A stretch of 36,681 bases of DNA from Halalkalicoccus subterraneus (GTDB lineage: Archaea; Halobacteriota; Halobacteria; Halobacteriales; Halalkalicoccaceae). This document shows positions 1 to 36,681 of the stretch, one piece after another. Below the pieces are notes generated by a model, which saw only the letters and a list, made by a program, of their open reading frames with translations, had not been told where the DNA came from and made no database searches. Numbering within the stretch: the first letter of the stretch is position 1; the number at the start of each line of letters is the position of its first letter. A program made the position numbers and the translations under genes. The stretch is from the NCBI RefSeq assembly GCF_003697815.1, contig NZ_RDQG01000042.1, forward strand, positions 1-36,681, read 5' to 3'.

Positions 1-1
1 C

Positions 2-190
2 GAGATGATCAACGAAGAGCTGGGAACCGAGATCGAACCCGAATACGTCGAGAACCCGATTCCCGATAGCGTGTACGTCCACGACACGTGTGCGGATTAC
101 TCGAAGATCAACGAGGCGACGGGCTGGGAGCCCGAAATCGATTTCGAGGAAGGAATCCGCCGCGTCTGTGCATCTTACCGGTCGTCGTAG
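2..190 (+). CDS. NAD-dependent sugar-nucleotide epimerase/dehydratase, C-terminal end (5' cut by window)
   Basis: Only the last ~62 codons are present; the frame is open from the window edge, so the Met at position 5 is probably internal. The visible part matches the C-terminus of extended short-chain dehydrogenase epimerases: a conserved D followed by Y-S-K-I-N-E-A-T-G-W-E-P, then the E-E-G-I-R-R segment that usually closes these proteins (compare the common D.SKA...LG.EP......GL pattern). Such enzymes interconvert nucleotide sugars for surface glycans and glycosylation. Substrate cannot be told from this fragment. It converges on a decayed epimerase at 209-501. Confidence 0.7.
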   Translation, partial: EMINEELGTEIEPEYVENPIPDSVYVHDTCADYSKINEATGWEPEIDFEEGIRRVCASYRSS

Positions 191-208
191 GTCCGATTCG
201 ATCGCTCG

Positions 209-501
209 TCAGGACACGACGTGATCCGCAACGACGGTCCGAAGTCCCTCGTCGAGGCCGACTGTCGGCTCGTAGTCAAGTCGTTCGCGGGCCTTGCCAA
301 TATCGGCGTGACTCCGATCGATATCGCCGGTCCGACCCTCGATGTGGACGATCTCCGAGTTCGAGTTCGCGACCGATCGGACGGTGCGCGCGAGGTCGCG
401 ATCGTGGTCGTCTCGCCGGTGGCGACGTCGTGCTCCGTGACGAGCGCGTCGACAAGGTGACTCCCGATGGATCCGGCGCCGCCGGTGACGGGAGCGTTCA
501 C
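209..501 (-). pseudogene. Decayed NAD-dependent epimerase: large internal deletion plus frameshift
   Basis: A GTG at 501 begins a typical Rossmann start with the T-G-G-A-G-S-I-G-S-H-L nucleotide-binding motif (residues 6-16). After about residue 25 (near 427) the sequence jumps to V-A-T-G-E-T-T-T-I, which is the conserved segment found near residue 240 in intact epimerases. So roughly 200 residues, including the catalytic Ser and Tyr-x3-Lys, are missing. After the Ala near 397 the homology moves to another frame (D-L-A-R-T-V ... R-T-G-D-I-D-R-S-H-A-D-I-G-K-A-R, then the L-D-Y-E-P and D-E-G-L signatures) and ends at a TGA at 209-211. A single-base loss near 396 explains the shift. The remnant cannot be a working enzyme. 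Together with the fragment at 2-190 it accounts for the 191-609 interval. Confidence 0.75.
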
Positions 502-579
502 GGTAAAACCCCTTCGTCAGCGGGAGGATTATTGACATTTGACAGCTTCGCACGGCCGCCGAGCGGACGAACCTGTACG

Positions 580-586
580 TATAAAC
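580..586 (+). promoter_or_regulatory. TATA box for mvk
   Basis: TATAAAC lies about 30 nt upstream of the mvk ATG at 610. That spacing puts transcription start within a few bases of the start codon, giving a leaderless or near-leaderless mRNA, as is common in haloarchaea. Inferred from position and sequence only. Confidence 0.5.
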
Positions 587-609
587 GGTGTCGTGGATCA
601 CGTCCCAGT

Positions 610-1593
610 ATGACCACCGCAAGCGCGCCGGGGAAGGTGTACCTCTTCGGCGAACACGCCGTCGTCTACGGCGAACCAGCCGTGCCGTGTGCGATCTCGC
701 GTCGGGCACAGGTCACCGTCACACGGCGGACGGACAGTCGGCTTCGCGTCCACGCCGAGGACCTCTCGTTGGACGGCTTCACCGTCGAGTACAGCGGCGA
801 AACCGGTGCGACCCCCGACGTCGACGTTTCGGCCGATCTGGTCGAGGCGGCGATGGGCTACGTCGACGCCGCGGTCTCCCAAGCCCGCGAGGCGGTCGGC
901 GAACCCGAGGCGGGATTCGACGTCACCGTCGAAAGCGAGATCCCGCTGGGTGCGGGACTCGGCTCCTCGGCGGCCGTCGTCGTCGCCGGAATCGACGCCG
1001 CGACCCGCGAACTGGGCGTCGATCTGAGCGCGGAAGCGATCGCCGACCGCGCCTACCGCGCGGAGTACGAGGTCCAGGAGGGCCAAGCCTCGCGGGCCGA
1101 CACGTTCTGTTCTGCGACCGGCGGCGCGGTCCGGGTGGAAGGGGAGGACTGCCGGTCGATCGACTCGCCCGATCTCCCCTTCGTCATCGGCTTCGACGGC
1201 GGCGCGGGAAACACGGGGGAACTCGTTTCCGGGGTACGCGAGCTCCGCGATCGGTACTCCTTCGCGGCGGACACCGTCGAAACGATCGGCGACATCGTCC
1301 GACAGGGCGAGCGCGCGCTCGCGGAGGGCGACGTCGAGGAACTGGGCACGCTGATGGACTTCAACCACGGCCTGCTCTCGGCGCTGGGCGTTTCCTCGCG
1401 CTCGCTCGACCGGATGGTCTGGGCGGCCCGCGATGCGGGCGCCCGGGGCGCGAAGCTGACTGGTGCGGGCGGCGGGGGCTGTATCGTCGCACTCGACGAG
1501 ACCGAGGAGACCGAGACGGCGCTTCGGTTCACGCCGGGCTGTGAGGAGGGCTTTCGGGCCGAACTCGACGATGAGGGGGTGCGCGTCGAGTGA
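610..1593 (+). CDS. mvk: Mevalonate kinase
   Basis: GHMP-family kinase of 327 residues that phosphorylates mevalonate with ATP in the cytosol, feeding isoprenoid and archaeal lipid synthesis. Visible signatures: N-terminal A-P-G-K-V-Y-L-F-G-E-H-A-V-V-Y-G (residues 6-21), the GHMP ATP loop P-L-G-A-G-L-G-S-S-A-A (112-122), an S-R-A-D-T segment holding the probable catalytic Asp, and the C-terminal K-L-T-G-A-G-G-G-G-C motif (282-291). The frame is open much further upstream, but the ATG at 610 is chosen because the motif starts a few residues later and a TATA box sits 30 nt before it. The stop overlaps the GTG of the next kinase (GTGA), indicating translational coupling. Confidence 0.93.
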   Translation: MTTASAPGKVYLFGEHAVVYGEPAVPCAISRRAQVTVTRRTDSRLRVHAEDLSLDGFTVEYSGETGATPDVDVSADLVEAAMGYVDAAVSQAREAVGEPEAGFDVTVESEIPLGAGLGSSAAVVVAGIDAATRELGVDLSAEAIADRAYRAEYEVQEGQASRADTFCSATGGAVRVEGEDCRSIDSPDLPFVIGFDGGAGNTGELVSGVRELRDRYSFAADTVETIGDIVRQGERALAEGDVEELGTLMDFNHGLLSALGVSSRSLDRMVWAARDAGARGAKLTGAGGGGCIVALDETEETETALRFTPGCEEGFRAELDDEGVRVE

Positions 1594-2315
1594 TCGTCCT
1601 CAAGCTCGGTGGGTCGGTGATCACCGACAAGGACCGGGAGGAGACGGTCGACGGGGAGCGCCTCGCGGATCTCGCGGGGGCGATCGCGGACCAGGAGGAC
1701 CTGGTGGTCGTCCACGGTGCGGGGAGCTTCGGTCACCGCTATGCGGCGAAACACGGCGTCTCGCGAACCGAGGGAACCCACGATGCGGCGGTGGTTCGGG
1801 AGATCCACGGTTCGATGGAACGGCTAAACGAGCGCGTGTTGGCGGCGCTCGGGGCTGAGGGCGTGCCGGCGGTCCCTGTTGATCCGTTCTCGCTCGCCTA
1901 CCGAATGCGAGATGGGAAACTGTCGCTCCCGCTCGACGGAATCGAGACGGCGCTCGGAGAGGGCTTCGTGCCGGTGACATACGGCGACGTGATTTCCCAA
2001 CAGGAAAAGGGCGCGACGATCATCAGCGGCGACGAGCTCGTGGTTTCGCTCGCCGAGGGCCTCGGCGCCGACCGGGTGGGGCTGTGTTCGACGGTCCCGG
2101 GCGTCCTCGACGACGCGGACGAGGTGATTTCCGAGATAACGAGCTACGACGAGGTGGCGGACTACTTGGGAGAGAGCGAGTCGACGGACGTTACCGGGGG
2201 AATGGCGGCGAAGGTGCGGGCGCTGCTTGCTCTCGACGCCCCGGCCTCGGTCTTCGGTCCCGAGGGGATCGAGGGGTTCCTCGCGGGCGAGGACGCCGGA
2301 ACGCGGATCGATTGA
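1590..2315 (+). CDS. ipk: Isopentenyl phosphate kinase
   Basis: Amino-acid-kinase-fold enzyme of 241 residues that phosphorylates isopentenyl phosphate to isopentenyl diphosphate, the last activation step of the modified archaeal mevalonate pathway. Evidence: the start L-K-L-G-G-S-V-I-T (4-12), the glycine loop V-H-G-A-G-S-F-G-H (41-49) whose final His is the hallmark of this family, I-S-G-D-E in the middle, and D-V-T-G-G-M-A-A-K near the end. The GTG start overlaps the mvk stop, so mvk and ipk form a coupled pair for the same pathway. Length is normal. Confidence 0.92.
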   Translation: MIVLKLGGSVITDKDREETVDGERLADLAGAIADQEDLVVVHGAGSFGHRYAAKHGVSRTEGTHDAAVVREIHGSMERLNERVLAALGAEGVPAVPVDPFSLAYRMRDGKLSLPLDGIETALGEGFVPVTYGDVISQQEKGATIISGDELVVSLAEGLGADRVGLCSTVPGVLDDADEVISEITSYDEVADYLGESESTDVTGGMAAKVRALLALDAPASVFGPEGIEGFLAGEDAGTRID

Positions 2316-2363
2316 GTGGCCTTTGCCGGAACTATTATATCCGAATACGATCATGTATTTCCA

Positions 2364-3170
2364 ATGGTACGAACGTCGGGATGGGTCGCCGGCTCGGCGG
2401 GCGCGTATCTCCTCGTGCTGTCCCTGCTCGTCCTGACGCTCGACGGTGTTGCGCTGAGCGGCCCGCTCGTGCTCATCGTCGCCGCCGGTAGCGTCGGGCT
2501 TGTGGCGTTTCTGGGTCGTCTCCACTCGCGTCCGGCAGTCGCGTTGGCGGACCGCCGCCTGCACGCCGTCCTCGCGGCAGTTCCGTTCGTGACCCTGTTC
2601 GTGGCCGTCTACGTTCCCGGTACGGCGACGATCTCGCCGGCCGACCCGGCGACGTGGATGCTTCTGTTCTGGTCGATGACCGGCATCGCACTGTACGCGA
2701 GCGTCACGAACGCCCAAGTGCACCACTACGAGGAGCAATCGAAGTGGGTCGTCCACCTGCGGGTGCGTCCGACCGCCCGCACGCGCCGACGGCGAGCGGT
2801 GCTGTTCGGGGTCGTTGGCGTGGTGTTGATCGTCGGAGTGTGGTTGGTCAGTATTCCGTCCGTATCCCGCTCGTTCGTGATGGGACTTGGTTTCTCGGCG
2901 CTGTTTTCGGGGGTACTGGGTGCTCGTCGGCGTCGGACCTACCGCCTGCTCGATACCGGGATGGTTCGACAGGACAGCGGCGCGCTCGTTAGTACGTTCG
3001 TCCCCCGTTCGCGGATCGCGCTGGCCGAACGGGACGGCGAGCAGCTGTGTCTCGAACGCCGCGAGCCGTGGTATCCGGAGACGGCGTTCACCGTCGAGCA
3101 GGAGGGCGGCGATCGCACGACGGTGGCGCGCTGGTTCGAGGGGAGCCGTTCGCCACTTTCTTTCGGATAA
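2364..3170 (+). CDS. Multi-pass membrane protein of unknown function
   Basis: 268 residues from the ATG at 2364. I prefer this start over the in-frame GTG at 2316 because an A/T-rich box (ATTATAT, about 2331-2337) lies ~28 nt before it, consistent with a leaderless mRNA. Hydrophobic stretches suggest four to six helices: near residues 6-27, 34-50, 68-85, 97-113 and a long pair around 155-195. The last ~70 residues are soluble and include R-R-R-T-Y-R-L-L-D-T and I-A-L-A-E-R-D-G-E-Q-L, which look like beta-strands of a small cytoplasmic domain. I do not recognise a named family. It sits between ipk and rnj but appears to have its own promoter, so a role in isoprenoid synthesis is not implied. 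Confidence 0.7.
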   Translation: MVRTSGWVAGSAGAYLLVLSLLVLTLDGVALSGPLVLIVAAGSVGLVAFLGRLHSRPAVALADRRLHAVLAAVPFVTLFVAVYVPGTATISPADPATWMLLFWSMTGIALYASVTNAQVHHYEEQSKWVVHLRVRPTARTRRRRAVLFGVVGVVLIVGVWLVSIPSVSRSFVMGLGFSALFSGVLGARRRRTYRLLDTGMVRQDSGALVSTFVPRSRIALAERDGEQLCLERREPWYPETAFTVEQEGGDRTTVARWFEGSRSPLSFG

Positions 3171-3207
3171 TCGATTCGGAGTACGAATCCGGACCGAACC
3201 CACGCTC

Positions 3208-3383
3208 TTTATACCGGAGGATCGCGTAGCGCCGAATAACGAAACCCGCGGGTAATGCGGATCGTCCGCATGCGGGAACTCGAAAGCGTTCGGGACCTGT
3301 CGACTCACGGCGGTTCGATGCCGGGAGCGTCCGCGGTTTTCAATGAGTGCGTTCGCTAGTCCGAACGGCTCGAGTATCCAACT
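3208..3383 (+). promoter_or_regulatory. RNase J promoter and structured 5' leader
   Basis: TTTATACC at about 3208-3214 predicts transcription start near 3237, leaving a leader of about 147 nt, which is long for this genome. Almost at its 5' end lies a two-part hairpin: an outer stem CCCGC (3245-3249) with GCGGG (3272-3276), a 5-nt bulge on the 5' side, and an inner perfect stem ATGCGGA (3255-3261) with TCCGCAT (3265-3271) around a TCG loop. A weaker 4-bp stem occurs at 3308-3323. Stem positions are read directly; the start site and any regulatory role are inferred. Confidence 0.5.
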
Positions 3384-4730
3384 ATGGAAATCGAAATCGC
3401 AACAATCGGCGGCTACGAGGAAGTCGGACGGCAGATGACCGCCGTCCGCGCAGGCGACGACGTCGTCATCTTCGACATGGGGCTCAACCTGTCGAAGGTC
3501 CTCATTCACGACAACGTACAGACCGAGAAGATGCACAGTCTCGACCTGATCGACATGGGTGCGATCCCCGACGATCGAGTCATGTCGGACATCGAGGGCG
3601 ACGTGCAGGCGATCGTCCCGACCCACGGCCACCTCGACCACATCGGGGCGATCTCGAAACTGGCCCACCGCTACGACGCGCCCGTCGTGGCGACGCCCTT
3701 TACCATCGAGCTCGTCAAACAGGAGATCAACGACGAGAACAAGTTCGTCGTCGAGAACGACCTCCAGAAGATGGAATCGGGCTCCTCGATGGAGATCGGC
3801 AACGGGCTCGAACTCGAGTTCGTCAACGTCCAACACTCGGTTATCGACGCGATCAACCCCGTACTCCATACGCCAGAGGGCGCGATCGTCTACGGGCTCG
3901 ACAAGCGCATGGACCACACGCCCGTCATCGGTGATCCGATCGACATGGAGCGGTTCCGGGAGATCGGCCGCGAGGGCGAGGGTGTACTCTGTTATATCGA
4001 GGACTGTACCAACGCCAACAAGAAGGGTCGGACCCCGAGCGAGGCGGTCGCACGCCGACACCTGAAGGACGTCGTGACGAGCATCGAGGACTACGACGGC
4101 GGGATCGTCGCGACCACGTTCTCCAGTCACATCGCCCGCGTGAAATCGCTCGTCGAGTTCGCCCAGGAGATCGACCGCACGCCCCTCCTGTTGGGGCGGT
4201 CGATGGAGAAGTATTCGGGCACCGCCGAACGGCTCGGGTTCGTCGATTTCCCCGACGAGGTCGGGATGTTCGGTCATCGGAAATCGTACCAGCGCGCGTT
4301 CAAGCGCATCATGAACGAGGGCAAGGAGAACTTCCTCCCCGTGGTCACGGGCCACCAGGGCGAGCCCCGTGCGATGCTCACCCGGATGGGTCGCGGCGAG
4401 ACGCCCTACCAGCTGGATGACGGTGATAAGGTGCTGTTCTCCGCCCGGGTCATTCCGGAGCCGACCAACGAGGGCCAGCGCTACCAGTCCGAGAACCTCC
4501 TTCAGATGCAGGGCGCACGTATCTACGACGAGATCCACGTCTCGGGCCACCTCAGTCAGGAGGGCCACTACGAGATGCTCGACGCACTCCAGCCCCAGCA
4601 CGTCATCCCGGCCCACCAGAACATGAAGGGCTACTCGGGCTACGTCGAGCTCGCGAAAAACCAGGGCTACGAGCTCGGACGCGACCTCCACGTTACGCAC
4701 AACGGGAACGTTATCCAACTGGTCGAGTGA
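3384..4730 (+). CDS. rnj: Archaeal ribonuclease J (beta-CASP metallo-beta-lactamase)
   Basis: 448-residue RNase of the metallo-beta-lactamase/beta-CASP family. Archaeal members are 5'-to-3' exoribonucleases acting in RNA turnover and processing. The N-terminal lactamase core carries the zinc motif H-G-H-L-D-H at 81-86, and Y-G-L-D-K-R-M-D-H follows near 170-180. The beta-CASP insert contains [10 protein letters not shown] and V-V-T-G-H-Q-G-E-P. The C-terminal zinc/RNA-metabolism motif reads H-V-S-G-H-L, followed by V-I-P-A-H-Q. Length matches archaeal RNase J rather than the larger KH-domain aCPSF1. idsA follows after 1 nt, so the two are co-transcribed; this pairing is common in haloarchaea as far as I recall. 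Confidence 0.9.
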
Positions 4731-4731
4731 G

Positions 4732-5775
4732 ATGACGTCACCAGAGGCACAGCCGGTAACCGACGCGGTGGCCGAGCGCCGCGAGCTGGTCAACGCGGCC
4801 ATCGAGGAGGACCTGCCGATCGCTCGACCCGAGCGGCTCTACGAGGCCTCGCGCTACCTGCTCGATGCGGGGGGAAAGCGACTCCGTCCCGCAGTCTTGC
4901 TGTTGGTCGGCGAGGCGCTCACCGATGTCGAGCCCCTCTCGACGGAGTACCGGGAGTTCCCGACGCTCGACAAGGAGCGCATCGACCTGATGGCCGCCGC
5001 CGTCTCGATCGAGGTCATCCAGTCGTTCACGCTGATCCACGACGACATCATGGACGAGGACGACCTCCGTCGTGGCGTCCCGGCCGTCCACCGCGAGTAC
5101 GACCTCGAAACCGCGATCCTGGCCGGCGACACGCTCTACTCGAAGGCCTTCGAGATCATGCTCGAAAGCGGGGCGCGCCCGGATCGAGGTCTCGACGCGC
5201 TGCGGATCCTCGCGCGCACCTGCACGCGGATCTGTGAGGGTCAGTCGCTGGACGTGGAGTTCGAGCACCGTGGGGAGGTCCACGAGGCGGAGTACCTGGA
5301 GATGGTCGAGCTCAAGACCGCTGTACTCTACGGGGCTGCGACGAGTATCTCGGCCACCTTGCTGGGCGCCGACGAGGAAACCGTCCAGGCGCTCTACCGG
5401 TACGGTATCGACATCGGTACGGCCTTCCAGATCCAGGATGACGTGCTGGATCTGACCGTCCCGAGCGACGTGCTCGGCAAGCAACGCGGCAGCGATTTGG
5501 TCGAAGGAAAGCAGACGTTGATCACGCTTCACGCACGCGAACAGGGCGTCGACATCGACTCGCTGATCGAAACCGACGATCCGGAGGCGGTTACGGAAGA
5601 CGAGATCGACGACGCCGTCTCGCGGCTCGAATCCGCGGGCAGCATCGAATACGCCCGCGAGAAAGCGCAGTCGCTCGTCCGCGAGGGGAAGGAGGAGCTC
5701 GCCGTTCTGCCCGACAACGAGGCCAGAGGCCAACTCGAATCGATCGCGGATTTCCTGATCGAACGCGGCTACTAG
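4732..5775 (+). CDS. idsA: Polyprenyl (farnesyl/geranylgeranyl) diphosphate synthase
   Basis: 347-residue trans-prenyltransferase that condenses isopentenyl diphosphate with allylic diphosphates to make the C15/C20 chains of archaeal membrane lipids. Class signatures: G-G-K-R-L-R-P (47-53), the first Asp-rich motif D-D-I-M-D (104-108) followed by R-R-G-V-P-A-V-H, and the second Asp-rich motif Q-D-D-V-L-D (235-240). Residues just before the first motif, which set chain length, read S-F-T-L-I-H; product length cannot be assigned safely from them. The ATG starts 1 nt after the rnj stop. Functionally it uses the product of the mvk-ipk pair upstream. Confidence 0.92.
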   Translation: MTSPEAQPVTDAVAERRELVNAAIEEDLPIARPERLYEASRYLLDAGGKRLRPAVLLLVGEALTDVEPLSTEYREFPTLDKERIDLMAAAVSIEVIQSFTLIHDDIMDEDDLRRGVPAVHREYDLETAILAGDTLYSKAFEIMLESGARPDRGLDALRILARTCTRICEGQSLDVEFEHRGEVHEAEYLEMVELKTAVLYGAATSISATLLGADEETVQALYRYGIDIGTAFQIQDDVLDLTVPSDVLGKQRGSDLVEGKQTLITLHAREQGVDIDSLIETDDPEAVTEDEIDDAVSRLESAGSIEYAREKAQSLVREGKEELAVLPDNEARGQLESIADFLIERGY

Positions 5776-5795
5776 AACGGACCGTTTCACTCCTC

Positions 5796-5812
5796 GGGTC
5801 GCCACGCGACCC
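5796..5812 (+). terminator. Hairpin 20 nt after idsA, possible 3' end
   Basis: A perfect 7-bp stem, GGGTCGC with GCGACCC, around a CAC loop lies just after the idsA stop. No T-run follows (CGAAAACT comes next), so it may protect the 3' end rather than terminate transcription. The rest of the 5776-5968 gap shows no gene. Confidence 0.35.
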
Positions 5813-5968
5813 ACTCGAAGCGAAAACTCCTTCCAAAACGCTGCTCGCTCACGTGATCGCTCGCAGCCAGCCGCATCATTGATCCGCTCGGATGGATCCG
5901 TCTCTCCAACGAACTGGCCTTGAGCACGATCAGTTTCCTTTTCACCCGGTCGCGCGAACCGCCCGGTA

Positions 5969-7738
5969 ATGGACCAGGAGCTTCGAGAGCGAATCGAGCG
6001 GGAGGCCGAAAAGCACGCGCTGATGAACGCCGTCAAACACGAGGGTGAGGCCGATATCGGCGCGATCATGGGTCCGCTGATGGGAGAAAACCCCGATTTC
6101 CGTCCACATGGCGACGAGATCCCCGGCATCGCCGCCCCGGTCGCCGCACAGGTTAACGACCTCGCGCCCGAGGACCGACGCGACCGGCTGGCCGAGCTCG
6201 CACCCGAGTTCCTCGAGGAACTCGAAGCCGAAGACGAAGCCGACGAGCACGCTCTTCCCGATCTACCTAACGCCGCCGAGTACGACGAGATCCGGATGCG
6301 CTGTGCGCCGAACCCCAACGGACCGTGGCATCTCGGCCACGCCCGAATGCCCGCCGTGATCGGCACCTACAAGGACAGGTACGACGGGTCGATGCTCTGT
6401 CGGTTCGACGACACAGACCCCGAAACCAAGCGGCCCGATCTGGAGGCCTACGACGCGATCCTCGACACCATCGAGTACCTCGGCTTCGAGACCGACGAGG
6501 TCATCCGCGCCTCGGATCGCGTCGAGACCTACTACGATCATGCGAGGGAACTGATCGACCTCGGCGGGGCCTACACCTGCACCTGCCCCGCAGAGACGTT
6601 CTCGGAGCTGAAGAACTCGGGCGAGGCCTGTCCGCACCGCGAGAAAGGGATCGAGGACAGTATGGAGGAATTCGAGGCGATGGTCGCAGGGGAGTACGAC
6701 GCCAGCGAAATCGTTCTCAGAGTTCGCACCGACATAGAGCATAAAAATCCCGCGCTCAGGGACTGGGTCGCCTTCCGGATGGTCGACCGGCCCCATCCCC
6801 GCGAGGAGGCCGCCGAGTACCGCTGTTGGCCGATGCTGGACTTCCAATCCGGTGTCGACGATCACCTGACGGGGATCACCCACATCGTTCGGGGAATCGA
6901 CCTGCAGGACTCGGCGAAGCGCCAGCGCTTTCTCTACGACTACTTCGGCTGGGAGTACCCCGAGGTGATCCACTGGGGGCACGTCCAGATCGACGCCTAC
7001 GACGTGAAGATGAGCACCTCGCGGATCAAGGAGTTGATCGAGACGGGCGAACTCGACGACTGGGACGATCCCCGCGCCCCGACGATCGCGAGCGTGCGCC
7101 GACGCGGCATCCGTGGCGATGCCCTGACCGAGGCGATGACCGAACTGGGAACCTCGACCAGCGACGTGGATCTGGCGATGAGCACCGTCTACGCCAAAAA
7201 CAGGGAACGGATCGACGACGGCTCGGATAGATACTTCCTCGTGCGTGACGGCGAGCGCGTTTCGCTCTCCGGCGAGGGGCCCAGCACGGCCGAACCGCCG
7301 CGCCACCCCGACCACGAGGAGCGTGGCACCCGCGAGATCCCGGTGGGCGAGGCCGTCCTCGTCGAACCCGCCGACATCCCGAGCGAGGGCGAGCGCGTCT
7401 GGCTCAAGGGCTTGGGCTGCGTGCGCTACTCGGGCGAGGCGTTCGAGTTCACGGGCGACGACATCGACGCCGTGCGGGAGGAGGGCGTCGACGTGATCCA
7501 CTGGGTACCCGCCGAAGGGAGCGTTTCAGTGCGGCTTCGATCGATGGATGGGGATAGCGAGGGGCGGGCCGAACCGGAGTTCGGTGGAACGGAGCGAGAC
7601 GAAATGGTGCAGTTCGAGCGGATCGGGTTCGCGCGAGTGGACAGCGTGGCCCAACGCGCCACGGACAGGTCGAGCGGCGATACACCGCGAGACGAGCACG
7701 CCGACGTCGAATCGGTGGCGTACTTCGCCCATCCCTGA
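5969..7738 (+). CDS. gltX: Glutamyl-tRNA synthetase (archaeal type)
   Basis: Class I aminoacyl-tRNA synthetase of 589 residues that charges tRNA with glutamate. It has the archaeal/eukaryotic-type N-terminal helical extension (about 1-105). The class I HIGH motif follows as P-N-P-N-G-P-W-H-L-G-H (HLGH at 121-124), then F-D-D-T-D-P-E-T-K-R-P, and the KMSKS loop as K-M-S-T-S (347-351). The C-terminal ~200 residues form the beta-barrel anticodon region of the GlnRS-like type. In archaea Gln-tRNA(Gln) is made by amidation of Glu-tRNA(Gln), so this enzyme probably serves both tRNAs. It ends 2 bp before a convergent small gene. Confidence 0.94.
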   Translation: MDQELRERIEREAEKHALMNAVKHEGEADIGAIMGPLMGENPDFRPHGDEIPGIAAPVAAQVNDLAPEDRRDRLAELAPEFLEELEAEDEADEHALPDLPNAAEYDEIRMRCAPNPNGPWHLGHARMPAVIGTYKDRYDGSMLCRFDDTDPETKRPDLEAYDAILDTIEYLGFETDEVIRASDRVETYYDHARELIDLGGAYTCTCPAETFSELKNSGEACPHREKGIEDSMEEFEAMVAGEYDASEIVLRVRTDIEHKNPALRDWVAFRMVDRPHPREEAAEYRCWPMLDFQSGVDDHLTGITHIVRGIDLQDSAKRQRFLYDYFGWEYPEVIHWGHVQIDAYDVKMSTSRIKELIETGELDDWDDPRAPTIASVRRRGIRGDALTEAMTELGTSTSDVDLAMSTVYAKNRERIDDGSDRYFLVRDGERVSLSGEGPSTAEPPRHPDHEERGTREIPVGEAVLVEPADIPSEGERVWLKGLGCVRYSGEAFEFTGDDIDAVREEGVDVIHWVPAEGSVSVRLRSMDGDSEGRAEPEFGGTERDEMVQFERIGFARVDSVAQRATDRSSGDTPRDEHADVESVAYFAHP

Positions 7739-7740
7739 GA

Positions 7741-7905
7741 CTACTCCCACTCGGCGTCCGCAAGCGGTTCTGCGACGACGCCTCCTGTTGAACGAGTGCG
7801 AGCGTGGGCCGTACAGACGACGTGCTCGTCGGCCCACGAAATGTGGCATCGGACCGATCCAGAACGTTGACAGCCGTCTTCGGTACAGGTTCGGATATCA
7901 CTCAT
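7741..7905 (-). CDS. Small Cys/His-rich protein, probable metal binder, coupled to tmcA
   Basis: 54 residues from the ATG at 7905, which overlaps the tmcA stop in ATGAGTGA. A longer in-frame version from 7926 is possible, but the ATGAGTGA overlap favours 7905. Putative ligands are C7, C12, C20-H21, C31 and H34, spaced like a small zinc-binding module; the C-terminal third is acidic and free of Cys. I know no named family. Tight coupling to tmcA suggests a role linked to tRNA acetylation, but that is inference from context alone. Confidence 0.65.
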   Translation of the reverse strand: MSDIRTCTEDGCQRSGSVRCHISWADEHVVCTAHARTRSTGGVVAEPLADAEWE

Positions 7906-10330
7906 CGACGTAGCGGCGCTTCTCATCGAGCGCCGCCTCCGATCCGTACTCGTCGAGCAAGGGCTTGAAACACTCGCCGAGGGTACGCATGCACATCCGC
8001 ATCGAAACGAACCCCAACCCCGTTGTAACCTCGTTCCACGGATGGGCCTGCAGGACCTTCCGCACGAGCAGGCGTTCCTGACGATCGGTCAGATCGACCT
8101 CACCGTCGATCAGGTGGGCCACCACGAGCGGGCGAAAGCTCCCCGGCGCGACGTCGAAGGCTCCGGAGCCGTGGGCCGCGCTCGCGACGTGGATCCAGTC
8201 ACGCTCCGAGAGCCCGGGGTCGACGCCGGTATCTATCGAGGCGAGCGCCGCCCGCACCACATCCGGTTCGGCGTCAGCGAGGGGATCCGAGAGCACGCTT
8301 GCGATCCGGTCGGCGAACCAGCGAGCGTGTCGATCGTGAAGGCGCTCTCCAGGAACGCTCGTCGGCGAGAGCATGACCGCCGAGTACTCGCCGCTGGCGT
8401 CGTTTCGCGTCGTCGAGAGGTGAACGGTCGAGAAACCGTTACCGGCCCAAAACGAGAGGAGTCCGGGCGTCGCGCCGTACCCGACCCCGAGCCAGTCCGC
8501 GTGTGAGGCGAACTCCGCGCGGACCTCCGAGAGCAGTCGAGAGCCGAGTCCGCGGGAGCGAACCGCGTCGTGGGTCGCGATCCGGAGCACCCGCTGGCCG
8601 ACAGGCTTTCCGGCGCCCTCGTCGCGCAGTTGGCTCGTCAGCAGGTCGGGGATCATGTTTCCGCGGATCCGCTCGCCGTCGTAGAGATCCTCCCGGAGTT
8701 CGGGATCGAGGCCGCCCTCGCGGGCCAGCAGCGCGACGCTTACGACGTGGCCGTCGTGGGTCAGCGCGCGCACCGTGAGGTTGGGCGCGTCGAGCAGGCG
8801 CGCGAGATCGTTCGGCTCGGTCCGGTAGTGGGCCGCGACGAGCAGGCCGAAGACCTCTCGGAGCAAGTTCTCGTCGGAAACGAGGTCGGCCCGCGAGAGG
8901 CGACGGTACTCGACGGTTTCAGTGGTCGCATCCTCGACCAACTGGTCGACCGGGGGACGCGCGTCGAGCAACAGGGCACGAAAGGTCCAGATCTCGACGG
9001 GATCGCCCGCGGCGTAGCGAATGGGATCCGCCATCGTCATCGAACTGACCTCGTGATCGCTTTCGTTCAGGCGGTCACGAAACCGCACCGAGAAGCCCCG
9101 GCCTGCGCCCTCGTAGCCGTGGATCGTGGTGACGAACGCCGTTCGATCGACCTCGAGACAGCGTTCGAGCACGCGTACCGGGAGCGCAGCAGCCTCGTCG
9201 ACGATCAGGACGTCCGGGTCCTCGGTCCCGATTTCGCGCGGGCGTGCAAATCGGACCCGGCCGCCAGCGGCGGTTTCGAGACGGGACTCCTCGTCACTTT
9301 CGAGCGAACCTTCAAGCAGTTCACGGGCACGCGCGAACACCTCGACGGCGTTGCGGGCGTCGGGCGCGGTCACGAGCACGTCCGCACCCTCGCTTGCAAG
9401 CGCACCCGCGACGAGCCCGGCCGCACTCGACTTCCCCCGGCCGCGATCGGCCTCGACCACGACTGCCTGCTCGTCCTCTCGAAGGGCTTCAAGCGCGGCG
9501 AGCGTCGCGACCTGATCGTCCGTCAGGCAGGCCTCGTAGGCCGCCCGCGGGAAGTCGTACTCATCGGGAATTCCTATCGGATCGACTCCGAATCGCGGGG
9601 CGGGGTGGGTCAATCCGTCGCTCTCGAGACCTCCCGAATCGACATCGACGACCCCGATTCCGGGGTGCGCGCGCAGAAGGGAGACCAGCCGCCCGCGAAA
9701 CCGGCCGGTCACCTCTTCGACCCCGAACGGCGGGACCGCGAGCGAGCTATCGAAGCCGTCGCGCCGGTCGGGCCAGGCGTCGAGGTCAGGTGCGAGCACG
9801 ACCAATAGACCGCCGCCGTCGACGACGCCGCTCAGCCGTCCGAGGGCGTTCGGCTCGAAGCGCTCGTAGGCATCGTAGGCGACGATTTGGCGGGTGGTTC
9901 CGAGCAGTTCGGCGGTTCGTTTCGGGTCGACCTGCTCGCAGGGGAGGGTCTCGCGATCTCCCACAAGGACGGTGTCGGTGACCGCGACCGGAAGTGCATC
10001 GAGGACCTTTCGGAGGGCGTCGAACCCGCGCTCGCGCCCGCCAGTGAGCACCAGCAGTCGGCGCTCGTTCGTCTCCCGTGCTTCTGCGAGGAGGGCGGTG
10101 GCGATCGCGGTTGGGTCCATACTCCGGATTGGCGGTGGCGCCGTATGGCCGTTCTCCCTCGTCGTTACCGGGGTCCACGTAGCGTTCGACGGCGAAGACC
10201 AGCCGAGGAACAGGTAGACCCACCACGCCATGAGCACGATACCCGCGACGAAGACCGACAGGAGGACGGTTCCGACGAAGAGGTTGTACGCAAAGACCGC
10301 AGCGACGACGCCCACCGAAACGACGGCCAT
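7898..10330 (-). CDS. tmcA: tRNA(Met) cytidine acetyltransferase TmcA with N-terminal membrane extension
   Basis: TmcA/Kre33/NAT10-family enzyme that makes N4-acetylcytidine in RNA using acetyl-CoA and ATP. Order from the ATG at 10330: two hydrophobic helices (about 3-44), a ~25-residue linker, then a TmcA start at Met71 (codon at 10118-10120). The helicase module has the Walker A loop D-R-G-R-G-K-S (Lys300) and Walker B V-D-E-A-A-A-L-P. The GNAT acetyltransferase has R-S-R-G-L-G-S-R-L-L, and a C-terminal tRNA-binding tail follows. Family members normally begin where Met71 is, which would give 740 residues. I list the longer form because an A/T-rich box at 10368-10376 places transcription start just before 10330 and no stop separates the parts. 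If translation begins at 10120, the membrane part is not made. Confidence 0.85.
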   Translation of the reverse strand: MAVVSVGVVAAVFAYNLFVGTVLLSVFVAGIVLMAWWVYLFLGWSSPSNATWTPVTTRENGHTAPPPIRSMDPTAIATALLAEARETNERRLLVLTGGRERGFDALRKVLDALPVAVTDTVLVGDRETLPCEQVDPKRTAELLGTTRQIVAYDAYERFEPNALGRLSGVVDGGGLLVVLAPDLDAWPDRRDGFDSSLAVPPFGVEEVTGRFRGRLVSLLRAHPGIGVVDVDSGGLESDGLTHPAPRFGVDPIGIPDEYDFPRAAYEACLTDDQVATLAALEALREDEQAVVVEADRGRGKSSAAGLVAGALASEGADVLVTAPDARNAVEVFARARELLEGSLESDEESRLETAAGGRVRFARPREIGTEDPDVLIVDEAAALPVRVLERCLEVDRTAFVTTIHGYEGAGRGFSVRFRDRLNESDHEVSSMTMADPIRYAAGDPVEIWTFRALLLDARPPVDQLVEDATTETVEYRRLSRADLVSDENLLREVFGLLVAAHYRTEPNDLARLLDAPNLTVRALTHDGHVVSVALLAREGGLDPELREDLYDGERIRGNMIPDLLTSQLRDEGAGKPVGQRVLRIATHDAVRSRGLGSRLLSEVRAEFASHADWLGVGYGATPGLLSFWAGNGFSTVHLSTTRNDASGEYSAVMLSPTSVPGERLHDRHARWFADRIASVLSDPLADAEPDVVRAALASIDTGVDPGLSERDWIHVASAAHGSGAFDVAPGSFRPLVVAHLIDGEVDLTDRQERLLVRKVLQAHPWNEVTTGLGFVSMRMCMRTLGECFKPLLDEYGSEAALDEKRRYVDE
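10121..10330 (-). other. Two-helix membrane segment in frame with TmcA
   Basis: These 70 codons encode two hydrophobic helices, V-V-S-V-G-V-V-A-A-V-F-A-Y-N and T-V-L-L-S-V-F-V-A-G-I-V-L-M-A, then W-W-V-Y-L-F-L-G-W and a polar Pro/Thr-rich linker. The pattern resembles a free-standing small membrane protein that has become continuous with tmcA. Because the frame is open into tmcA, any ribosome starting at 10330 would make a fusion of 810 residues. A sequencing or assembly indel that removed a stop codon is the main alternative. Confidence 0.55.
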
Positions 10331-10443
10331 CGTCCCGGTTCAGTTTTCGACCATTCGTGGTCGTCCGTTTTTATTTCACTTACAAACACTTCGTGTCAGT
10401 TCCTGTGTGTCCGGGTCACACGGCCTCTACGGTTTGAACACGC

Positions 10444-10559
10444 TTTTATGGGGTGGTGCGCTACTCCGGTGTACAGCCTGCGCGGGGTCATGACGCTCCT
10501 AGCCGTTTAGGATCTATGCAGGCAGGGGAGCGAGAGCCCGCGTGCAGGAGGAGATTACA
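10444..10559 (+). promoter_or_regulatory. Promoter and folded leader of the rpl7ae operon
   Basis: TTTTAT at 10444-10449 predicts a start near 10472 and a leader of ~88 nt with a strong ribosome binding site, AGGAGGAG (10546-10553). The leader folds on paper into one long element: CCTGC (10477-10481) with GCAGG (10544-10548), GCGGG (10482-10486) with CCCGC (10537-10541), an asymmetric internal loop GTCATGA/AGAG, then CGCTCC (10494-10499) with GGAGCG (10527-10532). The last 3' arm overlaps the ribosome binding site. Two other GCAGG copies (10518-10522, 10522-10526) and a TCCTA/TAGGA stem (10497-10501 with 10508-10512) could compete, so a switch is possible. Confidence 0.55.
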
Positions 10560-10922
10560 ATGCCAGTATACGTCAACTTCGACGTCCCGGCGGACCTTCA
10601 AGAGGACGCCCTCGAGGCCCTCGAGGTCGCCCGGGACACAGGTTCGGTAAAGAAAGGTACCAACGAAACGACCAAAGCGATCGAGCGGGGCAACGCCTCG
10701 CTCGTCGTCATCGCCGAGGACGTCCAGCCCGAGGAGATCGTGCTGCACCTCCCGGAGCTCGCCGACGAGAAGGGTATCCCCTTCGTCTTCGTCGAGACAC
10801 AGGACGACGTCGGTCACGCTGCCGGCCTCGAGGTCGGCAGCGCCGCCGCCGCCATCACGGACGCCGGCGACGCCGAGGACGACGTCGAGGACATCGGTGG
10901 GAAGGTCGAGGAGCTCCGCTGA
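10560..10922 (+). CDS. rpl7ae: Ribosomal protein L7Ae / kink-turn binding protein
   Basis: 120-residue archaeal L7Ae, a kink-turn RNA binder found in the large ribosomal subunit, box C/D and H/ACA guide RNPs and RNase P. The family core is clear: [14 protein letters not shown] (36-49), then [13 protein letters not shown] and I-P-F-V-F-V. The ATG at 10560 is preferred over an in-frame ATG at 10542 because a strong ribosome binding site ends 6 nt before it. It heads the operon with rps28e, rpl24e and ndk; spacing to rps28e is 8 nt. The upstream folded leader suggests control by an RNA-binding protein, plausibly L7Ae itself. Confidence 0.94.
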
Positions 10923-10930
10923 GATAACCA

Positions 10931-11155
10931 ATGAGCGCAGAAGAATCAGCCAACGACTCCACGTCCGCCGAGGTCATCGAGGTCGTCGGCAAGACGGGGA
11001 TGCACGGCGAGGCCATGCAGGTCAAATGCCGCATCCAGGAGGGCGAGAATCAGGGACGCATCATCACGCGAAACGTCCTGGGCCCGGTCCGCGAGGGCGA
11101 CGTCCTGCAGCTTCGCGAGACCGCCCGGGAGGCCGACTCCATCGGGGGTCAATAA
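10931..11155 (+). CDS. rps28e: Ribosomal protein S28e
   Basis: 74-residue small-subunit protein with the S28e fold. Signatures: [13 protein letters not shown], then [21 protein letters not shown] and L-R-E-T-A-R-E-A. Archaeal length is normal; only the first ~12 acidic, Ser-rich residues are an extension. The stop TAA shares its last base with the ATG of rpl24e, so the two are translationally coupled. Confidence 0.94.
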
Positions 11156-11547
11156 TGGTCGAGACACGCACCTGCGATTACACCGGCGAGGATATCGAAC
11201 CCGGAACGGGCGTCATGTTCGTCCGGACCGACGGCACCGTGCTCAACTTCGTCGACTCGAAGGCGGAGAAGAACTACTTCCTCGGGCGGGAAGCCCGCGA
11301 TCTGGAGTGGACCGCCGCGGGCCGCGCCGAGAAGGAAGGCCGTGCGCGCGCAGCCGAGACGGCCGCAGCGGACACGGAAGCGTCCGCTAACGCCGGCGAC
11401 GAGGGCAGCGAAGTCGCCGCCACCGGGGAGGAGACCGTCGACACGGACACAGAAACGGCCAAGGAAGTCACCGCGAACGACGACGTCGAGAGCGATGCCG
11501 GCGCCGAACAGGCCGAAACCGTCGAAAACGAGGACCTCGAAGAATGA
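11155..11547 (+). CDS. rpl24e: Ribosomal protein L24e, zinc-site-less, with long acidic tail
   Basis: The first ~60 residues match L24e of the large subunit: [20 protein letters not shown], then [10 protein letters not shown]. The classical protein has four zinc Cys. Here only C7 remains; the others read T10, V33 and A37. A tail of ~65 residues rich in Glu, Asp, Ala and Thr follows, doubling the usual length of ~60-65. Such tails fit a high-salt proteome but do not resemble an ordered domain. Start ATG overlaps the rps28e stop and its own stop overlaps the ndk ATG (ATGA). Confidence 0.92.
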
Positions 11548-12005
11548 GCGAGGAGCGAACCTTCGTGATGGTCAAGCCCGACGGCGTCCAACGTGGTTTG
11601 ATCGGCGATGTCGTCTCCCGCTTCGAGGAGCGTGGCCTGAAGCTCGTCGGCGGGAAGTTCATGCGGATCGACGAGGAGCTCGCCCATGAACACTACGGCG
11701 AGCACGAGGACAAGCCCTTCTTCGAGGGGCTCGTCGACTTTATCACCGCTGGCCCGGTCTTCGCGATGGTCTGGGAGGGCCAGGACGCCACGCGACAAGT
11801 GAGGAGGATGATGGGCGAGACCGATCCCGCCGAATCCGCGCCCGGCACGATTCGCGGCGACTTCGGGCTGGATCTGGGTCGTAACGTCATCCACGGCTCG
11901 GATCACGCCGACGAGGGCGCAAACGAGCGCGAGATCGACCTCTTCTTCGACGACGAGGAGCTGCTCGACTACGAGCGGGTCGACGAGACCTGGCTCTACG
12001 AGTAG
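11544..12005 (+). CDS. ndk: Nucleoside diphosphate kinase
   Basis: 153-residue cytosolic enzyme that transfers the gamma-phosphate of ATP to nucleoside diphosphates through a phospho-histidine. The active site reads N-V-I-H-G-S-D with His117, and the N-terminus has [16 protein letters not shown]. Length and motifs are standard. It is the last gene of the rpl7ae-rps28e-rpl24e-ndk operon, a grouping typical of haloarchaea. Downstream, a 36-nt gap with a T4 tract separates it from the convergent aldo/keto reductase. Confidence 0.95.
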
Positions 12006-12041
12006 ATCGAGCCGATCGCTACGGCGACCGTTTTCACCGTT

Positions 12042-12881
12042 TCACTGCGAGATCCCGTAGACGTCGTCCGACCAGTCCCTCGCTCCCGTGTCATAACAGG
12101 GCTGATCGCGGTCGATCCCGTCCAGCCGACGGCGGTCCTCCTCGTCGAGTTCCCGATCGACCACCGAGAGGTTCTCGCGGACGTGCTCGGCCGAGGAGGA
12201 CTTGGGCAGGACGACGACGTCGTTCTCGATCGCCCAGCGAAGGGCGATCTGAGCGGGCGACGTGTCGTACTGCTGTGCGATCTCCCCGATCACCTCGTCA
12301 TCGAAGACGTTCGTCCGGGCCAGCGGCGCGGCGGCCTCGATGACCGTCTCGGTCTCCCGGCAGTACTCGACGAGGTCGGGCCGTTGGAACCAGGGATGGA
12401 ACTCGATCTGATTGACGGCGATGGGGACCTTCGAGACGTGCTGGGCGGCGCTGAGCTGGTAGGCGCTGAAGTTCGAGACGCCGACGTTCCGAACCAGTCC
12501 CCGCTCGTGGAGTCGTGCCATCCCGTTCAGGGTCTCGCGCAGCGAGATCGCGGGGTTGGGCCAGTGGATTAGGTACAGATCGAGGTAGTCGGTCCCCAGC
12601 CGGTCCAGCGAGGCCTCACAGGCCTCGATGACGGATTCGTACGCGAGGTTCGACGGGAGTACTTTGGAGGTGAGAAAGACGTCCTCGCGGTCGTAGTCGG
12701 CCAGCACGCCGCCGATCTCGGCCTCGTTCATGTAGCCCTCGGCAGTGTCGACGTGTCTGTAGCCGGCGTCGAGGGCTGCGCGCACGGATTCCTCGACGGT
12801 TTCACCCGCGATGTCCCAGGTCCCGAGGCCGACGGTCGGGATTTGATCGCCGCTCGGCAGCGTGTGTGTCGGAACGGTCAT
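12042..12881 (-). CDS. Aldo/keto reductase
   Basis: 279-residue NADPH-dependent oxidoreductase with a TIM-barrel fold. The catalytic tetrad is complete: D45 (H-V-D-T-A), Y50 (E-G-Y), K73 (T-S-K-V) and H106 (L-I-H-W-P). Cofactor residues appear as V-G-V-S-N-F and, near the end, L-P-K-S-S-S. It belongs to the bacterial/archaeal group that includes 2,5-diketogluconate reductase-like enzymes and methylglyoxal reductases. Substrate cannot be inferred. It appears monocistronic. Confidence 0.9.
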   Translation of the reverse strand: MTVPTHTLPSGDQIPTVGLGTWDIAGETVEESVRAALDAGYRHVDTAEGYMNEAEIGGVLADYDREDVFLTSKVLPSNLAYESVIEACEASLDRLGTDYLDLYLIHWPNPAISLRETLNGMARLHERGLVRNVGVSNFSAYQLSAAQHVSKVPIAVNQIEFHPWFQRPDLVEYCRETETVIEAAAPLARTNVFDDEVIGEIAQQYDTSPAQIALRWAIENDVVVLPKSSSAEHVRENLSVVDRELDEEDRRRLDGIDRDQPCYDTGARDWSDDVYGISQ

Positions 12882-12972
12882 CGAATCGTGTAGAGGGGAC
12901 GCACGGATCCACTTAATGGTTCAGGGGGTCGCGACCGGGGGCGAGACGGAAACCTACCGCCCGCTTCGAACT

Positions 12973-13210
12973 TCAGACGTGTTCACACCAGCGCTCGGTT
13001 CCTGCGAGCAGGTCCTTGATGGCGGTACACTGCGCTTTTGCCGTCTGATCGCCGAGTTCGGGTTTCCGGTCCGAGACGCAGGACTCCCAAGTGTCGCCGA
13101 TCCCCTTCCAGTACTCTAGGACGCTCTACGGTCCCAGCCGTCGGAAAGTGCAGTGACGGTTCGACTCTCCTCGTCGCGACGAGCGCATCCGACAGGCCGT
13201 CGTCGCTCAT
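12973..13210 (-). pseudogene. Possible decayed small gene of unknown family
   Basis: The 371-nt gap 12882-13252 holds no intact gene, but the minus strand has a coding-like segment at 12973-13125 with strong GC3 and a W/C-rich pattern: L-E-Y-W-K-G-I-G-D-T-W-E-S-C-V, later A-Q-C-T-A-I-K-D-L-L and T-E-R-W-C-E-H-V before TGA. It has no start codon and meets a TAG four codons upstream of L-E-Y-W. A neighbouring frame contributes T-V-T-A-L-S-D-G-W-D-R just upstream, and an ATG at 13210 opens a third frame (M-S-D-D-G-L-S-D-A-L-V-A). The 238-nt total is not a multiple of three. A small gene broken by indels fits best; chance ORFs are the alternative. I see nothing else in this gap. Confidence 0.35.
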
Positions 13211-13252
13211 GGCGGGACGAGAAGTGGACCGGAAAAAATCGTACGCGGCGGC

Positions 13253-14314
13253 TCAGTCAGCGCTCGCGGGCGTGCGCGTGACCTCGATCTCGCCGCGGTC
13301 GATCTCGGCTTCGAGTTCGCGGACGGCCTGCACCATGTTCTCCATCTTGCCGTAGGCCACCTCGCGGGGCAGGAGCTTCAGTCCGCAGTCCGGCGAAACA
13401 GTCAGCCGATCCGCAGGTACGACTTCGAGCCCCTTCTTGATGTTCTCCTTGATCTCGGCGACCGACTCGACCTCGGCGACGTGGACGTCCGTGACGCCAA
13501 GCGCGAGGTTGCCCGTGAACTCAGTCTCCTTGAACACGTCGAGCTGTTCGTAATCACCGTTCGCGAGTTCCAGGTCGTACTCGTCGACCGGATATTCGAG
13601 GATCTCGGGGTAGATTCTGGAGTAATCGCCGTAACAGACGTGCAGCCCGAGATAGACGTCCTCGTGGATCTCCTCGGCGATGCGTTCGAGACACTCGCCG
13701 ACGATCGCGTGGTCGTCGGGCGTAGTCGCCAGTGCGGGCTCGTCGATCTGGATGTAGCGCGCGCCCGCATCGACGAGCTTCTCGATCTCCTCGTTGACGA
13801 GGTCGGCCAGGTCGTAGGCCAGTTCCTCCTCGGTGTCATAGGCCTCGTTGAACGACCAGTTCGCGAGCGTGTAGGGCCCCGTGATCGGGACCTTGACCGG
13901 GCGGTCGGTCAGACCGGCGGCGAACTCGTACTCCTCTACTAACCAGCTCTCGTCGTAGCTGACCTCGCTGGTCACGGAGGGTTTGTCGAAGTAGTTGTGT
14001 CCCCAGACCTTGACAGGTCCATTAAATTCGTAGCCGTCGATCCGGTGGGCGAAGAACTCGACCATCTCGTTTCTCCGGACCTCGCCGTCGACGAGCACGT
14101 CCAGGCCTGCTCGCTCGTGTTCATCGGTGATGACCCGGGCGGCGTCGTCGGTCGCCTCCGCCCAGTCCTCGTCGTCGAAGCTCGCCTCCTCGTCCTCCCA
14201 GAGGTCCCGGACCCGGTGGAGCCACTTGGGTTTGGGGTAGCTCCCCACCACGGTCGTCATGATGAACGTCTCGTTGTCGTGGTCCGGCCGGCGGAACTGT
14301 TCTCGATTGCTCAT
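13253..14314 (-). CDS. metE: Cobalamin-independent methionine synthase (MetE catalytic-domain type)
   Basis: 353-residue protein equal to the C-terminal catalytic barrel of MetE. It transfers a methyl group to homocysteine bound at zinc. Zinc ligands are visible as L-H-V-C-Y-G-D (H225, C227) and S-P-D-C-G-L-K (C310), with Q-I-D-E-P-A-L before them. The full bacterial enzyme has ~750 residues and an N-terminal folate-binding barrel that is absent here. The archaeal core form may therefore use a methyl donor other than polyglutamyl methyl-folate. The ATG overlaps the stop of the paralogue upstream (ATGA), so the two are coupled and may act as a pair. A V-G-S-Y-P-K-P signature near residue 23 is typical. 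Confidence 0.88.
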   Translation of the reverse strand: MSNREQFRRPDHDNETFIMTTVVGSYPKPKWLHRVRDLWEDEEASFDDEDWAEATDDAARVITDEHERAGLDVLVDGEVRRNEMVEFFAHRIDGYEFNGPVKVWGHNYFDKPSVTSEVSYDESWLVEEYEFAAGLTDRPVKVPITGPYTLANWSFNEAYDTEEELAYDLADLVNEEIEKLVDAGARYIQIDEPALATTPDDHAIVGECLERIAEEIHEDVYLGLHVCYGDYSRIYPEILEYPVDEYDLELANGDYEQLDVFKETEFTGNLALGVTDVHVAEVESVAEIKENIKKGLEVVPADRLTVSPDCGLKLLPREVAYGKMENMVQAVRELEAEIDRGEIEVTRTPASAD

Positions 14315-15300
14315 GCCGTCACCTCCTCACGGGCCGCGACCTCGCCCAGTGCCGCGAGCTTCTCCTTGTACTTGTTCTCGGGCAGGTAGAACAGTTCGGT
14401 GTTGGTGGTCACGTAGGTCGTCTCGAACTCCTCGGCGGGCAGGCGCTCGCCGATCCAGTCGATCCGTTCGGAAATCGTCTCGGGGCTTTCTACCAGTGTG
14501 TTCTGGCCGTCGAGCAGGCCCAGCGCGATCGAATCCTTGGTGCCGTACTCCTGAATGTTATAGAGATTGTCCTCGACGTCGCTGACGAAGTCGTAGCCCA
14601 CGGCGTCGATGTCGGCGTCGAGCAGGTGGGCGTGAACCTTCTCTTCGAGCGCCCCCCAGTAGGTGTGGACGATCACATCGGCGTCGGTCGCCGCGGCCAC
14701 GCGGGAAATCGCCTCGCTTGCCCGTTCGTCCTCGCCGTCGTTCGGTGAGTTCTCGACCAGCGACGGTTCGAGCAGGAACAGCGTCTCGTGGGACGGGAAC
14801 GCCTCGACCTCGCCGGCGAGGAAGTCCGCGATCGCGTCGAGGAAATCGCCCTCCCGGTAGTGCTCGTTGCTCGCCAGATCCGCAAGCGAGTACGGACCCG
14901 GAAGCACGGCTTGCAGCGAGTCCGTGAACTCGCTGGCCGATTCGAGCTCGCGGGCGACGTCGCCACTTGCGGTCAGTTCGCCGGTCACGACGGGGTCGCG
15001 GTAGAAGTTGTTGTTATCGTAGTACCGGACGATCCCGCGGGTCTCGACGCTCTCGTGGACCGCAAGCGGGTGGGCAAGCATGTCGTCCCATCGAGCCTGC
15101 CCCTCGGTGACGAGGTCGAGGCCGGCCTCGTGCTGGTCGACAACGAACTCCTCGCGAACGTCGTCGTAGGTCGCAGTGATCGCCTCGCCCTCGTCGCCGC
15201 CTATCAGATCGTGTTTCTGGTGGCCCTTCAGACTCGAAAGCGAGTCCTTTGCCCAGTCCGGAAGCGGGTACAGCCCCGGGGTCGTCGTGACTACGGTCAT
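14311..15300 (-). CDS. MetE-fold paralogue lacking zinc ligands (partner of metE)
   Basis: 329-residue protein of the MetE/UroD-like barrel superfamily, with T-T-P-G-L-Y-P-L-P at its start where the family has its G-S-(Y/F)-P-R-P motif, and L-P-G-P-Y-S-L-A-D in the middle. At the two positions where the catalytic protein has H-x-C and P-D-C, it reads V-H-T-Y-W-G and T-N-T-E-L, so both Cys are gone. It is therefore unlikely to bind zinc and homocysteine like MetE. It resembles the non-catalytic first barrel of long MetE proteins and could supply methyl-donor binding, as a split enzyme. It is first in the operon and overlaps metE by 4 nt. Confidence 0.8.
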   Translation of the reverse strand: MTVVTTTPGLYPLPDWAKDSLSSLKGHQKHDLIGGDEGEAITATYDDVREEFVVDQHEAGLDLVTEGQARWDDMLAHPLAVHESVETRGIVRYYDNNNFYRDPVVTGELTASGDVARELESASEFTDSLQAVLPGPYSLADLASNEHYREGDFLDAIADFLAGEVEAFPSHETLFLLEPSLVENSPNDGEDERASEAISRVAAATDADVIVHTYWGALEEKVHAHLLDADIDAVGYDFVSDVEDNLYNIQEYGTKDSIALGLLDGQNTLVESPETISERIDWIGERLPAEEFETTYVTTNTELFYLPENKYKEKLAALGEVAAREEVTA

Positions 15301-15326
15301 CTGCTCGGCGCTTGGTGATGCGACTG

Positions 15327-15336
15327 TTTAATATTT
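15327..15336 (-). promoter_or_regulatory. Promoter of the metE pair
   Basis: AAATATTAAA on the minus strand lies ~27-36 nt upstream of the ATG at 15300, so the mRNA is predicted to be nearly leaderless. An imperfectly spaced ATTAA/TTAAT pair spans 15328-15350 and could be an operator, though A/T-rich boxes alone can produce this. Confidence 0.45.
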
Positions 15337-15402
15337 CCCATTCTGATTAATACCTACGAGTAATCTTCCGTGGTGTACTCTTCGATTCGATCGGGCTGAC
15401 AG

Positions 15403-15978
15403 TTAGCGTTCCAGACGGAGGATCGACAGCACCTCGAAGGGGAACGACTTCTCGGCGACGACGCTTGCCTCGAACCCCCGGTCGTTGGCGTACGCCACGA
15501 CCGCGTCGAAATCCGTGAGGCTGCTGACGAGCAACAGGACGATCCCACTGGGTGCGAGAACCCGTCCCACCTCGTCCAGAAACGGCTCGATCACTGCCCG
15601 ACCCGACTGGCCTCCGGACAGCGCGACCTCCATCCAGTCGTCCCACTCGTTTTCGGGGTCGGTCGGCAGGTAGGGCGGGTTGAACGCCACGGCGTCGAAG
15701 ACGTTCGAGGCGAAGGGAGCGAGCAGGTCGCCTCGAACCGTTTCGAGGCCGCGCTCGCGGGCTCGTCTGCAGGCGTGGGGGTTGAGGTCCGAGGCGATCA
15801 CGCGTGCGCCGGTCTCCGCGATTCGCGCGCCGACGTGGCCCGAGCCGGTGCCACAGTCGAGTACGGCCCAGTTCGGTTCGACGATTCGAGCCGCGGCCCC
15901 GGCCAGCAGCTCCGAGTCCTCGGCGGCCCCGTAGACCTCGGTTTCGATCCCACGGCGGTCGGCGAGGTCGCGGCTCAC
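15403..15978 (-). CDS. hemK: HemK2/Mtq2-type protein glutamine methyltransferase
   Basis: 191-residue SAM-dependent methyltransferase with the Rossmann motif L-D-C-G-T-G-S-G and the N-P-P-Y active-site motif; the segment A-A-E-D-S-E-L-L-A is the usual N-terminal feature. Archaeal members of this short form lack the N-terminal domain of bacterial PrmC and are expected to methylate the GGQ glutamine of release factor aRF1. The frame is open to 16086, but GTG at 15978 is chosen because it overlaps the stop of the small ORF upstream (GTGA) and gives a normal N-terminus. It is the last gene of the rpl21e operon. Confidence 0.85.
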   Translation of the reverse strand: MSRDLADRRGIETEVYGAAEDSELLAGAAARIVEPNWAVLDCGTGSGHVGARIAETGARVIASDLNPHACRRARERGLETVRGDLLAPFASNVFDAVAFNPPYLPTDPENEWDDWMEVALSGGQSGRAVIEPFLDEVGRVLAPSGIVLLLVSSLTDFDAVVAYANDRGFEASVVAEKSFPFEVLSILRLER

Positions 15979-16160
15979 CGCTCGCCCCCGTCGGCTTCCG
16001 CCGACTCGGGTCGCGAGAGGGGAGCGGCCGCGTCGATCCGATTCGAACGTTTGCACCGGAAGAACGGACTGAATCTTCCCTCCCAACGGTCCGATCCGGC
16101 GGTCACCTCGATCGTCGGCTGGTTCGCACGCCGGTGCCTGACGAGGAGGGCGTTACTCAC
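15975..16160 (-). CDS. Small basic protein between ksgA and hemK, unknown function
   Basis: 61 residues from a GTG at 16160 whose GTGAGTAA overlaps the ksgA stop; its own stop overlaps the hemK GTG (GTGA). Two stop/start overlaps in a tight operon argue that the frame is translated. The N-terminal half is basic (L-L-V-R-H-R-R-A-N) with E-V-T-A-G-S-D-R-W-E-G-R-F in the centre; the C-terminal end is acidic. One Cys, no membrane helix, no motif I recognise. Neighbours (KsgA, HemK, DUF655, L21e) point to ribosome function, but this is context only. Confidence 0.6.
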   Translation of the reverse strand: MSNALLVRHRRANQPTIEVTAGSDRWEGRFSPFFRCKRSNRIDAAAPLSRPESAEADGGER

Positions 16161-16989
16161 TCGGCGCCCCCCGTTCTCGTGCCAGTTCACAGAGCGCAGC
16201 GAACTCCGCCGGCGCGAGCGTCCCGGCACGTCGACTCATCAACTCCTCGTCCGCGGCCTCAACGACGGCGTCGGGATCCGAGATCTCGGAGATGTGGCCC
16301 GTGTTGCGGATGGCGTTTCTGAGGGTTTTGCGCCGCTGGGTGAACAGCGCCTTGACGAACCGCAGGAAAAACGCCTCGTCGGCGACGGTGTACTCGGGCG
16401 AGCGGGGCCGGGCGCGAACCACCGCACTCTCGACGGCCGGCGACGGGGAAAACGCTTCTTTGGGGACCGTCTCGACGATCTCGCAGTCGGCGTAGTGCTG
16501 GGCCGATACCGACAGCCGACCGTATTCGGGGGTGTTCGGCGCTGCGACCATCCGCTCTGCGAACTCCTTTTGAAACATCAGTACGAGCGGCCGGTTCTGG
16601 GGAAACAGCCGGAAGGCGATCTGGCTGGAGACGCCGTACGGGAGGTTCGAGACGCTGGCCGAAAAGTCGGGCAGCGAAACCTCGAGCGCGTCGCCCTCGA
16701 CGATCTCCACTCGTCCGGCGTCGATCTCGGGGGCGAACTCCTCGCGGAGAAAGGAGACGAATGCGGGATCGCGCTCGATCGCGGTGACCCGATCGGCTAC
16801 CCGACAGAGCCGGTCGGTCAGCGCGCCGGGACCCGCACCGATTTCGAGAACGTGCGAGCAGTCGGCGTCGATCTCGCTCGCGTAGTCGGGAAGGCGATCG
16901 AGCACGCGGTCGTCGATCAGGAAGTGTTGATCCGCGTTGGGATCGCCACGAACTCCGGCGCGAGCGAGCAGGCCGTCCGGATCTCTCAT
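16153..16989 (-). CDS. ksgA: 16S rRNA dimethyladenosine transferase
   Basis: 278-residue SAM-dependent enzyme (KsgA/Dim1) that dimethylates two adjacent adenines in the 3' helix of 16S rRNA late in 30S assembly. Signatures: D-Q-H-F-L-I-D near the start, the SAM loop L-E-I-G-A-G-P-G-A-L-T, A-I-E-R-D, and the catalytic N-L-P-Y-G-V-S-S. The C-terminal helical domain contains F-T-Q-R-R-K-T-L-R-N-A. Length is normal. About 100 nt separate it from DUF655 upstream, without an obvious promoter; the stop overlaps the next small ORF. Confidence 0.94.
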   Translation of the reverse strand: MRDPDGLLARAGVRGDPNADQHFLIDDRVLDRLPDYASEIDADCSHVLEIGAGPGALTDRLCRVADRVTAIERDPAFVSFLREEFAPEIDAGRVEIVEGDALEVSLPDFSASVSNLPYGVSSQIAFRLFPQNRPLVLMFQKEFAERMVAAPNTPEYGRLSVSAQHYADCEIVETVPKEAFSPSPAVESAVVRARPRSPEYTVADEAFFLRFVKALFTQRRKTLRNAIRNTGHISEISDPDAVVEAADEELMSRRAGTLAPAEFAALCELARERGAPSE

Positions 16990-17092
16990 TTCGCAGGCGT
17001 AGACGACCGGTCAGTGTAAACCTCTCGTTGTTGTCCGGAAGACGCGTCGATCGGGGACGGTTCGAGTCGATCGTTCGCGATAGCTCGGTCGG

Positions 17093-17662
17093 TCACACCT
17101 CCCCGCGAACGAACAGTCGGTATTTGAGGTCGTCCTCGCGCAGCTCCTCAAGGATGCGCTCGGCGAGGATGCCCTTCGGGTCGTGAAGCCCTGTGACCCG
17201 CTCGTCGATCTCCTCGAAGCTCTCGAAGGGCTGGCGCTTTCGCTCGTCGAGGATCGTGTTTCTGAGCTTCTTCCCGATACCGGGCAGCAAATTGAGCTGA
17301 TGGAGGCGAAGGGTGATCGGCTGGGCGTCGTTGTAGATGGCGACGAACCGTTGTTCTTCGTCCTCGATGAGGTCCTCGATGACGTATTCGAGCTCGGAGC
17401 GTGCGCCGCTCGAGAGGGCCTCGTAGTCAATCGAGCGGACGCGTTCGACGCCGTTCGGGGAGTCCTCGATATCCAGCCAGTCGCCGATCTTGATACCCGA
17501 ATCGTCGGTGAGGGTGAGTTCGGAGAGAGTGAACTGTTCGCTGTCGAGGGCGAACGCGAGCGGCGGTTTCTGGTAGCCCGGCCGATCGTCGTCGGCGCGA
17601 CCGTGGGGGAGATAATCGAGGACGATCGCCTCCCCATCGTGGTCTGCGTCGCTCTCGCTCAT
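17093..17662 (-). CDS. DUF655 family protein (probable nucleic-acid binding)
   Basis: 189 residues, the archaeal DUF655 family. The N-terminal half reads as an OB-like beta domain (A-I-V-L-D-Y-L-P-H-G, then I-K-I-G-D-W-L-D-I). The C-terminal half has a helix-hairpin-helix, L-L-P-G-I-G-K-K-L-R-N-T-I-L, which usually binds DNA or RNA. Biochemical function is not established to my knowledge; it commonly sits next to ksgA and rpo4 in archaea, as here. Start ATG at 17662 lies 41 nt after the rpo4 stop. Confidence 0.85.
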   Translation of the reverse strand: MSESDADHDGEAIVLDYLPHGRADDDRPGYQKPPLAFALDSEQFTLSELTLTDDSGIKIGDWLDIEDSPNGVERVRSIDYEALSSGARSELEYVIEDLIEDEEQRFVAIYNDAQPITLRLHQLNLLPGIGKKLRNTILDERKRQPFESFEEIDERVTGLHDPKGILAERILEELREDDLKYRLFVRGEV

Positions 17663-17703
17663 GGCGATTGCTACGCGAAGTGGCCACTTAAAGAGTCGGC
17701 CGT

Positions 17704-18060
17704 CTACGCGTACTGCGAGACGACGTTCAGGATCTCGTCGAGTTCGTCGCCCGAAAGCGAGTAGCGCTCCTGGGCGTACACGGATCGCAACTCGTCGCGG
17801 TCCCGCGGCAGGAGATCCGCAATCTTGTAGGCGGTTGCCTCCGTGACTTTCTCGAGTTCCGCGAGGTCCGAGACGAGCGCCCGGGCGTCCTCCGGCGAGA
17901 GGACCGTAAACCGGTTGACGTGCTCGATCGAGCGCGCGAGCTCGTAGCGCATCTCACGGTCCGGATCGGCGGCTCGATCGGCTTCGACCTCGGCCAACAG
18001 GGTCTTGGCCTCGGAAACAGTGAGGAACTCCTCGCCGACGACCTCCTTGAAGATCGTCAT
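17704..18060 (-). CDS. rpoF: DNA-directed RNA polymerase subunit Rpo4 (F)
   Basis: 118-residue orthologue of eukaryotic Rpb4. It forms the stalk of archaeal RNA polymerase with Rpo7 and helps open-complex formation and transcript handling. The pattern [10 protein letters not shown] at the start and the C-terminal HRDC-like part ([17 protein letters not shown]) followed by E-L-D-E-I-L-N-V-V are characteristic. The ATG overlaps the rpl21e stop (ATGA), so polymerase-stalk and ribosomal protein synthesis are coupled in one message. Confidence 0.92.
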
Positions 18061-18347
18061 TCCTGGGCGCGTAGGTGGGCGGGCTTTGCGATCAGTGTCT
18101 TTCGCTTGCCGCCGTCGGTGATCTCGACCTTGTAGGCGGTTCCCTGTTTACCGGCGACGACGCCGGTGTGGCCGTTGAATCGGGGATGGAAGCGTCCCTT
18201 GGCAACGCTCGGGTCGATCTTGAGGTGGACGCGCTGGCCCTCCTCGTAGCTGGCGACGGCGCGCTGTGGCGGAGAGGTCCCGCGTTCGCGTGGATGGTTC
18301 GAGAGCTTCTTGCGTGTGCTGTTGAGGGGTCCGTTTGAACTCGGCAT
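18057..18347 (-). CDS. rpl21e: Ribosomal protein L21e
   Basis: 96-residue large-subunit protein. Family signature: the basic start with [13 protein letters not shown], then [25 protein letters not shown] and the [10 protein letters not shown] end. It heads the minus-strand operon rpl21e-rpoF-DUF655-ksgA-small ORF-hemK. A TATA box on the minus strand lies ~30 nt upstream. Confidence 0.95.
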
Positions 18348-18377
18348 AGTCGTACCGACGAATTACTCCGTGACGGT

Positions 18378-18383
18378 TATAAA
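18378..18383 (-). promoter_or_regulatory. TATA box of the rpl21e operon
   Basis: TTTATA (minus strand, followed by ACC) lies 31-36 nt upstream of the rpl21e ATG at 18347, predicting a transcript start only ~6 nt before the start codon. It is the best promoter candidate for the whole six-gene operon. Confidence 0.55.
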
Positions 18384-18473
18384 TCGTATGATACGCCCGC
18401 ACCGTTGTTCGCCCGCTCGCGTTCTTGTCCGCCGACGAAAGCGTCCGGACTCGAAAGCCAAGCAGACGGGAGT

Positions 18474-18893
18474 TCAGCGCCGCCACGGCAGGAATCCCCG
18501 ATACTCCAATCGGGCTTCGGGAATCGGCCGGACGACCCCGAACCAGATGCGATACGTGATTCTCCCGAGGCTGTTTCCGAGGACGAACGACCACGAGTCA
18601 GCGGGATCGTTCGAGTGGAATCGCTGCTGCAGGACCGTCCACCCGAGTGTGAACCCGAGCCGTCGTCGGAGAGTGCTGCGGATACCACCGACGTTTCGGT
18701 CGTCTATATACTGGATTCCGACGGCCGAAAGCGTGCCGAAGACGGCCCCCCGAACCGAGAACGAATTCGGTTCCGGTGCGTCGTCGTCAACCTCGGCAGC
18801 CGCTCGTTGTACCCGGCGGACGAACACAGCGCCCGACAGACCGATTAGTCCACTAAGGAGGTCCCAGAGGACGATCCTCGTTTCAGTTCGCAT
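18474..18893 (-). CDS. Predicted membrane protein of unknown function
   Basis: 139 residues from the ATG at 18893; an in-frame ATG at 18920 would add nine residues. A hydrophobic helix occupies about residues 8-26 (V-L-W-D-L-L-S-G-L-I-G-L-S-G-A-V-F-V), a second about 47-62 (V-R-G-A-V-F-G-T-L-S-A-V-G-I), and a weaker one near L-G-F-T-L-G-W-T-V-L. Arg-rich loops lie between. I know no named family. Its codon use is visibly less GC3-rich than the flanking ribosomal genes. It interrupts the space between rpl21e and the divergent PLP enzyme. Confidence 0.55.
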   Translation of the reverse strand: MRTETRIVLWDLLSGLIGLSGAVFVRRVQRAAAEVDDDAPEPNSFSVRGAVFGTLSAVGIQYIDDRNVGGIRSTLRRRLGFTLGWTVLQQRFHSNDPADSWSFVLGNSLGRITYRIWFGVVRPIPEARLEYRGFLPWRR

Positions 18894-18979
18894 AAATTCT
18901 GTTGTGTGGAAGCTACTCATAGATCTACCGACCAGCGACCGACGACAAGAGTAATCGGCCCCGCCACTCGACAGGAGAC

Positions 18980-20155
18980 ATGGACGACTCCGAAAAGCGA
19001 ATCGAACCACGGATCGAGACCCGCGCGATTCACGCCGGACAGGACCCCGACGAGGAGACCGGTGCGCTGATGACGCCCATCCACGCCAACTCCACGTACG
19101 TTCAGGACGCCCCGGGCGAACATCGGGGCTACGAGTATTCCCGTACTGGGAACCCCACCCGCACCGACCTGGAGGAAAACCTCGCTTCCTTGGAGGGCGG
19201 GGAGTTCGGGCGGGCCTTCTCCTCGGGGATGGGCGCGATCAACACCGTGATGAACCTGCTCGAATCTGGCGATCACGTCGTCACCGGCGAGGACGTCTAC
19301 GGCGGAACCCACCGCATTTTCACGCGGGTCTACGAGGAGTACGACATCGAGTTCACGTTCGTGGACATGACCGACCTCTCTGAGATCGAGTCGGCCTTTC
19401 GGGACACCACCGAGTTGCTCTGGCTCGAAACGCCTACGAACCCCCTGATGAGCATCGTCGACATCGAGGGCGCAAGCGAGATCGCACGCGAACACGACGC
19501 GCTCTGTGCCATCGACAACACCTTCGCCACGCCGTACCTCCAGCGCCCGCTCGAACTCGGTGCGGACATCGTCTGTCACTCGCTGACGAAGTACCTCGGC
19601 GGACACTCGGACGTGGTTGCCGGCGCGCTCGTGACAAACGACGCGGAGCTCGACGAACGACTAGGGTTCTATCAGAACTCGGTGGGCGCAACGCCCGGCC
19701 CCTTCGACTGCTTTCTGGTTCTCCGTGGCACCAAAACCCTGCCCGTCAGAATGGACCGCCACTGCGAGAACGCCCGAAAGATTGCGAACTGGCTCGCGGA
19801 TCACTCCGACGTCGAGCGGGTGTTCTACCCCGGTCTCGATTCCCATCCCGGCCACGAAATCGCCGTCGAACAGATGGACGACTTCGGCGGGATGCTGAGC
19901 TTCGAACTCGATGGCTCCTTGGAGCAGGCCAGCGCACTGGTTTCGGAAACCGAGATCTTCACGCTTGCCGAGAGTCTGGGCGGCGTCGAGAGCCTGATCG
20001 AACAGCCCGCGCCGATGACCCACGCGGCGATCCCTCGTGAGGAGCGGATCGCGGCGGGACTGACCGACGGCCTGATTCGGGTGAGCGTCGGCATCGAGAG
20101 CGTCGAGGACCAGATCGCGGATCTGGAGCAGGCGATCGACACCGCTACGAACTGA
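18980..20155 (+). CDS. Cystathionine gamma-synthase/lyase-type PLP enzyme
   Basis: 391-residue Cys/Met-metabolism PLP-dependent enzyme. The PLP lysine is K204 in H-S-L-T-K-Y-L-G-G-H; other marks are Y-E-Y-S-R-T-G-N-P-T-R, the F-S-S-G-M-G-A-I phosphate loop, L-E-T-P-T-N-P and the end motif I-R-V-S-V-G-I-E. Members interconvert homocysteine, cystathionine and cysteine; gamma-synthase, gamma-lyase and O-acetylhomoserine-using forms cannot be separated reliably by motif. The sequence AGGAGA ends just before the ATG. With three MetE-family genes in the same window it fits methionine/sulfur metabolism, though not in one operon. Confidence 0.88.
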   Translation: MDDSEKRIEPRIETRAIHAGQDPDEETGALMTPIHANSTYVQDAPGEHRGYEYSRTGNPTRTDLEENLASLEGGEFGRAFSSGMGAINTVMNLLESGDHVVTGEDVYGGTHRIFTRVYEEYDIEFTFVDMTDLSEIESAFRDTTELLWLETPTNPLMSIVDIEGASEIAREHDALCAIDNTFATPYLQRPLELGADIVCHSLTKYLGGHSDVVAGALVTNDAELDERLGFYQNSVGATPGPFDCFLVLRGTKTLPVRMDRHCENARKIANWLADHSDVERVFYPGLDSHPGHEIAVEQMDDFGGMLSFELDGSLEQASALVSETEIFTLAESLGGVESLIEQPAPMTHAAIPREERIAAGLTDGLIRVSVGIESVEDQIADLEQAIDTATN

Positions 20156-20182
20156 GTGTCGTCCACGATGGGGCGGTGGCCT

Positions 20183-20409
20183 CGCTCAGCGGCCGCCGAA
20201 TCGGCGGCCGCTGAGCGAACGGGGAAAGGCTGGTCCCCGAAAAGTGGCGCGGAATCCCGCGCCACGACCTCCCGGACCTGGTGGTTATAGAAAACCGGAG
20301 GTTTTCCGGAGCCGAAAAGACCGCGAAGGGTCTCCCCTTGGACATGAAAAGGGCGAGCAGGGCGAGGTTGCGGAGCAACCTCGCGTGCGAACGGGACGCT
20401 TCACGTCCC
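20183..20409. repeat. Array of at least six intergenic hairpins
   Basis: The 288-nt gap between the PLP enzyme and aEF1B is almost filled with inverted repeats: 17+17 bp around one A (20183-20217); GGGGA/TCCCC (20221-20238); a 9-bp stem with AATC loop (20244-20265); GAAAACC/GGTTTTC with GGA loop (20290-20306); AAGGG/CCCTT (20326-20339); a 10-bp stem with GGA loop (20362-20384); GGGACG/CGTCCC (20393-20409). Two are followed by G(A/T)GCGAACGG (20213-20222, 20385-20394). No ORF here looks coding. The array may be a structured RNA, a set of mobile palindromes, or a bidirectional 3'-end block for the two convergent genes. Confidence 0.65.
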
Positions 20410-20443
20410 GTGAGTGATGCCTCTCAAGGCCGAGTGAGGGCTT

Positions 20444-20710
20444 TCAGATGCGACCGACGTTCTCGACTTCGACGCTTTCGACGCCCTCGACCTCCGAGAA
20501 GCTCTCCTCGACGGCCTCCGTACCACCGGCGTCGTCGGGGACGATCACGGTCGGGAGCAGCGCGACCAGTCCGAACGCGACGTCATCACGTTCGAAGCCG
20601 TTGATCTTCGCACCCTCGGGAAGCGCCCCCTCCAGTCGGTCCTGAAGTTCGTCGAGGTCGATCTCCGGATCCTGGGGCATGACCTTGAGCTTGGCAGCGA
20701 CCTTTCCCAT
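20444..20710 (-). CDS. ef1b: Translation elongation factor aEF1B (EF-1 beta)
   Basis: 88-residue archaeal EF-1 beta, the nucleotide exchange factor of aEF1A. The fold signature is V-A-A-K-L-K-V-M-P near the start, D-L-D-E-L in the first helix and V-A-F-G-L-V-A-L in the central strand. The ATG at 20710 is chosen over an in-frame upstream Met at 20743, because that extra segment overlaps the zinc-protein gene; the 20710 start lies 2 nt past that gene's stop. Two-gene operon with the zinc protein. Confidence 0.93.
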
Positions 20711-20712
20711 CG

Positions 20713-20892
20713 TTATGGCCCCGTGAAGCCACAGTCGGGACATTTATACAGGTTGCTCTGCTTGCGGCATTTCGCACAGCGATAGATCTGGGATCCGCAG
20801 TCGGGGCACTTGAATCGGGCGGCGTTGGTCCCCGAGATGTTGATCCCGCACGAGACGCATTGTCGCGCCTCTTGTTGCTGGGATTGGCTCAT
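20713..20892 (-). CDS. 59-residue zinc-ribbon micro-protein (HVO_2753-like)
   Basis: Small protein with four CxxC pairs: C12/C15, C29/C32, C39/C42 and C51/C54, enough for two zinc ions. Motifs are [27 protein letters not shown] and K-C-P-D-C-G-F. As I recall, the Haloferax protein HVO_2753 has this same pattern and binds two zincs, with a role in swarming and biofilm formation reported; the assignment is from memory. The ATG at 20892 has a TTAAAAG box about 25 nt upstream. The stop lies 2 nt before the aEF1B start, so the two are co-transcribed. Confidence 0.9.
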
Positions 20893-21025
20893 GAATTGCC
20901 CTTTCGTCGCGTTGCTTTTAACCGTTGTCGTTCGAGGTTGCGAAACCAGTTCGAACGGGGCCCACGACAGCGAGGTCGCATACGTGTAGACGAACGTGAC
21001 GTTGTCATCGAAACTGAATGCTGCG

Positions 21026-22270
21026 TCAGATTCCGTAGTAGAACAGTGCGATCGGTCCGATCAACACCCCCATCAGGTGGACTCGATTCGCGCCGAAACG
21101 CACGGGGATGAAGCCGACGATCGCGCTCACGGAGAACACGACGATCCCGATCGCGCCCGCGAAGACGTACGAGAGGACCACGAGCAACGCGAGAATGACG
21201 AGACAGAGCTTCATGTAATCGAGGGTGCTGATCACACGGAGATACCAGTCGCCGACGACCAACACGAGGACGAACCCGATCGCAGCGGCGATAGCGACGG
21301 CCGAAAGGAGCACAGGAAGGTTCAGCGGTACCTCGGCGCGTTCGACGGCGACGAGCACACCCGTTCGTGGCGCGCCGAGCGCGACGAACGCGAACAGCGC
21401 GAAGATCGTATTGGCCGTGTTCACGCCACTGGTCGCGATCACGAATCCGCGATCCCCGCTCGATCCGGGGAGCGCCAGCAGCGCGAGGACGGCCGCGATG
21501 GCACTGGAAACGCCGGGCAGGTAGCCCACGACCGCACCCGCGAGCGCACCGGCCGCCGCCGGCAGCAACACTGCCTGCCGCGGGATCGTAATGGTATCGA
21601 CGGTCTGCTCGGGAATCCCCGATCCACCCATCGCGTCGATCAGGATCGGCGCGCCGAACAGCCCCGCGAAGAGCGGCGCGAGGATGTCGCCATACAGTGG
21701 CGCCGCGGGGTCGAGATCGAGCGCCGTGGTTCCCAACAGGGCGCTGGTTCCGAAGGCCAGCAGCCCGCCGACGAGTCCCGAGAGTGTAGTTTCGGTGAGG
21801 AGCATGATCACGACCACACACCCGAGAACCAGCGGCATGTGCTCGACGAGCGTGGGCCAGAGTTCGACCATCACTAGCGTCACCGGAACCGCGAGCGGGA
21901 CGGCGAACACCACTGCCAGCGCGCTGCCCATCGCCGAGAGCCGCAACGCCTCGTAGCCCCGCCCGTCGAGTACGAGACGATGCCCGGGAAGGGCCGCCAC
22001 CGCCATCTCCGCGTCGGGCACTCCAAGAGCCAGCGCCGGCACCACGTCGAGAAAGGTGTGGACGACGCCGGCGGACAGCATTGCGGCGCCGACCAACAGT
22101 GGTGGGCCCGGCATGAGGGGCGCCATTCCGGCCAGGATCAGCGCGAAGTTGTTCGCGTGCAGCCCCGGCGTGAGTCCACTCAGCGTACCCAACAGCGCGC
22201 CGCCCAGCACGAACGCCAGCGATTGCAGGGCGAAGGCGGGATCGAGCGAGACGGAAATGCCGGGATCCAC
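21026..22270 (-). CDS. TctA/DUF112-like membrane permease
   Basis: 414-residue integral membrane protein with about 10-11 hydrophobic helices, of the tripartite tricarboxylate transporter large subunit (TctA) / DUF112 type. Family marks are two pseudo-symmetric glycine loops: [12 protein letters not shown] early and [12 protein letters not shown] in the second half. TctA normally works with a small membrane subunit and a binding protein; neither is nearby, so this archaeal form may act alone and its substrate is unknown. GTG start at 22270 is supported by a TTCAAATAG box ~25 nt upstream. Confidence 0.78.
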
Positions 22271-22376
22271 GCACCTTCTGGAACCGTACTCCTATTTGAA
22301 CGTCCGGGATGAGACGCACGGTTACGCGGTCGCTACTCGCCGGAAAATAAACGGAAAGAACTGATCGTCGAGGCGT

Positions 22377-22721
22377 CTAACCGAACAGCTGGCCGAGACC
22401 CTCGCCGCCGTCGCCCTCGTCCTCGTCGTCTTCTTCCTCTTCCGCTTCGGCCGCTTCTTCGGCTTCTTCCTCGTCGCCCTCGTCGGCTGCCTCGCTCTCG
22501 CCGCCCGCGGCGGCACCGCCCGAGGCCCCGCCCGCTGCGGGGACCGCGGCGGCCTGCTCGACGGCCTCGTTGATGTCGACGTCCTCGAGCGCGGCGACGA
22601 GCGCCTTCACTCGGGACTCCTCGACGTCGGTGCCGGCGGCCTCAAGGACGCTGGTCAGGTTGTCTTCGTTGATCTCTTCGCCGGTCTCGTTCAGGATGAG
22701 TGCTGCGTAAACGTATTCCAT
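22377..22721 (-). CDS. rpl12: Ribosomal protein L12 (P1-type stalk protein)
   Basis: 114-residue archaeal stalk protein. The start [14 protein letters not shown] is invariant in archaea and fixes the ATG at 22721. An Ala/Gly hinge follows, then a Glu/Asp run and the C-terminal G-L-G-Q-L-F-G that recruits translation factors. It is the last gene of rpl1-rpl10-rpl12 and lies 16 nt after rpl10, with a GGAG ribosome binding site between. Confidence 0.95.
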
Positions 22722-22737
22722 TGTAAGTATCTCCTCG

Positions 22738-23787
22738 TTATCCGAACATCGCTCCGAGCCCGTCGCCACCCGAGTCGTCGTCATCGTCGTCGTCCTCGGG
22801 TTCGGCGTCGGCCTCGTCTTCGTCAGGCTGTTCTTCCTCGTCCGCATCCGCGTCGGCGTCCTCCTCGGCGGGAGCCGCGGGCGCTTCGACGCCGCGCAGC
22901 TCCTCGGGAAGGGCCTCCTCGTCGTCGATCTGTGCGGCAAGGGCGCGCACCTGCGCGTCGGCCTTGCTCACGAGATCGGGTGCGAGATCGGGGCTCTCGA
23001 TGGCGGCCTGCAGGCCGAGGCTTTTGGCCTCGCCCGTGGCCTTCGAGAGCAGGTTGGGTGCGGTCTGGGTCGTCGGGTAGACGGCGTTGATCGAGAGGTT
23101 CCGTGCGCTCGCGGCGGCGGCCTCGAAGTCCGCACGGTACTCGTCGACGTCGATAGCGAGGTCCTCGGGATCGAAGAGGATGCCCTCGCTGTAGACGGAT
23201 CGAAGGTCGAGACCGACCTCCTTGGGCTCGATACCCAGTTCCGAGAGGACGTTCGCGAGGTCCTGTGAGACCTCCTCGCCCTCCGAGAGGACCTGCGAGT
23301 CCTCGGTGACGTGGATCGAGCCGTCCTGGATCCGCGCGGCGGCTCCGACCTGCTGGAGTTCGCCAACGAACGGACCGGGATCCACACCCGTATCCCCTTC
23401 GGGGATGACGATGTCGTTCGGGGCGACCTCGCCGGCACCGATGGGTGCGGGCGATTTCGACTCCTCGAGCTGTTTGTACAGCCCGAAGGGGTTGTCGTTG
23501 GTCCCGATAACGCCGACCTGCCCCGCGACGTGTTCGGTGAGGTCGTCGAGTCCATCGCCGACGTCCTCGAGCGCGCGGGTGAGCAGCGTGTTTCGGCTGA
23601 CCCGCAGCTCCGCGCTACCGTGGAGATCACGGCGCATGTTCTGGAGCTGGCGGCTCGGAATGCCGGCGATGTTGACGACGCCGACGCTCGCATACGAATC
23701 GAGCATCTCGACGAGTTCGTCGACCTCCTCGCGCTTCCACTCGGGGAGGTTCTGGGTCTTGCGTTCGCCTTCGGCTTGTGCGCTCAT
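22738..23787 (-). CDS. rpl10: Ribosomal protein L10 (P0)
   Basis: 349-residue P0-type stalk base. N-terminal rRNA-binding domain starts with [12 protein letters not shown]; the L10/P0 insertion covers roughly 110-200. The C-terminal spine binds L12 dimers, then an acidic linker ends in G-L-G-A-M-F-G, a twin of the L12 tail. The rpl10 ATG (23785-23787) directly abuts the rpl1 stop (23788-23790). Confidence 0.95.
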
Positions 23788-24426
23788 CTAGGCCACCTCC
23801 ACGGCCGGCCCCATCGTCGTCTTGACGTAGACCGAATCGATGTTGAGCGGGCCCTTCTCCAGGTCGCCGTACAGTCGACGCAGAATCGTGTCGATGTTGT
23901 CGCCGATCTCCTCGGCGGACATCTCCTCGCTGCCGACGAGCGCGTGGAACGTACGTCGGTCACGACTGCGGAGCTGTACCGTGTTTTTCATCCGGTTGAC
24001 GGTCTCGACGACGTCCTCGTCGGGCTGGAGTGGCGTCGGCATCTTCCCGCGGGGGCCGAGCACCTGCCCGAGTGATGCACCGATGGTGGGCATCATCGAG
24101 GCTTCGGCGATGAAGAAGTCTGTTTCGTCGGCGAGGTCTTTCGCGGCGTCCTGGTCGTCGCCCAGATCGTCGAGGTCATCACTAGAGAAGACCTCGTCGG
24201 CGACTTCCTCGGCTCGGACGGCGGTTTCGCCCTCGGCGAAGACGACGATACGCGTGTCCTGTCCCGTTCCCGAGGGAAGGACAATGCTCTCGTCGACGCG
24301 GTTCGACGGATCGTTGAGATCGAGATCGCGCAGGTTGATCGCGAGGTCGACCGTTTCGCGGAAGTTCCGCTCCGGTCGGTCCTCGAGTGCGCGAGTGACT
24401 GCTTGTTCTATGTCCTGATCTGCCAT
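23788..24426 (-). CDS. rpl1: Ribosomal protein L1
   Basis: 212-residue protein of the mobile L1 stalk. Motifs: A-I-N-L-R-D-L-D-L in domain I, then the domain II entrance G-K-M-P-T-P-L, and T-V-Q-L-R-S-R-D near the end. L1 is an operon repressor in bacteria and in studied archaea, and the upstream leader here contains a site-like hairpin. The gene heads rpl1-rpl10-rpl12; the ATG at 24426 is preceded by GGAGGTG. Confidence 0.95.
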
Positions 24427-24517
24427 TGTTCACCTCCGTAGTACGACTGCGAGTCTGCTACGGTGTGAAACAGGCCGTACCTGTCTCGGCTGAAAGAAGT
24501 GGAATTGGCAACTTAAA
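24427..24517 (-). promoter_or_regulatory. Promoter and L1-site-like leader of rpl1-rpl10-rpl12
   Basis: TTTAAG (plus coordinates 24512-24517) predicts a start near 24489 and a ~62-nt leader. Two hairpins fill it. The first is an 8-bp stem (one wobble) between 24480-24487 and 24467-24474. The second is CCGTAG (24463-24458) with CTACGG (24441-24436), an asymmetric CA/GTA internal loop, and GACT/AGTC around CGC. The ribosome binding site GGAGGTG (24437-24431) overlaps the base of the second stem. Two short helices separated by an asymmetric loop is how the L1 target in rRNA and mRNA is built. Confidence 0.6.
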
Positions 24518-24580
24518 CCCGTCGAACCGTAATCGCACACCGGCCGAAAACGCTTCCCGCGGGCCTCGGTAACGGGTGGT

Positions 24581-25288
24581 ATGAGCGCTCCCCCGTTGCT
24601 CGCTGCGTGCGCGCTCGCGGCAGTCCACGTGCTTGCCGGTCGGCTCCGTGGCCTCGACCGGATCCCCCGTAGTCGGTGGCTCTCCTTCGGCGGTGGGGTC
24701 TCCGTCGCGTACGTCTTCGTCCATATGCTACCCGAACTGAACGAACACCAGCGTGCGTTCGGGAACGTAGTCCCCCTCGCGGGATTCCTCGATCATCACG
24801 TCTACCTCGTTTCCCTCGCCGGATTCGTCGCGTTCTACGGGCTCGAACGCCTCGCCCAGCGCTCCCCCGACGACGAGGGTCGAGCCACCCGCGTCTTCCG
24901 GATTCACGTCGGTTCCTTCGGCTGTTACAACTGTCTCGTCGGCTACCTCCTCGTCCACCGTATCGAACCCGGCGTCGAGTCGCTACTGCTCTTCACCGCG
25001 GCGATGACGCTTCACTTCCTCGTCAACGACTACGGGCTCCGTCACCACCACGAGGGGAGCTACCACCGCGTCGGCCGATGGGTGCTCGCGGGTGGCGTGT
25101 TGGTCGGTTGGGCGCTCGGGACGACGGTGACGCTCGACGAGATCGTACTCGCCGTTCCGGTCGGGTTTCTCGGTGGCGGGGTCGTACTCAACGTCATCAA
25201 AGAGGAACTGCCCGCCGAACGCGAGAGCCGTTTTTGTGCCTTCTCCCTCGGAACGGCGGGCTACGCCGCCCTGCTACTCGCGATCTAA
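24581..25288 (+). CDS. Multi-pass membrane protein, possibly ZIP-like metal transporter
   Basis: 235 residues with about seven or eight hydrophobic segments and many His: V-H-M-L-P-E-L-N-E-H-Q in an early segment, F-L-D-H-H-V-Y-L-V, H-F-L-V-N-D-Y-G-L, H-H-H-E-G-S-Y-H-R-V-G-R-W, and G-G-G-V-V-L-N-V-I-K-E-E-L-P. The E/H pairs resemble ZIP-family helices, but the exact HNxxxG and HExPH motifs are absent, so the family call is tentative. Divergent from rpl1; its stop lies 1 nt from the convergent amphi-Trp gene. Confidence 0.6.
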   Translation: MSAPPLLAACALAAVHVLAGRLRGLDRIPRSRWLSFGGGVSVAYVFVHMLPELNEHQRAFGNVVPLAGFLDHHVYLVSLAGFVAFYGLERLAQRSPDDEGRATRVFRIHVGSFGCYNCLVGYLLVHRIEPGVESLLLFTAAMTLHFLVNDYGLRHHHEGSYHRVGRWVLAGGVLVGWALGTTVTLDEIVLAVPVGFLGGGVVLNVIKEELPAERESRFCAFSLGTAGYAALLLAI

Positions 25289-25289
25289 A

Positions 25290-25544
25290 TCACTCCTCGG
25301 CGTCGATTTCGAGCTCGTCGTCGCCGCGCGTCCATTCCATCTCGATCTCAAACTCGCGTTCGTCCTCGTCGTCCTCGAGTTCGACCTCGAACTCCACGGT
25401 CTCGGCGGGGTCGACATCGACCTCGATGTCGCCGAGAACCACGGTGAAGGCCTCCTCCGAACGCAGTCCGTCCGCGATCTCCTCGAAGTAGGTCGCGGCT
25501 TCCTCCCGAGTCAACTCGGCTTCGTGTTCGATTTCTCCGGCCAT
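25290..25544 (-). CDS. Amphi-Trp domain protein
   Basis: 84-residue acidic protein. The pattern E-A-E-L-T-R-E-E-A-A-T-Y-F-E-E-I-A-D-G-L-R, a short beta-hairpin V-V-L-G-D-I-E-V-D-V, and the late conserved Trp (M-E-W-T-R) fit the amphi-Trp domain, which is widespread in haloarchaea with unknown role. ATG at 25544 chosen; the frame is open further upstream into the region of the rpl11 stop. It lies 43 nt downstream of rpl11 on the same strand and may share its transcript. Confidence 0.78.
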   Translation of the reverse strand: MAGEIEHEAELTREEAATYFEEIADGLRSEEAFTVVLGDIEVDVDPAETVEFEVELEDDEDEREFEIEMEWTRGDDELEIDAEE

Positions 25545-25587
25545 AGCACCTGCTATGTCACGCGGATAGCGGGTAAAACTGTCGCCC

Positions 25588-26076
25588 TCAGGCCGCGACT
25601 TCCTCGGCGAACTGGTCGTCGTACTCGCCCGAGTCGAGGCGCTCCTTGAACTCGCGGGGGTTCTCGCCCTCGATGGTGACGCCAAGCGAGGTGCAGGTCC
25701 CGACGACCTCCTTTGCGGCGCCCTTCAGATCGTAGGCCAGCAGGTCGGGCAGCTTCTGCTCTGCGATCTGTTTCACTTGGTCGACCGAGAGGTCCGCGAC
25801 GAAGTCCTTCTGGGGTTCGCCGCTACCGGTGTCGAAGCCGGCTTCGTCCTTGATCAGCGCCGCCGTTGGCGGGACGCCGACGTCGATCTCGAAGGAGCCG
25901 TCGTCCTCGTAGGTGATCGTCACGGGGACTTCGGTGCCGTCGAAGGCCTCGGTCTGGTCGTTGATCTCCTGAACGACGGCCTGTACGTCTACGGGGGTAG
26001 GTCCGAGCTCGGGACCGAGCGGTGGGCCGGGGGTGGCCTCGCCGCCCGGAACGAGCGCTTCGATCGTTCCAGCCAT
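25588..26076 (-). CDS. rpl11: Ribosomal protein L11
   Basis: 162-residue protein of the GTPase-associated centre. The N-terminal domain has the family motif P-G-P-P-L-G-P-E-L-G-P-T-P-V-D-V; the C-terminal rRNA-binding domain contains D-L-S-V-D-Q-V-K-Q-I-A-E-Q-K and a late G-T-C-T-S-L-G-V-T. A GCTTAACA box ~26 nt upstream of the ATG suggests a leaderless message. Unlike bacteria, rpl11 is not joined to rpl1. Confidence 0.95.
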   Translation of the reverse strand: MAGTIEALVPGGEATPGPPLGPELGPTPVDVQAVVQEINDQTEAFDGTEVPVTITYEDDGSFEIDVGVPPTAALIKDEAGFDTGSGEPQKDFVADLSVDQVKQIAEQKLPDLLAYDLKGAAKEVVGTCTSLGVTIEGENPREFKERLDSGEYDDQFAEEVAA

Positions 26077-26166
26077 ACCCCAAGGAACCGCGGCGCGAGT
26101 GTTAAGCCTTGCTAACTCGCTCAGCTCGTTCTCGACGGCGTTCCGACGGCGTGTTGACGGTTCGGA

Positions 26167-26367
26167 TCACTGGATCGTCAGTCCGTGCCGGGAGAGATAG
26201 GCGTTGACGGCCTTGATCTCGACGGGGCTACCGATGATCCGGACGCTGCCGGATTCTTCAACGATCGTCACGGTAAACGCCGAGTCGACCTCCTCGCGGA
26301 TCCCGTCGAGCGCGGCCCGCGGAAGCACGATCTGGGTGCTATCTCGAAGCCGTGACGGGTCGGGCAT
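26167..26367 (-). CDS. Small conserved haloarchaeal-type protein, KH-like end
   Basis: 66 residues. The end V-R-I-I-G-S-P-V-E-I-K-A-V-N-A-Y-L-S-R-H-G looks like the beta-strand plus helix of a KH-type RNA-binding module (an I-I-G loop followed by an amphipathic helix). The start is polar: T-Q-I-V-L-P-R-A-A-L. Too short for a full KH domain, so the fold is uncertain. An AAAATTGT box lies just upstream. Divergent from the DRG GTPase. Confidence 0.65.
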   Translation of the reverse strand: MPDPSRLRDSTQIVLPRAALDGIREEVDSAFTVTIVEESGSVRIIGSPVEIKAVNAYLSRHGLTIQ

Positions 26368-26452
26368 CGTACAATTTTACCGATACAATCGAGTGATATC
26401 AACCTATCGAAGTCCGGTCCGAACGCCCATATACAGGGTCGCAGACGGCCGA

Positions 26453-26472
26453 GTCGCCCCCGACGGGGCGAC
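26453..26472. repeat. Perfect 8-bp inverted repeat upstream of the DRG gene
   Basis: GTCGCCCC and GGGGCGAC flank CGAC. It lies 52 nt before the DRG start, between a CATATACA box (~26428) and a TGTAAAC box (~26480). It could be an operator between two possible promoters or part of a leader, depending on which box is used. Confidence 0.4.
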
Positions 26473-26524
26473 CCAACGGTGTAAACGGAAAGGGTTTTTC
26501 GACTCAGGAAGCCAGTATCGACCA

Positions 26525-27634
26525 ATGGGACTGGAAGAGGACATCGAGGCGATCGAAGAGGAGATCGCCTCGACGCCGTACAACAAGTCGACCGAGGCCC
26601 ACATCGGCCGGCTGAAGGCGAAACTCGCCGACAAGAAGGAGAAACTCGAAAACCAGTCCTCCGCCGGCGGCGGCAGCGGCTACGCCGTCGAGAAGACCGG
26701 CGACGCCACCGTTGCCCTGGTGGGCTTTCCGAGCGTCGGCAAATCCACCCTGCTGAACGCCCTGACCAACGCCGAAAGCGAGGTCGGCTCCTACGAGTTC
26801 ACCACCCTCAACGTCAACCCCGGAATGCTGCAGTACCGCGGCGCGAACATCCAGATCATGGACGTTCCGGGGCTGATCGAAGGGGCCGCGAGCGGCCGGG
26901 GTGGCGGCCAGGAAGTCCTCTCGGTCGTGCGCGCGGCGGACCTCGTCGTCTTCATGCTCTCGGTATTCGAGATCGACCAGTACGAACGCCTCCGTGAGGA
27001 GCTCTATGCGAACAAGGTGCGCCTCGACACGGAGCCGCCGAGCCTCTCGGTGATCAAGAAGGGGCGAGGCGGGATCCGCGTGACCACCAGCGGCGATCCG
27101 GGCCTCCCGAAGGACGTGATCAAGGAGGTGCTTCGCGAAAACGGCTACGTCAACGCGAACGTCACGGTTCGAGAGGAACTCGACGTGGATCGCCTGATCG
27201 ACTCGATCATGGAAAACAGGGTGTATCTCCCCTCGATCGTGACGGTCAACAAGGCCGACCTGATCGACCGAGACTACTTAGAGACCGTCTACGAGGACCT
27301 CCGGGCACACGATCTCGACCCCGAGGAGGTAACGTTCATCTCCGCCGAGGAGGAGAGGGGCCTCGACGGCCTCAAGGAGCGTATCTGGCAAACGCTCGGG
27401 CTGATGCGGATCTACATGGACAAGCCCGGCCGCGGGGTCGACTACGAGGAGCCGTTGATCCTCGAAGAAGGTAGCGACATCGAGGACGCGATGGAGAAAC
27501 TCGGCGGGGAGTTCGAGGAGCGCTTCCGGTTCGCCCGTGTTTCCGGCCCGAGCGCGAAACACGACGAACAGCAGGTCGGCACCGACCACGAACTCGCCGA
27601 CGAGGACGTCGTGAAGTTCATCCTCCGCCGGTAG
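26525..27634 (+). CDS. DRG-family GTP-binding protein (Obg-like, TGS domain)
   Basis: 369-residue GTPase of the archaeal/eukaryotic DRG family, associated with ribosomes and translation in eukaryotes. N-terminal helical hairpin M-G-L-E-E-D-I-E-A-I-E-E-E-I; G1 loop G-F-P-S-V-G-K-S-T (74-82); G2/G3 segments F-T-T-L-N-V-N-P-G and D-V-P-G-L-I-E-G-A; G4 appears late as V-N-K-A-D; a C-terminal TGS domain follows (M-R-I-Y-M-D-K-P-G-R). The ATG at 26525 is chosen over a long open frame upstream because family homology starts there. The last gene before a T-tract terminator. Confidence 0.92.
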   Translation: MGLEEDIEAIEEEIASTPYNKSTEAHIGRLKAKLADKKEKLENQSSAGGGSGYAVEKTGDATVALVGFPSVGKSTLLNALTNAESEVGSYEFTTLNVNPGMLQYRGANIQIMDVPGLIEGAASGRGGGQEVLSVVRAADLVVFMLSVFEIDQYERLREELYANKVRLDTEPPSLSVIKKGRGGIRVTTSGDPGLPKDVIKEVLRENGYVNANVTVREELDVDRLIDSIMENRVYLPSIVTVNKADLIDRDYLETVYEDLRAHDLDPEEVTFISAEEERGLDGLKERIWQTLGLMRIYMDKPGRGVDYEEPLILEEGSDIEDAMEKLGGEFEERFRFARVSGPSAKHDEQQVGTDHELADEDVVKFILRR

Positions 27635-27640
27635 TCCGAT

Positions 27641-27660
27641 CGGCCATGGCCGGGTTTTTT
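27641..27660 (+). terminator. Palindrome plus T6 tract after the DRG gene
   Basis: CGGCCATGGCCG (27641-27652) is followed by GG and six T (27655-27660), 21 nt after the DRG stop. The T tract is the usual archaeal termination signal; the 12-bp palindrome can form only a small stem. Confidence 0.5.
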
Positions 27661-27686
27661 GTCGACTTTCGTCGAACGTTCCGGGC

Positions 27687-29372
27687 ATGTCCATCTCCGC
27701 ATTCGGTGCGCTCTCGCTCGTCCCGCCACTCTTGGCGATCGTGCTCGCGATCGCGAGCCGGCGACCGGTCCCGGCACTCTTCGTCGGGGTCTGGTCGGGA
27801 GGGCTCATTTACACGTTCGGTGACAGCGTCGGCTACGCGTCGTCGCTGACGGGCGGGATGCCCGTCCTCGACGAGGGACTGGCCGTTCTCGTCGCCGTCT
27901 TTCTGGGGTTCGCTCAGGCCGTCCAGTGGATCGTCGAGTCGATCGGCGACGACACGTTCCACGCCCAGATCCTGTTGTTCACGATCCTGCTTGGGTCGGG
28001 CGTCGCGCTGATCTGGCAGCTCGGCGGCTCGCTCGCGGTCAGGCGGGCCGTCGCCGACCGCCTCGACACCCGGCGAAAGGTCGGGATCACGGCGTGGGCG
28101 CTCGGGCTGTTGATGTTCTTCGACGACTACGCCAACACCGCCATCGTCGGCAGCGTGATGAAGGACCTCTCGGATCAGCTGCGTGTCTCCCGCGAGAAGC
28201 TCTCGTACATCGTGGACTCGACCGCCGCGCCGGTCGCGACGCTTGGCCTCTCGAACTGGGTCGCCTTCCAGATCGGGATGGTCCAGGAGGGCTACGAGAT
28301 CGCCGGGATCGCCGCCGACGCCCCCTCGGCGTTCGCGACCTACGTCGGGTCGATCCCCTACAACGTCTACTCGATCTTCGCGATCCTCATGGTGGCGTTG
28401 ATCGTCCTGAGCGGCCGGGATTTCGGCGAGATGCTCGCGGCCGAGCATCGCTCGGTCCGCACGGGACGGCTCACCCGCGAGGGCGCGACCCCGATGCAGG
28501 CCATCGAGAGCGAACTCGGCGAGCCGAGCACCGACGAGCCGATGTTGCGCAGCTTCGCGATCCCCGTCGTCGCGCTGGTCGTCACCGCGATCGCGGGGGC
28601 GCTCCTCAGCGGCTACGCGCCCGGCGCGTCGGCGCTCGACGTCCTCGACGGGGCCGACTGGGGCGCGGCGCTGCTATGGGGGGCGTTCGCGATGGTCTTC
28701 GCGGCGCTTGCGGTCGGTTTTTACTACCGGATCTTCTCGCTCGAAACCGGAATCGAGGGCGTCATCGACGGCTTCTCGATCATGCTCACCGCCGTGACGA
28801 TCCTGGTTCTCGCGTGGGCGATCAGCACGGTCGCCGAGGTACTCGAAACGGGCGTCTACGTCGCCGGGATCGCCGAAGGCGTCGTCTCGCCGGCCCTGCT
28901 GCCGGTGGTCGTGCTCTTCACCGCGGCGTTCATCTCCTTTTCGATGGGATCGTCGTGGGCGACGATGGGCGTGTTGACCCCGATCGCGATCTCGGTGGCG
29001 TGGGAGCTTACGGGGAGCTACGAATTGATGCCCGTGATCGTCGGCGCGGTGTTCTCGGGGGCGATCTTCGGCGACCACACCTCGCCCATCTCGGATACGA
29101 CGGTCCTCTCGGCGACGTTTACGGGTGCAGATCTGATCGACCACGTCCGTACTCAGATCTACTACGCCGGCACCGTCGTCGTCGTCACGACGGTCTGTTA
29201 TCTCCTCTACGGCTACCTCGGCCTCCCGCCGCTGTTCTACCTCCCGATCGGCCTGCTGTTGCTCGTCGCGCTCGTCTACGGGCTCTCCGAGCTCGACGGG
29301 CGCCGACAGGGGCTCTCGCCGACGGTATCGTCCTCCTCGGGAGGTGGAGACGATCCCCCGACCGGGGACTGA
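27687..29372 (+). CDS. nhaC: NhaC-family Na+/H+ antiporter
   Basis: 561-residue membrane protein with about 11-12 helices. The NhaC family pattern is clear: M-F-F-D-D-Y-A-N-T-A-I-V-G, D-S-T-A-A-P-V-A-T, F-S-M-G-S-S-W-A-T-M-G and G-D-H-T-S-P-I-S-D-T-T-V-L-S. Such proteins exchange sodium for protons, or related small organic substrates, to keep internal ion balance; a Na+ role fits a halophile. The C-terminus is a soluble Ser/Gly/Asp tail. The gene lies downstream of DRG after a terminator and is convergent with a membrane protein gene 12 nt away. Confidence 0.88.
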   Translation: MSISAFGALSLVPPLLAIVLAIASRRPVPALFVGVWSGGLIYTFGDSVGYASSLTGGMPVLDEGLAVLVAVFLGFAQAVQWIVESIGDDTFHAQILLFTILLGSGVALIWQLGGSLAVRRAVADRLDTRRKVGITAWALGLLMFFDDYANTAIVGSVMKDLSDQLRVSREKLSYIVDSTAAPVATLGLSNWVAFQIGMVQEGYEIAGIAADAPSAFATYVGSIPYNVYSIFAILMVALIVLSGRDFGEMLAAEHRSVRTGRLTREGATPMQAIESELGEPSTDEPMLRSFAIPVVALVVTAIAGALLSGYAPGASALDVLDGADWGAALLWGAFAMVFAALAVGFYYRIFSLETGIEGVIDGFSIMLTAVTILVLAWAISTVAEVLETGVYVAGIAEGVVSPALLPVVVLFTAAFISFSMGSSWATMGVLTPIAISVAWELTGSYELMPVIVGAVFSGAIFGDHTSPISDTTVLSATFTGADLIDHVRTQIYYAGTVVVVTTVCYLLYGYLGLPPLFYLPIGLLLLVALVYGLSELDGRRQGLSPTVSSSSGGGDDPPTGD

Positions 29373-29384
29373 TCGGGCCGGGAC

Positions 29385-30350
29385 TTACCTGTGCGGTCGA
29401 ACGAAGGGGACGACCGACGCCGTGAGTTCCGCGATGATCGCGATCCGAATGATATACGAGAGGAGGACGGCCAACGGCGCGAAACCGGCCATCCCGGCGA
29501 GCAGCGCGAACGCCTCCGGATACGGTGGAGCGGTCATGAACACGAACAGGATGCCGACGAGTGCCACCTCGGCGGGGCCGCCGACGTACAGGAGCATCCG
29601 CGAGAGTCGCGGGAGCTCGCGCTGAATGTACAGCGTCCGGAAGTACTGGCGGCTGACGTCGATCAGCACGAGGTGATCGTGAAGCACTGATAGGCGATGG
29701 TCGATCGACGCCGGTAGCGAGCCGCCGTTTCGCAGCCGGTCGACCGTCCGGATGTGGGACCCGTAATCAACGTACAGCGCACGGACGAGCGCCTCGAACG
29801 GGCGAACGTCGTCGTCCTTGACGACGGTGTCGACGGTCTCGACGGTCTCGATGACTTCCTCGACGAGCGCCGCGAGTCGCTGTCGGTCCCGCTCGTCGAG
29901 CCTAGTCGCGTCGAGGTCGATTCCCCGTGCCACTTCGAGGGTGCTCGTCAGGACCACGTCGAGGAACCTCGGTGCCGTGATCGGCAGTGCGGTCTCGCCG
30001 GTCGTCTCGGCGACCCGCTCGCGGAACTCCGCGACGTCCTCGATCGTTCCGAGGCGCTCGCCGGGTGTGACGAGTTCCCGCGAAAGGACGAGCTGATCGA
30101 TCGCGATGACGATCGAGATGAGGGCGAGGTTCCCCGCAATGAGGCCGCTCATGGCTGAGAACGCCGGCTCGGCGTCGGCGATCGGGCCGAACAGTTCGAG
30201 ACAGAGCGCGAAGGCGATCGTCGCAGACAGGAGGAGGACGCCCGCGACCATCCGGCGACTTCCATCGAGGAGAACCCAGCGCGAGAGCGCGCCGATGTAC
30301 CCTCTGACCGTCTCACCATGGGGTGTGGCCGGCTCGACGGGTTCGTCCAT
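29385..30350 (-). CDS. Predicted membrane protein of unknown function
   Basis: 321 residues. Two helices near 34-55 (V-A-G-V-L-L-L-S-A-T-I-A-F-A-L) and 68-90 (M-S-G-L-I-A-G-N-L-A-L-I-S-I-V-I), a cytoplasmic alpha-helical region of ~150 residues rich in Asp, Glu and Arg, then two more helices in the last 70 residues (V-G-I-L-F-V-F-M-T-A and A-P-L-A-V-L-L-S-Y-I-I-R-I). This two-plus-two layout with a large helical insert has no family name I can give with confidence. The genes on both sides point in other directions, so context is uninformative. Confidence 0.65.
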   Translation of the reverse strand: MDEPVEPATPHGETVRGYIGALSRWVLLDGSRRMVAGVLLLSATIAFALCLELFGPIADAEPAFSAMSGLIAGNLALISIVIAIDQLVLSRELVTPGERLGTIEDVAEFRERVAETTGETALPITAPRFLDVVLTSTLEVARGIDLDATRLDERDRQRLAALVEEVIETVETVDTVVKDDDVRPFEALVRALYVDYGSHIRTVDRLRNGGSLPASIDHRLSVLHDHLVLIDVSRQYFRTLYIQRELPRLSRMLLYVGGPAEVALVGILFVFMTAPPYPEAFALLAGMAGFAPLAVLLSYIIRIAIIAELTASVVPFVRPHR

Positions 30351-30459
30351 TCTCTACTCGCTTACGAGCGCGCGATAAAAACCCGTCGAAGCGCGTGATA
30401 TCGCGGGCTGTGCGCTTCGCGACCGGTTCGACTATACTGTTCGAGACGAATTCCCGCGT

Positions 30460-31176
30460 ATGTCCCGCGGTGTCGGTGAGTTCGAGCTCATTCAGGGAGC
30501 GATCCCCGACTCGATCGCGATACTGTTCGCGTTGCTCACCCAGTTGGGCGACATCTGGTTCGTGACGGTGCTGTTTCTGGTTCTCGCGGTCCGGTACGAC
30601 GGGCCCGATCGGGATCGGATCGTCGCCGCGGGCGGCCTGGTGATCGGTGCAATAGCTCTCGTTCTGATCGCCAAGGAGGTCTTCGCGCTGCCCCGTCCCG
30701 ACCGGCCGTTAGTCGCACTCGAAGCGCTTCCGGCACTGTACCGGCCGATCTACTCGCTGACCGGCTACGCTAGCGGCTACGGCTTTCCGAGCGGTCACGC
30801 CGTCGTCTCGACGGCGGTGTATCTCTCGTTGGCGACGGTGCTACCGGTGAGCACGCGGCGGCGTCGCTACACCGCTGCGACGGTGCTCATCGCCGTCGTG
30901 AGCTTCTGCCGGGTCGCGCTCGGCCTTCACTACCTCGTCGACGTGCTCGCGGGGATCGCGCTGAGCGCCGGCTTCGTCCTTCTCGCGTTCCGACTGGTGG
31001 CTCGCTACCACACCCCGGAGGCTCGCCGAACCGTCGGACTCGGACTGGGAGCCGCGCTTGGACTCGGGGCCGTCGTCGTGACCGGCGCACACGTCGAGGC
31101 GCTCGCGCTGTTCGCGGTCGCGGCCGGGTTCTTCGGCCTCTCGTGGCGGATCGACCGGCCACGGGTTACCGCGTAG
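30460..31176 (+). CDS. PAP2-family membrane phosphatase
   Basis: 238-residue membrane phosphatase with all three PAP2 motifs: K-E-V-F-A-L-P-R-P, Y-G-F-P-S-G-H-A and C-R-V-A-L-G-L-H-Y-L-V-D (the usual S-R reads C-R). Members hydrolyse lipid phosphates such as phosphatidic acid or polyprenyl diphosphates, so together with the UppP-like protein 1 kb downstream it could recycle lipid carriers. About six helices. A CTATACTG box 22-29 nt before the ATG predicts a leaderless mRNA. Confidence 0.88.
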   Translation: MSRGVGEFELIQGAIPDSIAILFALLTQLGDIWFVTVLFLVLAVRYDGPDRDRIVAAGGLVIGAIALVLIAKEVFALPRPDRPLVALEALPALYRPIYSLTGYASGYGFPSGHAVVSTAVYLSLATVLPVSTRRRRYTAATVLIAVVSFCRVALGLHYLVDVLAGIALSAGFVLLAFRLVARYHTPEARRTVGLGLGAALGLGAVVVTGAHVEALALFAVAAGFFGLSWRIDRPRVTA

Positions 31177-31243
31177 ACCCGGCAAGGCGGCAATACCGTC
31201 GGCTCTCGGTACCGTTTTGACCCTCGGCGGCGTTGGCCCGAGT

Positions 31244-32041
31244 ATGGGAGCGACGCTCGACCACGTCATGATGCGCGTCTCGGACCTGGAGGAATCGCTC
31301 GAATGGTACGGCGAGCATCTGGGCTACGAGGAGAAGGACCGCTGGGAGGCCGATACGTTCACTAACGTCTACCTCGGCCCCGAGGAGCTCGGCGAGGACG
31401 GCGCGATGCTCGAACTCACCCACAACCACGACGGCGGCCCCGAGGAGGTAGGTGACGCGTGGGGCCACATCGCGGTACGGGTCCCCGACGGCGAACTCGA
31501 GGACTACTACGAGCAGCTCATGGACGAGGGCGTCGAGGACTATCGTGACCCCGACTCGTGTGGCGGCCGGTACGCGTTCGTCAAGGACCCCGACGGCCAC
31601 GAGATCGAGATCGTGAAACGCGACATCGAGCAGGGCGCGCTCTGGTCGATCGACCACACCATGATCCGCGTCGAGGACGCCGACGAGGCGCTCGGCTGGT
31701 ACACCCGGAAGTTCGAGTACGAACACACGGGCCGCTGGGAGGCCGACTCCTTTGCGAACTACTTCCTGAAACCCGAGGGCGCAAGCGACGAGGCGATGCA
31801 GCTCGAACTCACCTACAACTACGGCGACAACACCTACGATCTCGGTGATGCGTGGGGCCACCTCTGTGTGCGGGCCGACGACCTCAACGAGTTCTGGGAC
31901 GACCTCATGACCCGGGACGCCCCGGACTACCGCGACCCCGAGTCCTGTGACAACGAGTACGCGTTCACGAAGGACATGGACGACCACGAGATCGAGATCA
32001 TCGAGCGCGACCCGAACAGCGAGTCGCTGTTCCCCGAGTAA
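31244..32041 (+). CDS. Two-domain VOC (glyoxalase/dioxygenase-like) protein
   Basis: 265 residues with two VOC modules of ~120 residues each. Repeat 1: L-D-H-V-M-M-R-V, then M-L-E-L-T-H-N, G-H-I-A-V-R-V, D-G-H-E-I-E-I-V. Repeat 2: I-D-H-T-M-I-R-V, then Q-L-E-L-T-Y-N, G-H-L-C-V-R, D-D-H-E-I-E-I-I. Metal ligands of the family (His near the start, Glu or His at the later strands) are present in both copies. Often annotated lactoylglutathione lyase, but haloarchaea make little glutathione, so the substrate is uncertain. ATG at 31244 chosen over an in-frame start nine codons upstream. Confidence 0.85.
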   Translation: MGATLDHVMMRVSDLEESLEWYGEHLGYEEKDRWEADTFTNVYLGPEELGEDGAMLELTHNHDGGPEEVGDAWGHIAVRVPDGELEDYYEQLMDEGVEDYRDPDSCGGRYAFVKDPDGHEIEIVKRDIEQGALWSIDHTMIRVEDADEALGWYTRKFEYEHTGRWEADSFANYFLKPEGASDEAMQLELTYNYGDNTYDLGDAWGHLCVRADDLNEFWDDLMTRDAPDYRDPESCDNEYAFTKDMDDHEIEIIERDPNSESLFPE

Positions 32042-32057
32042 TCCACTGCGCGGCGGC

Positions 32058-32075
32058 TTTTTGGAGGGGATTTTT
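32058..32075 (+). terminator. Double T5 tract after the VOC gene
   Basis: Two runs of five T (32058-32062 and 32071-32075) lie 17-34 nt after the VOC stop, in the style of archaeal T-tract terminators. No stem is needed. Confidence 0.45.
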
Positions 32076-32085
32076 GCGTGAGCGA

Positions 32086-32108
32086 GTGGCGGAGCCACGA
32101 GCGAACGG
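32086..32108. repeat. GGA-loop hairpin followed by GAGCGAACGG
   Basis: GTGGC (32086-32090) and GCCAC (32094-32098) enclose GGA; GAGCGAACGG follows at 32099-32108. The same module (GGA-loop hairpin, then G-T-G-C-G-A-A-C-G-G) occurs at 20362-20394, and GAGCGAACGG also follows the 17-bp palindrome at 20183-20217. Confidence 0.5.
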
Positions 32109-32165
32109 AAAAAGGTCCACACCGAAACGCCACCCCTTTTATCGCGTCGGGAGTTCCGAGGAGTA

Positions 32166-32984
32166 GTGACGCTTCGCGAGATCCTCGTCGCGATCGCCGC
32201 CGGGGTCGTCCAGGGGCTCGTCGAGTGGCTCCCGATCTCGAGTTCGGGCAACCTCTCGCTGTTTCTGACCGCGCTCGGCACCTCGCCCGAGATCGCCGTC
32301 CGGCTCGCGCTGTTCCTCCAGATGGGCACCACCCTCTCGGCGGCGCTCTACTACCGCGAGACGATCGCCGAGGCCGTCCTGGCCGCTCCCGGCTGGCGAC
32401 CCCGAGCCGCCTTTTCGGACTCCAACGCCGAGACCTCCTTCATACTGGTCGCGACCGCGATGACCGGGTTCGTGGGGATCCCGATCTACGTCGCGCTCAT
32501 CGACGCCGCAAGCGAACTCACCGGCGGCGCGTTCGTCGCGTTGATCGGCGCCCTGTTGATCGTGACCGGGCTGATCGAACGCGCCTCCGAGCGCGTCGAG
32601 CTCGGCGAACGCGGAACGCCCTCGCTCGTGGACGCGATCATCGTCGGCGCGTTCCAGGGCGTGACGATCCTGCCGGGCGTCTCGCGGTCGGGGACCACCG
32701 CGAGCGTGCTCCTGTTCCGGGGCTACGAGGGGCCTGCGGCGTTTCGCCTCTCCTTTCTCCTGTCGATCCCCGCGGGAATCGGCGCCGGTCTGCTCATCCT
32801 CGTCGACGAGGGGTTGCCGACGACAGGAATAGAGGCGCTCGTCGCACTCGGCGTGAGCGCGGTCGTCGGCTACGTGATGATCGACGCGATCATGCGCGTC
32901 GTCCACGAGGTCGAGTTCTGGATCGTCTGTGTCGCTCTCGGCGGGCTGGCCGTCCTCGGCGGTGGGCTAACGGCGGTGCTCTGA
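32166..32984 (+). CDS. uppP: UppP/BacA-like polyprenyl-diphosphate phosphatase
   Basis: 272-residue membrane protein with about eight helices. Family motifs: E-W-L-P-I-S-S-S-G-N-L (20-30) and P-G-V-S-R-S-G-T-T. In the bacterial enzyme the corresponding first motif reads E..L.E(F/W)LP.SSTGH and its Glu and His are catalytic; here the first Glu is Gln16 and the His is Asn29, while Glu20 and the Arg of SRSG are kept. Archaea use dolichol carriers, so the substrate would be dolichyl rather than undecaprenyl diphosphate. GTG start at 32166; a CTTTTATC box ~26 nt upstream fits a leaderless message. Ends overlapping the convergent VanZ gene by 18 bp. Confidence 0.82.
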   Translation: MTLREILVAIAAGVVQGLVEWLPISSSGNLSLFLTALGTSPEIAVRLALFLQMGTTLSAALYYRETIAEAVLAAPGWRPRAAFSDSNAETSFILVATAMTGFVGIPIYVALIDAASELTGGAFVALIGALLIVTGLIERASERVELGERGTPSLVDAIIVGAFQGVTILPGVSRSGTTASVLLFRGYEGPAAFRLSFLLSIPAGIGAGLLILVDEGLPTTGIEALVALGVSAVVGYVMIDAIMRVVHEVEFWIVCVALGGLAVLGGGLTAVL

Positions 32985-33341
32985 GAGGGCGAGGGCGCCG
33001 AGTAACACGACCGCGCCGAGGGTCGCACCGGCCGCGTTGGTCGCCATGTCGAGGATGCTGAACGACCGGTAGGGGACCGGGTACTGGAGACACTCGATCA
33101 GCGCGCCGTAGACGCTCGCACCACAGACACCCGTGAGGAGCGCTCGGAGCCGTCCTCCCGCCGGAAATGCCGCATGGCCGACCGTGCCCGCGAGGGCGGC
33201 ATAGCCGACGAAGTGGAACAGGAGGCTAGTCGGAATCCCGCCGCCCTCCTCGGGAACCGACCCGGGGATCGGGATCATCGAGACGACGAGGATCGCGGCG
33301 GCGACGACCGCGACGGCGATCCACCGGTTCGTGCGCCTCAT
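32967..33341 (-). CDS. VanZ-like membrane protein
   Basis: 124 residues with four hydrophobic helices. The VanZ-family pattern is visible: H-F-V-G-Y-A-A-L-A-G in helix 2, A-L-I-E-C-L-Q-Y-P-V-P-Y-R-S-F-S and D-M-A-T-N-A-A-G-A-T-L-G in helices 3 to 4. Function of VanZ-like proteins outside glycopeptide resistance is unknown. Its ATG overlaps the dphB stop (ATGA), so it is the second gene of a dphB operon; its end overlaps uppP on the other strand. Confidence 0.8.
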   Translation of the reverse strand: MRRTNRWIAVAVVAAAILVVSMIPIPGSVPEEGGGIPTSLLFHFVGYAALAGTVGHAAFPAGGRLRALLTGVCGASVYGALIECLQYPVPYRSFSILDMATNAAGATLGAVVLLGALALSEHRR

Positions 33342-34111
33342 TCGAGCGGCGCGAGCTCGGCCGGTGCGTCCGCGAACGTCCGCAACGCCTCCGCCTCGAT
33401 GTGATGGAGGTCACCGGGCACGACCAGCAGGTGCAGCGGCCCGCCGAACTCCCGGTCCGCGAGCGCCGAGAGGGCGTCGGCCGCGACGATCGGATCGGGA
33501 CTGCCGGCCCGACAGACCGCGACCGCGAGCGTCTCGGGATACTCGGCCGAGAGCAGCTCGGCGGCGACGTCGGCAGTCATGTAGTCCCCGCGCTCCTGCT
33601 TTATGTCGAGGTAGACGAGGGTGTGCAGACCCCGCTCACGGTTGTCGTCGATCGTGTTCGTGACGCTCGCGGGCAGGTCCTCCGCGCCGTGGGCATAGGG
33701 AAACGGCAGGGTCGTCGCCGAGCCGAAGCGATAGTTCTGGAGGCCGGTCAGCGAACTTGCGGCGGCCTCGGCGGTCGTACCGTGGACGATCCGGGTGTCG
33801 ATTCCCCGGTCGGCGGCTCGGAGCCGCAGGTCGACGTGAGTGGTCGAAACCATTGGATCGCCCACGACCAGGAAGGCGACGTCCTCGCGTTCGGCTGCCG
33901 CGAGCATCTCCTCGGGGTCCTGTTCGACGCCCGCCCGGTCCCGAAGCTCGATCTCGATACCGTGTTCGGCTTCGAGGGTATCGACGTCCGTACCGATCAG
34001 ACGGCTGGTGTACTGTTCCATGAACGCGCGGTCCGCTCTTCGAAGGGTATCGCGGCCCTCGACGGTGATCGAGCGCTCGTCGTAGAGGCCGAGACCGATG
34101 AACGTGAGCAT
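33338..34111 (-). CDS. dphB: Diphthine synthase
   Basis: 257-residue SAM-dependent methyltransferase that methylates the modified His of elongation factor 2 during diphthamide synthesis. Motifs: the start L-T-F-I-G-L-G-L-Y-D-E-R-S-I-T, V-V-G-D-P-M-V-S-T-T-H-V-D-L and L-P-F-P-Y. It belongs to the tetrapyrrole methylase fold. Length is typical. Divergent from trm5 with an 83-nt gap. Confidence 0.93.
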   Translation of the reverse strand: MLTFIGLGLYDERSITVEGRDTLRRADRAFMEQYTSRLIGTDVDTLEAEHGIEIELRDRAGVEQDPEEMLAAAEREDVAFLVVGDPMVSTTHVDLRLRAADRGIDTRIVHGTTAEAAASSLTGLQNYRFGSATTLPFPYAHGAEDLPASVTNTIDDNRERGLHTLVYLDIKQERGDYMTADVAAELLSAEYPETLAVAVCRAGSPDPIVAADALSALADREFGGPLHLLVVPGDLHHIEAEALRTFADAPAELAPLE

Positions 34112-34194
34112 ACGCGGAGTCGGGAGGCCGACGGGTTAAGCGGCGCGTTCGAGCGAAGCGCCAACGGTAAATCGGCCGGCCGATAGGCTCCGGT

Positions 34195-35187
34195 ATGGAG
34201 GTTCCGTGCGTCCGCGTTCCGCGCGAGGAGGGCGAGGCGACGCGTCGCGATTTGGCCGAGGCCGACCTGATCGCCGATGATCGCGAGATACGTGTCAAGG
34301 ACGGCTGGCTCTACATCCCCGTCGTCGATTCCGAGGCGGTACCCGCCGGACTCGCGGTCGTTTCCCGCGAAGTCCCCGTTCGCGAGACCCAGACGACGCC
34401 CGCGGACCTGCTGGGATTCGACCCGTCCTACGAGCGCATCGGCGACGTCGCCCTGCTCGACGAGGACGACCCCGAGCGCGCCGACCGGATCGCCCGCGCG
34501 ATCGTCGAGTCGGATCTCCCCGTCGGGACGGTGCTGAACAAGGCCTCGAAGGTCAAGGGCGAGACGCGCGTGCGCGACTGGGAACTGCTTGCGGGCGAGG
34601 GCACTGAGACGGTGCACCGCGAGTACGGCTTCGAGTACGCGCTCGATCTCGCTACGGTCTACTTCTCGCCGCGCCTCGCGACGGAACGCCACCGCGTGAC
34701 CGAGCAGATAGTCGACGATGAGAATGAGCGCGTTTTTGATATGTTCGCCGGGGTCGGCCCGTTCGTGATCCCCGCGGCGGCCCGCGGTGCCAAAGCGGTC
34801 GGCGTCGACGTCAACGGGCGCGCGATCGAGTACCTCCACGAGAACGCCGGGCGAAACGGCGTCACGGATCGGGTAACGGCGATCCACGGCGATGTGAGGG
34901 AGGTCGCAACCGAGTTCGAGGGACGGGCCGATCGGATCGTGATGAACCTCCCACACAGCGCCGACGAGTTCCTCGCTACCGCCGTCTCGGTCGCCGGTGA
35001 GGAGTGTACGATCCACTACTACGACATCCAGCATGACCAGGACCCGTTCGGACCGAGCGAGAAAGCGATCCGCGATGCCGCCTCGGAGGCGGGATACGAC
35101 GTCGAAATCCTGACACGCCACGTCGTGCGTTCCTACGCGCCCCACGAGCTGAACGTCTGTCTCGACGTCCGCCTCTCGCGGGCGTGA
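34195..35187 (+). CDS. trm5: tRNA (guanine37-N1)-methyltransferase Trm5
   Basis: 330-residue SAM enzyme that makes m1G37 next to the anticodon, which prevents frameshifting. The N-terminal part holds the D1-like region; the core motif V-F-D-M-F-A-G-V-G-P-F-V-I-P-A-A is the SAM loop, N-L-P-H-S-A-D-E-F-L the catalytic N-L-P-H, and the end has H-Y-Y-D-I-Q-H and S-Y-A-P-H-E-L-N-V-C-L-D-V. The tRNA-Thr gene starts 58 nt downstream. Start at the ATG 34195. Confidence 0.92.
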   Translation: MEVPCVRVPREEGEATRRDLAEADLIADDREIRVKDGWLYIPVVDSEAVPAGLAVVSREVPVRETQTTPADLLGFDPSYERIGDVALLDEDDPERADRIARAIVESDLPVGTVLNKASKVKGETRVRDWELLAGEGTETVHREYGFEYALDLATVYFSPRLATERHRVTEQIVDDENERVFDMFAGVGPFVIPAAARGAKAVGVDVNGRAIEYLHENAGRNGVTDRVTAIHGDVREVATEFEGRADRIVMNLPHSADEFLATAVSVAGEECTIHYYDIQHDQDPFGPSEKAIRDAASEAGYDVEILTRHVVRSYAPHELNVCLDVRLSRA

Positions 35188-35245
35188 TTCACAACGCTTA
35201 AACCGGTCTTGGCGGTTAGATACGGACGCGTCCGAAGTGCCATCG

Positions 35246-35318
35246 GCCGGTGTAGCTCAGCTGGCAGAGCGATTCCTTCGTAAGGAATAGGCCGAGGGTT
35301 CAAATCCCTCCACCGGCT
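35246..35318 (+). tRNA. tRNA-Thr (anticodon CGU)
   Basis: Complete 73-nt cloverleaf. Acceptor GCCGGTG/CACCGGC, D-arm GCTC/GAGC, anticodon stem ATTCC/GGAAT with loop TTCGTAA (anticodon CGT), T-arm GAGGG-TTCAAAT-CCCTC, discriminator T at 35318. U73 is usual for archaeal Thr tRNA. No intron, and CCA is not encoded. A CGCTTAAACC box ~50 nt upstream could be its promoter; TTTCC-GTTTTCG after it could terminate transcription. Confidence 0.95.
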
Positions 35319-35552
35319 TCCTTTCCGTTTTCGTCGCCGAAGAACCGGTTTGTCTGTCAGTTCCGATTTAGTGACTACGTAGCTATCTATACTGGGCGTC
35401 TCGATACGGACTGCACGTGTCGGTGTAGTGTCCGATACGCCGCGGTCCTGTTTCGTTTTTCAGATCCGCTCTCCACGGCCGGGGCTCTCCGCCCGTCTAA
35501 TGAGTACCGACAGTTAGTTATCGAACGGAAATATAACCAACGCGAGTACACC

Positions 35553-36681
35553 ATGACGGACACCGAAGGCCGAATCCCGACGACGCATATCGGAAGCCTC
35601 CCTCGCCCGCCGGAGCTACTTGAACTCCTCAGGGCGCGCCAGAACAGCGAGCACGTCGACGAGGAGGAGTGGAGCGCGACCGTCGCGGACGCCACGCGAA
35701 CCGTCGTCGAGCGCCAGACCGACGTCGGACTCGATTTCATCAACAACGGCGAGCAGTCCCGCGTCTCGTTCAACTGGTACGTCGCCGACCGGCTCAGCGG
35801 GATCGACGGGAAGCGCGAGCAGGAGCTCTGGGCGGACCTCCAGGAGTTCCCCGACTACGCCGAGGAGACGTTCAAAACGGACGTCATCGACCTCTCGATG
35901 CACCCCGTCGTCACCGGCCCGATCGAGTACACCGGCCACGACGAGGCCGAGGCCGAGCTCGAGGGATTCGACGACGCGCTCACGGCCGTCGATGCCGAGG
36001 CCGAGGGGACGTTCATGACCTCGGCGTCACCCAGCGTCGTCACCGCCACGCACGTCGACGACTACTACGGTGACTACGAGGAGTACCTCTTCGCGGTCGC
36101 CGATGCGATGGCCGAGGAATACGAAATCGTCGCTGACGCCGGAATTTCCCTTCAGATCGACGCGCCCGAACTCCTCACGGTCGGTCAGACGGCGGCCTAC
36201 GCTGACGAATCCCTCGAGGAGATCAAGGGCGCCACCCGCCTCCACGTCGAGGCGCTCAACGAGGCATTGTCGAACGTCCCCGAAGAGCAGGTCCGGCTTC
36301 ACACCTGCTGGGGAAGCTACGAGGGGCCCCACCACCTCGACACGGACCTCGTCGAGATGCTCCCGGAGATCTACGAGGCCGACATCTCGGGGTTGAGCGT
36401 CGAGCAGGCCAACCCTCGCCACCAGCACGAGTATCGCGCGTTCGCCGAACAGCCCCTGCCCGAGGGGTGGACGCTACTGCCGGGCGTCGTCGACGTGAAA
36501 ACGAACGTCATCGACCACCCCGAAACGATCGCGGATCGACTCGAACGCGTCGCCGAGGCCGTCGACGACTCGACGCCGCTGGTCGCCGCGCCCGACTGCG
36601 GGTTCGGAACGCAGGCCGGCATCGGAATGGTCGACCCCGAGATCGCGTGGGCGAAACTCGAGGCGCTCGTCGAGGGCGCCG
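35553..36681 (+). CDS. MetE-family methyltransferase, third paralogue (3' cut by window)
   Basis: At least 376 residues, open to the window end. N-terminal T-T-H-I-G-S-L-P-R-P-P is the family start. Zinc ligands are intact: R-L-H-T-C-W-G (H250, C252) and A-P-D-C-G-F (C349), so it should bind zinc and activate a thiol. The motif set resembles the cobalamin-independent methionine synthase II / epoxyalkane:coenzyme M transferase-like group more than the pair at 13253-15300. Substrate thiol unknown. An AATATAAC box 19-26 nt before the ATG suggests a leaderless message. The 233-nt gap after the tRNA holds no gene I can support. Confidence 0.82.
   Translation, partial: MTDTEGRIPTTHIGSLPRPPELLELLRARQNSEHVDEEEWSATVADATRTVVERQTDVGLDFINNGEQSRVSFNWYVADRLSGIDGKREQELWADLQEFPDYAEETFKTDVIDLSMHPVVTGPIEYTGHDEAEAELEGFDDALTAVDAEAEGTFMTSASPSVVTATHVDDYYGDYEEYLFAVADAMAEEYEIVADAGISLQIDAPELLTVGQTAAYADESLEEIKGATRLHVEALNEALSNVPEEQVRLHTCWGSYEGPHHLDTDLVEMLPEIYEADISGLSVEQANPRHQHEYRAFAEQPLPEGWTLLPGVVDVKTNVIDHPETIADRLERVAEAVDDSTPLVAAPDCGFGTQAGIGMVDPEIAWAKLEALVEGA

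What the first reader, a model, noticed from the sequence alone, without database searches (positions are those of the whole stretch)
10471..10559. Long folded leader on the L7Ae operon whose stem reaches the ribosome binding site
Seen: nested stems CCTGC/GCAGG, GCGGG/CCCGC and CGCTCC/GGAGCG, with an asymmetric purine-rich internal loop (GTCATGA opposite AGAG), and a last 3' arm that overlaps AGGAGGAG. Two extra GCAGG copies and a TCCTA/TAGGA stem offer alternatives, so the site could switch. Known: L7Ae binds kink-turns, and self-control through a kink-turn in its own leader has been reported in another archaeon (from memory). Inference: L7Ae, or another factor, masks the ribosome binding site of the whole L7Ae-S28e-L24e-NDK operon. 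I could not fit the loop to a canonical kink-turn with tandem GA pairs, so the binding partner is open.
Basis: partly seen in the sequence, partly recalled or inferred. Interest (0 to 1): 0.65.

Follow-up and report, generated by a model that had tools for sequence, protein, structure and literature searches.

The report
Haloarchaeal L7Ae autoregulatory kink-turn mRNA leader
The start of this messenger RNA folds into a conserved hairpin with a kink-turn, the shape that the encoded ribosomal protein L7Ae recognises, right beside the ribosome landing site, so the protein very probably shuts off its own production; nearly all salt-loving archaea examined carry the same device.

Summary
The l7ae leader (predicted start ~10473 to ATG 10560) folds into one long hairpin: a 12-bp C-helix (10477-10488/10536-10548), an asymmetric loop and an NC-helix. 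It is an order-wide RNA element: a covariance model finds it in 279 of 293 genomes of the order (253 of 255 good ones), nearly always once and, wherever checked, directly upstream of l7ae; no convincing copy exists elsewhere in the phylum. Helix pairs show 42 compensatory changes on the tree, against 1-5 for slid controls. The b-strand UGA is invariant (139/139); the n-strand is GA in 126/139. This genus lost one base of the usual UUGAUGA, which hides the motif. Deep families of the order carry short textbook k-turns at the same place. L7Ae autorepression through a leader k-turn is published for other archaea; in Haloferax the upstream strand was noticed but left out of the tested fragment. 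The haloarchaeal form differs in its long, stable helices ending just before a mostly unpaired Shine-Dalgarno core. The UCCUA/UAGGA switch is not supported. No binding or translation was tested. New variant of a known kind.

The parts
10444..10449 (+). TATA box TTTTAT of the l7ae promoter (predicted)
   Evidence: sequence; first T of the box lies 28-31 nt upstream of the conserved (T)ACA in 121 of 135 leaders with a box
10472..10475 (+). conserved TACA, predicted transcription start at about A10473
   Evidence: conserved in nearly all relatives; spacing to TATA; no transcript data
10477..10488 (+). C-helix 5' strand CCUGCGCGGGGU
   Evidence: fold; compensatory changes at pairs of this helix
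10489..10491 (+). k-turn three-base bulge C-A-U (L1-L3)
   Evidence: alignment with relatives UUGAUGA / UCAUGA / UUGUGA / CUGUGA
10492..10493 (+). k-turn b-strand G1b-A2b, part of the UGA found in 139 of 139 leaders
10494..10499 (+). NC-helix 5' strand CGCUCC (continues with GCC 10502-10504)
   Evidence: fold; covariation
10510..10512 (+). conserved GGA box in the apical loop, function unknown
   Evidence: GGA within 12 nt of the NC strand in 136 of 137 leaders; not explained by the alternative hairpin
10521..10532 (+). NC-helix 3' strand GGC..GGAGCG (10521-10523 and 10527-10532)
   Evidence: fold; covariation
10533..10533 (+). extra A on the n-strand between NC-helix and tandem GA
   Evidence: alignment; most relatives have one extra base here, a minority none
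10534..10535 (+). k-turn n-strand G2n-A1n
   Evidence: GA in 126 of 139 leaders, AA in 12
10536..10548 (+). C-helix 3' strand GCCC(G)CGUGCAGG, G10540 bulged
   Evidence: fold; covariation; ends 9-17 nt before the start codon in the leaders measured
10546..10553 (+). Shine-Dalgarno stretch AGGAGGAG; first three bases in the C-helix, the rest mostly unpaired
   Evidence: sequence; unpaired probabilities
10560..10922 (+). l7ae (eL8) coding sequence, carries the GTNETTK k-turn-binding stretch
   Evidence: Pfam PF01248 E 4.9e-26; best PDB match haloarchaeal L7Ae 1s72_F
10931..11155 (+). rps28e
   Evidence: Pfam PF01200
11155..11547 (+). rpl24e
   Evidence: Pfam PF01246
11544..12005 (+). ndk
   Evidence: Pfam PF00334

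Best explanation
The 10473-10559 leader is the haloarchaeal form of the archaeal l7ae autoregulatory leader. Its transcript forms a long hairpin with a kink-turn between a C-helix and an NC-helix. When L7Ae exceeds its rRNA and sRNA targets it binds the k-turn, kinks and locks the hairpin, and so holds a rigid protein-bound helix against the Shine-Dalgarno core, blocking 30S entry and lowering translation of l7ae and, by coupling, of rps28e-rpl24e-ndk. Shown here: the conserved structure, covariation, k-turn signature, narrow range of distance to the start codon, one copy per genome, association with l7ae. Inferred: L7Ae binding, steric blocking, and effects on downstream genes.
For: Fold better than all shuffles. 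Same leader at 109 of 110 l7ae loci first collected; the exception, L110, is truncated. A covariance model hits 279 of 293 genomes of the order, 253 of 255 good ones, nearly always once, with comparable coordinates ending at the l7ae start; own genome one copy, E 1.9e-22; nothing convincing outside the order. 14 of 22 pairs change on both sides, 0 of 500 shuffles reach this; 42 compensatory branch events versus 1-5 when slid; the two highest-scoring column pairs of a tree-aware covariation test are C-helix pairs. UGA b-strand 139/139, n-strand GA 126/139. Deep families carry short textbook k-turns at the same place, e.g. CGU[AAU]GA-CGCGC-GGGA-GCGCG-GA-ACG just before AGGUG, and one genome has CGGGGU[GGU]GA-GGAGCCACCG...CGGUGGCUCC-GA-GCCCG. 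L7Ae autorepression through a leader k-turn is published (PMC5539422, PMC6298567). The window L7Ae keeps the GTNETTK stretch.
Against: No binding, structure-probing or translation data for this leader. In most of the order the n-strand has one base more than a standard k-turn, the commonest b-strand allows a four-base loop or a three-base bulge beside an unpaired U, and 12 of 139 leaders have AA instead of GA. As a bare pattern a relaxed k-turn is common by chance in this GC-rich window, 41 hits on one strand, so the case rests on conservation. The published mechanism needs an RNA that is unstructured without protein (PMC6298567); this one is predicted to be stable alone. The downstream genes were not tested.
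Confidence: 0.82

Rival explanations
1. The leader binds a different product of the operon or another ribosomal protein (S28e, L24e) and L7Ae is not the ligand.
For: The operon encodes S28e and L24e too; ribosomal leaders can bind a non-first gene product (PMC7247131).
Against: The invariant UGA/GA signature between two helices is an L7Ae-type k-turn, deep families have textbook k-turns at the same place, and l7ae is the first gene.
Confidence: 0.07
2. A conserved stem-loop that only stabilises the mRNA or fixes a basal translation rate, without protein control.
For: High predicted stability without ligand; the Shine-Dalgarno core stays mostly unpaired.
Against: Does not explain invariant UGA and near-invariant GA bases flanked by covarying helices.
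Confidence: 0.07
3. The leader is released as a box C/D-like small RNA (UGAUGA with CUGA in some genera) and acts in trans.
For: Some leaders read UGAUGA and CUGA; small RNAs HM9_V and HM10_V were listed next to rpl7AE in Haloferax mediterranei (PMC5852579).
Against: No second C'/D' pair or guide was sought or seen; the D-like box is not conserved; the helix end keeps a narrow distance range to the start codon.
Confidence: 0.03

Closest known systems
Archaeal l7ae 5'-UTR k-turn (Sulfolobus acidocaldarius, Daume et al. 2017, PMC5539422)
   Same: k-turn in the leader of l7ae near the Shine-Dalgarno site; autorepression proposed for most archaea; an upstream Kt-b strand in Haloferax volcanii is mentioned in the legend of Fig. 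5
   Different: that study found high leader conservation only in Sulfolobales and tested about 50 bp of the H. volcanii upstream region; in the Haloferax leaders seen here the b-strand lies about 100 nt upstream, so such a fragment would lack it; long covarying helices not described in the main text
Archaeoglobus fulgidus l7ae leader-L7Ae complex (Huang et al. 2019, PMC6298567, PDB 6HCT)
   Same: GAU bulge then tandem G-A pairs, as in the common haloarchaeal UUGAUGA; ribosome binding site beside the k-turn
   Different: there the stem has few pairs and is unstructured without L7Ae; here a 12-pair C-helix and a longer NC-helix are predicted to be stable alone
Box C/D k-turn (RUGAUGA / CUGA)
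   Same: UGAUGA and, in some genera, CUGA strands
   Different: part of an mRNA leader; D-like box not conserved; no guide sequence established
Eckert and Weinberg 2020 archaeal ribosomal leaders (PMC7247131)
   Same: covarying structured leaders of ribosomal protein genes, including S15 leaders in Halobacteria
   Different: no l7ae leader among the 20 new motifs of Table 1

Membership tests
Archaeal l7ae autoregulatory k-turn leader | lies in the 5' leader of l7ae, next to the Shine-Dalgarno site | tested here: met
Archaeal l7ae autoregulatory k-turn leader | bulge followed by tandem G-A pairs between two helices | tested here: met
   window CAU-GA / GA; UGA 139/139 and GA 126/139; covarying helices
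Archaeal l7ae autoregulatory k-turn leader | binds L7Ae and represses translation | not testable with these tools
   needs binding and reporter assays
Archaeal l7ae autoregulatory k-turn leader | unstructured without L7Ae, folds on binding | tested here: inconclusive
   predicted stable alone, but a folding energy does not settle behaviour in the cell
Standard k-turn | exactly three-base bulge and NC-helix directly on the tandem G-A pairs | tested here: inconclusive
   three-base bulge in the window, but one extra n-strand base; strict form found in L113, L117, L120, L121, L129
Rfam RNA families | match above a gathering score | tested here: not met
   only a tRNA in the window

The most novel reading that the evidence does not exclude
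Haloarchaeal l7ae leaders work by a different route from the published fold-on-binding model: the hairpin is already formed, the Shine-Dalgarno core stays open beside it, and L7Ae represses by locking and kinking a preformed helix against the 30S entry site, with the conserved apical GGA box as a second functional element.
Probability: 0.4. Interest if true: 0.55.

Novelty: new variant of a known kind. Interest (0 to 1): 0.42.

Why it matters
Few cis-regulatory RNAs are known in archaea, and no Rfam family matched this one. It turns a remark about one species into a defined, covarying element in nearly a whole order that includes genetically tractable Haloferax. It also poses a testable question: how can a k-turn switch work if the RNA is already folded?

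Tried and rejected
Alternative hairpin UCCU/AGGA as a switch: not more stable than loop shuffles, 1 of 75 with p < 0.05. Mimicry of 23S rRNA: leader and 23S align no better than shuffled leaders; the window genome itself gave no 23S match, so relatives were used. More copies in the own genome: second hit E 0.47, judged chance. Copies elsewhere in the phylum: the three weak hits, and a second weak hit in one order member, appear to lie in protein-coding DNA. A single-sequence k-turn pattern as proof: too common by chance. Covariation over all column pairs has limited power: apart from two C-helix pairs, no helix pair reaches E < 0.05 in that test, and one unpaired column pair (10-30) did at E 0.03, so the structure-level counts carry the argument. 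A mapped transcript start for a haloarchaeal l7ae: not found in the main text of PMC4983044; supplements could not be opened.

Full report
Setting. The window carries a four-gene cluster: L7Ae (10560), S28e, L24e and nucleoside diphosphate kinase, all confirmed by Pfam, reading away from a divergent tmcA gene. The 230 nt between them hold a TATA box (10444-10449) and the leader in question. No Rfam family matches.

Observation. The leader folds at -41.5 kcal/mol; none of 200 dinucleotide shuffles does as well. Only the first three bases of AGGAGGAG are in the helix; the following core is predicted mostly open, except G10551.

Comparative evidence. l7ae loci were collected from relatives of the genome and from public genomes. 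At 109 of 110 loci the same leader could be read; the remaining one, L110, is cut by the contig end. An alignment of 34 diverse leaders gave the same two-helix architecture by RNAalifold, which was not given a structure. With the proposed structure, 14 of 22 pairs have changes on both sides and 57 cells are compensatory; none of 500 shuffles reaches this, and the six slid versions give 4-11 pairs and 7-23 cells. On a tree of 139 leaders, the 21 helix pairs carry 42 compensatory branch events; sliding the partner by 1-3 columns gives 1-5, and other column pairs average 0.13 each. In an R-scape-like test that I wrote, with substitutions shuffled along the tree, the two best column pairs of the whole alignment are C-helix pairs, with no null score as high. 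share one MAFFT alignment and one leader-based tree, and the null is my own implementation, so those E-values are approximate.

Distribution. A covariance model finds the element in 279 of 293 genomes of the order and in 253 of 255 that are at least 90% complete and at most 5% contaminated, nearly always once (G111 and G138 list two matches, and the second in G111 is weak). Listed coordinates that can be compared end at the l7ae start. In the phylum sample no genome outside the order has a convincing match. The own genome has one copy.

The kink-turn. Aligning relatives resolves the loop. Most leaders read GGGG-UUGAUGA-N-GCUCC on the 5' side and GGAGC-NN-GA-GCCC on the 3' side. The UGA is present in 139 of 139 leaders; the n-strand is GA in 126, AA in 12. 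The genus of the window reads UCAUGA, one base shorter, and this gives a three-base bulge CAU after the U10488-G10536 pair, then G10492A10493 against G10534A10535. Leaders with CUGUGA replace that U-G pair by C-G. In most leaders, this one included, the n-strand has one base more than a standard k-turn; Haloferax-like leaders lack it. Deep families of the same order, which the model misses, carry short textbook k-turns in front of l7ae, for example CGU[AAU]GA-CGCGC-GGGA-GCGCG-GA-ACG-AGGUG in L113. L129, which the model does find, weakly, has a strict k-turn with a ten-pair NC-helix of different sequence. Position and strand order are the same, so I read the long form as an elaboration of the short one; homology is inferred, not tested. 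A relaxed k-turn pattern alone is not significant in this GC-rich DNA (41 hits on one strand); conservation is what carries the claim.

Mechanism. In the 139 leaders measured the C-helix ends 9-17 nt before the start codon, with the Shine-Dalgarno core at or just after its end. This fits blocking of 30S entry by an abutting, L7Ae-locked helix better than pairing of the whole Shine-Dalgarno sequence. Published work shows that L7Ae represses its own mRNA through a leader k-turn in Sulfolobus (PMC5539422), and that the A. fulgidus leader is unstructured until L7Ae binds (PMC6298567). The haloarchaeal leader is predicted to be stable alone, so either the cell or co-transcriptional folding keeps it open, or repression works by locking a preformed helix. 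My data do not decide.

What was known for haloarchaea. Daume et al. tested about 50 bp upstream of H. volcanii l7ae and noted in a figure legend that a Kt-b strand lies further upstream. In the Haloferax leaders seen here the b-strand lies about 100 nt upstream of the start codon, so a 50-bp construct would miss it. I did not see the H. volcanii sequence itself, nor the supplement of that paper. My literature search covers only open-licence papers held by the tool.

Switching. The UCCUA/UAGGA stem proposed as an alternative is not more stable than expected. Yet a GGA lies within 12 nt of the NC 5' strand in 136 of 137 leaders. Its role is open.

Context. In H. volcanii 72% of protein-coding transcripts are leaderless (PMC4983044), so a conserved leader of roughly 90 to 180 nt with a Shine-Dalgarno sequence on a ribosomal protein gene is itself unusual.

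Noticed in passing
window 10508-10512 and loop of relatives: A GGA (AGGA or GGGA) box in the apical loop is nearly invariant (136 of 137 leaders) although the loop around it varies; the local alternative hairpin does not explain it.
   Followed up: partly
L016, L095, L130, L131, L132, L140, L148, L155: A subset of leaders, several from family f13, has AA instead of GA on the n-strand (A-A in place of the second G-A pair) while keeping the helices.
   Followed up: no
L113, L114, L117, L120, L121: Deep families f10 and f12 of the order have short (about 45-60 nt) k-turn hairpins with tetraloops before l7ae instead of the long leader; L114 did not pass the strict pattern.
   Followed up: partly
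window 7898-10330, minus strand: Divergent neighbour is tmcA, the tRNA(Met) cytidine acetyltransferase (Pfam TmcA_N, NAT10_TcmA_helicase), sharing the intergenic region with the l7ae promoter.
   Followed up: no
Haloferax mediterranei, next to HFX_2748 (rpl7AE): Predicted small RNAs HM9_V and HM10_V lie in the intergenic region beside rpl7AE (PMC5852579); they may be leader fragments.
   Followed up: no
own genome G000: No 23S rRNA match was found in the assembly that holds the window, though it is rated 95% complete.
   Followed up: no
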